Source: Gammaproteobacteria bacterium
GTDB lineage: Bacteria > Pseudomonadota > Gammaproteobacteria > Steroidobacterales > GCA-2729495
Direction: 5' to 3'
Assembly: GCA_021773815.1 (NCBI GenBank)
Contig: JAJFJS010000029.1
Span: forward strand, 1-64,000
DNA length: 64,000 bases
The position numbers and the translations under genes are program-made. Positions within the stretch are counted from its first letter, which is position 1, and each line of letters starts with the position of its first letter. Shown piece by piece: positions 1 through 64,000 of the stretch. Under the pieces are notes generated by a model that had not been told where the DNA came from, searched no databases, and was given only the letters and a program-made list of their open reading frames with translations.

Positions 1-78
1 AGCCGCCCGAGCTACGCTAACTCGATGCCCGCATAAAATTCAAGCGGCGTTGCCGAGGGGTAGCCGACGCCGAAGACC
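1..78. repeat. Partial copy of the dispersed palindromic repeat (family A)
   Basis: The right half (about 41-78) matches the right half of the element at 22634-22744: both have a core of the type GGCGTTKCCGAGGGGTA followed by a GC-rich arm ending GAAGACC/AAAGACC. Positions 1-8 resemble the inner left stem AGCCGCCC of that copy, so the outer left arm lies before the window. It is non-coding. Fold and homology were judged by eye. Confidence 0.6.
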
Positions 79-175
79 GACTCGGGCAAGGGGTGAAACC
101 GTGGCTGCCTGAGAACGCAAAAAAACGTGCTGATGGAAATCTGCGGTGAATCTGCAAACAGGCAGCTGGACAGGA

Positions 176-201
176 TTGCGATACATCATGGTGTATCGCA
201 A
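176..201 (-). terminator. Hairpin just downstream of the DUF423 gene
   Basis: Perfect 10-bp inverted repeat (TTGCGATACA / TGTATCGCAA) with a 6-nt loop, starting 6 nt past the stop of the leftward DUF423 gene. The placement fits a transcript-end hairpin. No clear T tract follows on the minus strand, so it may be a processing or stability hairpin rather than an intrinsic terminator. Confidence 0.45.
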
Positions 202-206
202 CCGGG

Positions 207-590
207 CTATTTCCGCAGGAACACCGCCAGTGCGACGAGCAGCCACGCGAGCATGAAGCTCGAGCCGCCCATCGGGGCGATTTCGACGATGGCCGCCGGC
301 GCGCCGAGTTTCTCCGCGTAGACGCTGCCCGAGAAGACGATGACGCCGAACACGAACAGGCCGCGGGCGATGTCGAGCAGCCTGGACGGCCCCGTCTGCA
401 TGACCAGCAGCGTGATCAGGAGCAGGCCGATGGCATGATAGACCTGCATCTGCACGGCCCATCGCCATGACAGGCGATCGGCCTCGGTCAGGGAATCGGC
501 CAGGCCATGGAATCCGTAGGCGCTCAGCGTCGCGGCGGTCATCAGCAGCAGTGCGCCGATGATCAGGAAGGTCTTGTCGAGTTTCGTCAT
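207..590 (-). CDS. DUF423 (YgdD-like) small membrane protein
   Basis: A 127-residue inner-membrane protein with about four hydrophobic helices (near residues 6-24, 48-64, 70-88, 100-124). The length, the AYGFHGLADSL segment after helix 1 (the GAFGAHGL-like region of the family) and the closing hydrophobic helix match the DUF423/YgdD family. No biochemical function is firmly established for that family. The ATG at 590 is chosen because it precedes the first helix; longer reading in the same frame adds an arginine-rich stretch with no membrane character. It stands alone and diverges from the hemerythrin-like gene. Confidence 0.8.
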   Translation of the reverse strand: MTKLDKTFLIIGALLLMTAATLSAYGFHGLADSLTEADRLSWRWAVQMQVYHAIGLLLITLLVMQTGPSRLLDIARGLFVFGVIVFSGSVYAEKLGAPAAIVEIAPMGGSSFMLAWLLVALAVFLRK

Positions 591-695
591 GACGGCGTCC
601 ACGTGCGGCGAGAAAGGCGTTATTCTAGTCGCACGGACGTGATAACAGGCAACAACAGCAAATATTGGCGATTCCGCGCCGTCGCGCGGGCTCGC

Positions 696-701
696 AGGAG
701 G
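696..701 (+). promoter_or_regulatory. Strong Shine-Dalgarno AGGAGG
   Basis: Consensus AGGAGG seven nucleotides before the ATG at 709. It fixes the start of the hemerythrin-like gene. Confidence 0.8.
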
Positions 702-708
702 AAGCAAT

Positions 709-1260
709 ATGACCAGTTTGATGGAAAGGATCGGCAACGAACGGCGTCGACTGCGCAACGTGAGACAGCGGATGGCCGCGGCGATCGATGTCGGCGCCGA
801 TGGCGATGCGGCATTCGTGCCGTTCTACGTGGCTGCTGCCGATTACATCGATGCGACGATGCAACGGCTGCATGGGCAGGATGTCCGGATGGGCGAGATG
901 ATCGTCGAGAAGGTCGGCGAAATGGACGCTACGATCGAGCGGGCACTGGCGGAACTCGATGATCGGCTCGAGGGGGCGAAGGCGCATCTCAAGCCGTTCC
1001 TGGCGGCGCGTGATGCGGTGCGCGACAACGGCGCCGCGGAGCTCGGGCGCTTCGAGAAAGCTGCGCGCGAGTATTCGGATTTCATCGCTGCCACGATGGG
1101 CCACCATGGCGCAACGAATGACTTGTGCGCGAAGTTGTTCTCGGCGGACGATTGGGAATACATGGCTGCGGTCAGCGATGAGCAGGCGGCCGCGGAGGAA
1201 AAGCTGTTTGCACGGGTCGTCGAGACGACACCCGCGGGCGTTACGGTGCCTGGAGATTGA
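709..1260 (+). CDS. Hemerythrin-like helical protein, ligands mostly missing
   Basis: A 183-residue soluble, largely helical protein with no signal peptide. The order of helices and the late segment (MGHHGATNDLCAKLFSADDW, then a Glu-rich helix) resemble the C-terminal half of bacterial hemerythrin-like HHE proteins, where an H-x3-E pair precedes a 'LFP..LSxxDW' stretch. Only scattered His residues remain (near 55 and 127-128), so a diiron site cannot be confirmed. The start is fixed by AGGAGG. The 3' end overlaps the convergent GGDEF-EAL gene by 20 nt. Function unknown; a degenerate hemerythrin fold is my best reading. Confidence 0.55.
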   Translation: MTSLMERIGNERRRLRNVRQRMAAAIDVGADGDAAFVPFYVAAADYIDATMQRLHGQDVRMGEMIVEKVGEMDATIERALAELDDRLEGAKAHLKPFLAARDAVRDNGAAELGRFEKAAREYSDFIAATMGHHGATNDLCAKLFSADDWEYMAAVSDEQAAAEEKLFARVVETTPAGVTVPGD

Positions 1261-3595
1261 TCGCGTCGAGAACGCTGACGTAGGCCGTACGGTCTTCACT
1301 GTAGTGATTGACCCACTGGCTGAAGGTTTCAGCCGGCATCGGTCGGCTGATCAAGAAACCCTGGGCGCGTTCGCAGCCCATGTTGGCGAGCCAGCGCATC
1401 GCCGGACGTGATTCGACGCCCTCGGCCAGTACCTCGATGCCGAGGTTGTGGGCCAGTTCGATAGTGGCGCGGACGATCGCGACATCCTTGCGATTGTCCG
1501 GCAATTCCGTGACGAAAGACTTGTCGATCTTGAGTTCATCGACCGGCAGGTTGCGGATCCGGGCCATCGACGAGTGTCCGGTGCCGAAATCATCGACGGA
1601 AATCCGGATGCCCAGATCGCGCAGGCATTGCAGGACCACTGTTGCCAGGCCGAAATCATGGAACAGGGCCTGTTCGGTAATTTCGAGCATCAGGTATTTC
1701 GGGTCGAGATCGTGTTCGCGCAGGATCTCCAGGACAATGCGCGGCAGATCCGGGTTCAGGATGTCATAGCCGGAAAGATTGACCGATATCGGCAGGTCGA
1801 TGCCTTCTTCGATCCACAGGCGACACTCGCGAACGGCAGCCGTCAGTACCCATTCGGAAATCAGCGCGACGTTGCCTGATTGCTCGGCGATGGCGACAAA
1901 TTCCAGCGGCGACAGAAAGCCGAGCCTCGGGTGATCCCAGCGAATCAATGCCTCGGCCCCGCAGATGCTGCCATCGGCCAGGTTGACCTTCGGCTGCAGG
2001 TAGAGCTTGAATTCGTTTTCACGCGCTGCGCGCCGCAGGCTGCCCAGGATTTCCAGCCGGCGCGCGTATTGTTCCTCGGTACCGGTTTGATACGCGGCGA
2101 TACGCTCAGGCACGTGGTCGGCCTCCTGCTGTGCGATCGTCGCGCGCAGCAGTAGTTTTTCCGGTTCATCGCCGTCATGCGGGAAGCTGCTGATGCCCAC
2201 GCAGGCCGATGCGCTGATGTTGACGGTGCCGTTGGATACGCCGGCGGCAAGCACGCGAATAATGTCTTCGGCCAGCGCCCACGCGGCCGTCCTGTCGGCC
2301 GTTTCCATGATCAGCAGGAACTCGTCACCATCGAGGCGGGTCAGCACCGTGCCCGATGGAATCGTCGAGCGCAGACGGTCGGTGGCGACGAGCAGGAGTT
2401 CATCACCGATTTCCTGTCCGAACGAGGCGCGTATGTCACGAAATCCGGACAGCCTGACGAGCATGACGCAGACATCGCCGTCCATGGAGCGCTGTTTCTC
2501 GATGGACTCGTCCAGACTACGCATCGCAAGCAGCCGGTTCGGCAGGCCGGTCAATCCGTCGAACTGCGCCTCCTGCACGACCCGGTTCTCGCGTTCCGCG
2601 ATCCGGCTCTGCATGTTGTTGATGGCGGCCGCCAGCCCGGCAAATTCCTCGCTGCGGCGTGCGCCGACCGGCGTCGTGTAGTCGCCGGCACTGATGCGGC
2701 GTGTTGCGGAGATGATGCGTTCCAGCGGCGCGCGCCAGCCGCGCGCCAGCGTTTCGGCGCCGATCAGCGCCAGGATCAGGGCGATGGCGCCGACGATCAG
2801 CGCGATGAGCTGTAGTGTCCGGTAGGGAGCGATGGCGCCGCTCAACGGCGCCTGCAGCAGTATGACGACATCCCGCGCATCGTGCACGAACGGTCGGGCG
2901 CGAACCAGGAAACGTTCGCCACTGACCGTCGCGATCGTCGCATCGATGTTATCCGGGCGAATCAGCATCGCGTCCAGCTCGGCCGCGCCGAGCGCCGCAG
3001 AATCGATCGAACTGGCGACGAGCTCGTGTCGGCGCCCGCTGCGTCCTACGACGGCAACATCCAGCCCGGTGCGTTCATGCAGGAGTCCGACGATCTTCGT
3101 ATCGATACGAAAACCAGTCGACAGCCAGGTTTTTTCCGCCGTTCCCGGTACCGGCAGGGTCAGCATCTCGAAAAAGCGATTATCGACGGCAATGCTCGAG
3201 CGGATGCTGCGGTCGTCGCCGGCCCGTGCAACCAGTCCGGGATAGGCTTTCGCTACGGTATCGTCAGACGTAGCGATGACGCTGCCGCGGTTGTCGAGGA
3301 TCAGCATGAAATCGGCGCCGATGCCGGATGCCGCGGCCGCCAGCCAGGATCGCCGATCGGGTGTTGCGACATCGGTGGCCAGTTCGTCGGCGACACGCGT
3401 GACCGATTTGATCAATGACCGCGTGCGGCCGCGCATGAGTTCGTCGAACAACGCACCGCCGATCGACAGGTTCGTCTGCGCCTGTCGCATGGCATCGCTG
3501 TCGCCCATGATCGAGGTCGCAACCAGCGTGGAAAGCTGGGTCGCGCCGATCGCAAGGACGGCAATAATGACAAATTTCGAACGCAGGTTGTGCAA
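1241..3595 (-). CDS. Membrane sensor with HAMP, GGDEF and EAL domains
   Basis: A 784-residue cyclic-di-GMP turnover protein. A TM segment (9-27), a periplasmic sensory region (about 28-262), a second TM (263-284) and a HAMP-like linker (about 285-340) lead to GGDEF (about 345-500) and EAL (about 515-770) domains. The GGDEF signature reads DGDEF (422-426), a variant found in both active and GTP-binding-only proteins. The EAL domain keeps EAL (548-550), SVNLSG, DDFGTG (668-673), KIDKSF and EGVES, so phosphodiesterase activity is likely. The start codon is TTG, with GGAG seven nt upstream; no better in-frame ATG precedes the first TM. Monocistronic. Confidence 0.92.
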   Translation of the reverse strand: MHNLRSKFVIIAVLAIGATQLSTLVATSIMGDSDAMRQAQTNLSIGGALFDELMRGRTRSLIKSVTRVADELATDVATPDRRSWLAAAASGIGADFMLILDNRGSVIATSDDTVAKAYPGLVARAGDDRSIRSSIAVDNRFFEMLTLPVPGTAEKTWLSTGFRIDTKIVGLLHERTGLDVAVVGRSGRRHELVASSIDSAALGAAELDAMLIRPDNIDATIATVSGERFLVRARPFVHDARDVVILLQAPLSGAIAPYRTLQLIALIVGAIALILALIGAETLARGWRAPLERIISATRRISAGDYTTPVGARRSEEFAGLAAAINNMQSRIAERENRVVQEAQFDGLTGLPNRLLAMRSLDESIEKQRSMDGDVCVMLVRLSGFRDIRASFGQEIGDELLLVATDRLRSTIPSGTVLTRLDGDEFLLIMETADRTAAWALAEDIIRVLAAGVSNGTVNISASACVGISSFPHDGDEPEKLLLRATIAQQEADHVPERIAAYQTGTEEQYARRLEILGSLRRAARENEFKLYLQPKVNLADGSICGAEALIRWDHPRLGFLSPLEFVAIAEQSGNVALISEWVLTAAVRECRLWIEEGIDLPISVNLSGYDILNPDLPRIVLEILREHDLDPKYLMLEITEQALFHDFGLATVVLQCLRDLGIRISVDDFGTGHSSMARIRNLPVDELKIDKSFVTELPDNRKDVAIVRATIELAHNLGIEVLAEGVESRPAMRWLANMGCERAQGFLISRPMPAETFSQWVNHYSEDRTAYVSVLDAINLQAP

Positions 3596-4204
3596 CGGCC
3601 GCTCCGCCGATGGGAATGAAACGCTGCCATCGTAACGACGGTGTCGCCGGGATTATGGGAAATGCGTCACGGACTCACGATACGGTTCCCGAGAAAAGCG
3701 AAGCGGCACAATGCGTTGCAGTAGGCAGCCGCAAGGTACTGCGATCGCCCGGCCGCGTTGCTCTGCGCGGGACACGGAGCCGGGGTCAGCGGTCCGCTCG
3801 GCGCGCAATCCTGCGGCGCTTGTTCGCCTGGCGGTGACCCGGTCGCCGAGCGGCCAACCGGGATATGTCCTGTGCCGTGCCGTCGGCACCGGGCCGTACT
3901 GAGGTGACGGCAACCGACTCCGTCGGCTTATCGCGCCTATCGCGCAAACGGCTGGGAATCGATGGCGTAACAGCAGGTCGCGGCCGTCCGGACTCGCGTC
4001 GTCGGGGCGCGGTTCAAGCGATCCGATGCGCCATACAAAGTTTCGAGTCCGTGTTCCCGTGTAACGGACCTTTGCCCGCGAAGCCCATCTGTGGCGTAAT
4101 GCCGCCTTGCTGAAAGACTTACCTGAAGATTTCACCGGTCGGTTGTTACCGCTCCCGGCGTGCTGGTGAGACTTTCGGGCCAAACAGAATTTAAGGGAGT
4201 TCTG
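3596..4204. other. 609-bp region without a convincing gene
   Basis: It lies between the divergent c-di-GMP gene and the beta-propeller gene. It is GC-rich, and open frames on both strands are arginine/proline-rich low-complexity translations typical of antisense reading, without recognisable domains. The last ~20 nt carry the AAGGGAG ribosome site for the gene at 4205. Promoters for both neighbours must lie here, but I cannot define them. Confidence 0.5.
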
Positions 4205-5140
4205 ATGACTAAAGTATCGACGATGAAGCCTTTTGCACCGGGGGATATCTTTCTCGGTTGCACTTATCTGTGCAATCCGACTGACGACCATGCCGGGGAC
4301 GGTCGCATACTCCAGTACGATCGCAATATGGTGCCGAAGGGGACGCTCTATACGGAAGGAACGACGCATCTCGTCGTCAACCTGCGCTTCGGGCCGGACG
4401 GCGTCCTGTGGGGTTTCGATCCGTTCGCGCACGCGGTCGTTCGCGTCGCGCCGACGGGCGAACAGCTGCCGGCAGGTGATTTCGGTGATCGCGGCTGGGG
4501 CAGCGTCTGCTTTGGCCATGACGGCAGCGTGATACTGAACGAGTACCTGAAAGGCGACAAGCCCTATGAAGGCGGTGACATGCGCACGCTGGCAGGCACG
4601 GACGTCGTCGGTTACGGGCGGATCGCCAAATTTGATGGCGGGTTGAACAAGATTACCGAGTTCGAGACCGACCTGTCTCCGTCGATGACCGGTTTTCACG
4701 GCGTGACGCACAGCGCCATGCATCCGGATGGCCGGCACATGGCATTCATGACCGATCTGGGTATGCGCGTGATGCTCATCGATATCGATACCGGCACGTT
4801 GCTGCCCGACCTGATTCACTACCCGGGCGGTGACGAGTACATGCGCAGGTGGACGACCGGCGTCGCCTACCTTAGCGACGGCACGCTGTGCCTGTTACGC
4901 GGCAGTTTCATCGACTTTATTGCCCCTGACGGCAGTTCGATACGCACGCTGCCGCTGGACGAATACGGCTATGCGATGATCACGTTGTCGACCGATGACC
5001 GGTTTGCATTCGTCACGAATATCTTCACCGGCGTCATGTCCAAGGTCGATCTGGAATCGGGAGAAATCATCGGCACGATCGATACGGGTCTGGCCAAGCC
5101 GTCGCGCAGCCTGGCCGGCGTAGCCGTGTTTCCCGCATAA
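4205..5140 (+). CDS. Beta-propeller (SMP-30/lactonase-like) protein
   Basis: A 311-residue soluble protein without a signal peptide. Repeating blade-like motifs (FGPDGVLWGFDP, FGHDGSVILNEY, MHPDGRHMAFMTD, LSDGTLCLLRG, LSTDDRFAFVTN) point to a six- or seven-bladed propeller of the SMP-30/gluconolactonase or YncE type. Substrate unknown. The ATG at 4205 has GGGAG five nt upstream and is preferred to an upstream in-frame start that lacks one. The RND exporter begins 26 nt downstream on the same strand, so the two may be cotranscribed. Confidence 0.75.
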   Translation: MTKVSTMKPFAPGDIFLGCTYLCNPTDDHAGDGRILQYDRNMVPKGTLYTEGTTHLVVNLRFGPDGVLWGFDPFAHAVVRVAPTGEQLPAGDFGDRGWGSVCFGHDGSVILNEYLKGDKPYEGGDMRTLAGTDVVGYGRIAKFDGGLNKITEFETDLSPSMTGFHGVTHSAMHPDGRHMAFMTDLGMRVMLIDIDTGTLLPDLIHYPGGDEYMRRWTTGVAYLSDGTLCLLRGSFIDFIAPDGSSIRTLPLDEYGYAMITLSTDDRFAFVTNIFTGVMSKVDLESGEIIGTIDTGLAKPSRSLAGVAVFPA

Positions 5141-5166
5141 GCGGGCACAGGGCTGCAGATACGGGT

Positions 5167-7722
5167 ATGCGCACGCTGGTGAATTGGTACGAGGCCCTGT
5201 TTGTTCATCGCGCGCGTCTGGCCTTGTTGTGCGCTGCCGTCGTTATCGCTTTTTTCGCGGTCTTCGCACCGCGATTCCATCTCGACGCATCCGGCGACTC
5301 GCTGTTGCTCGAGAATGACCAGGATCTGCGGTACTACCGGAGTATTCGCGCCCGCTACGGTTCCGACGATTACCTAGTTGTCACGTTCTCGCCGAACGGG
5401 GACCTGTTTTCCGCCCAGACGCTGAAACAGGTCGAGGCGCTGCGGGACGAGCTATCCATGCTCGACGGATTGGCGAGCATCACGACGATACTCGATGTGC
5501 CGCTGATCTCCAGCCCGCCGGTCGCACTCGAGGATCTGCAAATCGAGGTGCCGACGCTGCTCAGCGAACGTACCGACGTCGAACTTGCGCGTCGTGAGCT
5601 GACCAGTAGCTCGCTGTACCGGCAGTTACTGACCAGCATCGATGGCACGACGACCGCGCTGCTGGCGACTTTTCGCCGTGACCCGGCCTATGTCCAGCTA
5701 CTGACCGAGCGGGATGCGTTGCGCGAGAAGCAGCTGACGACCGATCTGACGACGGCCGACAAGCGGCGCATTGCCGAGCTGTCGCCCGCGATCAGTGATT
5801 TTCGCGCCCGGCTGACCTGGCGCCAGCAGAAAGACATCGCCAGCGTGCGCGAGATTCTCGATCGCTATCGTGTGTACGGAGACATCCAGCTCGGCGGTAT
5901 CCCGATGATCGTCACGGACATGCTGGATTTTATTCGTCGTGACATCGTCGTATTCGGCGCCGGTATCCTGGTATTTCTGATCGCGTTGCTGGCGGTTATT
6001 TTCATGCGGCCGCGTTGGGTCGTCCTGTCGATAGTCTGTTGCCTTGCATCGGTTGTCATCATGACCGGCTTGCTCGGGTTGACGGATTTCCCGGTGACCG
6101 TCGTGTCGGCCAATTTCGTCGCGCTGCTGCTGATTTTTTCGCTGTCGATCACGGTTCACCTGATCGTGCGCTACCGCGAGTTGCACGAGCAGAATCCGGA
6201 CGCGGAGCAGGCCTGGCTCGTATCGACGACCCTGCGCGACAAGTTTCTGCCGTGCCTGTTCACTGCGCTGACGACGATGGTTGCCTTCGCGTCGCTGCTG
6301 GTCAGCGGAATCCGTCCAGTCATGGATTTCGGCTGGATGATGGTCACGGGCATGGTGGTCGTGATGGTCATGGCCTTCACCATTTTCCCGGCGGGGCTCA
6401 TGCTGCTTAAGGCCGGCTCGCCGCAGCATCGGCGCTCGATGACAGCGGCCTTCACCGCGATGCTGGCCGGCTGGATCGATCGCCGCCAGAAGACCGTCGC
6501 GGCTGCATTCCTGCTGGTCGCCGCCGTCAGTGTCTACGGCCTGTCGCTACTGACGGTCGAGAATCGATTCATCGATAACTTCAAGGACACTACCGAGATC
6601 TACCGTGGTCTCGTCAAGATCGATCAGGAACTCGGCGGTACGACGCCGCTGGACATCATTATCGATGCAGACCCGGCGCATTTTCAGGCTGCGGACATTG
6701 CGGATGAGCCGACAGAAGACGAGTTCGCGGAAGAGCTCGATGATGAATTTGCCGACGAGTTCGATGAGTTCGCGGAATCCGTCGATGACGGCGATCTGGG
6801 TTCGACCAGCTACTGGTACAACACGTTCCAGCTGCGGACCATCGGTCAGGTCCACGATTATCTCGACAGCCTGCCCGAGACGGGCAAGGTGCTGTCGATA
6901 GCGACGACGATCGATACGCTGCGAACGCTTAACGACAACAAGGAGGTCGATACATTCTGGTTGTCTATTCTGTACAAGAAGCTCCCGCAGAGCGTCAAGC
7001 AGGCGCTGTTCGATCCATATTTGGCGGTCGACGGCAACCAGGTGCGCCTTTCGGTTCGCGTCTTCGAGTCGGATAAGAACCTGCGCCGGGGCGAACTGCT
7101 GGACCGGATCCGCACGCACCTGACGGGTGAGATGGGACTCGCTCCCGAGCGGGTGCATCTGACGGGCATGCTGGTGCTGTACAACAACGTCCTGCAGAGC
7201 CTCTACGAGTCACAGATCATGACGCTCGGATTCGTGTTTGGCGTCATCCTCTTGATGTTCCTGGTCATGTATCGCTCCCTCGCGGTCGCGATTATCGCAC
7301 TGGTGCCGAATATCCTCGCGGCCGGCGCCGTGCTCGGACTGATGGGGTTGCTCGGTATCCCGCTCGACATCATGACCATCACGATTGCCGCGATCGTCAT
7401 CGGCATCGGCGTCGACGACACGATCCATTATCTGCATCGCTTTCGTATCGAGGTAGTGATCGATCACGATTACCATTCCGCTGCGCAGCGGTCGCATGGC
7501 AGCATCGGCCGCGCGATGTATTACACCTCGATCATCATCGCCGTCGGTTTCTCGATCCTGGTGCTGTCCAACTTCCTGCCGACGATTTATTTCGGCATTC
7601 TGACCGGGTTTGCGATGCTGTTCGCCATGGTCGCTAACCTGACAATCCTGCCGCTGTTGCTGATCTGGTTCCGGCCGTTCGGAACCTTGCCGGTTGTTTC
7701 CGAGCCGGCCGAGGCGCCGTGA
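5167..7722 (+). CDS. RND-superfamily (MMPL/COG1033) exporter
   Basis: An 851-residue inner-membrane transporter built of two similar halves: one TM helix (about 18-36), a periplasmic domain, then five TM helices (about 258-415), repeated with a TM at about 440-460 and a helix bundle at about 685-840. The segment GIGVDDTIHYLHRFR in the second half is characteristic of COG1033/MMPL hydrophobe exporters. The second periplasmic domain carries an unusually acidic stretch (residues 513-543). The last three codons and the TGA lie inside the left arm of a palindromic repeat that starts at 7709, so the native C-terminus may have been altered. Substrate unknown; lipids or hopanoids are typical cargoes. 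Confidence 0.88.
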   Translation: MRTLVNWYEALFVHRARLALLCAAVVIAFFAVFAPRFHLDASGDSLLLENDQDLRYYRSIRARYGSDDYLVVTFSPNGDLFSAQTLKQVEALRDELSMLDGLASITTILDVPLISSPPVALEDLQIEVPTLLSERTDVELARRELTSSSLYRQLLTSIDGTTTALLATFRRDPAYVQLLTERDALREKQLTTDLTTADKRRIAELSPAISDFRARLTWRQQKDIASVREILDRYRVYGDIQLGGIPMIVTDMLDFIRRDIVVFGAGILVFLIALLAVIFMRPRWVVLSIVCCLASVVIMTGLLGLTDFPVTVVSANFVALLLIFSLSITVHLIVRYRELHEQNPDAEQAWLVSTTLRDKFLPCLFTALTTMVAFASLLVSGIRPVMDFGWMMVTGMVVVMVMAFTIFPAGLMLLKAGSPQHRRSMTAAFTAMLAGWIDRRQKTVAAAFLLVAAVSVYGLSLLTVENRFIDNFKDTTEIYRGLVKIDQELGGTTPLDIIIDADPAHFQAADIADEPTEDEFAEELDDEFADEFDEFAESVDDGDLGSTSYWYNTFQLRTIGQVHDYLDSLPETGKVLSIATTIDTLRTLNDNKEVDTFWLSILYKKLPQSVKQALFDPYLAVDGNQVRLSVRVFESDKNLRRGELLDRIRTHLTGEMGLAPERVHLTGMLVLYNNVLQSLYESQIMTLGFVFGVILLMFLVMYRSLAVAIIALVPNILAAGAVLGLMGLLGIPLDIMTITIAAIVIGIGVDDTIHYLHRFRIEVVIDHDYHSAAQRSHGSIGRAMYYTSIIIAVGFSILVLSNFLPTIYFGILTGFAMLFAMVANLTILPLLLIWFRPFGTLPVVSEPAEAP

Positions 7723-7816
7723 TATCTCGCGGCAACGCCGCTTGAATCAGTCGAGGCTGTCGACTTGCCTCAGCCCGGGCGGCTGAAGGTTGCCGAGAGA
7801 TGTCCCGGCGCCTCGG
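7709..7816. repeat. Palindromic repeat family A, copy 1
   Basis: About 108 bp with imperfect terminal arms: CCGAGGCGCCGTGATATCTC on the left, and the reverse complement CCGAGGCGCCGGGACATCTC on the right. An inner stem pairs CGGCAACGCCGC with GCGGCTGAAGGTTGCCG. Roughly 20 further nt on the right (to about 7841) are also shared with copy 2. It overlaps the last codons and stop of the RND exporter. Confidence 0.8.
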
Positions 7817-7962
7817 CCTCGGACATATCGTGCCAGGGCTCGCCCAGCCCCTGTTTAGTAAGGCAAATGTCTCATTGCCCTGTCCGGTCCGGTGAGATGA
7901 CCGGGTTGACTGTCGCCGGATTTCTTATCATTCGGAGCCTTTCGGATTCTTCCCTGACCGGG

Positions 7963-8069
7963 CGAGGGGCCGTGATATCTCGCGGCAACGCCGCTTGAAT
8001 CAGTCGAGGCTGTCGACTTGCCTCAGCCCGGGCGGCTGAAGGTTGCCGAGAGATATCCCGGCACCTCGG
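7963..8069. repeat. Palindromic repeat family A, copy 2
   Basis: Nearly identical to copy 1 and in the same orientation, 253 bp further on, with arms around two GATATC sites (at 7974 and 8052). The ~60 nt to its left (about 7918-7962) also resemble the left flank of the copy at 22423 (a T-rich TATCATT stretch, then GCC..TCGGATT), so some copies carry an extended left end. The 470 bp between the RND and DUF934 genes hold only these repeats and the spacer between them. Confidence 0.8.
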
Positions 8070-8192
8070 CCTCGGACATATCGTGCCAGGGCTGTTGCTT
8101 CACATTGCCGGACAGGTGTCCGGTGCAAACAGCGACGCCGAAACCAGCCGTCCGAAACCTCGCACGGTTGCGGGGCGAATTTCCTGGCCGAT

Positions 8193-8702
8193 CTATTTTG
8201 ATGCGCTGGTTCGAGCCTGACGCAGTACCGACGCCGGTCGGCGCCCGTCCACGGCGCCCTGGTACCAGACGCTGAAGTCGCCGCGCGCGGTCTCGAGCTC
8301 GGCCAGCGGGTCGTCACCGGCCAGCTCGAAGGCGTTGAACCCGACGCGTTCCATGTAATGCAGTTGCTCGAGCAGTACGTCACCGATGGCGCGTAACTCG
8401 CCTGAAAAACCGTAACGGTCGCGCAACAGGCGTGCATACGAGTAGGCGCGGCCGTCGCGGAAGGTCGGAAATTCCAGGGCGATCACCGCGAAGTTTTCCA
8501 GATCGTCGGCGATGACCTCCGGGTGCTCGTGACTGGCGAGCACGACCCCGATTGGATCGGGGCGTCGCGTCAGGCGCTGCCAGTGATCCTGCCAGACGGG
8601 CAGCGACACGAGCAGCGCGCCACCGTCGGGAATCGGGTCGTCGCCGTCGATCCGCAGGTAGATATCCTTCGCCGCTTGCCCGTCTTTGATCAGCGTCGTC
8701 AT
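8193..8702 (-). CDS. DUF934 protein of the sulfite-reduction operon
   Basis: A 169-residue soluble protein matching the DUF934/COG3749 family: the conserved FPTFRDGRAYSYARLLRDR segment (about 93-111) and a C-terminal RARGDFSVWYQ-like stretch are diagnostic. In many proteobacteria this family sits directly after cysI; it is required for or linked to assimilatory sulfate reduction, but its reaction is not known. The ATG overlaps the cysI stop by 4 nt (ATGA), indicating translational coupling. No cysH follows; the repeats at 7.7-8.1 kb end the operon. Confidence 0.9.
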   Translation of the reverse strand: MTTLIKDGQAAKDIYLRIDGDDPIPDGGALLVSLPVWQDHWQRLTRRPDPIGVVLASHEHPEVIADDLENFAVIALEFPTFRDGRAYSYARLLRDRYGFSGELRAIGDVLLEQLHYMERVGFNAFELAGDDPLAELETARGDFSVWYQGAVDGRRPASVLRQARTSASK

Positions 8703-10375
8703 GCGACCTGCCTGGTAGTGCCTTGCGGCTCATAGACAACGGCGCGGAACGGTTCGATGCCGACGCGCCGGTAGGTTTGCAGGAAGGTCTCGTCGTCCCC
8801 GCGCAGCGCGAGGTAGGCATCGACAATCCGCTCGATCGCCGCCGGCACGTCGGCCTGCGGCAATCCGCGGCCCAGCCGGTCGCCGAGTGACGGGTTTTCG
8901 TCCGCAGACCCGCCGAGCGTTAGCTGGAAGAACTCCGCGCCACGCTTGTCGACGCCGAGGATGCCGATGTTGCCGACATGATGGTGACCGCAGGCATTCA
9001 TGCAGCCTGAGATATTGATCGTCAGGCTGCCGACCTGCTGCAGCTTGTCCGTGTCGGCAAAATGGCGGCTGAGGTCCTGCGCAATCGGTATCGAGCGGGC
9101 ATTGGCCAGCGAGCAATAATCGAGCCCGGGGCAGGCAATGATGTCAGACGCAAGGCCGATGTTCGGCGTGGCCAGCTCCAGCGTCGATAAGGCCCGCCAC
9201 AGCACGGGCAGGTCGCGCCGACGGACGTCGACGAACGACAGGTTCTGGCGATGATTGATGCGCAATTCCCCGCAGCTGAATCGGTCGGCGAGGTCGGCGA
9301 CGCGCTCCATCTTGTCGGCGGCAAGATCGCCGGGCACGCGGCCGGGCGCCTTCAGTGACAGGTTGACGATCGCGTAGCCGGCGACCTTATGGGCAACCAC
9401 GTTGCTGCGCAGCCACGCGTCGTAAGCGGGGTCGGAAATGCCTGCTGCGGGCGACGGATCATCGCCGGCTGCCGCCCGATCGTAATCGGGCGGTGCGAAA
9501 CAGGCCTGGATCCGCGCGCGTTCCGCATCGTCTATCACCGGGCCGGTGGCGCGGATCTGTTCCCACTCGGCGTCGACCAGTTCGCGGAATCTGTCGATAC
9601 CCAGCGCCGTGACAAGGATCTTGATCCGCGCCTTGTAGATGTTGTCACGGCGTCCGTACAGGTTGTAGACGCGCAGGATCGCCTCGACATACAAGATGAT
9701 GTGTCGCGGCTCGATCCATTGGCGAATCGTCTTGCCGATCGCCGGCGTGCGCCCCTGTCCGCCGCCGACGATGACCTCGAACCCCGGCCGACCCTGTTCG
9801 TCGCGGTACATGCGCAGGCCGATGTCGTGCACGGCGACCGCGGCGCGATCGTGCGGCGAGCCGGTCAGCGCCAGCTTGAACTTGCGCGGCAGGTAGGAGA
9901 ACTCGGGGTTCAGGATCGAATACTGTCGCAGCAGTTCGCACCAGACGCGCGGATCCTCGATCTCATCGGCGGCGCGGCCGGCATAGTGGTCGGCCGTGAC
10001 ATTGCGCACGCAGTTACCGGAGGATTGCATCGTGTTCATTTCGACCGCGGCCAGGTCGGCCATGATATCGGGGGCATCGGCGAGTGCGATCCAGTTGAAC
10101 TGGATGTTCTGGCGGGTCGTGAAGTGACCGTAGCCCCGGTCATAGCGGCGGGCAATCCGCGCCAGTGCGCGCAACTGCGCCGATGACAGGCAGCCGTACG
10201 GGACGTTGATGCGCAGCATGTAGGCGTGCAACTGCAGGTACAGACCATTCATCAGCCGCAGCGGCTTGAACTGGTCCTCGCTGAGTTCGCCGGTCAGGCG
10301 CCGGGCAACCTGACGGCGGAATTGCGCGACGCGCTCGCTGACGAGCGTCCGGTCGAATTCGTCGTAGCGGTACAT
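8699..10375 (-). CDS. cysI: Sulfite/nitrite reductase hemoprotein (CysI-like)
   Basis: A 558-residue siroheme/[4Fe-4S] reductase, probably reducing sulfite to sulfide with six electrons for cysteine synthesis in the cytoplasm. It has the two-fold repeated ferredoxin-like plus siroheme-binding architecture. Cluster and siroheme ligands are visible as CPGLDYC (Cys415, Cys421) and CMNAC (Cys458, Cys462) within NISGCMNACGHHHVGNIG. Basic active-site residues occur around FTTRQNIQF (about 85-93). DUF2849 precedes and DUF934 follows, the common 'cysI-type' assimilatory arrangement, which argues for sulfite rather than nitrite as substrate. Confidence 0.88.
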   Translation of the reverse strand: MYRYDEFDRTLVSERVAQFRRQVARRLTGELSEDQFKPLRLMNGLYLQLHAYMLRINVPYGCLSSAQLRALARIARRYDRGYGHFTTRQNIQFNWIALADAPDIMADLAAVEMNTMQSSGNCVRNVTADHYAGRAADEIEDPRVWCELLRQYSILNPEFSYLPRKFKLALTGSPHDRAAVAVHDIGLRMYRDEQGRPGFEVIVGGGQGRTPAIGKTIRQWIEPRHIILYVEAILRVYNLYGRRDNIYKARIKILVTALGIDRFRELVDAEWEQIRATGPVIDDAERARIQACFAPPDYDRAAAGDDPSPAAGISDPAYDAWLRSNVVAHKVAGYAIVNLSLKAPGRVPGDLAADKMERVADLADRFSCGELRINHRQNLSFVDVRRRDLPVLWRALSTLELATPNIGLASDIIACPGLDYCSLANARSIPIAQDLSRHFADTDKLQQVGSLTINISGCMNACGHHHVGNIGILGVDKRGAEFFQLTLGGSADENPSLGDRLGRGLPQADVPAAIERIVDAYLALRGDDETFLQTYRRVGIEPFRAVVYEPQGTTRQVA

Positions 10376-10381
10376 GCCGGT

Positions 10382-10657
10382 CTACCGTTCGACCGCGATC
10401 GTCGGTCCGTGCGCGCGAATCGACTCGCGCAGCACCGCCGGTTCGTGTGCCGCGCCGAGCGCCGCGACGTCGATCAGGCAGGGGTCGATGATCAGGTTGT
10501 CGCTCTCGTCCGTGCGGGCGTCCGCGAGCCGGCTGTCGGCCACAGCGTTGTCGTCAATCAGTTGCCCCGCGTCGATGTCTGTGACCCAGTTGCCGTCGGC
10601 GGCGCGGAATACGACGCGCCCGTCGATCAGACGATTAGCAATGAGCATCTGTGCCAT
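10382..10657 (-). CDS. DUF2849 protein, first gene of the cysI operon
   Basis: A 91-residue protein. The opening ANRLIDGRVVFRAADGNWV and the acidic VxDP segment match DUF2849, a small family almost always found immediately upstream of cysI-like genes; its role is unproven. Six nt separate its stop from the cysI start. It is therefore the leader gene of a three-gene operon with the promoter in 10658-10927. Confidence 0.85.
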   Translation of the reverse strand: MAQMLIANRLIDGRVVFRAADGNWVTDIDAGQLIDDNAVADSRLADARTDESDNLIIDPCLIDVAALGAAHEPAVLRESIRAHGPTIAVER

Positions 10658-10927
10658 GCGATTTGAGCGCCCGTGGATTGCATCGACGTTGCCGGGAATG
10701 GAGGTCTGCGCCCCCGGTTGGAACGGCGATTTTACGCGGGCCGGAACCGGCCCCGGTAAACGGATTGCTTAGAACGAGATAAACATTGGTTATATGCGGG
10801 ACGCCGTCCGTGCCGGCCAATCATGGCAACGGCAGTCAGGAACGGCGCCCGAGTGCGCGTATCGGGCCGCAATGGGCCGGGTGTATTGTGGCGCGGCCGG
10901 CGTCGGTGCCGGCCGCGGCGGTCGCCG

Positions 10928-11452
10928 TCAGGTGACCGGGCGACGCTTCTTGCGCTTGCGCCCGATCATCTCCGGGGAGTTGACGTTGCAGAGTTTCATG
11001 CGTTCGAACTCGACATCCGCGTCGACCGGCTGCCGGTTTTGCTGGTGTTTGATGTCCCATTCCCGCGCGCTTTCCATGATCTTGCGCACGGCCTTGACCT
11101 GCCAGCGTCGCTCATCCTGTCCCTTTTCGGTCAGTACGAGCTTGCGCCGGCGGCGATCGTTGGGGTCGATGACCTCGGCGACCATGTTCGCCGCCATCTG
11201 CGCGGAGATGTAGCGGGAGATCGAGGATTTGGGCAGGCCGGTGGCCTCGCACAGGTCCGTGACCGTGGGCGGGCGACCCAGTTCATTGAGCACGACCGTC
11301 GTGAGTTCGACGAGCATCTGCCCGAGCGGGATGCTGCCGTAGCGTGACATATACAGGTGCATGATGCGCCAGAAGATGACCATCTGCGCCTCCGGGCTGG
11401 CTTTCCAGCCATCCAGGCGCGGCCCGAAATGATTTGATGACTTGATTGACAT
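10928..11452 (-). CDS. MarR-family winged-helix regulator
   Basis: About 174 residues. A central winged helix (PTVTDLCEATGLPKSSISRY as the helix-turn-helix, then a wing with IDPNDRRRRKLVLTEKG) is typical of MarR repressors. The tail ends in a basic RKRKKRR stretch. The ATG at 11452 begins just before the first helix; in-frame starts at 11527 and at a TTG (11614) would add 25-54 residues without clear homology, and no candidate has a strong ribosome site. It lies upstream of the cysI operon and divergent from an ABC exporter, both plausible targets. Ligand unknown. Confidence 0.8.
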   Translation of the reverse strand: MSIKSSNHFGPRLDGWKASPEAQMVIFWRIMHLYMSRYGSIPLGQMLVELTTVVLNELGRPPTVTDLCEATGLPKSSISRYISAQMAANMVAEVIDPNDRRRRKLVLTEKGQDERRWQVKAVRKIMESAREWDIKHQQNRQPVDADVEFERMKLCNVNSPEMIGRKRKKRRPVT

Positions 11453-11835
11453 GAGCGATTTGAAAACCTGTTGGTGGTTGGGCGGATACGTGAATATCAG
11501 AGATGGTCCAAACGAGAGTGCGAGCATAAATGAAACAATTCTGGTATCCAAGGGTCCGCCGAATAATTTGCTACCACGCAGCGGACAGTGACTCGTCAAG
11601 GCCAATAGTTCCAATGTTTACAGATGTTCGCGAGGTAGCCAGATTCAGATTCGCAGCAGGTGAAATAAGGTTCATTGGACCTATATATGGGAAAGACCGC
11701 AGGTCGCAGTAGTCGGCGTTCCGGCGTAATTGAGTTTTTGCGAATTTTCGGAAAACACGAAAGAAATCGAGCTGATACCTGCCGCCCGGCGGCTGACTGT
11801 GTATGGCGCGGCCGGATGTGTGATCATTACCCGTT
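11453..11835. other. 383-bp divergent intergenic region, relatively AT-rich
   Basis: It separates the leftward MarR gene from the rightward ABC exporter gene. It is more AT-rich than its surroundings, with A/T runs around 11510-11530 and 11735-11770, as expected for a shared control region. I see no long open frame with coding character. A MarR operator would be expected here, but no clean palindrome was identified. Confidence 0.5.
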
Positions 11836-13680
11836 ATGCCACCGAATTCACCAATCATTGATCGGCCCCGCAGCGCAACGCTGCGCCCGCTCCGGGCCCT
11901 GGTCCCGTTTATCCGACCCTATCTCGGCACGGTGCTCATCGCGCTGGCCGCGCTGCTGGTTTCGTCCGGCGCCGTGCTGCTCGTGCCGGTCGCCGTGCGC
12001 AACGTCATCGACCTCGGGTTTTCCAGCGCCGATGCCGAGATGGTCGACCAGTACTTCTGGTACCTGCTCGGTGCGGTCCTGCTGCTCGGCGTGTTTGGCG
12101 CCGCGCGCCAGTACTATGTGACGTGGCTGGGCGAGCGCGTCGTCGCGGACATCCGCGACGCCGTCTACCGGCATGTTATCCGCATGGACCCGGCGTTCTT
12201 CGAGACGACGAAGATCGGCGAGATCCTGTCGCGCCTGACCGCCGATACGACGCTGATTCAGTCGATCTCCGGCGTCGGTCTGTCGATTATTCTGCGCTCG
12301 TCGATCCAGTTCATCGGCGCGCTGTTCCTGCTCGGCCTGACGAATATCCGCCTGATGGGATACATCGTGGTCATGATCCCTGCGGTACTGGTGCCGATTA
12401 TGTTCGTCGGCCGCTGGGTGCGGCGTCTGTCGCGCGACTCGCAGGACCGTATCGCCGATGCCAGCGGGCTTGCCACCGAGACGCTGACGGCGGCGCAGAC
12501 GGTGCAGTCATTCACCGGCGAGGAGAACGAGAGCCGCCGGTTTACCGAGTCGATACGCCTCAGCTTCGAAACGGCGGTGCGCCGGGTCCGGGCGCGGGCC
12601 GCTTTCTCGATGGTGGCGATCACGGGTATGTTTACGATGCTCGTCATCGTGCTGTGGGTCGGTGCGCGGGCGGTGCTGGCCGGCGAGATGAGTGGCGGCG
12701 AACTCGGGCAGTTCGTGCTTTACGCGATGTTCGTCGCGATGTCAGCTGCCATGCTCAGCGATGTCTGGGGCGAGTTGCAGCGGGCCGCCGGTGCCATGGA
12801 GCGGCTCGCGGAACTGCTCGCAGCCGAACCGCAGATCCGCGCGCCGGAACACCCGGTCGCGTTTCCCGATACCCGGGACGGGCGAATTCGCTTTGACGAG
12901 GTGTCGTTCCACTATCCGTCGCGGCCGGACACACGCGCGCTCGATGGATTCTCGCTCGACATCGAGCCCGGAGAAAAAATTGCGTTTGTCGGGCCGTCGG
13001 GCGCCGGCAAGTCGACGACGTTCCAGTTGCTGTTGCGCTTTTTCGATCCACAGTCCGGGCGTATTCTCGTCGACGGTGTCGACATTACGGCGGCGCGTCC
13101 CGAAGATGTGCGCGCGCGGATCGGCATCGTGCCGCAGGAAACGGTGATCTTCGGCGCCAGCGCCCGCGACAACATCCGCTTCGGTCGTCCGTCGGCCACA
13201 GATGAAGAAGTCGAGGCCGCCGCACGGGCCGCGGCCGCTGATGTGTTTATCGCCGAACTGCCGGATGGTTATGACACCTACCTCGGTGAGCGCGGAACGC
13301 GTCTGTCCGGCGGGCAGCGCCAGCGTATCGCAATCGCGCGCGCGATTCTCAAGGACGCGCCCGTCCTGCTGCTCGACGAGGCCACCAGTTCGCTCGATGC
13401 CGAGAGCGAACGCCTCGTGCAGGAGGCGCTCGAATACCTGGAAAAGGACCGCACCACGATCGTGATCGCACATCGGTTGGCGACGGTACTGGAGGCCGAC
13501 CGGATCGTCGTCATGGATGCGGGGCGCATCGTTGATATCGGCACGCACGACGACCTGATTCGCCGCGATCCGCTCTACGCCCGGCTGGCCGAGCTGCAAT
13601 TCGGCGAGTCGTCGGAGTTCATGTCGCAGGACGAACCCGACGATCGTTCGGCGGCGCCGCTGGAGGCATCGGTTCGTTGA
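11836..13680 (+). CDS. Exporter-type ABC protein (MsbA/lipid-drug type)
   Basis: A 614-residue half-transporter: six TM helices (about 30-320) fused to an ATPase domain (about 350-590). Walker A is GPSGAGKST (386-394), the signature LSGGQ (490-494), Walker B VLLLDEAT (510-517) and the H-loop His is in IAHR. It would act as a homodimer in the inner membrane. Substrate cannot be told from sequence; relatives export lipids or drugs. A MarR regulator diverges from it. Its stop overlaps the TTG start of the cytochrome c gene (TTGA). Confidence 0.9.
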   Translation: MPPNSPIIDRPRSATLRPLRALVPFIRPYLGTVLIALAALLVSSGAVLLVPVAVRNVIDLGFSSADAEMVDQYFWYLLGAVLLLGVFGAARQYYVTWLGERVVADIRDAVYRHVIRMDPAFFETTKIGEILSRLTADTTLIQSISGVGLSIILRSSIQFIGALFLLGLTNIRLMGYIVVMIPAVLVPIMFVGRWVRRLSRDSQDRIADASGLATETLTAAQTVQSFTGEENESRRFTESIRLSFETAVRRVRARAAFSMVAITGMFTMLVIVLWVGARAVLAGEMSGGELGQFVLYAMFVAMSAAMLSDVWGELQRAAGAMERLAELLAAEPQIRAPEHPVAFPDTRDGRIRFDEVSFHYPSRPDTRALDGFSLDIEPGEKIAFVGPSGAGKSTTFQLLLRFFDPQSGRILVDGVDITAARPEDVRARIGIVPQETVIFGASARDNIRFGRPSATDEEVEAAARAAAADVFIAELPDGYDTYLGERGTRLSGGQRQRIAIARAILKDAPVLLLDEATSSLDAESERLVQEALEYLEKDRTTIVIAHRLATVLEADRIVVMDAGRIVDIGTHDDLIRRDPLYARLAELQFGESSEFMSQDEPDDRSAAPLEASVR

Positions 13681-14678
13681 TCAGGGTGCTGCGCTGGGTC
13701 ATTGCGCTGTGCGTCGTGCTGGCGCTCGGCGTGACCATCGTCATGAGCAGCCTCGTGCCGCGACAGCGCCCGCCGGCGGACCTTGAGGTGACGATCACAC
13801 CCGAACTGCTGGCGCGCGGCACGTACCTGGTCGACCACGTGCTGCTGTGTAACGACTGCCACTCGGAGCGCGACTGGACCCGCTACGGCGGGCCGCCGAT
13901 GCCGCCGCTCGGGGCGGGCCGCGAGTGCATGACCCGGCAAACCGCCACGATCGGCGTGCGCGTGTCCGAGGGCCAGAGCAACTTCCCGGGCGTGTTGTGC
14001 ATCCGCAATATCACGCCCGACCCGGGGTCGGGCATCGGCAACTGGACCGACGGTGAATTGAGCCGGGCGATTCGCGAGGGGGTCGATCGCGACGGCAACG
14101 GCCTGTTCCCGATCATGCCGTACTTCATCTATCGACATATCTCCGATACGGACATGCGAGCCGTCATCGCCTATATGCGCAGCCTGGCTCCGGTCGCCGC
14201 CGAGCGGCCGGAGCGTGATATCGATTTCCCGATGAGCCTGTTGATCCAGTGGTTTCCCGAGCCGCTCGAGGGACCGGTTGCACACCCGGATCCGGCCGAC
14301 AGCGTCGCGACCGGCCGGTATCTGGCGACCATCGCGCGCTGCGATTTCTGCCATACGCCGCGGCGGGGGCAAGGCAAGGAAGGTATTGCCGGCATGGCGT
14401 TCGCCGGCGGCGTGCCGTTCGTGCTCGGTGCCCGGGAGACGCCATCGCGGAACCTGACGCCCGACGCGACCGGGATTGGTCCGTGGACCCGCCAGGCGTT
14501 TATCGATCGCTTCCGTCTGTTCGGCGACCGGCATTCGGTCGCGACGCTCGAAGACAATACGCTGATGGACTGGTCGGCCTATGCCGGCATGACCGATGCG
14601 GACCTCGGCGCCATCTACGATTTCCTGCGTTCGTTGCCGCCCATTACATCAGCAGCGGCGCCTGATCCGGCGTCGTGA
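13677..14678 (+). CDS. Membrane-anchored diheme cytochrome c
   Basis: 333 residues. An N-terminal hydrophobic segment (7-26) anchors or exports the protein. Two CXXCH haem sites follow, CNDCH (58-62) and CDFCH (222-226), each followed by an RN(I/L)TPD..GIG.W block, giving two tandem cytochrome c domains. This is the arrangement of electron-acceptor cytochromes that partner periplasmic dehydrogenases, but no such dehydrogenase is adjacent. Start is TTG overlapping the ABC gene's stop; translational coupling is probable. Met residues after each haem could be axial ligands. Confidence 0.88.
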   Translation: MIRVLRWVIALCVVLALGVTIVMSSLVPRQRPPADLEVTITPELLARGTYLVDHVLLCNDCHSERDWTRYGGPPMPPLGAGRECMTRQTATIGVRVSEGQSNFPGVLCIRNITPDPGSGIGNWTDGELSRAIREGVDRDGNGLFPIMPYFIYRHISDTDMRAVIAYMRSLAPVAAERPERDIDFPMSLLIQWFPEPLEGPVAHPDPADSVATGRYLATIARCDFCHTPRRGQGKEGIAGMAFAGGVPFVLGARETPSRNLTPDATGIGPWTRQAFIDRFRLFGDRHSVATLEDNTLMDWSAYAGMTDADLGAIYDFLRSLPPITSAAAPDPAS

Positions 14679-14928
14679 CGCCCGCGTAGTGTGATTTCCG
14701 ACGGGGGCGCTCCGCCGCCGCATTCAGCGCCGCCTGCGCCCGCCCGATCTTTGCGACGGACCGCGCCAGAGTCGGTTCGATATCCCGGGCCTGCACGATC
14801 CCGCCGCCTGCGAGTCGGTCGCACAGGTCGCTGAGTTCGGCATGTATATCGTGCAGATCCTGCGCCAGTCGCTGCAGGTTGTCGGTATGGCTGCGGATGA
14901 CCGAGGCCGTGTTGTTGTTTTTCTTCAT
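14644..14928 (-). CDS. Small coiled-coil-like protein of unknown function
   Basis: 94 residues, no membrane segment. Heptad-like runs of Leu, Ala and Ile (about 20-70: NLQRLAQDLHDIHAELSDL and beyond) suggest a coiled coil. A good ribosome site (AAGGAA, 7 nt upstream) supports the ATG at 14928. It overlaps the convergent cytochrome c gene by 35 nt. I do not recognise the family. Confidence 0.55.
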   Translation of the reverse strand: MKKNNNTASVIRSHTDNLQRLAQDLHDIHAELSDLCDRLAGGGIVQARDIEPTLARSVAKIGRAQAALNAAAERPRRKSHYAGVTTPDQAPLLM

Positions 14929-15259
14929 ATCGGTTCCTTCGTGTATTGCGATAAACGATTCGCTTCATCGCAACCCAGCCAATGGAAGACCGCGCTTCCC
15001 GGCGCCGACCCGTTCCCCACCCCCTTAAGCATGTCTGGCGACGGCTGATAGCCGGATCCATCGAACCACACGCGCATTTCCGGGGGGGCGGCACCCGCTT
15101 GTCGAGCATACCGTCTCGTCCGGATGAAAATGCCCGAACCGGACATAACGGCAGACGGCCGGACGGCCACTGTGCGCGCCGCAGGTCTGTGCCTGGCGCG
15201 GGGTCGTGGCCCGAACTGCGTTACTATTGGGGCTGATTTCCGATTCGAGCAAACCGCCC
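14929..15259. other. 331-bp intergenic region
   Basis: It separates the leftward small coiled-coil gene from the rightward methyltransferase gene. A leftward frame (14925-15170) would overlap the small gene by ATGA, but its product looks like random high-GC translation and it has no ribosome site; I leave it uncalled. Promoters for both neighbours are expected here but were not resolved. Confidence 0.4.
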
Positions 15260-16132
15260 ATGAACAGCTGGTATCCGACTATTCGCGTAGCGCTCATCGC
15301 CGGTCTGTGCGTGGCGGCGACGGCCTGCATTCAACTCGATCCCGAGGCCTCCGAGCGGCTCGCCACCAGTGCATCGGGGTCGCCGACCGTTGCCGGTTCG
15401 GCCGTGCTCGAGCCGGGTTCGTCGTCGCCGATCCTGACGGCCGTTCGCGATCCGGCCCGACCGAAAACGGACCGCGAACAGGACGAGCGTCGGCGGGCTG
15501 CCGACGTACTGACCTTTTTCGGTATCGAGCCCGGCATGGTCGTGCTGGATCTGTTTTCGGGCGGTGGCTATTACGCCGAATTACTGTCGTATGCCGTCGG
15601 GCCCGCCGGTCGGGTCGTGGCACACAACAACACGCCGTACCTGTCGTTTGCGAAGGATGAGATCGCCGCCCGCTTCACGGCGGGACGATTGGCCAACGTC
15701 GAGCGCATCGTTGCCGACAACAACCGGCTCGAGCTGGCGCCGAATCGTTTCGACGCCGTTATCATGATCAAGGTGTATCACGACGTCTATTTCGTCAGCG
15801 ACGAAATGGGATGGGAACGGATTGACGGTCCGCGGCTGCTGGATGAGGTGTTCCGGGCGCTCAAACCCGGCGGCGTGCTCGGCATCGTCGATCATGCGGC
15901 TGCCCCGGGGTCGCCGCCGGAGACGGGCGGTACGCTGCACCGGATCGATCCGGCTGTGATACGGCGCGACATGGCGGCGGCCGGGTTCGTTTTCGATGGT
16001 CAGAGCGACGTGTTGCGCAACCCGACGGATGATTATTCGCAGTCGGTGTTCTCCCCGACGGTGCGCAACCGCACGGACCGGGTCATCATGCGATTTCGCA
16101 AGCCGTATCGGCAGCAGGAGGATAACCGTTGA
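15260..16132 (+). CDS. Class I methyltransferase with lipoprotein-like signal
   Basis: 290 residues. The N-terminus has a basic start, a hydrophobic stretch (VALIAGLCVAATAC) and a Cys at residue 23, like a lipoprotein or Sec signal. The mature part is a Rossmann methyltransferase: motif I VLDLFSGGGYY (about 94-104), a GRVVAHN acidic-loop region, and ALKPGGVLGIVDH before a final domain. This type is annotated as 'SAM-dependent methyltransferase' of unknown substrate. Having an export signal is odd because SAM is cytoplasmic. ATG 15260 is chosen because it starts the signal. It overlaps the GST start by 4 nt (TTGA). Confidence 0.75.
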   Translation: MNSWYPTIRVALIAGLCVAATACIQLDPEASERLATSASGSPTVAGSAVLEPGSSSPILTAVRDPARPKTDREQDERRRAADVLTFFGIEPGMVVLDLFSGGGYYAELLSYAVGPAGRVVAHNNTPYLSFAKDEIAARFTAGRLANVERIVADNNRLELAPNRFDAVIMIKVYHDVYFVSDEMGWERIDGPRLLDEVFRALKPGGVLGIVDHAAAPGSPPETGGTLHRIDPAVIRRDMAAAGFVFDGQSDVLRNPTDDYSQSVFSPTVRNRTDRVIMRFRKPYRQQEDNR

Positions 16133-16815
16133 AGCTCTACGGCTCGCTCGCGTCGCCCTATGTCGCCCGGGTGGCGATGTTCGCCGACCTCAAGGGCATC
16201 GACCTGCCGATGGAGGCCGCGCCCGGCGGGCTCGGCTCGGACGAGTTCCGGCGCATCAATCCGACCGGCAAGATTCCGTATCTCGTGCACGATGATGTTG
16301 GTATCGCCGAGTCCGAGGTTATCTGCGAATACCTGGAGCAGGTGTATCCCGACCCGCCGCTGCTGCCGTCCGACCCGCTGGGCCGGGCGCAGTCGCGCAT
16401 GGTCTCGCGGATGACGGACCTGTATGTGGCGCCGCACAACTCGCCGCTGATGGGGATGAAGAATCCGGCCCATCGCGATCAGGCCGTCGTCGACCGGCAG
16501 GCCGCGGCATTCGCCGCCGGGTTCTCGCATGTCGCGCATTTCATGGGTCCGGGCCCGCTGGCCGTCGGTGATCGTCCGACCCTGGGCGACTGCGCGCTGG
16601 CACCGTTTATCGGCATGCTCAAGCGCACGGTTTTCCCGCACTTTGCTGAGGTCGCCGATCCGACCGTCGGCGCAGGCCGGCTGGCGGAATGGTGGACCGC
16701 ATTGTGCGCGCACCCGCTCGCCGGCCCGTCGATCGAGACTTACGACGTGGCACTGGCGGAGTTTCTTATCTGGCTGCAGGAACGGCTGGCACAGCGAGGT
16801 CGCGGGGGTGGTTGA
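16129..16815 (+). CDS. Glutathione S-transferase family protein
   Basis: 228 residues. A thioredoxin-fold domain (1-78; LYGSLASPYVARV at the N-terminus, cis-Pro in TGKIPYLV, ESEVICEYLE as the glutathione gamma-glutamyl-binding ES motif) is followed by an all-helical domain (about 85-215). Ser or Tyr near residues 5-9 are candidate catalytic residues. Substrate unknown; conjugation or reduction of electrophiles in the cytoplasm is typical. TTG start overlapping the preceding stop; the downstream GNAT gene overlaps it by 8 nt, so the three genes form an operon. Confidence 0.85.
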   Translation: MKLYGSLASPYVARVAMFADLKGIDLPMEAAPGGLGSDEFRRINPTGKIPYLVHDDVGIAESEVICEYLEQVYPDPPLLPSDPLGRAQSRMVSRMTDLYVAPHNSPLMGMKNPAHRDQAVVDRQAAAFAAGFSHVAHFMGPGPLAVGDRPTLGDCALAPFIGMLKRTVFPHFAEVADPTVGAGRLAEWWTALCAHPLAGPSIETYDVALAEFLIWLQERLAQRGRGGG

Positions 16816-17269
16816 TGTGCGGGCCGCGCGCGAGGCGGACTGCGAGGCAATCTACCGGGTTCACGTGGCGGCGATACGCGCATTGCCCGGCGGTACACAG
16901 GGCAAGGCCGGAATCGAGAAGTGGCTGGCCGGCCGGCGGCCGTCCGGATACGCGCGCACGATGGATGATGAGTCATTCGTCGTCGCCGATGCCGGTGACG
17001 ACATCATCGGGTGGGGCGCGCTGAGCGTACCGAAGCAGGAGATCACCAACGTCTTTGTCGCCCCCGCGCATCATCGCCGGCGGGTCGGCACCGCGATCAT
17101 CGCGCGCCTCGAAAATCTGGCGCGTGCCGCGGGGATCGATGTCGTGCAGCTGCAGGCCACCGGCACCGCGATCGAATTCTATCTCGCCAACGGCTACCAG
17201 TCGGATCCGCCCGTCGGTCCCGGCGCCGAATGGGCATTGATGAAAAAACGCCTGGCACCGGCGGGCTGA
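16808..17269 (+). CDS. GNAT-family N-acetyltransferase
   Basis: About 153 residues starting at GTG 16808, within the 3' end of the GST gene. The opening VRAAREADCEAIYRVH is the GNAT alpha1 region; ITNVFVAPAHHRRRVGTAII contains the (Q/R)xxGxG/A-type acetyl-CoA pyrophosphate loop (RRRVGTA), and the ending AIEFYLANGYQ is the typical beta6-alpha4 segment. It would transfer acetyl from acetyl-CoA to an amine; the substrate is not predictable. The start is uncertain (GTG at 16808 or 16817) and has only a weak ribosome site, consistent with coupling. Confidence 0.8.
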   Translation: MVDVRAAREADCEAIYRVHVAAIRALPGGTQGKAGIEKWLAGRRPSGYARTMDDESFVVADAGDDIIGWGALSVPKQEITNVFVAPAHHRRRVGTAIIARLENLARAAGIDVVQLQATGTAIEFYLANGYQSDPPVGPGAEWALMKKRLAPAG

Positions 17270-17397
17270 TCGGCCCCCGGAGCGGCAATGTGGCCGCGGG
17301 AATGCTGCGACGGGCTAAACGTCGGCCGCGCCCTTCGCTACAATCGACAACCCGCCGCCGTCGGTGCGGCCCGCCATAACGATTCAACAGGTTCTGC

Positions 17398-18396
17398 ATG
17401 CCGCTGATTGCCCATTCCGGATTACCGGCGTTCGAGTTCCTGCGCCACGAGGGCTGCGCCGTCGTCGCGCCGCGCCGCGCGCCGCGCGCGCTGCCGTCGT
17501 TGCGTATCGGCCTGCTGAACCTGATGCCGGATGCGGCGTTGCAGGCGACTGAGCGCCAGTTTCTGCGGTTGATCGACGCCAGCGGGTCGGTCGCGAATCT
17601 ATGGGTGTATCCGTTCGCCGTCGAGGCCGGTTACCGGGCGGACGTCGCCCGGGCGCATATCGAGACGCATTACGCGACGTTTGGCGAATTGCAGGATCGC
17701 GGCCTCGATGCGCTGATCATCACCGGCGCCAATCCGGCCTGCGATGACATCACCGCGGAACCGTTCTGGGGGCCGATGATCGAGGCAATCGACTGGGGAC
17801 GCAGCGAGACGCAATCGGTGCTGTGCTCGTGCCTCGCGACGCACGCGGTGCTGCACCATGATCACGGCGCGGTGCGCCTGGAATTACCGCAGCGCCGCTG
17901 GGGCGTGTATGAGCACGAGATCCTGATCCCCGGACATCCGCTGCTCGCCGGCGTGACCGCGCCCGTGTCGGCGCCGCATTCGCATCGCTACGCCGTGTCT
18001 CGGGCACAAATGGAGGCCGCGGGCCTGACCGTGCTTATCGACAGCGCCGAGGCCGGTGTGCACCTGGCCGTCGGCGCCGATGCGCGGCGCCTGGTCATGT
18101 TTCAGGGCCACCCGGAATACGATGCGGTCAGCCTGCTCAAGGAATACAAGCGCGAGGTACAGCGGTTCCTGACCGGCAACCGGCAGAGTTATCCGCCGTT
18201 TCCCGAGCATTATTTCGATCGACCCGCAAAGGACCGCCTCGATGCCTATCAGCAGCGCGTTACCGAGTGCGATTTCGAACAGGCGACGCTGCCGGCATTC
18301 CCCGAGGACCAACTCACACCCCGTTGCGCCGACACCTGGAGCGACGCGGGCCGGGTTATCTATCGCAACTGGCTGGGGCAATTGGCTGACCCCTAG
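17398..18396 (+). CDS. metA: Homoserine O-acyltransferase, MetA type
   Basis: 332 residues; acylates homoserine in the first committed step of methionine synthesis. LRIGLLNLMPDAALQATERQ, the GVYEHE segment, the probable nucleophile in CSCLATHA (second Cys, about 144) and the catalytic-dyad region QGHPEYD (His/Glu) are all present. MetA enzymes use succinyl- or acetyl-CoA, and I would not assign the acyl donor by eye: the specificity position near TGANPA is neither the classical Gly nor Glu. ATG 17398 has AGG eight nt upstream. Its last ~54 nt recur at 18595-18648 beyond a TIR element. Confidence 0.9.
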   Translation: MPLIAHSGLPAFEFLRHEGCAVVAPRRAPRALPSLRIGLLNLMPDAALQATERQFLRLIDASGSVANLWVYPFAVEAGYRADVARAHIETHYATFGELQDRGLDALIITGANPACDDITAEPFWGPMIEAIDWGRSETQSVLCSCLATHAVLHHDHGAVRLELPQRRWGVYEHEILIPGHPLLAGVTAPVSAPHSHRYAVSRAQMEAAGLTVLIDSAEAGVHLAVGADARRLVMFQGHPEYDAVSLLKEYKREVQRFLTGNRQSYPPFPEHYFDRPAKDRLDAYQQRVTECDFEQATLPAFPEDQLTPRCADTWSDAGRVIYRNWLGQLADP

Positions 18397-18413
18397 CGAG
18401 CCCCCTCCGCTGG

Positions 18414-18589
18414 TGCCGGTGTACAGTTTCTTTAGTTTCTGAAGTTATTCCCGGCCCCGATGGAATCAGGTTTTTATCGTGTTATCAGATCTTTAGGGCC
18501 GAAATATCCAATCAATAACTTAAGAACCTTTACACCGGCACCAATCATAAATAACATAAGAAACTTAAGAACCTTTACACCGGCACCAA
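18414..18589. mobile_element. Degenerate small TIR element (family B) behind metA
   Basis: The left end (18414-18452) starts TGGTGCCGGTGTACAG and continues as an AT-rich TTAAG-type arm. Two inverted right ends follow, at 18512-18544 and about 18549-18589, each ending TTTACACCGGCACCAA. The same termini bound the 354-bp element at 24612-24965. No transposase is encoded. The doubled right end and base differences suggest an older, internally rearranged copy. Confidence 0.75.
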
Positions 18590-18594
18590 TCCTT

Positions 18595-18654
18595 TGGAGC
18601 GACGCCGGTCGCGCGATCTATCGCAACTGGCTGGGGCAATTGGCCGAAAATTAG
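18595..18654 (+). pseudogene. Duplicated 3' end of metA
   Basis: 18595-18648 matches 18337-18390 at 47 of 54 positions by eye, including 29 consecutive identical bases. It would encode WSDAGRAIYRNWLGQLAEN then TAG, against WSDAGRVIYRNWLGQLADP in the intact gene. It lies in no gene of its own, directly right of the family B element, and is best read as a relic of the metA end displaced or acquired when the element inserted or recombined. Confidence 0.8.
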
Positions 18655-18699
18655 CCGTGCTGGCGCGCTGATGCCAGCGCCAATCTCAGGGACCAGGCC

Positions 18700-20301
18700 T
18701 CAACTGAATTCTTCGCGCAGTTTTTTCTTGTCGATCTTGCCGACGCTCGTCAGCGGGATGGTCGTGACGAATTCGATGCGTTCCGGCATTGCCCAGCGCG
18801 ACAGGATGCCGCGGTCGACGTAGCCGCGAACGTGCGCCCGGATCGCGTCGGCATCGGCGTGCTCCGTATCGACCGGTACGATCAGCGCGAGCGGTCGCTC
18901 GCCCCAGGTTGCGTCGGGGACGCCGATGACGGCGACGCGGTCGACGGCATCATGTTGTGAAATCAGACCTTCGAGTTCGAGCGACGAGATCCATTCGCCG
19001 CCCGACTTGATGACATCCTTGATCCGGTCGGTGATTTGCAAAAAGCCTTCCGCATCGATGTGCCCGACATCACCCGTGTGCAGGTACCCGTCGGACCACA
19101 GTTCTTCGGAGCGCTCTTGCTCGCCGAGATAGCCGGGAGTCAGCCAGGGCGCGCGCACGCAGACCTCCCCGGTGGTGCGTCCGTCGCGGGGCATTTCGTT
19201 GCCGTCCGGATCCACGACGCGCAGGTCCACGAGGGGCACCGGCCGTCCGGTCTTGCAGCGCAGTTGCAGCCGTTGGTCGTCGTCACGCGCGAGCATGTCA
19301 TTGGTCAGCGTTGCCGCCGTCAGTAACGGGCAGGTTTCGGACATGCCGTAGGCGGCATAGATATCGATGCCCAGATCGAGCGCGCGGCGAGCCAGGCCCG
19401 GCGGTAGCGCGGCGCCGCCGATGATGACCTTCCAGCGGGACAGGTCAGTAGTCTGTGCGGCCGGATGGCTGAGCAGCATCTGCAGGATCGTCGGCACGCA
19501 GTGCGACAGTGTTACGCTCTCGGCGGCGATCAGCCGCAGCAGTGCGGCGGGCTCATAGCGGCCCGGATAGACCTGTTTGGCGCCGAGCATCGTGGCGACA
19601 TACGGCGCGCCCCACGCGTGGACATGGAACATTGGCGTCAGCGGCATGTAGACGTCGTCGCGGTGAAACCGGCCGTGGCCGTCGACAGCGTTGACGCCCG
19701 CCATGAAACCGAGGGAATGCAGCACCAGTTGCCGATGCGTGAAATACACGCCTTTCGGCAAGCCGGTCGTGCCGGTCGTGTAAAACGTCGTCGCCCGCGT
19801 GCGCTCGTCGAAATCCGGGAACGCGTAATCGGGATCGGCCGCCTCGAGCAGCGCCTCGTAATCGGCGAGCGGCACGATGCGGATGTCGCGATCGAAGTCG
19901 TCGCGAATCTCGTCGATGATCGGCATGAAGTCCGCGTGGACGAAGATCAGGTCATCGTGCGCGTGGTTGATTGTGTACAGAATCTGTCCGGGTGACAGCC
20001 GGATGTTGATCGTGTGCAGCACGGCGCCGGTCATCGGTACGGCAAAAAAACATTCCAGATAGCGATGGCTGTCCCAGTCCATGACAGCGACGGTGTCGCC
20101 GGGCCGGATGCCGAATGTCCCCAGCGCATTGGCGAGCCGCGCGAGGCGCGCGCCGAACGTCGCGTAGTCATGGCGCCGTTGGTCAGCGTAGACGATCTCG
20201 GTATCGCGTGCCTGCGTCAATGGCACATGCAGGAGTTGGCGGATCAGCAACGGGTAGTCGTAGGCCGAAGCGGCCGGCGTCAGGCGTTCGTCGGTCTTCA
20301 T
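18700..20301 (-). CDS. Fatty-acid-CoA ligase (AMP-forming)
   Basis: 533 residues, an ANL-superfamily adenylating enzyme: P-loop TTGTTGLPKG (175-184), the A5-like YGMSETCP segment, TGDVGHIDAEGF and ITDRIKDVIKSGGEW, and the C-terminal catalytic Lys in SVGKIDKKKL. It most resembles medium/long-chain acyl-CoA synthetases (fatty acid + ATP + CoA to acyl-CoA). Substrate length not determinable. ATG 20301 overlaps the stop of the upstream thioredoxin-like gene by 4 nt, which decides the start against a GTG 36 nt earlier. Confidence 0.9.
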   Translation of the reverse strand: MKTDERLTPAASAYDYPLLIRQLLHVPLTQARDTEIVYADQRRHDYATFGARLARLANALGTFGIRPGDTVAVMDWDSHRYLECFFAVPMTGAVLHTINIRLSPGQILYTINHAHDDLIFVHADFMPIIDEIRDDFDRDIRIVPLADYEALLEAADPDYAFPDFDERTRATTFYTTGTTGLPKGVYFTHRQLVLHSLGFMAGVNAVDGHGRFHRDDVYMPLTPMFHVHAWGAPYVATMLGAKQVYPGRYEPAALLRLIAAESVTLSHCVPTILQMLLSHPAAQTTDLSRWKVIIGGAALPPGLARRALDLGIDIYAAYGMSETCPLLTAATLTNDMLARDDDQRLQLRCKTGRPVPLVDLRVVDPDGNEMPRDGRTTGEVCVRAPWLTPGYLGEQERSEELWSDGYLHTGDVGHIDAEGFLQITDRIKDVIKSGGEWISSLELEGLISQHDAVDRVAVIGVPDATWGERPLALIVPVDTEHADADAIRAHVRGYVDRGILSRWAMPERIEFVTTIPLTSVGKIDKKKLREEFS

Positions 20302-20879
20302 TCGTGTTGCTGCGCCGGCTCGTTGCCCGGCTTCCACTTGATATTGCAGCCGATGCTCGGGCGTTGATCGGGCGAGACCGGCGTACCGTTCAGCAACGCG
20401 TCGACGGCGCGGCGCAGATCGGCGCCGGTGACCGGCACATCGTTGCCGGGTCGGGAGGCGTCGAACTGGCCGCGATAGGCCAGCTTGCGGGAGCTGTCAT
20501 AGAGGAAGAAATCCGGCGTGCAGGCGGCCCGGTAGGCCAGCGCCGTCTGCTGGGTCTCGTCGAACAGGTACGGGAAGGAATAGCCGTGTTTCCTGGCCTC
20601 GATGCGCATCTGCGCCGGGTCGTCATCGGGGTGAGTCGACACGTCGTTGGCGTTGATTGCGACGACCGCCAGGCCGCGTGGCTGATACTCGTCAACGAAT
20701 CGCGTAAAACCGGCGCGGATATGCTGTACATAGGGGCAGTGGTTGCACCAGAACACGACCAGCAGGGCCGCGGCCGCGTCGAAATTGTCGAGGGTGACGA
20801 GTTTGCCGTTCGTGTCCGGCAGCGCGAATGATGCGGCCGGCGTACTGAGCCCGGGCATCGTCGATGGCGTCAGCGCCAT
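20298..20879 (-). CDS. Thioredoxin-like (AhpC/TSA-related) protein
   Basis: 193 residues, cytoplasmic. Thioredoxin fold with the CXXC motif in VVFWCNHCPYVQ (Cys45, Cys48), LAVVAINANDVSTHPDD, and cis-Pro in ACTPDFFLYD. This matches the PRX-like subfamily of thioredoxin-domain proteins whose members carry WCxHCPY. Expected role: thiol redox or peroxide reduction; the partner is unknown. Cotranscribed and coupled with the acyl-CoA ligase (ATGA). Confidence 0.85.
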   Translation of the reverse strand: MALTPSTMPGLSTPAASFALPDTNGKLVTLDNFDAAAALLVVFWCNHCPYVQHIRAGFTRFVDEYQPRGLAVVAINANDVSTHPDDDPAQMRIEARKHGYSFPYLFDETQQTALAYRAACTPDFFLYDSSRKLAYRGQFDASRPGNDVPVTGADLRRAVDALLNGTPVSPDQRPSIGCNIKWKPGNEPAQQHE

Positions 20880-21012
20880 GTCCGGATCCTGGCGGGGGTG
20901 TCGATCAGCTGCGTTGACGAACGATTCACGATATCGTGTGTCTTATCATTCACCGTGCCTCCGATGCAAGCGCATCTTGCCGCGGGCACGACCGTTGCGA
21001 GGAACGACCGTG

Positions 21013-21564
21013 ATGAACCGTCTGACACAAGTGTGCCTGATCGCCGTCTGTCTGCTGCTGACCGGTGGACCGGCCGCCGCCGAGGCGGTTCCGGATGCCG
21101 CGGCCGTCGATGACGAGGTGTTTGCGCTCGAGAACTGCGTCCAGACGCAACGGATCCGGCGGACCGAAATCGTCGACGACAGCACGATTCTCTTTTTCAT
21201 GACCCCGCGGGACCGGATCTTCGTCAACCGGTTGCCGCGGCGCTGCTCGGGGCTGCGTCTCGCCGGGACCTTCTCGTACCGGTCGACCACCGGTCGGCTG
21301 TGCAACGTCGACATCATCCGGGTCGTCCGGGATCTGACGACGCGCACGGATATCGGCGCCGGGTGTGCGCTCGGTATGTTTCGCCCGGTGACCGGGGATG
21401 AGGTCGAGGTCATCAGGAACCGGGAACCCGCGCCGCCCGAGGACCCGGCGCCTGGCGATCCGGAGCCCGCGGATCCGGCACCCGTCGAGACGGGCCCAGA
21501 TGAGTTGGGCCCAGGTGAGTTGGGCCGGGGTGAGCCGGGGTCGGCGGCCGAGCCCGCCGATTAG
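21013..21564 (+). CDS. Exported DUF6491-like protein with proline/acidic tail
   Basis: About 183 residues. Sec signal (1-22, cut after AAA). The body ENCVQTQRIRRTEIVDDST ... RIFVNRLPRRCSGL carries the paired Cys residues and the layout I associate with DUF6491 small periplasmic proteins of unknown function. The last ~50 residues are low-complexity Pro/Glu/Gly (repeated PDELGPGELGRGEPG), probably disordered. ATG 21013 with GAGG about 9 nt upstream; it is the only start that begins the signal peptide. Confidence 0.65.
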   Translation: MNRLTQVCLIAVCLLLTGGPAAAEAVPDAAAVDDEVFALENCVQTQRIRRTEIVDDSTILFFMTPRDRIFVNRLPRRCSGLRLAGTFSYRSTTGRLCNVDIIRVVRDLTTRTDIGAGCALGMFRPVTGDEVEVIRNREPAPPEDPAPGDPEPADPAPVETGPDELGPGELGRGEPGSAAEPAD

Positions 21565-21940
21565 TCCGGTCAACGGCCCGGCGGCCGGGCGCGATATAGC
21601 GACAGGGAATATGCGCCGGCCGCCCGGTCAGCCGCTTTGCCGCAGCAGCCAGCACAAAATCAGGACAGTAATGGTAAATGGGCTGCCTGCGGCGCCCGAA
21701 TTCGGATAAACTCTTGGTTTACTAAGGGAAAGCCCGATCGGGCGCGAGCCACGGACGATACCGGCGGTGTGCTAAATAAAACACAAGCTGCCGGTCACAC
21801 GCCCCCTCGACAAGTCGCCGACGCTTGCGGCGAGGCTCGCTATAAGAAGGTCAGGGAGAACCGTTCGCATTTTCGGCGATAGTCGCCGAAAGCGGTTTAT
21901 GACCGAACTTGCACCGGCATGCCGATGCGGGAGGATAACG
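21565..21940. other. 376-bp intergenic region with structured-RNA-like segments
   Basis: Contains a short stem TAAAC/GTTTA near 21710-21725; a segment (21725-21794) that loosely resembles a c-di-GMP-I (GEMM) RNA (see findings); and a perfect 8-bp hairpin TTCGGCGA-TAG-TCGCCGAA at 21872-21890. It precedes the small membrane-protein gene at 21941, so it may be its 5' leader. No gene seen. Confidence 0.4.
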
Positions 21941-22276
21941 ATGCGCGAACGAGGTGCCTTCGGATTTGTAATGGTCATGCTGCTGGCTGCGATCTGGCTG
22001 CTCGGTACGGGCGCCGATGAGAATGCCGGCACCGTGTCCGCGACGCGCGCCGTCAACACTACACCGAGCATCATGATCAATGGTCGCTCCTATGAACCGG
22101 TTTATCGTGGTGGCGCGGATGCAGACCGGATGGCCGATCGGATGGCCGATCGGATGGTGATAGTCGTCGATCGTGACGCGCTGGCGGTCGGTGAGAACAC
22201 GGTCGAGATTCACTGGGGCGAGGCGCCGTTGCCGACATTGACGGCCAAGTTACCGGGCGATACGAGCGCGCGCTGA
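21941..22276 (+). CDS. Small exported or membrane-anchored protein, unknown
   Basis: 111 residues. An N-terminal hydrophobic segment (about 6-23) acts as signal or anchor. The remainder is short and ends with a strand-rich region (RMVIVVDRDALAVGENTVEIHWGE). Residues about 66-73 are a repeated ADRM from an in-frame 12-bp tandem repeat. GGAGG lies 7 nt before the ATG at 21941 and sets the start. I do not recognise the family. Confidence 0.6.
   Translation: MRERGAFGFVMVMLLAAIWLLGTGADENAGTVSATRAVNTTPSIMINGRSYEPVYRGGADADRMADRMADRMVIVVDRDALAVGENTVEIHWGEAPLPTLTAKLPGDTSAR
22127..22157. repeat. 12-bp tandem repeat inside a gene
   Basis: CGGATGGCCGAT occurs twice in full and once as a 7-nt partial copy, in frame, adding ADRM units to the small exported protein. 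It is a likely slippage-prone site. Confidence 0.8.
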
Positions 22277-22422
22277 CGGCAGGCCCGGCGCAGTCGCCGT
22301 CCGTGCGTCGCTCCGGCCTGCGCTGCGCCCGCGAGCGGCGCCGGCATAGGGGAATACCGACGAGCCCGCCGATTTTTTATCATTTAAAGCCAATCGGATT
22401 ATGACGTTCTTTCCCCGGCCGG

Positions 22423-22529
22423 CCGAGACGCCGTGATATCCCTCGGAAACGCCGCCTGAATTTTTGTGCCTGTCGGGTTTGCGGGACCCGGGCGGCTGAA
22501 GGTTGCCGAGAGATATCACGGCGCCTCGA
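22423..22529. repeat. Palindromic repeat family A, copy 3
   Basis: Same layout as the 7.7-8.1 kb copies: left arm CCGAGACGCCGTGATATC, inner stem CGGAAACGCCGCCTGAA against GGGCGGCTGAAGGTTGCCG, right arm GAGATATCACGGCGCCTCG, with the extra right flank CTCGGACACATCGTG also conserved. The 593 bp between 22277 and 22869 consist mainly of this copy, the next copy and spacer. Confidence 0.75.
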
Positions 22530-22633
22530 CCTCGGACACATCGTGCGATGGCTGCTGCGACACGCCGCCGGGCCTGTACGCGGTGCTGAACGCGGTCGCG
22601 TGCTGAAGATCAGGGTTCCACCTCGGTGTCGAA

Positions 22634-22744
22634 GGTCTTTGGCGGCGGGTACCCCTCGGAAACCTTCAGCCGCCCTGGCCTCGATAGTGAATCACCCCGG
22701 ATAAATCAGGCGGCGTTTCCGAGGGGTACCCGCCGCCAAAGACC
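22634..22744. repeat. Family A repeat with perfect 30-bp terminal inverted repeats
   Basis: 22634-22663 and 22715-22744 are exact reverse complements (starting GGTCTTTGGCGGCGGGTACC). The inner stem CTTCAGCCGCC/CAGGCGGCG is the same core as in the other copies but inverted relative to them. The loop is about 50 nt. No coding capacity. The arms could form a long cruciform or RNA hairpin. Confidence 0.85.
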
Positions 22745-22869
22745 GACCAGTGCAAAGAGTAAAAACCACGGCGGCCCGGATCGATCAATGCGTGCCGAAC
22801 AACATTTGCGGCAGGCTTCGGGAACAACCAACCCGGAACGATTGCGAACCGGGTTGATGATGCGGCAGC

Positions 22870-24534
22870 CTAGACGCGTTTCCAGGTCGCCAGCGCCTCG
22901 CTGAAGAGTTTCTCGACTTCGGCGAACGCCGCCGGCGCGCCCTGCTCCAGCAGCGCGCGATTCGTTTGCGGAAATACGTCCCGGCCGCCCTCGCCCGGCA
23001 ACTGGCGGGTTGCATCGATGACGATCTTGCTGGTGCGACCGTAACTGGTCTGGCTCGGGTCGACGAACAGGCCCACCGTCTCCTCGATGATATGGCTGGC
23101 CGGGTGGGGTTGCCAACGGGAGCCGACGGCAAACATCACGTGGCGCCGGTCGAGCACGTTGATGTCCTTGTCGACGACGATGACGACCTTGGCGATCGGG
23201 TTACGCCTGGCGATCTGCATGCCGGCGTCCAGTCCCTGTTTCGGTTCGGTCTTGTCGATGCTGATGACGACGATGCCCATCGTGTCCTGCGGGTTCGTGT
23301 ACTCGACGAAGTTCGGGATCATGCGTTTCAGCAGGACGCTGTACATTGCATCCATCGGCGCCGTCACCATGCCTCGCTGCATGCCGGTCATCGCATTCTG
23401 GAACCACGGGTTCCTGCGGTGCGTGATCTTCGTGACATTAAAAATAAAGTTGCTCGACTTCTTCTGACCCAGATAACCGAACATCTCGCCGAACGGCCCT
23501 TCCTCTTCGTAGGGGCCGTCGAGCGGCACCTCGCCCTCGATGACCATCTCGGCGTGGGCGGGAATCAGGATGTCGGTGGTTTCCGAGCGCACGACCTCGA
23601 TGGCCTTGCCGCGCATGCCCCCGGCAATCGCGAGTTCGTCCTGAGGTTTGTCGCTGAAGCGCGGCGCGACGCGCGTGCCGCTGATCATCCAGACGACCGG
23701 ATCCTGGCCGAGGACGATCGAGTATTTCATGACCTTCTCGCCGCGCTTCTTCGCGGCCTGCAGAAACTTGTCACCGGTCTGGTTGGGCTCGGGATTGATG
23801 CCGAGCTTGCGCGGGCCCTTGATCTGGCACCGGTAGGTGCCGAAGTTCGCGCCGAGTTTGGGGTCGACCATGAAGTGCGAGCCGGTGTTGACGTAGCGGC
23901 CGCCGTCGGCCGGGTTGGTCTTGACGAACGGAAATTTCGTCAGGTCTATCTCGTCGCCGGTCAGCACGACTTCCTTGACCGGCGCCTGGTCCCGGGTTAC
24001 CTCGACCGGCGGTATTTCCGGGTACCAGCCGCCGTTGTCGGCCAGCATCTTCTGCAGATACTCGCGGGCGCCGCGATACGTCGCGAAATGATCGCCGGGC
24101 ACGACAGGCAGGCCCCAGATGATGGCGTCCGTGTTCCAGTGACCCTGCGGGTTGATGACGACCGGACCCTTGACCCATTGGCCGTCGATCCGGACTTCAT
24201 CGAAAATCATGCACGGCGCGCCGTACCAGCTGTATTTCTCCGTCGCCTTGAAGAACAGCGCCGGGATATGAAACGCATCCTGATCGATCCGGTCGAAACG
24301 CAGCACCAGGCCGTGTGCCTCGAGCGCGGCGATCCAATCGCGCATCGAATCGAACGGGGCCTGCGGCGCCGTGGCTGCTGCGCCCTTCGATTTTTTTCCG
24401 CTGAACAGCGCCGCGTCGGCATTGGTCGTGTAGCCGGCGGCGGCCAGCGCCGCCAGCGCGGATCCGGCCGTTGCGGTACCCAGGAAATCGCGGCGGGAAA
24501 CGGCGGCGTTTTCGATGTCATCCGGCTTTGACAT
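22870..24534 (-). CDS. UbiD-family decarboxylase with Tat signal
   Basis: 554 residues. The N-terminus SRRDFLGTATAGSALAALAA (about 13-32) is a twin-arginine signal with an Ala-rich hydrophobic region. The body is UbiD-like throughout; the hallmark EEEGPFGEMFGYLG (catalytic Glu region) and the prFMN-site stretch VNTGSHFMVDP...GTYRCQ are present. UbiD enzymes use prenylated FMN for reversible decarboxylation of aromatic or alpha,beta-unsaturated acids. Export would be unusual; Tat fits transport of a cofactor-loaded protein. No ubiX nearby. ATG 24534 has GAGGA upstream and is preferred to an upstream in-frame start. The promoter side abuts the TIR element at 24612. Confidence 0.85.
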   Translation of the reverse strand: MSKPDDIENAAVSRRDFLGTATAGSALAALAAAGYTTNADAALFSGKKSKGAAATAPQAPFDSMRDWIAALEAHGLVLRFDRIDQDAFHIPALFFKATEKYSWYGAPCMIFDEVRIDGQWVKGPVVINPQGHWNTDAIIWGLPVVPGDHFATYRGAREYLQKMLADNGGWYPEIPPVEVTRDQAPVKEVVLTGDEIDLTKFPFVKTNPADGGRYVNTGSHFMVDPKLGANFGTYRCQIKGPRKLGINPEPNQTGDKFLQAAKKRGEKVMKYSIVLGQDPVVWMISGTRVAPRFSDKPQDELAIAGGMRGKAIEVVRSETTDILIPAHAEMVIEGEVPLDGPYEEEGPFGEMFGYLGQKKSSNFIFNVTKITHRRNPWFQNAMTGMQRGMVTAPMDAMYSVLLKRMIPNFVEYTNPQDTMGIVVISIDKTEPKQGLDAGMQIARRNPIAKVVIVVDKDINVLDRRHVMFAVGSRWQPHPASHIIEETVGLFVDPSQTSYGRTSKIVIDATRQLPGEGGRDVFPQTNRALLEQGAPAAFAEVEKLFSEALATWKRV

Positions 24535-24611
24535 TGCGTGGTCCTCGTTCGATTCGGTGGTTTTTGCTCCGCGGCTGACTTGGCCGCGTGTTGTGTCCGC
24601 AGTGTAGCGCA

Positions 24612-24965
24612 TTGGTGCCGGTGTACAGTTTCTTAAGTTTCTTAAGTTATTGAACGGAGAACGGTTCCGGCCGCAGCATTTCGCACCCGCCTCTAGAAGC
24701 GGGCGGAATGCAGAGTGGATCAGAAAACGAGACTATTTCACGCTCTGAGACGACGCATCCAGTGAGGGCGGGCCATCTGACTCATTGAAAAATCGAACGT
24801 CAGGCTTTAGTTCAAAACTTCGAATCAGGTGGCCAGAAATTTAGCTTTTGCCTGGCATGCCGATTCTGCAGCGGTACCGGTTTACGGATCATGCCGCCCA
24901 GAAGCAATGGGATTTAGGCCAGTCAATAACTTAAGAAACTTAAGAAACTGTACACCGGCACCAAG
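24612..24965. mobile_element. 354-bp MITE-like element with perfect 42-bp TIRs (family B)
   Basis: 24612-24653 and 24924-24965 are exact reverse complements, beginning TTGGTGCCGGTGTACAG and containing TTTCTTAAG repeats. The 270-bp interior is non-coding. It fills most of the 449-bp gap between the UbiD gene and the ABC permease. No transposase is present, so a non-autonomous element is inferred. A target-site duplication is not evident. Termini are shared with the element behind metA. Confidence 0.85.
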
Positions 24966-24983
24966 CGATTGAAGGTCCGTCGG

Positions 24984-26078
24984 TCAGTCGAGGCGCTTGC
25001 GGAATCGCAGGATCGAGATTGTCATGGCGATCGCGAACATGATGCCGAGATTACGCATCGGTGCCAGCAGTTCGCCGAGCTCGGCGCCCTTGAGCACGAT
25101 GCCGCGCACCAGCAGCAGAAAATGTGTCAGCGGCAGGATCTGGGCGGCGATTTGTGCCGCCACGGGCATGCCGTCAAACGGGAAGACAAAGCCCGACAGC
25201 AGGATCGACGGCATGATGACGAAGAACGTCATCTGCATGGCCTGGAATTGCGTCTGCGCAAAGGTCGAGATCAGCAGGCCGATACTCAGTGTCGCGGCGA
25301 TGAACGCCGACGCGGCGATATACAGGTCGAGGATGCTGCCGACGAGTGGCACATCGAACAGCCAGATCCCGACGACGAGTATCAGTGTGACCTGCAGCAG
25401 CCCGATCAGGATATAGGGCATGACCTTGCCGGCCATCAGCTCGATCGTGCGGATCGGCGTCGTGATCAGCATTTCGAGGTTGCCGCGTTCGCGCTCGCGG
25501 ACGATGGCCACGGCCGTGAACAGCACCATCGTGAAACTCAGAATCAGCCCGATCAGGCCCGGCACGACCTGCACCGCCGATCGGCCCTCAGGGTTATAGA
25601 ACGTGCGCACGGCGAGCAGGCTCGCAGCCGCCGGCTGCGGCGGCCGGGCCGCAAACGGCATGTTGGCCAGCGCCTGGGCAACGCCCTGCACGATCGGGTC
25701 GGCGCCGTCGATCATCAATTGTCCGGCGTTACGCGTCGGGTCCGTCAGGCGGCGCTCGAAGTCTGCCGGCAGCAGCAGGCCGACGACGATGTCGCCCCGG
25801 CGCAATAACTCCTCGAGTTCGGCGCCGTCGCGCGCCATCGTGATCGCATCGACGATCTGCGTGGCCTGGATGTCGGCGACCAGCATTCGCGACCGCTGTG
25901 TGTCAGCCTGGTCCGCGATGCCGAGCCGCAGGTGCCTGACGTCCATGTTAATCGCATAGCCGAACAGCAGGATCATGATCAGCGGTATGCCGACCACCAT
26001 GCCGCCGGTCAGCCGGTCACGCGCCAGCTGCCGGACTTCCTTGCCCGCGACCGCGAGCATGCGCTTGATGCCGCGCAT
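24984..26078 (-). CDS. ABC-2 type permease
   Basis: 364 residues. One N-terminal TM (about 24-40), a large periplasmic loop (about 41-175), then five TM helices (about 178-360), the topology of ABC-2 drug-export permeases such as YhhJ/YbhR. Starts 1 nt after the stop of the ATPase gene, with the adaptor further upstream, giving an adaptor-ATPase-permease operon. ATG 26078 is favoured because it follows the ATPase stop directly. Cargo unknown. Confidence 0.88.
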   Translation of the reverse strand: MRGIKRMLAVAGKEVRQLARDRLTGGMVVGIPLIMILLFGYAINMDVRHLRLGIADQADTQRSRMLVADIQATQIVDAITMARDGAELEELLRRGDIVVGLLLPADFERRLTDPTRNAGQLMIDGADPIVQGVAQALANMPFAARPPQPAAASLLAVRTFYNPEGRSAVQVVPGLIGLILSFTMVLFTAVAIVRERERGNLEMLITTPIRTIELMAGKVMPYILIGLLQVTLILVVGIWLFDVPLVGSILDLYIAASAFIAATLSIGLLISTFAQTQFQAMQMTFFVIMPSILLSGFVFPFDGMPVAAQIAAQILPLTHFLLLVRGIVLKGAELGELLAPMRNLGIMFAIAMTISILRFRKRLD

Positions 26079-26079
26079 G

Positions 26080-27033
26080 TCAGTCTGCCGCCTCAGTTGC
26101 GGCGCCGGTGGCGGCGACGAAGACATCCTCGAGACCGGCCCGCACGACATTGATAGCGACGTGTTCGTGTTCGCCGCCGAGCGCCTCGCGTGCCGACGCC
26201 ACCGGGTCGGTCGTGCGATGGTCCATCAGCACGTGCAGCCGCGAGCCGAGTTGCGCGATGCTGCGGACGCCGGCACTGCCTTCCAGTGCCCGGCGCACAC
26301 GGCGCAGGTCGCCGTTGCTGATCTCCACGACATGCGCGTCGATGTCGTCGATCAGTTGCTGCGGTTCACCTTCGCCGACAACGCGGCCGTGATCGAGAAT
26401 GCACAGGCGATGACAGCGCTCGGCCTCATCCATGTAGTGCGTCGAGACGAGAATCGTCGTGCCCTGATCGATCAGCTCGAACAGGCTTTCCCAGAAATCG
26501 CGGCGGGTCTGCGGATCGACGGCCGATGTCGGTTCGTCGAGCAGCAACAGCGCGGGTCGGTGCAGGATCGCGCACGCCAGCGCCAGGCGCTGGCGCTCGC
26601 CGCCGCTGAGACTGCCGGCGCGCTGCGTCAGCAGCCGACCCAGGTCGTAACGGGTCAGGCATTCGTCGATCCGCGTGCGCCGGGCCCGGCGGTCGAGCCC
26701 CTGGATCTTCGCCATGAACTCGAGGTTCTCGGCCACGGACAGGTCTTTGTACAGCGAGAATTGCTGTGACATATAACCGATGTGCATGCGCAGCGCCTCG
26801 GCATCGCGCGGCACCTCGTGGCCAAGCACGTGGACGCGACCGTCGCTGGGTTTGAGCAGGCCGCACAGCATGCGGATGGTCGTCGATTTGCCCGAGCCGT
26901 TCGGGCCCAGAAAGCCGTAGATCTGCGCCGTCGGGATCTGCAGGTTGACGTTGGCGACGGCCGTGACCTGGCCGAACCGTCGTGTCAGGTGTTCGGCCAC
27001 GATTGCGGGCCCGGCAGGTGTCGATTCCGTCAT
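26080..27033 (-). CDS. ABC transporter ATPase of the efflux operon
   Basis: 317 residues. Walker A GPNGSGKST (about 39-47), signature LSGGERQRLALA (about 143-154), Walker B LLLLDEPTSAVDP, and a C-terminal extension of about 90 residues as in drug- and multidrug-export ATPases (CcmA-like). It energises the permease directly downstream. ATG overlaps the stop of the adaptor gene by 4 nt. Confidence 0.92.
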   Translation of the reverse strand: MTESTPAGPAIVAEHLTRRFGQVTAVANVNLQIPTAQIYGFLGPNGSGKSTTIRMLCGLLKPSDGRVHVLGHEVPRDAEALRMHIGYMSQQFSLYKDLSVAENLEFMAKIQGLDRRARRTRIDECLTRYDLGRLLTQRAGSLSGGERQRLALACAILHRPALLLLDEPTSAVDPQTRRDFWESLFELIDQGTTILVSTHYMDEAERCHRLCILDHGRVVGEGEPQQLIDDIDAHVVEISNGDLRRVRRALEGSAGVRSIAQLGSRLHVLMDHRTTDPVASAREALGGEHEHVAINVVRAGLEDVFVAATGAATEAAD

Positions 27034-27992
27034 CGCAGCTCGGGCAGGTCCACTTCGACCGGCATGCCGACCGGCAGATCCTGCGCCCTGGCATCCGTCA
27101 GTTCGATCTCCGCGAGGTAACTGAGCCGGCTCCGGTCGCGCTGGGTCAGAGCGTAATAGGGCGTGTAGGCGGCCTCGGCAGACACGAAGCGCACGCGACC
27201 GGCAAAAGCCTGGTCGATGCCGTCGACGTGCACCGTCGCCGGCAGGCCGGGCGTGACGCGGGCGCGGATCGGCTGGGGGACGTAGACACGGGCAAACGGC
27301 GCCGTGTCTGCGAGCATGACCGCCACGACGGCGCCGGTCGGTGGCCGTTCGCCCGCCTCGAACGGCAGGGCGTCGAGCCGGCCGGCGCGTGGTGCGCGGA
27401 CATCCAGGCGCAGCGCCGAGACCTGGCGTGCCGTCAGCATGGCCTCGGCGCCGGCCAGCGCCGCTTCGGCCTGATCCAGTTCTTCGATTGTCGTGCCGGC
27501 CAGCAGTTCGGTCAGTACCGCCTCGGCGCGCCGGCGTTCGGCCAGCGCCAGTGCCGCGGCCGAGAGCGCCGCATCCAGCTGCGAAGGCGGCAGCAGCCGT
27601 TGCTCGACGAGACGGCGGACGCGTTCGCGTTCGCGGTCCGTTGCCGCGAGATTCTCGACGGCGCCGTCACGCCGTGCGCGTGCATCCGCGATGCGCTCGG
27701 CGCGCGGTCCACGCACCAGCTCGGCCAGTCGGGCCGCGGCCTGGTCGCGGTTGGCGCGCGCCTCGGCGACGCGGGTCGCGGCGAGCGTCGGGTCGAGTTG
27801 CAGGATCAGTTGGTCGGCGACCAGCGGGTCGCCCTCGCGGACGACAATTGTCATGATCGGTTCGTTGGCCTCGGCGACGAGTTCGAGGCGGTCGCGTTCG
27901 AGCGTGCCGACCAGCGGCAACGGTGAGTCCGGGGTGTCGCAGCCGGCGGCGAGCAGGATCGTCGCCGCCCAGATGAAGCGGAGGATGGGCAT
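27030..27992 (-). CDS. HlyD-like periplasmic adaptor lipoprotein
   Basis: 320 residues. Lipoprotein signal with lipobox LLAAGC (Cys18). The mature protein has the biotinyl-lipoyl-like halves and an intervening long Ala/Arg/Glu-rich coiled hairpin (about 70-190), then beta-barrel domains, the membrane-fusion layout of ABC-type tripartite exporters (YbhG/EmrA-like). It links the inner-membrane permease to an outer-membrane channel not encoded here. Coupled to the ATPase gene. Confidence 0.88.
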   Translation of the reverse strand: MPILRFIWAATILLAAGCDTPDSPLPLVGTLERDRLELVAEANEPIMTIVVREGDPLVADQLILQLDPTLAATRVAEARANRDQAAARLAELVRGPRAERIADARARRDGAVENLAATDRERERVRRLVEQRLLPPSQLDAALSAAALALAERRRAEAVLTELLAGTTIEELDQAEAALAGAEAMLTARQVSALRLDVRAPRAGRLDALPFEAGERPPTGAVVAVMLADTAPFARVYVPQPIRARVTPGLPATVHVDGIDQAFAGRVRFVSAEAAYTPYYALTQRDRSRLSYLAEIELTDARAQDLPVGMPVEVDLPELR

Positions 27993-28047
27993 GGCGCGTG
28001 CAGCGTCGCCGATTTACCGACGCCGTGCAAGCCGCCGGTTCACGCCG

Positions 28048-29565
28048 TCAGCGCGCGGAATCGGGGCGCCGTTCGGCATCGAGCGCCCGGCCGATCCGCA
28101 CGATGATCTCCAGCAAGGCGTCGATATCCGCAGCCGTCGTGCGGAAATTCACGACACAGGCGCGCAGCGTATAGCGCGAATCGATGATCGCGTTCGACAC
28201 GAACGCCTCGCCGCTCTTCTGCAGCCGCTCGAGCAGTGCGGTGTTCAGTTCATTGAGGTAATCGGCCTGCGCCGCGTCGTCCGGCGACAGGCCGCGCGGC
28301 ACGAAGCGCAGGTTCGTGATGCTGAGATTCTGAGCGATCGCCTCGAGTTCATCGTGCGTGTCGGCGAGCCGGTAGAGCCGACGCGCGAGTTCGATGTCCT
28401 GGCCGATCATGTCGATATAGCCGGAGCGACCGACATGGCGCAAGCCGAGCCAGACCTTGAGTGCGCGGAAGCCCCGTGTGTTCTGCATGCCGAGCGCGTA
28501 ATAGTTCAGGCCGGGTTCGGCTTCGGCATCGGCAAGCCGGTAATACGGCGGCTGAAAATCGAATGCGGCGGCCAGCGTCTTCGGATCGCGCACCAGCGTG
28601 CAGCCCGCCTCGATGGGGCTGTACAGCCACTTGTGCGGGTCCAGCGCCACCGAATCGGCGCGCGCCAGCGCGGCCAGGTCCGCCGGCGCGTCGGGCAGCG
28701 CCGCGGCCGGTGCGCCGTAGGCGCCGTCGACGTGAAACCATAATTCGTGCCGCGCGCAGATGTCGGCCAGCGCCGCGAGCGGGTCGACGGCGCCCGTGCT
28801 GACGTTACCGGCCGTGCCGACGACGATGAACGGCACGTCGCCGGCCGCCCGGTCGGCCGCCAGCCGCGCTTCGAGCGCATCCGGCCGCAGGCGCTGTTGC
28901 GCATCCGTATCGATCCAGCGGATCGCATCGGTGCCCAGCCCGGTGACGTCGGCGGCTTTCTCGATCCATGTGTGCGTTTCCCGCGAGCCGTACACCGTCA
29001 GTCGCGGTCCGCCGCGCAGGCCCTGTGTGCGTATCGGCCAGTCGGCCCGCGCCGTGCGTGCCGCCATGAACGCGATGAAATTCGCCATGTTGCCGCCCGA
29101 CGACATGATGCCGTGGCCGCCCGGATAGCCGATGAACTCGGCGATCCAGCGCACGGTCTGGGCTTCGATCTCGCTGGCGATCGGTGACAGGTCCCACTTG
29201 CCGAGATTGGCGTTGATGCCGGCCGCCAGCAGGTCGGCCAGCGCGCCGAGCGGCGCGGCCGACGACGTGATGTAACCGAGAAAACGCGGATGCCCGTTGT
29301 GCAGGGAATGGTCGAACAGCAGGCGTGCGGTCTCGTCCAGCAATGCGTCCGCCGGTGTGCCGTGATCCGGCAAGCCGCCATCGCCGAGCAACGTGCGAAT
29401 CTCGGTGGCGGTCTCGGCGCGGGTCACCGGTCGTTCGGGCAGCGATTCGAGGAACCGGGCAACGGCGTCGACGAGCCGGTGGCCGGCAACCCGGAATTCC
29501 TCCGGACTCAGGTTTGCCGGTGCGCGCCGTTCGTCACGCGTTGGCGGTTTGTCGGCCGCGGTCAT
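28048..29565 (-). CDS. PLP-dependent group II amino-acid decarboxylase
   Basis: 505 residues. Fold type I: the PLP Lys in DPHKW (Lys312), the PLP-stacking His in ETHTW (His198), and the cofactor-binding Asp in FHVDGAYG (Asp280). This is the aromatic-L-amino-acid/tyrosine/diaminobutyrate decarboxylase family; the substrate is probably an aromatic or other bulky amino acid, but is not fixed by visible residues. It lies 55 nt upstream of the adaptor-ATPase-permease genes on the same strand, so the amine product might be a cargo (inference). Confidence 0.88.
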   Translation of the reverse strand: MTAADKPPTRDERRAPANLSPEEFRVAGHRLVDAVARFLESLPERPVTRAETATEIRTLLGDGGLPDHGTPADALLDETARLLFDHSLHNGHPRFLGYITSSAAPLGALADLLAAGINANLGKWDLSPIASEIEAQTVRWIAEFIGYPGGHGIMSSGGNMANFIAFMAARTARADWPIRTQGLRGGPRLTVYGSRETHTWIEKAADVTGLGTDAIRWIDTDAQQRLRPDALEARLAADRAAGDVPFIVVGTAGNVSTGAVDPLAALADICARHELWFHVDGAYGAPAAALPDAPADLAALARADSVALDPHKWLYSPIEAGCTLVRDPKTLAAAFDFQPPYYRLADAEAEPGLNYYALGMQNTRGFRALKVWLGLRHVGRSGYIDMIGQDIELARRLYRLADTHDELEAIAQNLSITNLRFVPRGLSPDDAAQADYLNELNTALLERLQKSGEAFVSNAIIDSRYTLRACVVNFRTTAADIDALLEIIVRIGRALDAERRPDSAR

Positions 29566-29700
29566 CGGGCGAGCGCGCCGGCCATGGCGGTTGTGGGCAT
29601 CGTCGGTGTTCCCTGTGTCGGTAGCCGGGTTTGGTTGTTCGCGGGGAATGCCCCCTGAGTATAGTCAGCCGGCGCGTTATCGAGTAGCGCCTGGCGCGGG

Positions 29701-30468
29701 TCAGCGTGACACCCAGTCCGGCATCGCGGTCCATGCCTGGCGCAGCGCGGCCCGTTGCTGTGGCGCGTCGGGGTCGAGGCGGGCGAGGCAGGCGGCAAAG
29801 TCGTCGCCGTGATCGATATGCACCGTATGGCACAACTCGTGCAGCAGCACGTGATCGACGAGCGCGGGCGGCACGAGCAGCAGCATCGCATTCAGGCTGA
29901 TCGTGCCGCGGGTCGAGTAGCTGCCCCAGCGCGAGCGCTGCAATCGGATCGTGGTCCGTCGGTAGACAAAGCCGTGCGTGTCGGCAAGCGCGGACAAGCG
30001 CGCGGTCAGCGTCGGTTTTGCACGGCGTTTGAGCCAGCGTCGCAGCGCCGCGCACAGCGGCGCCGCGCTGTCGCCGGCGCCCGACACCCGCAAGACGCCG
30101 TTCGGTCGCGCCGTGATCCGGACCCGCGACCCCGGCACAGGTGTCGGTCGATAGTCGAGCGCCCAGCGTTCACCGACGGCCGGCAGTTCGATGTGCGTCG
30201 GGCGTTGCCAGGGTTCGTCACGGGCGCCGGTCCGCAAGCGTGCCAGGCGTGCGTCGATCCACTGACGCTGTGCATCGATGAGTGCGGGAATCCGCCGCTC
30301 GTCGAATCCGCGCGGCACGACGACGACGAGGCCATCCGCCGGCGTGATTCGTAACGATACGTGCCGCGCCCGCGGCGATTGCCGAATGCGATACGCGGGC
30401 AGCGTGTCGGCGGCAATCGGTATGGGTTGGCAGAGGGGCGCGTTCATTGTCGCGTGGCATTGTGGCAT
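29701..30468 (-). CDS. YgjP-like zinc metallopeptidase (DUF45)
   Basis: 255 residues, cytoplasmic. HELCH (His210, Glu211, His214) followed by HIDHGDDF, where His220 is the likely third zinc ligand, and the family block LQRSRWGSYSTRGTISLNAMLL just before it. The N-terminal beta-rich half with RHVSLRI and VVVPRG is typical of YgjP/DUF45. ATG 30468 has AAGGGTG at good spacing; an internal ATG (30447) is a weaker alternative. Its physiological substrate is unknown. Confidence 0.9.
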   Translation of the reverse strand: MPQCHATMNAPLCQPIPIAADTLPAYRIRQSPRARHVSLRITPADGLVVVVPRGFDERRIPALIDAQRQWIDARLARLRTGARDEPWQRPTHIELPAVGERWALDYRPTPVPGSRVRITARPNGVLRVSGAGDSAAPLCAALRRWLKRRAKPTLTARLSALADTHGFVYRRTTIRLQRSRWGSYSTRGTISLNAMLLLVPPALVDHVLLHELCHTVHIDHGDDFAACLARLDPDAPQQRAALRQAWTAMPDWVSR

Positions 30469-30583
30469 GAATCACCCTTGCCGGCTGTCGGAGCCGGCCG
30501 CACCGACCCGTGGGCGAACCGCCGGTGAACTATGGGCCGATCGGGGTTGGTCGCGCCGGCGAATCGCGGCACAGTAGGGACCT

Positions 30584-31642
30584 ATGCGTTTGATCGACCC
30601 CCTGTTCGACGGGCCGGTGGATGTCGTCGGCGACGTCCACGGCGAGTTCGCCGCGCTCGAAGACCTGCTGCGCCACCTCGGTTACGACGGCGACGGGCGC
30701 CATGCCGAGGGGCGCCGCCTCGTATTCGTCGGCGACCTGACGGACCGTGGCCCGGACAGCCCCGCAGTCCTGCAGGCCGTGCGGCGGCTTGTCGTCGCCG
30801 GACGCGCGCAATGCGTTATCGGCAATCATGAACTGAACCTGTTGCGCGGCGAACGCAAGGACGGCAATGACTGGTGGACGTCGCCGGATCGGCTCGGGAA
30901 CGCGGCGATGCGGCCGGTGTCGGCCGATGACAAGCGTGTGATGACTGCCTTCCTGTGTTCGTTGCCGCTCGCGCTCGAACGCGCGGACCTGCGCGTCGTG
31001 CACGCCTGCTGGAATCCGGCGGCGTTCGCACAATTGCAGGAACTGGCGCCGCGCTGCGCATCGGTGCTCGATGCCTGGCGGCAATTCCAGGCGTTGCTCG
31101 GCGAACGCTGGGCCGCCCCGGCACGTGTGGCGAAGCTCAAGAGCGAGTGGCGCGAACTGGCGCCGGTGCACACGAATCCGGACCGTCGCCCGCGGCTGTT
31201 GCCGACGATTGCGCAGATGGATCGCGAATACCAGATGAACAACCCGGTCCGGGTGCTGACGTCCGGAGAAGAAACCGAGACCGAGACGCCGTTCTGGGCC
31301 GGCGGCAAATGGCGCATGGTGGAACGGGTTCGCTGGTGGCAACGGTACGACGATCCGGTGCCGGTCGTCATCGGCCATTACTGGCGACGGTTCGGCGCTG
31401 CGCAGGCCGTGTATTTTGACAAGTACGGCCCGGATCTGTTCGCCGGCATCGAGAGTCATCACTGCATGGGTCTGCGCAACAACGTCTATTGCGTCGACTT
31501 CAGCGTCGGCGGCCGCTATGCGCAGCGGGCCGCGAACGAGTCGACACACATGTGCCGGCTGGCGGCGTTGCGCATACCGGAATGGCAGGTCGTTTATGAT
31601 CACGGCGAGGCGCATGCGGTCGATGCCGCCGGGATGCATTGA
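30584..31642 (+). CDS. PPP-type metallophosphoesterase
   Basis: 352 residues. Calcineurin-like motifs GDVHG (16-20), GDLTDRGP (50-57) and GNHE (80-83), then downstream metal-binding His residues in VIGHYW and CVDFSVGG. This is the layout of bacterial Ser/Thr phosphatases and diadenosine-tetraphosphatase-like enzymes with two metal ions. The insert between about 100 and 260 is longer than in ApaH. Single gene. Confidence 0.85.
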   Translation: MRLIDPLFDGPVDVVGDVHGEFAALEDLLRHLGYDGDGRHAEGRRLVFVGDLTDRGPDSPAVLQAVRRLVVAGRAQCVIGNHELNLLRGERKDGNDWWTSPDRLGNAAMRPVSADDKRVMTAFLCSLPLALERADLRVVHACWNPAAFAQLQELAPRCASVLDAWRQFQALLGERWAAPARVAKLKSEWRELAPVHTNPDRRPRLLPTIAQMDREYQMNNPVRVLTSGEETETETPFWAGGKWRMVERVRWWQRYDDPVPVVIGHYWRRFGAAQAVYFDKYGPDLFAGIESHHCMGLRNNVYCVDFSVGGRYAQRAANESTHMCRLAALRIPEWQVVYDHGEAHAVDAAGMH

Positions 31643-31694
31643 GGGCGGGCCTCAAGAGTGTAATCATTCAGGTGAATATTAAAGGGACAAGAAA

Positions 31695-32261
31695 ATGAAA
31701 ATACGGGCGCAATTGCTGCTGGTCGCGTGTCTTGTGGTTGGCTTGCTCGTGACGGCTGTGGCGGCCGGTGACCGTTTACTGACCGTCGAGGCGAAAACTT
31801 TCGACGATGAAGCATTTGTTTTCCCCGTCGACCTGCGCGGCGCGCGACTGAATGTGCTGTTCCTGTCGATGACCAACGATATGGAAAAAGGTGAGTACCT
31901 GCAGCAGGCGATGCTTGACTGGCAGGTGGCGCTCGATGCGCGCGGCGCGCTCGGCGACGGGATCATGGGCTGGCACTTCCCGGTGCTGAGCGGCCCGCCG
32001 TTCTTCGTCAGGGGCATGATCACGCGCGGCATGCGCAAGTTCTACGACGGCAAGGTGCCGCTCGACCAGGCCGGTGTGCTGTTCGTCGATGATCTCGATG
32101 CGTTCGCCGCGGCCGCCGGGCTGGTCGTCGATGACCAGCCGACGGTCGTGATCACGACGGCCGATGCGCGCCTGTTGGGGACCTTCAAGGGCGACGTCAC
32201 GCCGGAATCGGCCGATGCAGTGGCGCACGCGATCACGGGATATCTCGCCGATGCGCATTGA
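31695..32261 (+). CDS. Exported thioredoxin-fold-like protein, unknown
   Basis: 188 residues. Sec signal (1-24, cut after AVA). The mature part has a peroxiredoxin-like order: EAFVFPVDLRGARLNVLFLS at the first strand, a central Asp/Gly region and a late PTVVITTADARLLGTFKGDV strand pair, but no CXXC. It may be a redox-inactive thioredoxin fold. AAAGGGA lies upstream of ATG 31695. Its last 11 nt overlap the flavin oxidoreductase gene. Confidence 0.55.
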   Translation: MKIRAQLLLVACLVVGLLVTAVAAGDRLLTVEAKTFDDEAFVFPVDLRGARLNVLFLSMTNDMEKGEYLQQAMLDWQVALDARGALGDGIMGWHFPVLSGPPFFVRGMITRGMRKFYDGKVPLDQAGVLFVDDLDAFAAAAGLVVDDQPTVVITTADARLLGTFKGDVTPESADAVAHAITGYLADAH

Positions 32262-33267
32262 CGTCATCCTCGAGTCCAGTAATTCACCCGAGCAGGTGCT
32301 CGAGCTGGGCCGGCTCGCCGAAGATATGGGTCTCGGCGGTGTCTGGGTCTCGAACATGAACGACGCGCGCGACCCGTTCATCAATTTCGTGCCGCTGGCG
32401 ATGCAGACCGAGCGTATCCGGCTCGGGCCGATCGCCGTCAGTCCCTTCGAACTGCATCCGCTGAAGATGGCCAGCTCGCTGATCACGCTGAACGAGGTCG
32501 CCCGCGGGCGGGCGCAGATCGTTGTCGGCGCCGGTGGCGGCACCGCGACGGCGATGGACCAGAAACCGGTGCGCGTCGTGCGCGCCGTGCGCGAATGCGT
32601 CGAGATCCTGGCGGCCGCGGCGGCGGGCGAGGCCTTCAGTTACCGCGGCGAGTTGTTCAAGGTGCGCTGGTACAACCCGTCGTGGGTCCGGCATGCGCCG
32701 CCCAGCCTGTATGTCGGCGCGAACGGCCCGCAGATGCTGCGCGCGGCGGCACGTTACGCGGACGGGATCATGGTCAGTGATTTTACGGTCGACCGCGTGC
32801 GCTGGGCGCGCGAGATCGTCGATGCGTCGCTGGTCGCAGCGGGTCGCGCGCCGGCCGCATTCCCGGTCAATAATTTCTGGGCCTGGCACGTCAAAGAAGA
32901 CGCAGCCGAGGCGCGGCGCGAGGCAACGATATGGCTTGCAGTGCGCGGCACGATCTACCCGAAGTACATCAACGACATCCTCGACGAGGACGAAGCGGCG
33001 ATCGTGACCGCGAACATCGGGTCCTTCATCCGCGCCTATCACGACAAGACGGACCGGATCGAGGGCGTGCCCGACGCGATCGTCCGTCGGATCGTGGATG
33101 CGTGCACGTCCGCGTCGTCCATTGCTAATCTGGACCATGAGATCGAGCGCCTGCGGCAATTCGCTGCCGCGGGCCTGACGCAGATCGCGCTGCGCGTCTA
33201 CGACGATCCGGCCGCATCGATTCGGCTGCTCGGCGAACGCGTCGTGCCGGCGCTTGCCGACGCGTGA
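32251..33267 (+). CDS. LLM-class (luciferase-like) flavin or F420 oxidoreductase
   Basis: 338 residues. TIM-barrel of the bacterial luciferase family: VILESSNSPEQVLELGRLAEDMG at beta1, TERIRLGPIAVSPFELHP, GRAQIVVGAGGG and LYVGANGPQMLRAAARYADG are diagnostic blocks. The last resembles F420-dependent members (methylene-H4MPT reductase-like), but FMN is equally possible. Substrate unknown. ATG 32251 starts the barrel and overlaps the previous gene by 11 nt. Confidence 0.85.
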   Translation: MRIDVILESSNSPEQVLELGRLAEDMGLGGVWVSNMNDARDPFINFVPLAMQTERIRLGPIAVSPFELHPLKMASSLITLNEVARGRAQIVVGAGGGTATAMDQKPVRVVRAVRECVEILAAAAAGEAFSYRGELFKVRWYNPSWVRHAPPSLYVGANGPQMLRAAARYADGIMVSDFTVDRVRWAREIVDASLVAAGRAPAAFPVNNFWAWHVKEDAAEARREATIWLAVRGTIYPKYINDILDEDEAAIVTANIGSFIRAYHDKTDRIEGVPDAIVRRIVDACTSASSIANLDHEIERLRQFAAAGLTQIALRVYDDPAASIRLLGERVVPALADA

Positions 33268-33271
33268 CGGG

Positions 33272-33466
33272 TCAGCCGTGCGTCGCCAGGTCGTCCCCGA
33301 CCGGACAGCATTCCGCGTAGGTCGGCACGCCGGGCCGGCGCTCGTACCAGCGGCGTGATCGGTTCACGACGCCGACCGCGAACAGCATCACCGGCACCTC
33401 GATCAGCACGCCGACAACCGTGGCCAGCGCGGCGCCGGATTCGAAGCCGAACAGCGCGATGATTAA
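33272..33466 (-). pseudogene. C-terminal remnant of an ACR3 arsenite permease
   Basis: Translation of this strand gives [20 protein letters not shown] followed by [19 protein letters not shown], which corresponds to the last TM helix and tail of ACR3-family arsenite transporters. The upstream ~300 residues are missing: the preceding sequence is unrelated and overlaps the start of the divergent lipoprotein gene. A deleted acr3 relic is the simplest reading. No arsR or arsC nearby. Confidence 0.75.
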
Positions 33467-33507
33467 CCGGCCTTGCGCGCCGCCCGAAGGGCAGGGATGA
33501 TCCGCGC

Positions 33508-34236
33508 ATGCGCTCATTTATTTTTGCCTTCTTCGCGCTGTGCGGCGCGTTGGCCGGTTGCGCAACGCGGCCGCCGACAAATATCGGGGCTGTGCCGCCC
33601 GTCGCCGAATACTGCCGCGTCGCGCAGCGAATCGTCACGCGTACCGGGCAGCCTGTCGACGTGCGCGTCCACGAGTCATTCGATGCGTTCGTGAAGTCCA
33701 AGGCCGTCATTGCGGACACGGACGGCGCCATCCCGGAGATTCAGCAGTTCCACTGGCACGATACGAGCGGCGTGCTCGTCGGCATATCGTGCAAACTCAA
33801 GAGCGCCGATCATCTGAACCTCGTGTACGGTGACGGCTCGGCCGGTCCCGATGGTGCGTGCCAGGATATGAACAGGCATGTCTACCGGGCGCTGCTCGCT
33901 ACGGTCCGCGATCCGGTGTATCCGGACGTCGTCTTCGATGCCAACGAGACGGTCTGGAACCAGGAACAACCGGGCATGACCGGGCCGGACTGGCTCAAGC
34001 CGTACGTTGCGACGGCTGTTGATGACGACGGTCAACTGCAGGTGCGCGCCAGGGGATTCCGCGTCGATTTTACCGACCTGCGTTTTGCCGCCGTGCCGGC
34101 GCGCTTTCGCGGCGTGCACTATTGTCATTTCATCGCGCCTGAACACCTGCTGGCGGTTATGAACGGTGACGCGGCGCCGGGCGTCGTCATCGGTCGCGCA
34201 GTCGATACGTCCGGTTATGAGCCGCCCGCTCAGTAG
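33508..34236 (+). CDS. Lipoprotein of unknown function
   Basis: 242 residues. Lipobox LAGC (Cys18) after a hydrophobic signal. The mature region has six more Cys (about 36, 95, 118, 202 among them) that could form disulfides, and an acidic/aromatic composition without a recognised domain. It lies 42 nt upstream of the M23 peptidase gene on the same strand. Confidence 0.7.
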
Positions 34237-34278
34237 CGGCGCCGCCGGGGTATCGACGGATATAGCGAGGGCATCGTA

Positions 34279-35079
34279 TTGGGACCATCAGCGTTGCTCA
34301 TCGCACTGCTTGCGTCGCTCGCCGCCGGGCAGGGGCAGGTGTTGCGACTCGACGTGGCCGGCGAACCCGGGCTCGCGTCGGTTACCGTGGACTGGAACGA
34401 CCGGACGATCCCGTTCGTCCGGGACGGCGACGGCTGGTTCACGCTCGTCGGTGTCGATCTGGATACGTCGCCCGGCGCACATTCCGCCGTCGTGACGTTG
34501 ACGGGCCCGGATGGCCGGGTGCGGCGGATCGAACGGCGAATCGACGTTACCGAACGACAATTTCCGACGACGCGTCTTACGGTTGCGCCGAAGTTCGTTG
34601 CGCTGAGCGCCGAGAACGAAGCGCGCGCCGCGCGCGAGCGCGTCGAAATCGATGCGGTCTATGCGCGCATCACGCCCGCGGCGTTATGGACCGAACCGTT
34701 CGTCGTGCCGATACCCGGCGCGACCGGCGGACGCAACTTCGGCCACCGGCGTGTCTTCAACGACCAGCCGCGCGCGCCGCACGCCGGGGCGGATCTTGCG
34801 GCCGCGACCGGCACCGAGATTCGCGCGGCGAATCGAGGTCGCATCGTGCTGGCCCAGGAACTGTTCTTCAGCGGCAATGCCGTGTTCATCGATCACGGCC
34901 TCGGTATCGTTTCTGTCTACCTGCACCTGTCGGAGATCCGCGTCGCGCCGGGCACGCTGGTCGAGCGGGGTCAGGTCATCGGGCTGGCCGGCGCCACGGG
35001 CCGCGTGACCGGGCCGCACCTGCACTGGGGCGTCCGCGCGCAGGGCGCCCGGGTCGATCCGTTCTCGCTGTTGCCCTGA
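34279..35079 (+). CDS. Exported M23 (LytM) peptidase
   Basis: 266 residues. Signal peptide (about 1-18), an Ig-like N-terminal domain (about 20-95), then a LytM domain with zinc ligands HAGAD (His and Asp) and HLHWGV. Complete zinc and catalytic residues suggest an active peptidoglycan endopeptidase in the periplasm. Start is TTG with GAGGG 9 nt upstream; no ATG is available before the signal. Confidence 0.88.
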   Translation: MGPSALLIALLASLAAGQGQVLRLDVAGEPGLASVTVDWNDRTIPFVRDGDGWFTLVGVDLDTSPGAHSAVVTLTGPDGRVRRIERRIDVTERQFPTTRLTVAPKFVALSAENEARAARERVEIDAVYARITPAALWTEPFVVPIPGATGGRNFGHRRVFNDQPRAPHAGADLAAATGTEIRAANRGRIVLAQELFFSGNAVFIDHGLGIVSVYLHLSEIRVAPGTLVERGQVIGLAGATGRVTGPHLHWGVRAQGARVDPFSLLP

Positions 35080-35082
35080 ACG

Positions 35083-35115
35083 AGAATCGCCGGCGCTAAT
35101 TACGCCGGCGATTCT
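35083..35115 (+). terminator. Hairpin after the M23 gene
   Basis: Perfect 13-bp stem AGAATCGCCGGCG / CGCCGGCGATTCT with a 7-nt loop, 4 nt after the M23 stop. A strong GC stem but only a short T-containing tail, so probable terminator for the rightward gene and possibly for the convergent SDR gene. Confidence 0.65.
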
Positions 35116-35116
35116 T

Positions 35117-35172
35117 GAGCCATATCTACCGAGCCATATCTACCGAGCCGTATCTACCGAGCCGTATCTACC
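35117..35172. repeat. Four 14-bp tandem repeats overlapping the SDR stop codon
   Basis: GAGCCATATCTACC twice, then GAGCCGTATCTACC twice, with no spacer. The last unit contains the TAG stop of the leftward SDR gene (35168-35170). The array sits between converging genes, right next to the hairpin at 35083-35115. Confidence 0.85.
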
Positions 35173-35977
35173 AGGGCAGGACGGCGCCGTCCTCGTAGTT
35201 CAGGAATTTGCCGTTGTCTTCCGGCGTCAGGCCGTCGATGACGGCGAGCATCTTGGACACGCTCTCATCGGTCTCGATGGTATTGGGTATCTTGATGCCT
35301 TTGAACTGCTCCATGTCGTCCATCGTATTGACCTGTCCGGGCGACAGCAGCGTCAGGATGATACCCTTCTTCGGCGTCTCGAACGCGAGCGTATACATGA
35401 ACATGTTCAGCGCGGCCTTGCTGCCGCGGTAGCTGTACATCATCGGCATCTTCGGGCTTAGCTCGAATGAACCGCCCTTGCTCGTGATCATGACGATCTT
35501 CTTCTGGTCCGACGCGGCGACCGTGTCCATGAAAGCCTGTGCGAGTTTCAGCGGCGCAATCGCGTTGACCTCCATACTCTTGCGCGTGATGTCCCAGTCG
35601 ACGCCGTCGACGCGCTTGAAGGCGGACCTGTACTTCGGCGTCAGGCCGGCGTTACTGATCAGCACGTCGACCGTCTGTTCGGCATATTTTGCCGCCAGCG
35701 CGTCGATGCGATCGAAGTCAGTGACATCGAGCTGCTCGATCACGACATGCTTGTACTCGGCGGCCAGCGTCTGCAGTTCGTCGGCCCGGCCGGGTTTGCG
35801 TGCTGTCGCAATCACATTCCAGTCGCGCGCCGCATATTGCCGGACGAATTCCAGTCCGATGCCGCGGTTGGCGCCGGTGATGAAGACGGTCGGCTGGTCG
35901 GGGTCGAGCCCGGCCCCTGCGTTCGATGACAGTGCGAGCATGATCAGCCCGAGAACCCGAAGAAGATTGATGCGCAT
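35168..35977 (-). CDS. Short-chain dehydrogenase with signal peptide
   Basis: 269 residues. Sec-type signal (about 1-22). Then a classical SDR: TGANRGIG (34-41, dinucleotide loop), NAG, Ser in MITSKGG, and Tyr/Lys as YRGSK. It would reduce or oxidise a carbonyl with NAD(P). An exported SDR is unusual because pyridine nucleotides are not free in the periplasm; the hydrophobic N-terminus could instead be a membrane anchor with the domain in the cytoplasm. Single gene, convergent with M23. Confidence 0.82.
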   Translation of the reverse strand: MRINLLRVLGLIMLALSSNAGAGLDPDQPTVFITGANRGIGLEFVRQYAARDWNVIATARKPGRADELQTLAAEYKHVVIEQLDVTDFDRIDALAAKYAEQTVDVLISNAGLTPKYRSAFKRVDGVDWDITRKSMEVNAIAPLKLAQAFMDTVAASDQKKIVMITSKGGSFELSPKMPMMYSYRGSKAALNMFMYTLAFETPKKGIILTLLSPGQVNTMDDMEQFKGIKIPNTIETDESVSKMLAVIDGLTPEDNGKFLNYEDGAVLPW

Positions 35978-36013
35978 GCCTTTCTCTCTGTGTGATGTGC
36001 CGGTGGCCGGCGA

Positions 36014-36178
36014 TTATAGCGGTGAGCCGGAAGCCGAATCGACACCGGTCGGCGGTGACTTGTCTTCGGGCTTGATCGGATCCTGCTGTTTGATCCGTTT
36101 GCGGTCGTATTTCTTCTTGTCCTTGTGCGGACCCGACTTGCGCAGGATGTCAGGTGGCGGCGGGGCGATCTTCTTCAC
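36014..36178 (-). CDS. 54-residue lysine-rich protein coupled to the regulator gene
   Basis: Starts at GTG 36178, which shares GTGA with the stop of the winged-helix/hydrolase gene, and ends at 36014. The product opens VKKIAPPPPDILRKSGPHKD and is rich in Lys and Pro with several KxxKK runs; it is predicted disordered and basic. Real coding is suggested by the overlap and by composition unlike its antisense surroundings, but homology is not known to me. Confidence 0.5.
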   Translation of the reverse strand: MKKIAPPPPDILRKSGPHKDKKKYDRKRIKQQDPIKPEDKSPPTGVDSASGSPL

Positions 36179-37356
36179 GTGTCGAGGTCCAGGAAGGGCT
36201 GCATCGTATCGAGCACGCTTTGTGCGTCGCCGATGAACCACCAGTGGTCCTGACCCTCGAGCGCGACGAACCGGCTGTTCGGGATCGCCGCGGCCAGGTC
36301 CCGTCCGGCGCGCCAGTCCACGAGTCGGTCGGCGGTTCGGTGCATGACGAGCGTCGGACACCGAATGTCCGCAAGGCTGTCGCGCACGTCGATGTCGCGG
36401 GCCACTTCGAGGATACCCTTGACACTGCCGGGTGTTGCCGACGCGCGCAGGTAGCGGGCCCAGCCGTCGCGGTAAACCGGATCGCTGGCATGGCTCGGCG
36501 CGAACAATTCCAGTGATGCCGGTCCGCCCCAGCTGTCGGTCAGGTGCTGAAGCCAGGCGTCATAGCCTCGTCGGCTGGCCATGAACGGATAGTCGTCGTC
36601 CCGGAGTCCCTTGGCATAGGTTGCGTACAGGATCAGCGCCGTGACGCGTTCGGGGTGGCGCGCGGCCAGCAGGCATGCGGCCGGGCCGCTCTCGGACACG
36701 GCAAAGATCGTCGTGCGCTTCGAACCGGCCGCGTCGAGCACGGCGATCATGTCCTCGACCATCTCGTCGATCGACGGGGCGGGGCCGGCCCGGTCCGACA
36801 GGCCGACGCCGCGCTTGTCGAACGTGATCAGCCGGCGTCCGCGCGCGAGCTGGGCATCGAAGTCGGCGACCATCTGCACGCGGTAGCGCAGGTCCAGGTG
36901 CGACACGAAGCCCGGGGCGAACAGGATGTCTGGCGGGCCCTCGCCGATCGTCCGCCAGGCGATATGGGCGTCGTTGGTCTGCACGAAATGCACGTCGGAC
37001 AGACCGTCGACGAGAAATACGCTGCTGGCCGGTTCGGTCACGTCGGCGATAAAGCGGAAGCCTTTGCGCGGCACGGTGCGAATGATCGCCGGTTCGTGCG
37101 CATCGTCACCGAGCGCGCGGCGGGCCTTCATGATCGTGCGTGACAGCGACGCTTCGGTAACGACGAGATCGGGCCACAGCGCATCCTGCAGTTCTTCCTT
37201 ACTGACGACGCGGTCGCGGTGCGCGAGCAGGTAGGCAATAAGATCGAATACCTTCGGCTCGGTCTCGCGCACCGTGTCGCCGACCCACAGCTCGCGCCGG
37301 TCGGGATCCAGCGCCCGGTCGGCGAAACGAAAACTGCGTTGGTGGGGGGTGGCCAT
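36175..37356 (-). CDS. Winged-helix regulator fused to an alpha/beta hydrolase
   Basis: About 393 residues. Residues about 8-103 form an OmpR/CadC-type winged helix (REPKVFDLI-type recognition region, VSKEELQDALWPD, RTVPRKGFRFIADV wing). Residues about 130-393 form an alpha/beta hydrolase with oxyanion FAPGF, nucleophile in AVSESGPA, Asp in HRTADRLVD and His in GQDHWWF, so the triad looks intact. No TM lies between them, unlike CadC. Likely a ligand-responsive transcription factor using a hydrolase fold, or a moonlighting enzyme. Start ATG 37356 (alternatives upstream). Confidence 0.85.
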   Translation of the reverse strand: MATPHQRSFRFADRALDPDRRELWVGDTVRETEPKVFDLIAYLLAHRDRVVSKEELQDALWPDLVVTEASLSRTIMKARRALGDDAHEPAIIRTVPRKGFRFIADVTEPASSVFLVDGLSDVHFVQTNDAHIAWRTIGEGPPDILFAPGFVSHLDLRYRVQMVADFDAQLARGRRLITFDKRGVGLSDRAGPAPSIDEMVEDMIAVLDAAGSKRTTIFAVSESGPAACLLAARHPERVTALILYATYAKGLRDDDYPFMASRRGYDAWLQHLTDSWGGPASLELFAPSHASDPVYRDGWARYLRASATPGSVKGILEVARDIDVRDSLADIRCPTLVMHRTADRLVDWRAGRDLAAAIPNSRFVALEGQDHWWFIGDAQSVLDTMQPFLDLDT

Positions 37357-37537
37357 GACGTGCCCAAGGATACCGGACGGCATTCGGCTCCGGCGGGTTT
37401 TCACGGACAAATTCCGTCGATGGTCATGAAAAGGTCAGGGTTTGATCAGGAGCCGGTCAGGACTCCAGGCCCGCCGGGGCGCACAGTCTGTCCATCGACC
37501 GCGGGACCGCCCGCCCAAACCGCAAGAGGATGATGAT

Positions 37538-37912
37538 ATGAACACCCGACGCTCAGCCTTCCGCTTCGCCGCACTGTCCGCACTGGCCGCGGGCATCCTG
37601 ATCGCACCGACCCTGCAGGCCCACGAGTTGCTGCCGGCGCTCTATGCTCAGCCGCTGGATCGCTGCATCGCTGAACTGCGTGCCGAACTGGATACCACCG
37701 GTGCCGCCGCCATCCGTCACACCGTGATCGAGATCGACCGGCGCGGGGCCTGGTACGCGTTCGATATCCGCACGGACCTGATGGACGATGCCGGCGTCTT
37801 GATCGGCGCTGCCAACACGCGGTGCGATGCGCATCGCTGGCAGGCACGGACCGCCGTCAATGTCACGCGCCAGCCGACGACCGATGTCGTGCGCCTGGCT
37901 GCCGCCGAGTGA
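37538..37912 (+). CDS. Small exported protein, unknown
   Basis: 124 residues. Tat-like RR in the n-region (MNTRRSAFRF), but the hydrophobic core and ALQA-type cut near residue 28 look Sec-like. The mature part has two Cys (in DRCIAEL and NTRCDAHRW) that could form a disulfide. AGAGGA 7 nt upstream fixes ATG 37538. It diverges from the winged-helix/hydrolase gene and is followed by a strong terminator. Confidence 0.65.
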   Translation: MNTRRSAFRFAALSALAAGILIAPTLQAHELLPALYAQPLDRCIAELRAELDTTGAAAIRHTVIEIDRRGAWYAFDIRTDLMDDAGVLIGAANTRCDAHRWQARTAVNVTRQPTTDVVRLAAAE

Positions 37913-38022
37913 CCGGCGGACTCGTGCCGCGGGCCCCGATCTTGTGCGCATGATGTTCTGATCAACATGATGTCTGGATAAACGATCCACCCGGCACCGG
38001 CCGGTGCCCGGATCTCGACACC

Positions 38023-38051
38023 GCGACCCGCGCCTTGCGGGTCGCTTTTAT
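38023..38051 (+). terminator. Intrinsic terminator
   Basis: Perfect 9-bp GC stem GCGACCCGC / GCGGGTCGC with a 5-nt loop, followed by TTTTATT. It lies about 110 nt after the small exported gene. A separate GC palindrome GCACCGGCCGGTGC lies at 37994-38007. Confidence 0.8.
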
Positions 38052-38173
38052 TCCCCACACGCTGCGATTCGCTGCCGCCCGCACCGCCATCGTGCATCGC
38101 CGCAATATGCGTACAATAGCCGTTGCGCCGTGCCGGATGGCGGGGATCGAACGTACATTTGAGGGATTCGCTC

Positions 38174-38998
38174 ATGGGCGGCTGGATTCGGATCGTCTTC
38201 TCTTTATTCGGACTGATCATGATCGGGCTGTTCGTCAATGGTGTCATGACCGGCACCTGGTCGGCGGTCAACTGGGCCATGCTCGGCGTCGCCGTGACGT
38301 GTTGTTTGATCATCTTCGTGCGCTTCGCATTCGTGTTCGATTTCGGTTACGCGTCATGCGCGATGTTGAACGGCGCATTGATCTGCATCGCGCGCCCGTC
38401 CGCGGCCAGTCTGCTGATCGGCGGCGCCGCATTCCTGTACGGTATGCGGCTGTTTGCCTTTTCGTGGTCGCGCGTACGCAGCGCTTCTTATGCGAACCGC
38501 ATGCAAAATACCGGTCAGGCGGAGGTGGACATGCCGATGGCGGCCAAGGCCGCTTTATACGTCATGCTCGTGTGGCTGTTGACCTATCACATGATGGCCG
38601 TGTGGTTCGTGGCGCAGGCCGCCATGCTGTCGCCGGGCGTCGTCGCAGGGGGCGTTATCATGCTGGCCGGGACTGCGCTGGAAGGCATCGCGGATCGGCA
38701 GAAACAGCATGCCAAGGCGCTCGACCCCGGTGCGTTTGTTGTCGTGGGAATCTACAGTCGCTGGCGGCACCCGAATTACTCGGGGGAGATCGGCGTGCAG
38801 GTCGGCCTGGTGATCGCCGGGCTGTCCGTGACGACCGGTATCGTGCAGGCGGTCATGGCGGTGCTCACGCCGCTCTACATTACCTTGCTGATGATCTCCG
38901 AGGCGCGGCGACTCGATGACCGGCAGGCCGAGCGCTACGGTTCGGACCCTGCCTGGCAGGCCTATCGTGCCCGCAGCGGTTCGTTGCTCCCGCGCTGA
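38174..38998 (+). CDS. DUF1295 membrane protein (steroid-reductase/ICMT-like)
   Basis: 274 residues with about seven TM helices and the DUF1295 hallmark VGIYSRWRHPNYSGEI (about 193-208), plus a late EARRLDDRQAERYG...W..Y..R segment. The family is related to 3-oxo-5-alpha-steroid reductases and isoprenylcysteine methyltransferases; the bacterial substrate is unknown. ATG 38174 begins just before the first helix. Confidence 0.88.
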   Translation: MGGWIRIVFSLFGLIMIGLFVNGVMTGTWSAVNWAMLGVAVTCCLIIFVRFAFVFDFGYASCAMLNGALICIARPSAASLLIGGAAFLYGMRLFAFSWSRVRSASYANRMQNTGQAEVDMPMAAKAALYVMLVWLLTYHMMAVWFVAQAAMLSPGVVAGGVIMLAGTALEGIADRQKQHAKALDPGAFVVVGIYSRWRHPNYSGEIGVQVGLVIAGLSVTTGIVQAVMAVLTPLYITLLMISEARRLDDRQAERYGSDPAWQAYRARSGSLLPR

Positions 38999-39083
38999 TT
39001 CGGGGGCCGAAAGAGGTGAACGTGTGCATTGAGCCCGTTCGGGTGATACAACGTCGCGGCACTTGAAACCAACGGAAAAGAAG

Positions 39084-40049
39084 ATGAGTACGCACGAAAA
39101 AGAAACCTTCCTGCAAACCTACGAATGGGTGAACGGCTGGCAGGATCTGCCGTGGGCGCACGACGAGCCGACGCTGTTTCTGGCCGAGATTTGCCAGGAA
39201 CGCGCTCCGGGCTGCGCGCTCGATATCGGTTGCGGCGCCGGTACCGATTCGGTCTACCTGGCCGAGCGGGGCTGGCAGGTCACGAGTCTTGATTTCGTGC
39301 CCATGGCGCTCGAATACACGCAGCAGCGGGCGGCGGCCGCCGGCGTGTCCATTCATGCGGTCGAGGCGGACATCACGGACTGGGAACCGCCGCAGCCATA
39401 CGACCTCGTTCTCGATCACGGCTTGCTGCACAACATGGACCCCGTGCGTCACCCGGCCTATCGCGACTGCGTGCTGCGGGCGCTGGCCGACGACGGTGAG
39501 TTCGTACTGCTGCACTGGCATCCGTTGTATCCGGGCCAGCCGAACGGCAAGGTCGGCCCGAATCGCCGCAGCCGTGAAGACATCAAGACCTTCTTCGCAC
39601 CCGATTTGCAGGAACGGTTCTTCGCGCGCGAGGAGTTCGAGGATTTGCCCGAGATGGTCGGCCGCGGTATGGCGCAGGCGTATTACCGGTTCCGTCGCAA
39701 CCAGGCCGAGGCACACCCGGCTGAACTCCTGGCGCAGATCACCGCGACGCTCGCGGGCCGGGGATTTGATGCGGACGCGGCGATCGCTGCCGGCGAACAG
39801 CCGGATGTGATTGCCGACGGGTTGCTGAAGCGGATTGTCGGACCCGGGCGCCTGGGTATCGACCATGTCGAGCCGGGTAACGCGGCGGCGGCGCTGGCCG
39901 CATGGGCCGGACGCGGCGGGCTCGATGTGGCGCGGGTCGAGACGCTGGTGCGGTTGTTCGCCTCGGAGGGGCACGGCGATGTCTGTACGATGAACGCAAA
40001 ATGCACCGAATGTGCCGTTAAATTCTGCAAACGGCAGCGATATCGTTAA
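39084..40049 (+). CDS. Class I methyltransferase with C-terminal Cys cluster
   Basis: 321 residues. Motif I ALDIGCGAGTDSVYLAERG, acidic SLDFVP, and DLVLDHGLLHNM give a standard SAM fold (about 25-200). The C-terminal part adds a helical domain (about 210-300) and ends in a Cys-rich tail, CTMNAKCTECAVKFC (four Cys, about 302-316), which could bind metal. ATG 39084 has GGAAAAG upstream; a TTG 21 nt earlier is less likely. Confidence 0.8.
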   Translation: MSTHEKETFLQTYEWVNGWQDLPWAHDEPTLFLAEICQERAPGCALDIGCGAGTDSVYLAERGWQVTSLDFVPMALEYTQQRAAAAGVSIHAVEADITDWEPPQPYDLVLDHGLLHNMDPVRHPAYRDCVLRALADDGEFVLLHWHPLYPGQPNGKVGPNRRSREDIKTFFAPDLQERFFAREEFEDLPEMVGRGMAQAYYRFRRNQAEAHPAELLAQITATLAGRGFDADAAIAAGEQPDVIADGLLKRIVGPGRLGIDHVEPGNAAAALAAWAGRGGLDVARVETLVRLFASEGHGDVCTMNAKCTECAVKFCKRQRYR

Positions 40050-40269
40050 ATAAGTCCGAATCTGGCGCTGATCGGCTCGCCGCCGCGCAGGGCCGGTGCG
40101 GCGGGGCGTGACCCACCGCATTGGGCCCGAGCGGCGCTCCCGGAGTGCACGGGGCGTGCCGGACCGGCGCCGGAATCCGCGACGCAGTTCGTATCCGCCC
40201 CGCGGGCATTCAGGCAAGCTCCCGGTCGCGGGCTGGCTTCGGACCGGCCCCGTGGAGGATTCGCTGATC

Positions 40270-42171
40270 GTGTTGGGCGCAGGATTGACCGGATGGAACA
40301 TGGGCTGGCCGGTATGGCTGGCCGCCGTCGGCGTATTCGTGATGGTGGGATTGCTCGCTGCCGTGCCGTGGCTGAGCCGACCGGCCGCCGAACCGTTTTT
40401 GAACCGGACGCTGATGGGCGGGTCGACGCTGTACAGCCGGCTGCTGACCGGGTTTCGATTCGTCGCCGTGATGCCGTTACTGACGCTGCTGCCGTTGCTT
40501 GCCGTCATCACGTCCGTGACCGTTCAGGATCGCATCACCCCCCGCGTCGAGGCGCTGGCCGGGGCGCTGGCCAACGATGTGCCGCGACTCATCGCCGGTC
40601 GCGTCACCGGCATCGAGGCGCTGGCCGGGCATGTCGCTGCTGCCGGGCGCGTCGACGCCATCACACTCAGCGATGCACTGCTGCGCCACCACGGATCGAA
40701 CCCGGAATTTGCCTCGTTATGGATTGCACGGCCCGACGGCGCCATCGTGGTCGCGACGGCATTCAAGGGCAGTCGGGCGGAGCGCTGGGCGGGCCCGGTG
40801 TCAGGCGTCGCGATGATGGATGCCTTCGCCCCCGCGGTGGCCGCCGATGGACTGTATGTCTCGCGCGTCCAGCCTGGCGCCGGCGCCGATGCCGCGCCGA
40901 TGGTGTTCGTCAGCGCACCGGTTCGTTTCGGCGCCGAGGCGCGCTGGGGCTTCGTGCAGGGACTGCTGAACCTGCGTGACGTCGTCGGCGGACTGATCGG
41001 ATCGGGCGGCACGAATACCGTCGCCGCAGTCATCACCGACGAGCAGCATCGTGTGCTGCTCGCGTCGCCGGGTACCGCGCTGGCGCCGCTCAGCGATCTG
41101 TCGGCCCATCCGCTGGTCACGGTGGGCGCCGCCGCGGGCACGACGGGTAAGGCCTACGGGTTTTCCGGTGCGCTCGGCGGCGATACCGGGCGCCGCGTGG
41201 CCGCCGTGCGTTCGCTCGCCAACGGCTGGCGTGTATATACGTCGACGGCCCAGGTCAGCACGAGCAGTACGCTGATGGTCTATATGGCGCTGGGACTGGT
41301 CTGGGCGTTGCTCGCGGCCATGTTCGCGCGCGGTATCGCGCCGTTGTACGGCAACAATGTCGCCGCGCCGCTGCAGAGGCTCGATGAGTCGCTGGATATT
41401 TTCGATGTCGAGCGCACCATCAGCAATATTCCGCGTCCGCCGAACGATGCGCCGAAGGAGATTCGCGAGGTCTATTCGCGCGTGCGTGAATCGATGCGAA
41501 ACAGTCGCGATGCTCATCGAAACATGGTCAAGGCCGTCAATGAAGGCGCCGAGCTGCGCCGGCAATTGCGGGTGGCGAACGGCGAAGGCGACCGGCCGCC
41601 GGGCCTGGCGCTGGTCAAGGAGACGCCGGCAGCGGATGCGACGTGGACGGGTCGGATCGACTCCGTGACACGGTTGTCGGGGCTCGATGTGTTCGAGGGT
41701 TTCTTCGGTGAGGCCTGGATGCTGGGCGTCGCCGACGGGCGCCCAATGGCTGTCGTGCTGGTAAAGATCGGCAGCACCGATGATCGGACGCTCAAACTCA
41801 TCGCGCAGAAACTGACGGCCGCGGTCGGCCGCACGCTCGACCTGGTGGCGCGCATCGCGGCCTGGGAGTTCGGCATGATTCTGCCCGATACCGATATCAG
41901 GGGCGGGCTGGCCGTCGCCGAGAAAATGCACAAGGCGCTCGGTGAAATGCCGGACCTGTCGGTCGAGGTCTGTTTCGGCGTGGCGTCGATCGTGCCGAAT
42001 GACAAGGGCAATGCACAATCGTTTTTCGAACTCTGCCATCGGGCGGCCGAAGCGGCGCAGCGGGAAGGCAGTGGACAAATCGCCTTCGTGACCGACACGG
42101 GCAAGTTTGCGTTGCATGCGTCATCGGACGTGATCGAATGGGACTCGGCCGAGACCGGCACCGGTCAGTAA
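40270..42171 (+). CDS. Cache-HAMP protein with degenerate GGDEF domain
   Basis: About 633 residues. Two TM segments near the N-terminus (about 10-30 and 58-82), a Cache-like periplasmic domain (about 88-330), a TM (about 333-357), a linker, then a GGDEF-fold domain (about 460-620) whose signature is AAWEF within RIAAWEFGMILPDTD. It lacks the catalytic and substrate residues, so cyclase activity is unlikely; it may bind nucleotide or signal by protein contact. GTG 40270 with GGAGG 11 nt upstream is my start; ATG 40300 is an alternative. Confidence 0.75.
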   Translation: MLGAGLTGWNMGWPVWLAAVGVFVMVGLLAAVPWLSRPAAEPFLNRTLMGGSTLYSRLLTGFRFVAVMPLLTLLPLLAVITSVTVQDRITPRVEALAGALANDVPRLIAGRVTGIEALAGHVAAAGRVDAITLSDALLRHHGSNPEFASLWIARPDGAIVVATAFKGSRAERWAGPVSGVAMMDAFAPAVAADGLYVSRVQPGAGADAAPMVFVSAPVRFGAEARWGFVQGLLNLRDVVGGLIGSGGTNTVAAVITDEQHRVLLASPGTALAPLSDLSAHPLVTVGAAAGTTGKAYGFSGALGGDTGRRVAAVRSLANGWRVYTSTAQVSTSSTLMVYMALGLVWALLAAMFARGIAPLYGNNVAAPLQRLDESLDIFDVERTISNIPRPPNDAPKEIREVYSRVRESMRNSRDAHRNMVKAVNEGAELRRQLRVANGEGDRPPGLALVKETPAADATWTGRIDSVTRLSGLDVFEGFFGEAWMLGVADGRPMAVVLVKIGSTDDRTLKLIAQKLTAAVGRTLDLVARIAAWEFGMILPDTDIRGGLAVAEKMHKALGEMPDLSVEVCFGVASIVPNDKGNAQSFFELCHRAAEAAQREGSGQIAFVTDTGKFALHASSDVIEWDSAETGTGQ

Positions 42172-42188
42172 ACTGTCCCCTCAATTCT

Positions 42189-43316
42189 TCATGCCTTGTT
42201 AGCCCGCCGCCCGGGCGCGAGCATCACCGCGACGCGCTCGGCGATCGCCAGCGATGCGGTCAGTCCCGGTGATTCGATGCCGAACAGGTTGACGAGCCCG
42301 TCGATACCGTGGTCCGCCGGACCGCGAATGGCGAAATCCGCGGCCGGTTCGCCCGGGCCGACGATCTTTGGTCGAATGCCGGTGTAGCCCTCGACCAGTT
42401 GCGTGTCATCCAGATCTGGATAGTAGCGACGGATCGCATCGATGAATGATTGCCGACGGGTCCCGTCGAAACCGTAGTCGACCGCCTCGACCCATTGCAC
42501 GTCCGGCCCGAAGCGGGCCTGGTTGCCCGTGTCCAGCGTCAGATGTATGCCCAGCCCGGCCTGGCCGGCGACCGGATAGACGAGGCGGTGGAATGGATGG
42601 CGTCCGGCCAGCGTGTAGTAGTGACCTTTGGCCAGATGACCGGCGGGGACCTGTGCCGTCTCCAGTTCCCGGATCGTGGCGGCGACCGCCGGCGCCCACA
42701 GGCCCGCCGCGTTGACGACTGTGTCGGCGCTGATCTCGCAGGCGGTATCGCCGCCGACCTGAAGCCGAAACCGCCCTGACGTCGCGGCAATATCGGCGAC
42801 GGGGCTGCGGCAAATCACCGTGCCGCCGGCGGCCTCCAGGTCGGCCTGCAGGCCGAGCAGGTATTCGTGACTGTCGATGATGCCGGTCGACGGCGACAGC
42901 AGCGCGCCGACGCAACGGACCGCCGGTTCCAGCTTGGCAACCTCGGTGACGGTCAGCCACGTGAGGTCGTGTACGCCGGTGTCGGCGGCCTGGCGATAGT
43001 AGCCGCGCAGCGTTTCCATCTCGTCGGGCGTCGTGGCGACGATCAGCTTGCCGAGTCGTTGGTGGCGTATGTCCCTGGCCCGGCAATACGCATACAGGCG
43101 CTGCCTGCCGTCGACGCACAGCGCCGCCTTGAGCGAGCCCGGCGCATAGTAGATACCCGCATGGATGACCTCGGAGTTGCGACTGCTCGTGTGCGTACCG
43201 ATCTCGCGCTCGCGTTCCAGCACGATGACCTCGCGGCCGGTGAGCGCCAGCGCGCGTGCGCAGGCCAGGCCGATCGCCCCGGCGCCGATGACGATGCAGT
43301 CCGTGCGATCGGTCAT
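42189..43316 (-). CDS. FAD-dependent oxidase, L-2-hydroxyglutarate-oxidase-like
   Basis: 375 residues. N-terminal FAD loop VIGAGAIGLACARALA (about 9-24), SRNSEVIHAGIYYAPGS and GIRPKIVGPG, then LVNLFGIESPGLTASLAIAE near the C-terminus, all typical of DAO-superfamily LhgO-like oxidases. It would oxidise a 2-hydroxy acid with FAD. The ATG overlaps the glycosyltransferase stop by 4 nt, so it is the last gene of the rfb operon; whether it has a sugar-related role is open. Confidence 0.85.
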   Translation of the reverse strand: MTDRTDCIVIGAGAIGLACARALALTGREVIVLEREREIGTHTSSRNSEVIHAGIYYAPGSLKAALCVDGRQRLYAYCRARDIRHQRLGKLIVATTPDEMETLRGYYRQAADTGVHDLTWLTVTEVAKLEPAVRCVGALLSPSTGIIDSHEYLLGLQADLEAAGGTVICRSPVADIAATSGRFRLQVGGDTACEISADTVVNAAGLWAPAVAATIRELETAQVPAGHLAKGHYYTLAGRHPFHRLVYPVAGQAGLGIHLTLDTGNQARFGPDVQWVEAVDYGFDGTRRQSFIDAIRRYYPDLDDTQLVEGYTGIRPKIVGPGEPAADFAIRGPADHGIDGLVNLFGIESPGLTASLAIAERVAVMLAPGRRANKA

Positions 43317-44497
43317 GCGAGCGTGTCCAGCAATGCGTCGTAGTGTGCGGCCAGGCGACGGCCCTGGATCCGCGCATCGAATTCCCTTTCGATGTGCCGG
43401 CGTGCATTGCCGGCCAGTCGCACCCAGTCGTCCGGATCGTCGATCAGCCGGCGCAGCCGCCGTTCGAGTCCGTCGACGTCCGCCTCGCCGGCCAGCCACC
43501 CGCTGACGCCGTCTTCGAGCACTTCGGGAATATCGCAATGCGTGCTGCTGACGACCGGCATGCCGGTCGCCGCCATGTCGATCAGCGAGACCGGGGCACC
43601 GCCCTCGGTGTCGCCATCGCTGGCCGTGACGCTCGGTGACAGGAACACGTGGCTGGCGTACGCCGCCTCGAGCAGCGCGTCATAGGGCTGGTAACCGAGC
43701 CGTCGGGTCCGTTCGTTCAGACCGGCGGCTTCGATCGCGGCGAGGATGCGCGCTTTCTCGTCACGACTGCGCGGCTGACCATTGTCATCGCCGACGATCG
43801 TGACGGCCAGATCCACGTCGCCGGCGATCCGCCCAAGCGCCTCGAGCGCGAACACCATGCCCTTCTTTTCGACGAACGACCCGGCCAGCAATACCCGCAG
43901 TGGCGTTCCCGGCGTCCAGCTGCGCGGCCGGAACGCGATGCGTTCGATATCGATGCCGAGGTGGTGGACGCGAACCTTGTTTTCCGGGCAACCCAGCGCG
44001 ATGAGTTCATCGGCCAGGTGCGGACCCTCGCACAGGAACAGGTCGGCGGCCGCGAACAGTTCGCGGTAGCGCGCCCGCCAGGCCGGTTCGATCTTCGGCA
44101 GCCGGCCGACGTCATAACCGTAGAACGTCACGACGTGCAGCGCGCCGATGCGCGCGACATCGGCGAGATTGAACCAGCCGCGGTCGCCGAAATGCGAATG
44201 TACGATCGCCGCCCCGCAGGCTGTCGCACGGTCGCGCAGCAGCCAGGACCGTCGCCGCCGCGCGATCTGCCAGGATTGTCTGGACAGGAATCGCCATAAA
44301 GGTGCATCCCGGTCGGCGCTGGTCAGGTTGTCGAGCGGAAACTGGTCGAGGTTTTCGGTGACGTCGCAGATGACGTGGTTGCTGACCCGCGGCGGCATGA
44401 ACCGGACCTGCGTGTCCAGCCAGGTCATCGTCTTCGACAGCCAGATCTGTGTCGAATGGGCGACGTCGTAGCTGCGTTCGGCAGGCGCGGCCGTCAT
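43313..44497 (-). CDS. Glycosyltransferase family 4
   Basis: 394 residues, GT-B fold. Donor-binding half contains LRVLLAGSFVEKKGMVFALEAL, the EAAYASHVFLSPS helix and GGAPVSLIDMAATGMPVVSS with the E/D-x7-E-like region typical of GT4. The substrate is unknown, but the position 58 nt after the aminotransferase in the rfb operon suggests transfer of a sugar made there. ATG 44497 with AGGA upstream. Confidence 0.88.
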   Translation of the reverse strand: MTAAPAERSYDVAHSTQIWLSKTMTWLDTQVRFMPPRVSNHVICDVTENLDQFPLDNLTSADRDAPLWRFLSRQSWQIARRRRSWLLRDRATACGAAIVHSHFGDRGWFNLADVARIGALHVVTFYGYDVGRLPKIEPAWRARYRELFAAADLFLCEGPHLADELIALGCPENKVRVHHLGIDIERIAFRPRSWTPGTPLRVLLAGSFVEKKGMVFALEALGRIAGDVDLAVTIVGDDNGQPRSRDEKARILAAIEAAGLNERTRRLGYQPYDALLEAAYASHVFLSPSVTASDGDTEGGAPVSLIDMAATGMPVVSSTHCDIPEVLEDGVSGWLAGEADVDGLERRLRRLIDDPDDWVRLAGNARRHIEREFDARIQGRRLAAHYDALLDTLA

Positions 44498-44555
44498 GGG
44501 CACGGTCCTGATTCGCCGTCCGTGCGCAACGTCGCGTGCCGTTTTCCCCGACCGC

Positions 44556-45740
44556 TCAGGCCAGCGCCCGGTTGACGGCCGTGATCACGTCGTTGACGTC
44601 ATCGTCGGTCAACGCCGCAGACAGCGGCAGGCTCACGGTCTGTCGCCCGATGCGCACCGCATTCGGCCAGGCGTCGGCCGGCCAGTCGAAGCGGTCACGG
44701 TAATACCGGTGTTCCGGAATCGCCAGGTAGTGCACGCCGACACCGATGCCCTGGCGCGTCATGGCATCGAGGAATGCATCGCGGCTGATGCCGGCGCGCG
44801 GTTCGTCGACGAGGATCGTGAACAGGTGGTACGCATGCCGGGTGTCGGCTTCCGGCGGCGCCGGCAGCCCGATCGGCAGTGCCGCGAATGCTTGCTGGTA
44901 GCGGTTCCAGACCTGCTCGCGCCGCCGCCAGTTCGGCTCGATCCGCGCCAGCTGGTGGATGCCGATCGCGGCCTGCAGATCCATCATGTTGTACTTGAAG
45001 CCCGCCGCGACAACCTCGTAGTGTTTGAAGCCCTCGTCGCCGAAGCGCTTCCACGCGTCCTTGCTCATGCCGTGCAACGCGAGGATGCGGATGCGCTCGG
45101 CATGTGCCGGGTCGTTGGTGATGACCATGCCGCCTTCGCCGGTCACGACATTCTTCGTCACGTAGAAGCTCAGGCAGCCGAACGCGCCGAACGTGCCGGC
45201 CTTACGGCCGTGGTACTCGGTTTCGATCGCGTGCGCACAGTCTTCGATCAGCGCCAGGTCGTGTTCAACGGCGATCGCGCACAGCGCATCCATGTCGCAG
45301 GATCGGCCGGCGAAATGCACGACCAGCAGCGCCCGTGTGCGCGGCGTGATCCGGGCGCGCACGTCGTCCGGATCGATGTTCATCGTGACCGGATCGATGT
45401 CGGCCAGCACCGGCGTCGCGCCGGCATGAATGATCGCGTTGACGGTCGCGCAGAACGTCATCGGCGTCGTGATGACCTCGTCGCCCGGCGCGAGATCGAG
45501 CGCCAGCAGGCTCAGGTGCAGCGCGGCCGTGCATGAATTGACGGCCGCGGCATAGGCCGTGCCCTTGTACGCCATGATGTCCTGCTCGAACCGGGCGACC
45601 TTCGGGCCGGTGCCGAGCCAGCCGCTGTGCATCGTCGCGAGCACCTCGGCGATCTCTTCGTCGCCGATGGCCGGCGCACCGAAAATCAAAAAGCGTTCCT
45701 TGTCGCGGACGGGCGGCAGGTCGCGTTTGGCATCGCTCAT
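44556..45740 (-). CDS. DegT/DnrJ/EryC1 sugar aminotransferase
   Basis: 394 residues. PLP fold type I: Lys196 in SFYVTKNVVTGEGG, DCAHAIETEY (167-176), NSCTAALHLSL, and C-terminal RHAYHLFTILV. The family moves an amino group from glutamate to a keto sugar nucleotide. With RfbA and RfbB directly upstream, the expected substrate is dTDP-4-keto-6-deoxyglucose or a 3-keto isomer, giving a dTDP-amino-deoxysugar. Residues that distinguish C3 from C4 amination cannot be judged by eye. Confidence 0.9.
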   Translation of the reverse strand: MSDAKRDLPPVRDKERFLIFGAPAIGDEEIAEVLATMHSGWLGTGPKVARFEQDIMAYKGTAYAAAVNSCTAALHLSLLALDLAPGDEVITTPMTFCATVNAIIHAGATPVLADIDPVTMNIDPDDVRARITPRTRALLVVHFAGRSCDMDALCAIAVEHDLALIEDCAHAIETEYHGRKAGTFGAFGCLSFYVTKNVVTGEGGMVITNDPAHAERIRILALHGMSKDAWKRFGDEGFKHYEVVAAGFKYNMMDLQAAIGIHQLARIEPNWRRREQVWNRYQQAFAALPIGLPAPPEADTRHAYHLFTILVDEPRAGISRDAFLDAMTRQGIGVGVHYLAIPEHRYYRDRFDWPADAWPNAVRIGRQTVSLPLSAALTDDDVNDVITAVNRALA

Positions 45741-45767
45741 GGGCGTGTGACCGTTCCGGGTTGCGTG

Positions 45768-46643
45768 CTACCCGCGCACGTCGCGCAGGATGTCGAGCAG
45801 GTAATCGCCGTAACCGCTGTTGGCCAGCGGTGCGGCAATCTTCTCCAGCTGTTCGGCGGAAATGTACCCCATGTAATAGGCGATTTCCTCGGGACAGCAG
45901 ATCTTGTAGCCCTGGCGTTCTTCGATTGTTTTGACGAAATTCGACGCGGCCAGCAGATCACTCTGCGTGCCGGTATCCATCCACGCCGTACCGCGGCCGA
46001 GCACCTCGACATAGAGTTGCTTGCGTTCCAGGTACACGCGGTTGAGATCGGTGATCTCCAGTTCGCCGCGGGCCGACGGCTTGAGCGAGCGGGCAATGTC
46101 GACGACATCGGCATCGTAGAAATAGAGCCCCGTGACGGCAAAGTGAGACCGGGGATGCTCGGGTTTCTCCTCCAGGCTGATCGCGCGGCCGTCGCCGTCC
46201 AGTTCGACGACACCGAACTGCTTCGGGTTGCGCACCGGGTAGGCGAACAACGTCGCCCCCTCGGCACGCGCGGCCGCCTGCTGCAGTTTCGGCTGCAGAT
46301 CCGTGCCGTAGAAGATGTTGTCGCCGAGGACCATCGCGCACGGATCGTCGCCGATGAATTTTTCGCCGATCAGGAACGCCTGTGCCAGTCCGTCGGGCGA
46401 GGCCTGCACCGCGTACGAAATCTGCAGGCCGAGGCGGGAGCCGTCGCCCAGCAGGTCTTTGAAACGCGGGGTGTCCTGTGGCGTCGAGATTACGAGGATC
46501 TCGCTGATGCCGGCCAGCATCAGGATCGACAGCGGGTAGTAGATCATCGGCTTGTCGTAGACCGGCAGCAGCTGCTTGGAAATCACCTGCGTCATCGGGT
46601 AGAGCCGCGTGCCCGACCCGCCGGCGAGAATAATTGCCTTCAT
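45768..46643 (-). CDS. rfbA: Glucose-1-phosphate thymidylyltransferase
   Basis: 291 residues, the usual length. [17 protein letters not shown] (N-terminal nucleotide loop), [12 protein letters not shown], the VLGDNIFYG core and [19 protein letters not shown] are diagnostic. It makes dTDP-glucose from dTTP and glucose-1-phosphate, the first step of dTDP-deoxysugar synthesis. The ATG overlaps the rfbB stop by 4 nt; the aminotransferase starts 27 nt downstream. Confidence 0.95.
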
Positions 46644-47713
46644 GATGTCACTCTCTGCCCGTAGTTCGTGTCGATCCAGTTGCGGTACTGCCCGCTCGTG
46701 ACCTCGGTAATCCACTGGGGATTGTCCAGGTACCATGCGACGGTCCGGCGCAGCCCGCTCGCAAACGTCTCGCTCGGCTGCCAGCCGAGCTCGTGCTCGA
46801 TTTTTGCGGCGTCGATGGCGTAACGACGATCATGCCCCGGGCGGTCTTCGACGAACGTGATCAGTTTCTCATGCGGCGTGACCGGCGACTGCGGGTGCAG
46901 TTCGTCGAGCAGTGCGCACAGCGTTCCGATCAGGTCGAGATTCGTCATCTCGCTGCGGCCGCCGATGTTATAGACCTCGCCCGGCCGGCCTTTCGCCAGC
47001 ACCCGGCGCAGCGCGGCGCAGTGGTCGCCGACATACAGCCAGTCGCGGACGTTCAGTCCGTCGCCGTATATCGGCAGCGGTTTGCCCGTCATGCCGTGCA
47101 GGATCATCAGCGGAATCAGCTTCTCGGGAAACTGGAACGGGCCGTAGTTGTTGGAGCAGTTTGACGTGATGACCGGCAGCCCGTAGGTATGGAAATACGC
47201 CCGGACCAGGTGGTCCGAGGCGGCCTTTGATGCCGAGTACGGGCTGTTCGGCGCGTAGCCGGAGGTTTCGGAAAATGCCGGGTCCTCGGGGCCGAGCGAG
47301 CCGTAGACCTCGTCCGTCGAGACGTGCAGGAAGCGGAATGCTGCCTGCTCCTTCGCCGGCAACGACTGCCAGTAGCCGCGCGCGGCCTCGAGCAGGCGGA
47401 ACGTGCCGACGATATTCGTGTCGATGAAATCTTCCGGACCATGGATCGACCGGTCGACATGGCTCTCGGCGGCGAAGTGCACGATGGCGCGCGGTGTATG
47501 TTCGCGCAGCAATGCCGTGACGAACTCCGGGTCGCCGATATCGCCGCGGGTGAATACATGCCGGGTATCCGTCTCGAGGCTCGCGAGATTGCGCAGGTTG
47601 CCGGCGTAGGTGAGTTTGTCGAGATTGACGATCAGGGTGCCGACCTCGGCCATCCAGTCCAGGACGAAATTCGCGCCGATGAAGCCGGCGCCTCCGGTGA
47701 CAAGGATGGTCAT
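46640..47713 (-). CDS. rfbB: dTDP-glucose 4,6-dehydratase
   Basis: 357 residues, standard length. [11 protein letters not shown] (6-16), [18 protein letters not shown] and [10 protein letters not shown] (Tyr, Lys catalytic pair) are present, with WLYVGDHC and NIGG in the substrate domain. It makes dTDP-4-keto-6-deoxyglucose. First gene of the leftward operon rfbB-rfbA-aminotransferase-GT4-oxidase. rfbC and rfbD are not in the window, so dTDP-rhamnose is not the evident product. Confidence 0.95.
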
Positions 47714-48077
47714 CTGCGTGTCCTGCTGGTCATTGGTGAGTCGGGTATCGGGGGCATCGGTGAAATGTCACGGGGATTCGCGGAATCAGGAATCAGCAAA
47801 CGGTTCTCTGGATTTTCCTTCATTCCTGCGTTCTGCCTTCGCCGTTCCTGGTGAATGACGATCAACGGGCCAAAATGTGCGTTGACCCGGAAAATCCCGC
47901 GCAATATACCATCTGCCGATGGTGTTGATGATCTCGCTTACCTTAAGGCGCCGTGCGATCGGTGGCGTTCCGCGTCCGACTGCGGCCCTTGCCGGGAGGG
48001 CGTTGTGAGCAAATCGTCACGTTTTGTCCGCTGCAAAATGCGTATGATTGCCGGTCAGGCAACTGGAGATTGAATAC
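47714..48077. other. 364-bp divergent intergenic region of the polysaccharide locus
   Basis: Separates the leftward rfbB operon from the rightward epimerase/methyltransferase operon and must contain both promoters. It is AT-richer than the genes. GGAG, eight nt before GTG 48078, is the ribosome site of the epimerase. No gene or clear operator seen. Confidence 0.5.
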
Positions 48078-49106
48078 GTGCGGGTACTCGTGACAGGGCA
48101 TATGGGCTATATCGGCAGCGTGCTGGCGCCGATGCTTCGCGATGCGGGACACGAGGTCGTCGGCCTCGATACTGCCTTCTTCGACGGTTGCACGCACGGC
48201 CCGGCGACACTCGGTTACGAGCAGATCCGCAAGGATGTCCGGGACGTCGAGGCGGCGGATCTGCGGGGCTTCGATGCGGTTGCGCACCTGGCCGCGTTGT
48301 CGAATGATCCGCTCGGCGATCTCAATGCCGACCTGACCTACGACATCAATCACCGTGCATCGGTTAATCTCGCGCGCCTCGCGAAAGAGGCCGGCGCCGA
48401 GCGATTCATTTTTTCCTCGTCGTGCAGTACCTATGGCGCGGCCGGGCCGGACGACATCCTCGATGAGCAGGCGGCATTCAACCCGGTGACCGCCTACGGC
48501 GACTCGAAGGTGCGCGCCGAGACCGATATCGCGAAGCTGGCCGATGATGCGTTTTCGCCGGTTTACCTGCGCAATGCAACCGCCTACGGCTGGTCGCCCT
48601 ACCTGCGGGCGGACGTGGTCGTCAACAACCTGTCGGGCTGGGCATTCACGAAAGGCGAGGTCATGATCAAGAGCGACGGCACGCCGTGGCGGCCGCTCGT
48701 GCATATCGAGGACATCTGCACCGCATTCATCGCGTGCATCGAGGCGCCGCGCGAGGCCGTCCACGACCAGGCCTTCAATGTCGGGCGCAACGAGGAGAAC
48801 TACCAGATTCGTGACGTCGCCGATTTCGTGCGCGCCGGCATCCCGAACAGCAGCATCGAGTATGCGCCGGGCGGCGAAGCCGATACGCGCTGTTATCGCG
48901 TTAACTTCACCAAGATCGCCGAGCAGTTGCCGGGGTTTTCGCCGGGCTGGACCGTCCCGGGGGGCGTCGCGCAACTGCGTGAGCAGTTCGAACAACGGGG
49001 GTTGAGCTTCGACGATCTCGAGGGCTCGAAATTCATGCGCATCAAGCGCATCCGCGAGCACATCGAAGCGGGCCGACTGGACCTGAATCTGCGCTGGCAA
49101 CAGTAG
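48078..49106 (+). CDS. NAD-dependent sugar-nucleotide epimerase/dehydratase
   Basis: 342 residues, extended [23 protein letters not shown] (1-20), [17 protein letters not shown] and YGDSK (Tyr/Lys pair), then [10 protein letters not shown] and [12 protein letters not shown] in the substrate domain. These match uncharacterised NDP-sugar epimerases or dehydrogenases found beside sugar C-methyltransferases. GTG start with GGAG. The three methyltransferase genes follow at once, so it heads that operon. Confidence 0.85.
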
Positions 49107-49123
49107 CGACGAGCATTCACCGA

Positions 49124-50338
49124 ATGACCGCAACAACAACAACAAAAATTGCGGACTGTCCCAGCTGCAACGTTCACGGACCGTTCGAGATCGTGTTCCG
49201 GGCCGATCGTATTCCCGTGAATTCCTGCATCCTGATCGAATCAGTCACCGCCGCTGCAGACTACCCGCGCGGCGACCTGCTGCTCGGCGTTTGCCAGGCC
49301 TGCGGTGTGGCGACAAATCTGCTTTTTGACACCGGTCTCGTCGACTACCGGCCCGGCTACGAGGTCTCACAGATCCATTCGCCGACGTTCGGCGGTTACG
49401 CGCGACGGCTCGCCGCCGAATGGTTCGAGCGTTACAACCTCGGCGGCAAACACGTCGTCGAGATCGGTTGCGGTTCCGGTGAGTTCCTGTCGCTGTTCCT
49501 GGAGCTGGGCGCCGGCCGGGCAACCGGCTTCGATCCGGCCTGCGCACCGTCCGATGCGGGCGGGTTACGGCTGATCGATCGGGAATTCTCGGCCGCCGAT
49601 GGTCAGCTGGGCGGCGATTTCATCTTCTGTCGCCATACGCTCGAGCATCTGCACGATACCGGCCGGCTGCTGGATCAGATTCACGGCTACCTCGGTCCGG
49701 ACAGCGGCGTACCTGTCTGTTTCGAGGTGCCGGATTTTCAGCGGATCCTCGACGAGTGTGCATTCTGGGATATCTACTACGAGCACTGTTCCTATTTCAC
49801 GGCCGACTCGCTGGCGCGGCTGTTTCGCCGGCACGGATTCGAGGCGCTCGACGTGCGTCTGACCTATGCCGACCAGTACCTGGTAATCGACGCGCGTCAG
49901 GCGGCGGTCCGCGCGAGCGCAACGGCGCCGGTCGCCACCGATGGTTTGTCGGCGCTGCGAGAGTCGGCGCACCGGTTCGCCGTGCAGTGTGCCGCGATGC
50001 TGGACACATGGTCGGGGCGCATTGCCGACTGGCGTCGCGCGGGCCGGACGATTGTGTTGTGGGGCTCGGGGTCCAAGGCCGTCGGATTCCTGACCGGGCT
50101 TGGCTGCGATGCCGAGATCGCCGCCGTCGTCGATATCAACCCGGCCAAGCAGGGCGTGTACATGCCCGGCTGCCGGCCGCAGATCATCGCCCCGCGCGAT
50201 CTGGTCACCATCAAGCCCGACGTCATTCTCATCATGAACCCGATCTATACCGAAGAGATTCGTGATGATTTGACGCGCCTCGGCCTGGCGCCGGAACTGG
50301 TGCCGCTGGAAATGGAAGGAATGCCCGCTCATGCCTGA
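49124..50338 (+). CDS. Sugar C-methyltransferase-like protein 1
   Basis: 404 residues. An N-terminal zinc-type region (CPSC ... CQAC), a SAM domain (VVEIGCGSGEFLSLF; CRHTLEHLHD) and a C-terminal Rossmann-like domain (IVLWGSGSKAVGFL ... VVDINPAKQGVYMPG) give the three-part layout of deoxysugar C-methyltransferases such as TylCIII/TcaB9. YYEHCSYF carries the Glu-His pair of the active site. Substrate unknown. It overlaps the next gene by 8 nt. Confidence 0.82.
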   Translation: MTATTTTKIADCPSCNVHGPFEIVFRADRIPVNSCILIESVTAAADYPRGDLLLGVCQACGVATNLLFDTGLVDYRPGYEVSQIHSPTFGGYARRLAAEWFERYNLGGKHVVEIGCGSGEFLSLFLELGAGRATGFDPACAPSDAGGLRLIDREFSAADGQLGGDFIFCRHTLEHLHDTGRLLDQIHGYLGPDSGVPVCFEVPDFQRILDECAFWDIYYEHCSYFTADSLARLFRRHGFEALDVRLTYADQYLVIDARQAAVRASATAPVATDGLSALRESAHRFAVQCAAMLDTWSGRIADWRRAGRTIVLWGSGSKAVGFLTGLGCDAEIAAVVDINPAKQGVYMPGCRPQIIAPRDLVTIKPDVILIMNPIYTEEIRDDLTRLGLAPELVPLEMEGMPAHA

Positions 50339-51503
50339 ACAATGTCCCGTCTGCGAATCTGCGTCGACCGCCGCCTTCTTCGAACTCAAAAACATGCCGG
50401 TGTTGATCGGCACGCTGTGGGAAACCGCCGAGGAGGCGAAGAACACGCAGACCGGCGATCTGCGGCTGTTGTTTTGCGCCGATTGCGGTTTTATCTGGAA
50501 CGAAGTCTTCGATGCGTCGCGCATGGCATATTCGGCAACCTATGAGAATTCGCTGCATTTCTCCAGCGTGTTCCAGGACTACACCGCCGACATCGTCAGC
50601 CGGCTGGTTGATAGCTACGATATTCGCGGCAAGGACATCATCGATATCGGCTGCGGCAAGGGGGATTTTATCGCCATGCTCGCCGAATATGGCGACAACC
50701 GTGGTGTCGGCTTCGACCCGACTTACGTGGGCGACCGCATCGACGGGCCGGTTGCCGAGCGCTTGCGCTTCGTTCGAGACCTGTTCTCGGAAAAATATGC
50801 CGATCTCCGCGCCGACCTGCTGACGAGCCGTTTCGTCTTCGAGCATGTCGAGCAGCCGGTGGAATTTCTGCACCTGATCCTGCGCGGCCTCGGCGACGAC
50901 GCCGATGCGCTGATCTATTTCGAGGTGCCGAACGTGCGGCTGATCCTTGAGGACCTGTCGGTCTGGGACATCATCTACGAGCACTGCTCGTATTTCGGTC
51001 CCGAATCGCTGTCGGCGGCATTCGCGCGCGCCGGACTCGGGATCTACGATATCCGCGAGACGTACGGGCGGCAATTCGTGTCGATCGAAGCGCGGCGTGG
51101 CGCAGCGGACTCCCGGCCCGGGCCCTGGGGCGATCTCGCGCAACTGACCGGCCTCGTCGCGCGCTTCGAGGCCGAGTTCGGACGTCGTATCGAGACCTGG
51201 CACGATCGCTTCGAGACCCTGCGGCGCGACGGCCGTCGCGTCGTCGCCTGGGGCGCCGGCGCCAAGGCCGTCGGGTTCCTGAACATGCTCGAACTCGGCG
51301 ATGCCGAGTTGCCGGTGGTCGTGGATATCAATCCGCACAAGCAGGGCACGTTCCTCGGCGGCACGGGCCAGCGGGTCATCGCGCCCGAGGCGCTGGTCGA
51401 ATATCGTCCGGATGCGATCATCCTGATGAACCCCGTTTACAAAGCCGAGATTGCGCGGCAAGTGGCGGATCTTGGGCTCGCCGTCGAGTTCATCGGTGCA
51501 TAG
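50331..51503 (+). CDS. Sugar C-methyltransferase-like protein 2
   Basis: 390 residues, paralogous to the preceding protein: CPVC ... CADC metal-binding region, IIDIGCGKGDFIAM motif I, SRFVFEHVEQP, IIYEHCSYFG, and C-terminal VVAWGAGAKAVGFLNML with VVDINPHKQGTFLGG. The Tyr that precedes YEH/HEH in related enzymes is Ile here, so the reaction may differ from protein 1. Cotranscribed. Confidence 0.82.
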   Translation: MPEQCPVCESASTAAFFELKNMPVLIGTLWETAEEAKNTQTGDLRLLFCADCGFIWNEVFDASRMAYSATYENSLHFSSVFQDYTADIVSRLVDSYDIRGKDIIDIGCGKGDFIAMLAEYGDNRGVGFDPTYVGDRIDGPVAERLRFVRDLFSEKYADLRADLLTSRFVFEHVEQPVEFLHLILRGLGDDADALIYFEVPNVRLILEDLSVWDIIYEHCSYFGPESLSAAFARAGLGIYDIRETYGRQFVSIEARRGAADSRPGPWGDLAQLTGLVARFEAEFGRRIETWHDRFETLRRDGRRVVAWGAGAKAVGFLNMLELGDAELPVVVDINPHKQGTFLGGTGQRVIAPEALVEYRPDAIILMNPVYKAEIARQVADLGLAVEFIGA

Positions 51504-51554
51504 AATCGTTCATGACGACCCCGACTTGGGGTTGCATACCAGAGAGGTGATCCG

Positions 51555-52805
51555 TTGACCAATCAGGAACCTGCCATGCCGGAATGTCGTTCGTGCGGAA
51601 CGACGTTGCGATTTACGTTTGTCGATCTGGGTATGTCGCCGCTGTGCGAAAGTTTCGTGCCTCCCGAACGTTGCAACCAGATGGAGCCGTTCTTCCCGCT
51701 GCATGTCTACGTCTGTGACCAGTGTTACCTCGCGCAACTCGAGCAGTACGTCGCGCCCGAGGAAATCTTTACCGAATACGCGTACTTTTCGTCCTACGCG
51801 GACAGCTGGGTTCAGCACGCCAAGGACTACACGCGCCTCGTCACGGCGCGCTTCGGCCTCGATGCCGGGTCACAAGTCGTGGAGATCGCCAGCAACGACG
51901 GTTACCTGTTGCAGCATTTCGTCGCCGACGGCATCCCGGCCTACGGCATCGAGCCGGCCGCGAACGTTGCCGCGGTCGCGATCGACAAGGGCGTTCCGTC
52001 GGTCGTTGATTTCTTCGGTCGCCGGCTTGCTGCGGACCTGCTCGCCCAGGACCGGTCCGCAGACCTGCTGCTCGGTAATAACGTCCTCGCACAGGTACCC
52101 GATCTGAATGATTTCGTCGCCGGCATGAAGATGCTGCTGAAACCCGCAGGCGTGATTACGATGGAGTTTCCGCACCTGCTGCGCCTGATGCAGGAAAACC
52201 AGTTCGACACGATCTACCACGAGCACTTCTCGTATTTCTCGCTGCTGAGCACGGAGCGGCTGTTTGCCGCGCACGGGCTGACGCTGTTCGACGTCGAGGA
52301 GATTCCGACACACGGTGGTTCCCTGCGGATCTATGCGCGCCACGACGATGCGGCGGGCACCGAACCGACCGAGCGCCTGCTTGCGGTGCGCGCGGACGAG
52401 GCCCGCGCGGGTCTCGCCGACATGGACAGCTACAAGGCCTTCGCGGAGCAGGTCCGCGAGACGAAACGCAAGATTCTTGAGTTTCTGATCGATGCCAAGC
52501 GCGCCGGCAAATCGATTGCCGGCTACGGCGCGCCGGGCAAGGGCAACACGTTGCTGAACTACTGCGGCATTCGTACCGATTTCCTCGACTACACCGTTGA
52601 CCGGAATCCCTACAAGCACGGGCGGTTCCTGCCCGGCACCCGGATCCCGATTTTCCCGCCCGAGCGCATCGCGGAGACGAAACCCGATTATGTGTTTATC
52701 CTGCCGTGGAACTTCAAAGACGAGATCGTCGAGCAGGTTGCCTATATCCGGGAATGGGGCGGCCGGTTCGTCGTGCCGATCCCCGAGCTGACGGTCATCG
52801 ACTGA
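51555..52805 (+). CDS. Sugar C-methyltransferase-like protein 3 (TylCIII/TcaB9 type)
   Basis: 416 residues. The most canonical of the three: CRSCG ... VCDQCYLAQLEQYV metal region (start), VVEIASNDGYLLQHF motif I, EFPHLLRL, IYHEHFSYFS with Tyr, Glu and His active-site residues, GSLRIYA, then IAGYGAPGKGNTLLNY and TVDRNPYKHGRFLPGT. It would methylate C3 of a 4-keto-dTDP sugar. At the position where homologues have NVLAHVPD it reads NVLAQVPD, a His-to-Gln change worth noting. TTG start with AGAGG upstream. Confidence 0.88.
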   Translation: MTNQEPAMPECRSCGTTLRFTFVDLGMSPLCESFVPPERCNQMEPFFPLHVYVCDQCYLAQLEQYVAPEEIFTEYAYFSSYADSWVQHAKDYTRLVTARFGLDAGSQVVEIASNDGYLLQHFVADGIPAYGIEPAANVAAVAIDKGVPSVVDFFGRRLAADLLAQDRSADLLLGNNVLAQVPDLNDFVAGMKMLLKPAGVITMEFPHLLRLMQENQFDTIYHEHFSYFSLLSTERLFAAHGLTLFDVEEIPTHGGSLRIYARHDDAAGTEPTERLLAVRADEARAGLADMDSYKAFAEQVRETKRKILEFLIDAKRAGKSIAGYGAPGKGNTLLNYCGIRTDFLDYTVDRNPYKHGRFLPGTRIPIFPPERIAETKPDYVFILPWNFKDEIVEQVAYIREWGGRFVVPIPELTVID

Positions 52806-52884
52806 CGCCGGGTACGACTGGTTGCTCGCCGGAGATGATTGCCAGGAAATGATTACCAGGAATGATCACTAGAGAAACGCTGCC

Positions 52885-53547
52885 ATGATGCCTGCAATGC
52901 TGGACAACGTACGCTCGATACTGTGGCTTGGCGCCCATGCGGACGACATCGAGATCGGCTGCGGCGCGACGGTGCTGCAGATCGCCCGGCAACGACCCGA
53001 TATTCAGGTGCACTGGGCCGTGTTCAGCGGTGACGGGCGTCGCCGGACGGAGGCCGAGAACAGCGCCGCGGCATTCCTCGCCGGGTATGCGGATCGCGCC
53101 GTCGAGATTCACGCCTTTCGCGACGGGTTTTTTCCGGATGACTGGGCCGCGATCAAGCAGGAATTTGAGCGCCTCAAGCAGCGCGTCTCTCCCGACCTGG
53201 TGTTCACTCACTATCGGCACGATTTGCATCAGGATCATCGCATCATGTCCGAGCTGACATGGAATACGTTCCGCGACCACCTGATCCTCGAATACGAGAT
53301 CCCGAAATACGACGGCGATCTCGGCCGCCCGAATGTTTTCTGGCCGGTCGATGAAGCCTGTTGTGCCGGCAAGACCGACCTGTTGCAGCAGCATTTTCCG
53401 AGCCAGGCCGACAAAGCCTGGTTCGATGCCGAGCTGTTCCGCGCGCTGATGCGCATTCGCGGCATGGAATGCGCCGCTCCGGGCCGCTACGCCGAGGCCT
53501 TCCATGCCCGCAAGATGCAGCTGTCAGCCGCGGCGGGCACACTGTAA
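52885..53547 (+). CDS. PIG-L/LmbE-family deacetylase
   Basis: 220 residues. AHADDIEIGCG (zinc-site AHxDD, near residue 17) and HYRHDLHQDHR (HxxDH) are the family motifs. It removes N-acetyl groups from GlcNAc-like or other amino-sugar derivatives via zinc. Located 79 nt after methyltransferase 3 on the same strand, it probably belongs to the sugar pathway. The 3' region borders a 304-bp gap before the FN3 protein gene. Confidence 0.88.
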   Translation: MMPAMLDNVRSILWLGAHADDIEIGCGATVLQIARQRPDIQVHWAVFSGDGRRRTEAENSAAAFLAGYADRAVEIHAFRDGFFPDDWAAIKQEFERLKQRVSPDLVFTHYRHDLHQDHRIMSELTWNTFRDHLILEYEIPKYDGDLGRPNVFWPVDEACCAGKTDLLQQHFPSQADKAWFDAELFRALMRIRGMECAAPGRYAEAFHARKMQLSAAAGTL

Positions 53548-53851
53548 GAAAGATCGACGGCTTGCCGCGAAACCCCCGTCTCCACAGGGTTTTAACATAG
53601 GGCCAGCCACCGCCGCGAGCGCTGCCCACACCAATATTGGTATTGTTCGGGGCCCGTGCCGGTCTGTTACACTCACTCTACTAGCATCCGTTTCCAACGT
53701 GTTGATTTGACACGGCTTTAGAAGAACAAACGGGTTGGCGTCAACCACCTTTGACGGATAGCCGATGACCTGCACAAAAATAAAGATTAGTCGCCCTGTC
53801 ACACGTTCCGTTGTGTGCCGGAAGAAACCGGATCGGTCCATGGAGGGACTC
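53548..53851. other. 304-bp intergenic region upstream of the giant exported protein
   Basis: AT-rich leader region. Contains the perfect 12-bp palindrome ACCAATATTGGT (53630-53641). A weak promoter-like pair TTGTTC (53643) and TACACT (53668), 19 bp apart, lies just downstream. The start region carries GGAGGG (53842-53847) five nt before ATG 53852. No other gene is evident. Confidence 0.45.
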
Positions 53852-56800
53852 ATGCTGACAACGCGTCGTATCGCTTTTACCGTGCTCGCACTTTTTGCGC
53901 TGGCCGCTGCTCCGGCATCGGCGAGCGTATTCGTCTCCGATGACTTCAGCAGCGCCAACCTCGACCCGGCGATCTGGACGTTTGTCGACCCGGTCGGCGG
54001 CGGGGCCGCCTCACTGGCCAATGGTGAGCTGTCGATCGCGGTGCCCGCAGGTACCGAACACGATATCTGGTACTCCGGCAACATGTCGGTGCGCCTCATG
54101 CAGCCGACGGACAACGTCGACTTCGAGATCGAAGTAAAGTATGCATCGGTGCCGAGCCAGCGCTTTCAGCTCCAGGGCGTGCTCGTCGAACAGAATGCGC
54201 AAAACTTCATGCGCTTCGATTTTTATAGTGACGGTCAGTATCTCTGGCTGTTTGCGGCCCGCTTCGTGAACGGCTCGCCGACCATCATGTACAACGGCAT
54301 CATCGGCACGCCGAGCGGTGGCGACCTGTACATGCGCATCGCGCGCGCCGGCAACCTGTGGACGCAGTCCTGGTCAAATAACGGCACGAGCTGGACGCAG
54401 TCGACCAGCTTCAGTCATGTGCTTGTCGCCAATCGCGTCGGCCCGTTCGCGGGTAATGCGGGGCCGTCGCCGGCATTCACCGGCATCGTCGACTACTTTT
54501 TCAACACGGCCGCACCGATCGATCCCGAGGACGGCGGCAGCGGTCCGGATACGACGCCGCCGAATTTCTTCAATGAGAAGATCCTGATCATCAGCGAAAC
54601 CGAGATCGCGGCCAGCTGGACGACCGACGAACCGGCCGACGGATTTGTCGAATACGGCCTGACGACCAACTACGAACTCGGTTCGCTCAGCGATGCGGCG
54701 CTGAGCACGGATCACAGCTTCTCGATCAGCGGCCTGCAGCCGGATACGACCTACCAGGTGCGTTTTTCATCGACGGATGCCGCGAGCAACACGACGACGT
54801 CCGCGAACTATTCGGCCTACACGTCGGCACTGCCGACACTCGACGTCTGGTACGGCAGTCCGCAAATATTCGGCAATGTCGGGCGGGCGCAGGAATGGGT
54901 CAATATCCTCGGTAACGCGAGTGATCCCGACGGTATCGATTCGGTGACCTACTCGCTGAACGGCGGGCCGGACATCTCGCTGACAGTCGGCTCCGACCAG
55001 ATTCGCCTGCAGGATACGGGTGACTTCAACGTCGAGTTCAGTTTCGACGACCTGAACGTGGGCGCGAACACCGTGTCGGTGACGGCGACGGACAGCCTCG
55101 GCTATCAGAGCACCGAGGCCGTGACCGTGGACTATGCCGGCGGCGCTTTCCAGCCGCTCGATTATTCGATTGACTGGTCATCCGTCGCGAACATCCAGGA
55201 CGTCGCGCAGGTCGTCGATGGGCTGTGGGCGCTCGACGGCGACACGGTCCGGACGCTGCAGTTCGGCTACGACCGGCTGGTCGCGATCGGCGATGTGTTG
55301 TGGGACGACTACGAGGTCACGGTGCCGATCACCGTGAACGAACTTGATCCGCGTTGCGCACAGGTCTGGTGCGCGGGCGGCGGGCCGATCGTCGGCGTGC
55401 TGACGCGCTGGCTCGGTCATAACTTCACCGGCGGCACACCGAACGCGGGCTGGTTCCCGATGGGCGCGCTCGGCGCGTACAAATGGACGAACAGCGGTTC
55501 GTTCATGGAGATCTATCGCGGTCAGGACGGCCTCGTCGTCGAGCAGGACACGAGCGTAACGATGCCGCTCGGCGTCCCGCACATGTTCAAGGTGCGTTCG
55601 GAGACGTTGCCCGGATCGAACCGCTACAGCTTCAAGATCTGGCCGCAGAGCGACCCGGAACCCGCAGCCTGGAATTACATTCTTGACGAACCGCTGTCGG
55701 CGACCGCCAATGGTTCGTTGCTGCTCGTCGCGCATCACGTCGATGCGAGTTTCGGCGATGTCGTCGTGACGTCGCTCGTCGACACGACGCCGCCGGCGAT
55801 CTCGAACATTCAGACGACGCCGACCGACACGACGGCGACGATTACGTGGCAGACCGATGAGACCTCGACGAGCAGCGTTGCCTGGGGATTGACCAGCGCG
55901 CACGAACTCGGGACGGAGTCCGATGCCGGACTCGTGACATCACATGCGATCTCGCTGACCGGGCTGGACCCCGACACGACGTATCACTTCGCCGTGACGT
56001 CGGTCGATAACGCCGGCAACCCCGGTGTGTCCGGCGACCTGACGTTCGTCACCGACAGCGCCCAGCCGCCGGATACGACGCCGCCGGTCATCAGCAATGT
56101 GCAGGTGGCGGTCACCGAGTCGACGGCCACCGTGACCTGGCAGACGGACGAACCCGCGGGCAGCGATGTCGCCTACGGCCCGACCTCGGCCTACGAGAAC
56201 GGTTCGACCGGCGGTGCGACGCTCGTGACGAACCACAGCGTCGTGCTCACGGGCCTGACGTCCGACAGCACGTATCACTACCAGGTCGGCTCGACGGATG
56301 GCAGCGGCAACGGGGCCGCAACGGTGGATGCGACCTTCACGACGGACGCAGGGCCGCCGCCGACGACCGATGTCCTGTCCGACGAGTTCGACGGTCCGCT
56401 CGATACGGACCTGTGGACCTTCGTCGACCCGCTCGGCGATTCGTCGATCACGACAACCGGCAGCCAGGTGGCGATTACCGTACCTGGCGGAAAGTCGCAC
56501 GATGCCTGGTCCAGTTATGACTTTGCCCGGATCATGCAGCCGGTCGCCAACAACGCGGACTTCGAGATTGAGGTCAAGTTCGATTCGCCGGTCACGGCCG
56601 CCTATCAGATCCAGGGCATGCTCGCCGAACAGGATCAGTACAACCTGATCCGCTTCGACTATTACAGTACCGGTTATCAGACCCGGCTGTTCGTCGCGAG
56701 TTTTACCAACGGCACGCCCAGTGTCCGCGCCGATGCCGGTGTGTCCGGCGCCGTGCCGCTGTACCTGCGCGTCAAGCGCGAAGGCAGCCAGTGGACCGTG

Positions 56801-58444
56801 ACGTATTCCAGTGACGGCATCGCGTGGAGCACACTCGTGTCGTTCTCGCGCGGCATGACCGTCAACAAGGTTGGCGTCTATGCGGGCAATTTCCGCGGCG
56901 ACAACAATCCGCCGGCGCACACGGCCGTGATCGACTACTTCCGCGTGACCGGCGCGCCGCCGGTCGTCGACACGACGCCGCCGGTCATCAGCAACGTGCA
57001 GGTCTCCGCGATCACGACTTCGAGTGCGACGATCACGTGGCAGACCAATGAGGCGGCCGACAGCGCCGTGGCCTACGGGCCGACCAGTGCGTACGAGGAC
57101 GGTGTGACCGGTAGCGGCGCCTTCGTCACGTCGCACAGCGTGACGCTGACGGGGCTGACCGATGACTCGACCTACCACTATCAGGTGCGTTCCACGGACG
57201 ACGACGGCAACCCTGCGGCGACCGGCGACCTGACTTTCACGACGGCCACCGTGCCGCCGCCGGATACGACACCGCCGGTCATCAGTAACGTGCAGGTCTC
57301 CGCGATCACGACTTCGAGTGCGACGATCACGTGGCAGACCGACGAGGCGGCCGACAGCGCCGTGGCCTACGGGCCGACCAGTGCGTACGAGGACGGTGTG
57401 GTCGGCAGCGGCGCGTTCGTCACGTCACACAGCGTGACACTGACGGGGCTGACCGATGACTCGACCTACCACTATCAGGTGCGTTCCACGGACGACGACG
57501 GCAACCCTGCCGCGACCGGCGACCTGACGTTTACGACGGCAATCATTCCGCCGCCGGATACGACGCCGCCGGTCATCAGCAATATCCAGGTCACGTCGAT
57601 CACGGCTTCGGGCGCGACGATCACATGGCAGACGGATGAGCCGGCCGACAGCGCCGTTGCGCACGGCACGACGACGGCGTACGAGAACGGCAGCGTGTCG
57701 AACGCATCGCTCGTCACATCGCACGCCATCGCGTTGACGGGCCTGGGCAGTGCGACGACCTATCACTTCCAGATCAGCTCGAGCGATGGTAGTGGTAATC
57801 CTGCCAGCTCCGCCGATCTGCAATTCACGACGGATACGATCACGGTACCGCCCGGCAGCGTGGTTGCCGATGATTTCTCCGGCGAGCTCGATACCGGGCT
57901 GTGGACGCTGCACGATCCGATCGGCGACAGCAGTGTTTCGACGACCGGCACGCAGGTCGCGATCGTCGTGCCCGCCGGTACATCGCATGACGTCTGGCAG
58001 TCGGCGAACAATGCGCCGCGCCTGCGCCAGTCCGTATCGAATACGGACTTCGAGATCGAGGTCAAGTTCGATTCGCCGATCAACCAGCAATACCAGCTGC
58101 AGGGTATCCTCGTCGAACAGGACAACGGCAACCTCGTGCGCTTCGATTTCTACAGTACGAACAATAACAATCGCCTGTTCGCGGCGACCTTCAGCAACGG
58201 GTCGCCGTCGGTGCGTAACGATGTCATCGTCTCGACCGGCGCGCCGATGTACATGCGCATCAAACGCGCCGGCAATGTCTGGACGCAGTCGTATTCCTAC
58301 GACGGCCTGAGCTGGACGACCGCGACGTCGTTTACGCACTCGCTGCAGGTGAACTATGTCAGCCTGATGGGGGGCAACTTCGCTTCGAGCGGCAGTGCGC
58401 CGGCGCACACGGCCCTGATCGATTACATTCACCTCGTGCCGTAG
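53852..58444 (+). CDS. Giant exported fibronectin-III/jelly-roll repeat protein
   Basis: About 1,530 residues. Sec signal (1-24). Order by eye: a concanavalin/DUF1349-like jelly roll (about 26-232), FN3 (about 237-325), an Ig/cadherin-like unit (about 330-427), a second laminin-G-like domain (about 430-645), two FN3 (about 648-842), a jelly roll (about 845-1035), three FN3 at 98-residue period, and a final jelly roll (about 1340-1530). Repeats recur as DTTPPVISNVQV. No LPXTG, TM or PEP-CTERM tail, so it is released or bound by its domains. Many polysaccharide-binding and degrading proteins look like this; no catalytic motif is visible. GGAGGG sets ATG 53852. Confidence 0.85.
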   Translation: MLTTRRIAFTVLALFALAAAPASASVFVSDDFSSANLDPAIWTFVDPVGGGAASLANGELSIAVPAGTEHDIWYSGNMSVRLMQPTDNVDFEIEVKYASVPSQRFQLQGVLVEQNAQNFMRFDFYSDGQYLWLFAARFVNGSPTIMYNGIIGTPSGGDLYMRIARAGNLWTQSWSNNGTSWTQSTSFSHVLVANRVGPFAGNAGPSPAFTGIVDYFFNTAAPIDPEDGGSGPDTTPPNFFNEKILIISETEIAASWTTDEPADGFVEYGLTTNYELGSLSDAALSTDHSFSISGLQPDTTYQVRFSSTDAASNTTTSANYSAYTSALPTLDVWYGSPQIFGNVGRAQEWVNILGNASDPDGIDSVTYSLNGGPDISLTVGSDQIRLQDTGDFNVEFSFDDLNVGANTVSVTATDSLGYQSTEAVTVDYAGGAFQPLDYSIDWSSVANIQDVAQVVDGLWALDGDTVRTLQFGYDRLVAIGDVLWDDYEVTVPITVNELDPRCAQVWCAGGGPIVGVLTRWLGHNFTGGTPNAGWFPMGALGAYKWTNSGSFMEIYRGQDGLVVEQDTSVTMPLGVPHMFKVRSETLPGSNRYSFKIWPQSDPEPAAWNYILDEPLSATANGSLLLVAHHVDASFGDVVVTSLVDTTPPAISNIQTTPTDTTATITWQTDETSTSSVAWGLTSAHELGTESDAGLVTSHAISLTGLDPDTTYHFAVTSVDNAGNPGVSGDLTFVTDSAQPPDTTPPVISNVQVAVTESTATVTWQTDEPAGSDVAYGPTSAYENGSTGGATLVTNHSVVLTGLTSDSTYHYQVGSTDGSGNGAATVDATFTTDAGPPPTTDVLSDEFDGPLDTDLWTFVDPLGDSSITTTGSQVAITVPGGKSHDAWSSYDFARIMQPVANNADFEIEVKFDSPVTAAYQIQGMLAEQDQYNLIRFDYYSTGYQTRLFVASFTNGTPSVRADAGVSGAVPLYLRVKREGSQWTVTYSSDGIAWSTLVSFSRGMTVNKVGVYAGNFRGDNNPPAHTAVIDYFRVTGAPPVVDTTPPVISNVQVSAITTSSATITWQTNEAADSAVAYGPTSAYEDGVTGSGAFVTSHSVTLTGLTDDSTYHYQVRSTDDDGNPAATGDLTFTTATVPPPDTTPPVISNVQVSAITTSSATITWQTDEAADSAVAYGPTSAYEDGVVGSGAFVTSHSVTLTGLTDDSTYHYQVRSTDDDGNPAATGDLTFTTAIIPPPDTTPPVISNIQVTSITASGATITWQTDEPADSAVAHGTTTAYENGSVSNASLVTSHAIALTGLGSATTYHFQISSSDGSGNPASSADLQFTTDTITVPPGSVVADDFSGELDTGLWTLHDPIGDSSVSTTGTQVAIVVPAGTSHDVWQSANNAPRLRQSVSNTDFEIEVKFDSPINQQYQLQGILVEQDNGNLVRFDFYSTNNNNRLFAATFSNGSPSVRNDVIVSTGAPMYMRIKRAGNVWTQSYSYDGLSWTTATSFTHSLQVNYVSLMGGNFASSGSAPAHTALIDYIHLVP
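56969..57840. repeat. Three 294-bp FN3-encoding direct repeats
   Basis: Units begin at about 56969, 57263 and 57557. The first two are almost identical at DNA level over the ~280 bp; the third has diverged. Each encodes a 98-residue FN3 repeat starting DTTPPVIS. Recent duplication or gene conversion is likely. Confidence 0.85.
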
Positions 58445-58455
58445 GCGACCCGCCG

Positions 58456-59952
58456 TCAGGGTAGCAGCCGGCCGAGGGCGCCGTTGCCGAGGCGCGCGCG
58501 CAGCTTGTCGGCGACGAAGCGTTCCGCGCCGGCTGGCCGGCCGGCCAGCCGCCACAGAAACAGCAGCACGGCCGTGTAGACCAGTGCACCGACGATCATC
58601 GCCCCGATCAGGCGTCCCGTCTGACCGGGCATGCCGGCGGCCGTGCCGGCCCAGCCCGTAAACGTCGTGACGGCCGCGTACATCGCGATCGTTGCGACCG
58701 CCGGACGCCAGATCTCGCGCAGGAACCGCGCCACGCTCAGGTCGAGCAGGCGGAACAGCAACCCAAAGATGACCGGCATGAACAGCAGCGCGACGGCCAG
58801 GTAGGTCCATGCGGCGCCGATCGCGCCGGCGGATCGGGTGAACGTGATCAGTGCCGGTATCAGCACCGCGACGCGCAGCGCCGCGACGATACTCAGATAG
58901 TGAGGCTTGCCCATCGCCAGGAACACGGTGCCGGTATTCGTCAGCATGGCATTCGTCGTGCCGTACAGTGCCAGTACCGCAATCAGCGGTGTCGCATCAA
59001 CCCACTGTTCGCCGAGGAACACGGCGACGAGCAGGGCGGCGATGGCGGCAATGCCGGCGCCCGCCGGCAGTGCGAACAGGGTGATCATCGCCAGCACGTT
59101 CAGATAGCCCTGCTGCAGCAGGGACTGGTCCGACGACATCTTGGCGTAACCGGGGAACACGGCGCGATTGATCGGCATGCTCAGCTCGGTCGTCGGCAGG
59201 TTGGAAATCTCGTACGACAGGCTGAACAGGCCTAGCGTGCGCGCGCCGGAGATCCGGCCGATGATGAAATCGGCCGAACGCAGCCACATGAACTCGAAGA
59301 CGTTGAGCAGGAAGATCCATTTCGAGAAGCGAAACAGTTCGCCGCTCGTGGCCAGCGAGAAACGCGGCCGGTAGGCATGCATCCAGTAGCTCAGAATCAC
59401 TCCGAACACCTTCATGACCGTGATGCCGATGATCAGCGCCCAGTAATTGCGCAGCCACAGCGCGAGCGGGATCGTGACGACAAATCCGGAAAACCGCTTT
59501 AAGAACATGAAATTGAATTCACGGTTGAACTGCATGTCCTTGCGAAAGTCGACGACCCCGATGTTCTCGAAGCCGCGCACGAATGTGCCGATCGCCAGGA
59601 TATACATGATGACGACGAGTCGGGGTTCGTTATAGAAGACGGCCGCCGGGCCTGCGATCGCGAAGAGGATCAGCGCCGCGGCCAGACCGAACAGCACGTT
59701 GAACGTCCATGCCGTGTCGTAGTGGGACCGGTCGGCATCCTGCTTCTGAATCAGCATGATGTCGAAACTGAAGTAGCCCATCAGCTCGAGTACGGCGATG
59801 ATCGACATCGCCATCGCGACGATGCCGAAATCGGCCGGCATCAGCAGGCGGGCCAGGATGATCGTGCTGACGATGCCCAGGCCGCGACCGACAAGCTTGA
59901 ACAACAGCATCCACGCGACGCCCTTGGCCATTTTCTGGTTGATGTCTTTCAT
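58456..59952 (-). CDS. Oligosaccharide flippase (Wzx/MOP family)
   Basis: 498 residues, about 12-14 TM helices across the whole chain, with the early MAKGVAWMLLFKLVGRGLGI and helix loop charges typical of Wzx/MurJ-like MOP exporters. Moves lipid-linked oligosaccharide across the inner membrane. It lies 11 nt convergent with the giant exported protein gene, and downstream of the GT2 gene on the same strand (42-nt gap), so those two form an operon. Confidence 0.88.
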   Translation of the reverse strand: MKDINQKMAKGVAWMLLFKLVGRGLGIVSTIILARLLMPADFGIVAMAMSIIAVLELMGYFSFDIMLIQKQDADRSHYDTAWTFNVLFGLAAALILFAIAGPAAVFYNEPRLVVIMYILAIGTFVRGFENIGVVDFRKDMQFNREFNFMFLKRFSGFVVTIPLALWLRNYWALIIGITVMKVFGVILSYWMHAYRPRFSLATSGELFRFSKWIFLLNVFEFMWLRSADFIIGRISGARTLGLFSLSYEISNLPTTELSMPINRAVFPGYAKMSSDQSLLQQGYLNVLAMITLFALPAGAGIAAIAALLVAVFLGEQWVDATPLIAVLALYGTTNAMLTNTGTVFLAMGKPHYLSIVAALRVAVLIPALITFTRSAGAIGAAWTYLAVALLFMPVIFGLLFRLLDLSVARFLREIWRPAVATIAMYAAVTTFTGWAGTAAGMPGQTGRLIGAMIVGALVYTAVLLFLWRLAGRPAGAERFVADKLRARLGNGALGRLLP

Positions 59953-59994
59953 GACTGGTTGGGTCGTCGCGGCCGTGCCCGTGTTTGCGGGCTT

Positions 59995-60927
59995 TCAGCG
60001 GCTGCGCAGGTTGCGTTGGAGGAGCTGGGTAACGTCGTTCATCAGGTGTCGGCGATTCCAGTTGGTGGCGCGACAAATATCCCATAAGCAGGCGAATTTT
60101 TCCGTACTGGTGACATCCGCAAGGACGACCGATTTCACGTTTTCCCGGATTCGCCGCCAGAATGGCAGCGCGAAGCGTCCGGACTTGGATGAATCGTACC
60201 AGTTGGTAAAGCCCGCCGAGCCACCGGTCGACAGCGCCGAGCGGTCGGCGTGTTCGCGATGGAAGAACAGCGTCTCGTGAACCTGGTGGAAGCGGCCGGC
60301 GAGCGCGAGGCGTCCGAGCAGCACGAGATCGGAACCCACGTAGCCGCCGATCAGCGGCGTGGCGCGCAGCGCGTCGGCGCGCATGACGCCGAAGATCTCG
60401 TTGACGATATGCCCGCCCGTCGCATAGAGCCGAAACAGGTCGCGGCGCCCGGCGCCGTTGGTGTCGATCGGGAACTCGAAAGCGCCGAGGCTCCGGTCGT
60501 CATCGTCGACGAACTCGATATCCGTGAAGCACAAAACGACCGCCGGATCCCGGTCCAGTACGGTGACGCAGGTGGCGACGAAAGCCGGATCGTGCAGATC
60601 GTCGTGCGCCGCCCACTTGAAATACTCGCCGCGGGCGAGGCGGAAGGCCTGGTTGAAGTTCCACGCCGCGCCGCGATTGACCTCGCTGCGTGAATAACGC
60701 ACGCGCGGGTCGCGGTCCGCATAGGCGCGACAGATCGCGGAGGTGGCATCGGTCGAAGCGTTGTCGGTGATGATCAGCTCGAAATCGTCGCAGGTCTGGG
60801 CGAGCAGAGAATCGATGGCCGCGGCGACGAAGGTCTCGCCGTTGTAGACCGGCAGCCCGATCGAGACCCGCGGCGGCGCGTTGTCGGCGGCGTCCGCGGC
60901 GGGGCGTGATGGCGATTCGGCGATCAT
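59995..60927 (-). CDS. Glycosyltransferase family 2
   Basis: 310 residues, GT-A fold. VSIGLPVYNGETFVAAAIDS at the N-terminus, ELIITDNASTD, the DXD-like AHDDLHD (Asp pair) and later acidic catalytic residues. Transfers a sugar from a nucleotide donor to a lipid-linked chain. Same operon as the flippase. Confidence 0.9.
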   Translation of the reverse strand: MIAESPSRPAADAADNAPPRVSIGLPVYNGETFVAAAIDSLLAQTCDDFELIITDNASTDATSAICRAYADRDPRVRYSRSEVNRGAAWNFNQAFRLARGEYFKWAAHDDLHDPAFVATCVTVLDRDPAVVLCFTDIEFVDDDDRSLGAFEFPIDTNGAGRRDLFRLYATGGHIVNEIFGVMRADALRATPLIGGYVGSDLVLLGRLALAGRFHQVHETLFFHREHADRSALSTGGSAGFTNWYDSSKSGRFALPFWRRIRENVKSVVLADVTSTEKFACLWDICRATNWNRRHLMNDVTQLLQRNLRSR

Positions 60928-61093
60928 CGGCCGGTACGATACATCAATGCCCGACCCCGGTCAGGACGCGTGTCGCGGTCCGGGTGCGCCGCAAGTACGG
61001 ATAATTCCTGACATTCGGCGGCTGCGGCGCCCCGGGACGCGATGCTATGATGGCCGTCGGCCCGGATCGCGGGAGTCCGCCAACGCGGTAGTT

Positions 61094-61405
61094 ATGTTCG
61101 GTATCGGCTTTCCTGAATTGTTGTTGCTCGGCGTCGTCGCGCTGGTCGTTATCGGGCCGGAACGGCTGCCGGTCGTGCTGCGCACGCTCGGCGAGTGGAT
61201 CGGCGGCGTCAAGCGCGGTTTCGCCGATATCCGTCGGCAGGTCGAGGATGAACTGCACCTGGCCGAGATTCGTCAGGAGATCGATGAATCCTCGGCGCTC
61301 CGGGAGATTCGCGAGGCCAGCATGAGCCTGCAGGAAATCGAGCGGCCCGCCGAGCCGCCGACCGACCCGCGTCACTGGCCAGGCATGCCGCCCGGCGACG
61401 CGTGA
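61094..61405 (+). CDS. tatB: Sec-independent translocase subunit TatB
   Basis: 103 residues. MFGIGFPELLLLGVVALVVI TM helix with the conserved Glu8, then PERLP hinge and an amphipathic helix (LRTLGEWIGGVKRGFADI), with a charged tail. These features identify TatB rather than TatA. The flanking sequence holds no tatA or tatC, which usually neighbour it. It acts in the inner membrane to recognise twin-arginine signals. Confidence 0.9.
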   Translation: MFGIGFPELLLLGVVALVVIGPERLPVVLRTLGEWIGGVKRGFADIRRQVEDELHLAEIRQEIDESSALREIREASMSLQEIERPAEPPTDPRHWPGMPPGDA

Positions 61406-61442
61406 CAGCGTCCGGTTCCCGGATCCGCCGGGCACTGCGGCC

Positions 61443-61458
61443 CCGCGAATAAACGCGG
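61443..61458. terminator. Short hairpin between convergent tatB and unknown gene
   Basis: CCGCG-AATAAA-CGCGG, partly extendable by GC pairs, in the 54-bp gap between the stops at 61405 and 61460. Small stem, no strong T tract. A weak candidate for a bidirectional terminator. Confidence 0.35.
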
Positions 61459-61459
61459 C

Positions 61460-61801
61460 CTAATAACCCAGGTCTTCGACGACGGCGACAAGGTCCGCGA
61501 AACTCGCGGCCTCGAGCTTGGCGATCAGCGCCCCGGTATCCAGCCCCTCGATATCGAACTTGCCGTCGCGGACGTCGTCGGCCATCTCGACGATCTCGTA
61601 CGACGCCAGGTAGCCGGCCTCGCAGACCTTAAGTAAACACAGCCGCTCGGGCTCGGTCAGCGGGACGCCGTGCCTGCGCATGATCTCCAGGTAGCGTTCG
61701 GCGGCCCGATTCAGCTTGCCACTGATTTGCATGGTGTTTTTTTCGGTCTCGGTCAGCGCGATCAGCGGCGGGCCGAAGTAGATCGGGGTCTTTTTGTTCA
61801 T
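61460..61801 (-). CDS. Small helical protein, unknown
   Basis: 113 residues, no TM or signal. It opens MNKKTPIYFGPPLIALTETE, then has helical heptads (AAERYLEIMRRHGVPLTEPE) and an acidic C-terminus. I do not recognise the family. It diverges from the ferredoxin gene and converges on tatB. Confidence 0.55.
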   Translation of the reverse strand: MNKKTPIYFGPPLIALTETEKNTMQISGKLNRAAERYLEIMRRHGVPLTEPERLCLLKVCEAGYLASYEIVEMADDVRDGKFDIEGLDTGALIAKLEAASFADLVAVVEDLGY

Positions 61802-61975
61802 GGATACCAGTGATTTATACGTATTTCGACCGTGCGGCGATCTGTAGACAATGAGCGCCCAACAGAGGTTCCGAATTCGATCCCGCAGTATATGAGCAGT
61901 TCCGTATCAGGGCAAAGGCTCGCGGAGGGAACCGGGCGGCCGAGAAGGAATGCCAACCCGACAGGGAGTGATGAC

Positions 61976-63007
61976 GTGACAGACCAACCCAAACCCAATG
62001 CGCCCGAGGATGCCGCACCGGATTCGATGTCGCGGCGCGGATTCGTCAAGGACGCAGGCACCCTGAGCGCGACGTCGCTGCTGGGCACCGCCGCATTGAT
62101 GACCAATTCCGACGAGGCCGAGGCCAACGGCAATTGGGCCGAGTGGTTCCAGGGCAATTACCGGCTCATGACGCAGGAAGAAAAGGACGAGGCCATTGCC
62201 CGTCTGGAGCGTCGCTACACGAACGAGTATGGCAAGAAGGTCACGGTCGATTCGACGCCGGCCGAAAAGGGCGTGCTGTTCGGCTACGCGCTGAATATCC
62301 AGAAGTGCATTGGCTGCCGTCGTTGCGCCAAGGCCTGCGTAGAAGAAAACAACCAGTCGCGCGGCGATCAGGAAATCGAATGGATTCGCGTCCTGAAGAT
62401 GGAGAAGGGCGAATTCAACAGCGTCAAGATGGGCGACGGCTACCCGGAAAGCTACGGCATCCAGGTTGGCGGCAACGCTTACAGCGCGTCGGGCGTCGTG
62501 CTCGAGGGTGAGCACTACTATGAACCGGAAAAAGTGCCGGAGGAAGACGCTTTCTACATGCCCATCGCCTGCATGCAGTGCGAGAAACCGCCCTGTGTGA
62601 AGGTCTGCCCGGTGCGCACGACCTACCGCGAGCCCGACGGCATCGTCGTCGTGGATTACAACTGGTGTATCGGCTGTCGCATGTGCATTGGCGCCTGTCC
62701 CTACTGGGCGCGCCGCTTCAACTGGGGCGAGCCGAACCTGCCGAAGGAAGAGATGAACCCCAAGACGCATTATCTCGGTAACCGCCCGCGCATGAAGGGC
62801 GTCGTCGAGAAGTGCACGTTCTGCGTCCAGCGCACACGCAAGGGCCGTTATCCGGCCTGCGTCGAGGTCTGTCCCGTCGGCGCGCGCAAGTTCGGCAACC
62901 TGCTCGATCCGGAGAGCGAGGTCCGGCGGGTTCTCGCGGACAAGCGCGTCTTCCGGCTCAAGGCCGAGCTCAACACCTACCCGAAGTTCTTCTACTACAT
63001 GGACTAG
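61976..63007 (+). CDS. Tat-exported four-cluster [4Fe-4S] ferredoxin (NrfC/DsrO-like)
   Basis: 343 residues. Tat signal SRRGFVKDAG at about 20-29. Four cluster-binding groups follow: CIGCRRCAKAC, CMQCEKPPCVKVCP, CIGCRMCIGACPY and CTFCVQR...CVEVCP. This is the electron-transfer subunit found beside NrfD-type membrane proteins (NrfC, DsrO, PsrB relatives), passing electrons between quinone and a periplasmic enzyme. GTG 61976 with GGGAG upstream is preferred: earlier in-frame ATGs add an implausible N-terminal stretch. The NrfD gene starts 11 nt after the stop. The catalytic subunit is not in the window. Confidence 0.9.
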   Translation: MTDQPKPNAPEDAAPDSMSRRGFVKDAGTLSATSLLGTAALMTNSDEAEANGNWAEWFQGNYRLMTQEEKDEAIARLERRYTNEYGKKVTVDSTPAEKGVLFGYALNIQKCIGCRRCAKACVEENNQSRGDQEIEWIRVLKMEKGEFNSVKMGDGYPESYGIQVGGNAYSASGVVLEGEHYYEPEKVPEEDAFYMPIACMQCEKPPCVKVCPVRTTYREPDGIVVVDYNWCIGCRMCIGACPYWARRFNWGEPNLPKEEMNPKTHYLGNRPRMKGVVEKCTFCVQRTRKGRYPACVEVCPVGARKFGNLLDPESEVRRVLADKRVFRLKAELNTYPKFFYYMD

Positions 63008-63018
63008 GATTCGTTGTG

Positions 63019-64000
63019 ATGAAAAAACTGGCGAGTTTCGTTGTTGATTACTGGGTCTATGTACTGAAGGGTGGCGTCAAGTTTTACGCGTGGCTCGGAT
63101 TCCTGAGCCTGTTCCTGATTGGCTGGGCGTACGGCAACTTCATGCAGTTGTCGCAGGGCATGATCGTCACGGGCCTGTCCGATCAGGTGAGCTGGGGGTT
63201 GTACCTGGCCAATTTCGTGTTTCTCGTCGGCGTCGCGGCCGGGGCGGTAACGGTTGTATTCCCGGCGTATGTCTACAAGCACAAGGGTTTGCATGAGGTC
63301 ACGGTACTCGGTGAGATGGTGGCGATCGCGGCCGTCGTCATGTGCATGCTGTTCGTGCTCAATCACATGGGTCGGCCGGACCGGCTGTGGCACATGCTGC
63401 CGTTCATCGGCATCTACAACTGGCCGGGCTCGATGCTGACCTGGGATGTCATCGTGCTGGTCGGCTACCTGATCCTGAACGTTATCGGCGGCTTCTATTT
63501 CCTCTATAAGAAGTACGCGCAGGAGCCGCTCGACAAGGGCTTCTACATGCCGGTGATCTATATTGCGATCGTCTGGGCGCTCAGCATTCACACGGTCACG
63601 GCCTTCCTGATCAATACGATGCCGGCGCGCCCCATGTGGCACCACGGCATGATGCCGATCCGGTTTATCACGACCGCATTCGCCGCCGGTCCTTCGCTGA
63701 TCATCATCGTGTTCACGATCGTGCGCACCAACACGAAATTCTGGATACGGGACGAGGCGCTCGACATGCTGGCGCAGATCGTAATCTGGTGCCTGGGCAT
63801 CGCGTTGTTCCTGACACTGTCGGAAGTCGTGACCGAGTTCTATCACCCGACCGAGCACTCGCTCGGCCTGCAGTACCTGATGTTCGGCCATAACGGCCTG
63901 ACCGGGCTCGTGCCCTGGTTCTGGTTCTCGATGGTGGCGATGGTTGTATCGTTCATTCTGCTGTTGATTCCATCGGTCCGGAAGAATTATCGGCGCCTGC
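63019..64000 (+). CDS. NrfD/PsrC-family membrane subunit (partial, runs off window)
   Basis: At least 327 residues, open to the window end. About eight TM helices so far; FVFLVGVAAGAVTVVFPAYV and LNHMGRPDRLWHMLPFIGIY resemble polysulfide-reductase NrfD-type quinone-interacting subunits. Pairs with the ferredoxin upstream in a periplasm-facing redox complex. A weak GTTGTG precedes ATG 63019, consistent with coupling to the upstream gene. The 3' end is missing. Confidence 0.85.
   Translation, partial: MKKLASFVVDYWVYVLKGGVKFYAWLGFLSLFLIGWAYGNFMQLSQGMIVTGLSDQVSWGLYLANFVFLVGVAAGAVTVVFPAYVYKHKGLHEVTVLGEMVAIAAVVMCMLFVLNHMGRPDRLWHMLPFIGIYNWPGSMLTWDVIVLVGYLILNVIGGFYFLYKKYAQEPLDKGFYMPVIYIAIVWALSIHTVTAFLINTMPARPMWHHGMMPIRFITTAFAAGPSLIIIVFTIVRTNTKFWIRDEALDMLAQIVIWCLGIALFLTLSEVVTEFYHPTEHSLGLQYLMFGHNGLTGLVPWFWFSMVAMVVSFILLLIPSVRKNYRRL

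Follow-up and report, generated by a model that had tools for sequence, protein, structure and literature searches.

The 3′ end of metA occurs twice in direct orientation on either side of a small TIR element in the window (the whole 64,000-nucleotide stretch analysed), and the same scar recurs at no fewer than four further genes of this genome, a pattern suggesting that gene ends are time and again broken, copied and patched by such elements together with recombination, although the scarred loci need not have one common cause. The metA tail duplication reported in an earlier note proved real, with 47 of 54 bases identical (18337-18390 vs. 18595-18648); the copies lie either side of a 180-nt element whose ends are inverted. 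In a repeat search the direct pair spans 53 nt (18337-18389 and 18595-18647, 89% identity, 258 nt apart), and it shares an identical 29-nt core with diverging sequence on its flanks. Its local alignment score of 41, against 12-22 in reversed-sequence controls from metA and other loci, demonstrates that the repeat did not arise by chance. The intact protein ends in ...WSDAGRVIYRNWLGQLADP, whilst the far tail translates as WSDAGRAIYRNWLGQLAEN, and up to the stop codon the two differ at 10 of 57 nt, seven of these at codon position 3. The changes exhibit no A bias and adenine-specific error-prone mutagenesis was rejected. The likeness ends at the stop codon itself, the stretches that follow the two stops showing no significant similarity to each other, and the convergent acyl-CoA ligase gene starts ~45 nt beyond the far stop (Table 1). 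A metA protein search of the genome found no further copy of the tail, and neither the genome nor its congener contains a second metA gene.

Table 1. Features of the metA locus, in window coordinates.
Feature	Position	Strand	Evidence
metA, homoserine O-succinyltransferase, intact, 332 aa	17398..18396	+	Pfam HTS 4.7e-67; NCBIfam NF003776 384.8 bits (cutoff 358)
Near (working) metA tail, last 19 codons and stop	18337..18396	+	Direct repeat, 89% identical to far copy
Degenerate non-autonomous TIR element (family B of the earlier note), right end doubled at 18517-18546	18411..18588	.	Inverted repeat; genome-wide family matches; hairpin z
Far relic metA tail, WSDAGRAIYRNWLGQLAEN*, stop 18652-18654	18595..18654	+	Direct repeat; metA protein match 80% of 20 aa, E 1.4e-4
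AMP-dependent acyl-CoA ligase, convergent to metA	18700..20337	-	Pfam AMP-binding 2e-74

The element between the tails carries 39-nt inverted arms (18411-18449 and 18550-18588, 87% complementary), the right end having a tandem second copy, and folds as one long hairpin (z of -5.7 as RNA and -5.1 as DNA); six bases, ATCCTT, separate its end from the far tail, and Rfam gave no match in 17200-20400. A search of the genome with a 331-base stretch around it gave 83 matches, for the most part to element ends, and the element is a degenerate, non-autonomous and putatively mobile member of a repeat family made by a TIR-flanked IS200/REP-type tyrosine transposase. The family consensus end is TGGTGCCGGTGTACAGTTTCTTAAGTTTCTTAAGTTATT; the consensus end TGGTGCCGGTGTACAGTTTCTTAAG lacks a terminal GTAG, so the TIR is unrelated to GTAG REPs. 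One full-length copy is present (L033:2488-3497, contig C27), in which TIR ends at 2488 and 3497, identical at 25 of 25 positions over their first 25 nt, flank a 299-aa Y1 transposase (2508-3407; Pfam Y1_Tnp 4.7e-11; NCBIfam REP_Tyr_transpos 82.6 bits, cutoff 80) with a visible NHMH motif. Shorter copies of ~100-350 nt are non-autonomous, some keeping remains of the transposase gene, and the TIRs form a genome-wide repeat family, occurring singly, paired or clustered, with the same ends present in G004, which belongs to another genus of the bacterial family. A clean, two-ended member of 351 nt with fully matching ends lies elsewhere in the window (24613-24963).

Y1 transposons with long flanking TIRs are known as TIRtrons, whose TIRs form repeat families (Di Nocera et al. 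2013, PMC3733652). The family at metA shares with TIRtron/TIRYT elements an IS200-type (Y1, HUH) transposase between long, directly adjoining TIRs that have no relation to GTAG REPs, and moderately abundant TIR repeats found single, paired and clustered, but the excerpted text of that paper says nothing of gene 3′ ends copied next to the repeats. As its ends lack GTAG, the family is not classed as a REPIN, although it works like one. The earlier note had also suggested that the element arose inside, or carried, a metA end, which is not supported, as other family copies lack metA and the tail is found nowhere else in the genome. metA sequence as a feature of the family was rejected, being absent from all other family copies, as was gene-tail capture by every element copy, since most family B copies have no repeat across them.

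In the congener G001 metA is 68% identical and has a single end, followed by an unrelated short palindrome; G001 being the sole congener with metA, this single end makes the copy lineage-specific. The same convergent ligase neighbours metA in G001 and so marks the native downstream side of the gene; the near and far tails match this only close relative at 37 and 35 of 54 bases respectively, and at such equal distances do not tell which copy is native. No locus with both metA ends and no element was seen, G001 being the one informative relative. The metA-ligase spacer of G001 (contig C55, L010) holds a different inverted repeat (TAGCTGAATTAGCTTATT...), so this spacer repeatedly takes up palindromes. 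No metA was found in G002 (80% complete) or G003 (78% complete), none above 48-52% identity in any family-set genome other than G001, no further close metA in an enlarged family search of 40 genomes, and only homologues of ≤49% identity in a scan of genome contigs. Across family f1 metA is unmatched in most genomes, a patchy spread which suggests gain or repeated loss.

Local direct repeats were sought in 858 kb, widened to 1.25 Mb (~1.3 Mb), covering 933 gene tails and 904 gene heads, with genes predicted from codon usage by a simple script; about a third of the genome, which is in 149 contigs, was examined, with enrichment for contigs carrying these elements. Three clear intergenic tail copies were present in the 1.25 Mb: metA, a MacB-like permease (139 nt, 89% identity, copies 1545 nt apart) and an ABC-F ATPase (138 nt, 94% identity). 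The 904 gene heads yielded no intergenic copies, save repeats inside one internally repetitive gene, a tail-only pattern which is just mildly surprising, as elements lie twice as often downstream of genes as upstream (46 vs. 23). All three genes have a downstream palindromic element of family B or of another family, C (ATTGGTGTCWGACACCAAT), the permease element being a weak family B match, compared with 4.8% of genes overall; as the sampled contigs were largely picked for family B ends or transposases, this association is suggestive. A look at the surroundings of 20 family C loci added two cases, an HDAC-like and a ferredoxin-like gene (names read off the translations, not from a family match), both with family C palindromes flanking the copy on each side, and the recurrence at other genes was in this way found partly through searching around elements. 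One element family occupies both sides of the far copy at the ABC-F, HDAC-like and ferredoxin-like genes, in ABC-F with the element in register in both units, and at these three and metA the outer end of the element lies at most about 7 nt from the start of the far copy. The permease far copy holds a stop codon (TAG). Orthologous ends are single in four relatives for the permease (G002, where the reading ran past the stop, was left out) and in two for ABC-F. A TauD gene forms a weaker sixth case: its end (L024 1990-2460) has two tandem element-plus-tail units in which the elements are identical and the tails differ at ~8 of 46 positions, a combination that simple duplication does not explain. 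In 200 kb from each of two control genomes (G008 and G006) no intergenic tail duplication was found, an amount of sequence too small to give significance.

Several further repeats were set aside. At window 7678-8093, two near-identical copies of a second palindromic element (TATCTCGCGGCAACGCCGC...; 7678-7840 and 7931-8093) are present, the first supplying the stop codon of an 851-aa open-reading frame (5167-7722); a tail duplication here was rejected, as the repeat is mainly this inverted-repeat element and the extra upstream likeness is weak. Repeats in L027 (two homologous convergent monooxygenase genes), L137 (two PEP-CTERM-like genes) and L038 and L136 (another palindrome family) were likewise rejected. 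Elsewhere, a 14.7-kb contig (C146, L147) exhibits dense GGTGTC/GGGGTC palindromes and several 148-237 nt tandem repeats over positions 1-10400. At 6432-7274 of this contig a 124-nt repeat flanks a second REP-type transposase, which at 69.2 bits falls short of the 80-bit cutoff. In L028 (909-2154) an element end and ~100-nt segment are repeated either side of a glycosyltransferase gene.

The differences between paired tails bear most directly on how the scars arose. A decaying duplicate predicts that more than half of the differences are nonsynonymous, yet across the five pairs 15 nonsynonymous differences were observed against 25-27 expected under neutral decay (P from <3.4e-4, none of 3000 simulations, to 0.001, by transition bias and constraint settings; the simulations give both branches the same time and use simple mutation models). 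Taken singly, P was 0.0005 for the HDAC-like gene, 0.011 for the permease and 0.044 for metA (0.09 under other assumptions), whilst the ABC-F and ferredoxin-like pairs fit neutral decay. Two functional alleles are thus the better reading of the five-pair set, rather than a gene end with a decaying duplicate, with metA by itself marginal.

The main and strong rival to such an allelic origin is tandem duplication in place, in which slippage or template switching at the hairpin copied the metA tail and element together, the second tail then decaying and the second element being lost; we consider this quite possible, if somewhat doubtful. In P. fluorescens SBW25, ordered clusters most often consist of REPINs repeated in tandem together with their flanks (Bertels and Rainey 2011, PMC3116915), and clusters of REPs in which flanking DNA is reiterated are a general phenomenon (PMC3733652). 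Gene-free tandem repeats containing elements are common in the present genome too, and the ABC-F locus, with its 94% identical tail, neutral-looking changes and element in both units, fits duplication well. The scars resemble these REPIN clusters in having a unit of flank and hairpin element in tandem, but the cluster repeats are described as nearly identical (PMC3116915), whereas the flanks here are gene ends, diverged by 6-14% and in coding-like fashion at several loci. At metA the tails are 87% alike and similarity stops at the stop codon, and no significant second element was found past the far tail, the best match being equalled by 34% of shuffles. Tandem duplication needs that second element, and would also have to produce a pooled divergence too synonymous for a neutrally decaying second copy.

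We tentatively favour, at a little short of an even chance, a reading in which the old metA 3′ end survives as the far copy, and the near copy is a second metA 3′ end, of diverged sequence, that was joined to the gene via the element. A TIR element of the REP/IS200-type family would first have sat in or at the metA 3′ end in one lineage, severing the last 19 codons; DNA from a related strain, with intact metA followed by another copy of this element, would then have recombined through one crossover in the body of metA and one in the shared element, the product being metA with the donor tail, a hybrid element and the stranded old tail. The sequence of these steps, the donor and the identity of the native copy are our inference. 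Rescue of this kind is favoured by tail differences too synonymous for neutral decay of one copy, and would account for the direct orientation, for the position of the element against the old tail and for the coding-like divergence; the outer element end adjoins the start of the far copy in four cases, as expected at an insertion point. It needs no second element after the far metA tail, and where one element family lies on both sides of the far copy the recipient would also have had a downstream copy. The single orthologous ends in relatives of metA, the permease and ABC-F support it further. The ends of the metA element are of different subtypes (left GTACAGTTTC, right GTAAAGGTTC, 22 of 25 positions alike), whilst in nine of 12 other two-ended copies they are alike at 24-25 of 25, and the element therefore looks like a hybrid; rescue accounts for this mismatch as for the missing second element, but ordinary decay could also yield it. 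Also against rescue count the six bases (ATCCTT) that part the element end from the far tail, the equal distance of both tails from G001, the fit of the ABC-F and ferredoxin-like pairs to neutral decay and a recurrence found in part by searching near elements; polarised changes fall mostly on the far copy in ABC-F and the permease, and none of the genomes compared contains the intermediate state, with the element inside metA, or a donor allele. The earlier note's interpretation is supported in part, its proposal of insertion at the gene end and restoration of a diverged copy by recombination being the best fit to the single end in G001, the mostly synonymous differences and the recurrent scar.

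Known routes to adjacent gene ends offer partial parallels. Homology-facilitated illegitimate recombination (e.g. PMC3240628) works through one homologous junction and one of another kind, and donor and recipient copies may thereby come to lie next to each other, whereas at metA the second junction would lie at the shared element and could be homologous too. Alternatively, a second, diverged metA (from a merodiploid or paralogue) may once have stood downstream, a deletion from the element leaving its last 54 nt; this would explain the direct orientation and coding-like divergence, and the TAG of the permease far copy is what a gene remnant would hold, but it is improbable, as neither genome nor congener has a second metA and a whole-gene duplicate would be required at each of five loci. 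An assembly artefact joining two strains is very unlikely: the assembly has 149 contigs, some of which end in element copies, but the direct, not inverted, join of element and tail needs spanning reads, and the same architecture is found at five loci with different breakpoints.

Phages and islands that integrate into gene 3′ ends, such as icd, restore the gene end and leave the old end on the far side, and restoration of this kind is typical of integrative elements. The metA scar is similar in its restored end and old far end, and its identical 29-nt core with diverging flanks would suit attL and attR sites of an integrative element later shrunk to a hairpin. This origin is the least probable of all, as between the tails there is no integrase gene or cargo, the content being the 180-nt element alone, which belongs to a transposase family with many other sites.

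Dispersed palindromic TIR repeats may, we suggest with some reserve, serve as portable homology arms: where one copy has damaged a gene end, a second copy lying downstream of an intact allele would allow recombination to mend the gene, which would leave an arrangement of new tail, element and old tail genome-wide. If rescue is the true origin, gene-end scars beside miniature elements would hold a record of earlier insertions and of the allelic exchange by which they were repaired, would allow element damage and homologous rescue to be counted in uncultured bacteria, and would partly explain why elements sit just past stop codons. If the scars instead arose by tandem duplication, REPIN-like clusters would copy pieces of neighbouring genes and thereby supply raw material for new gene ends.
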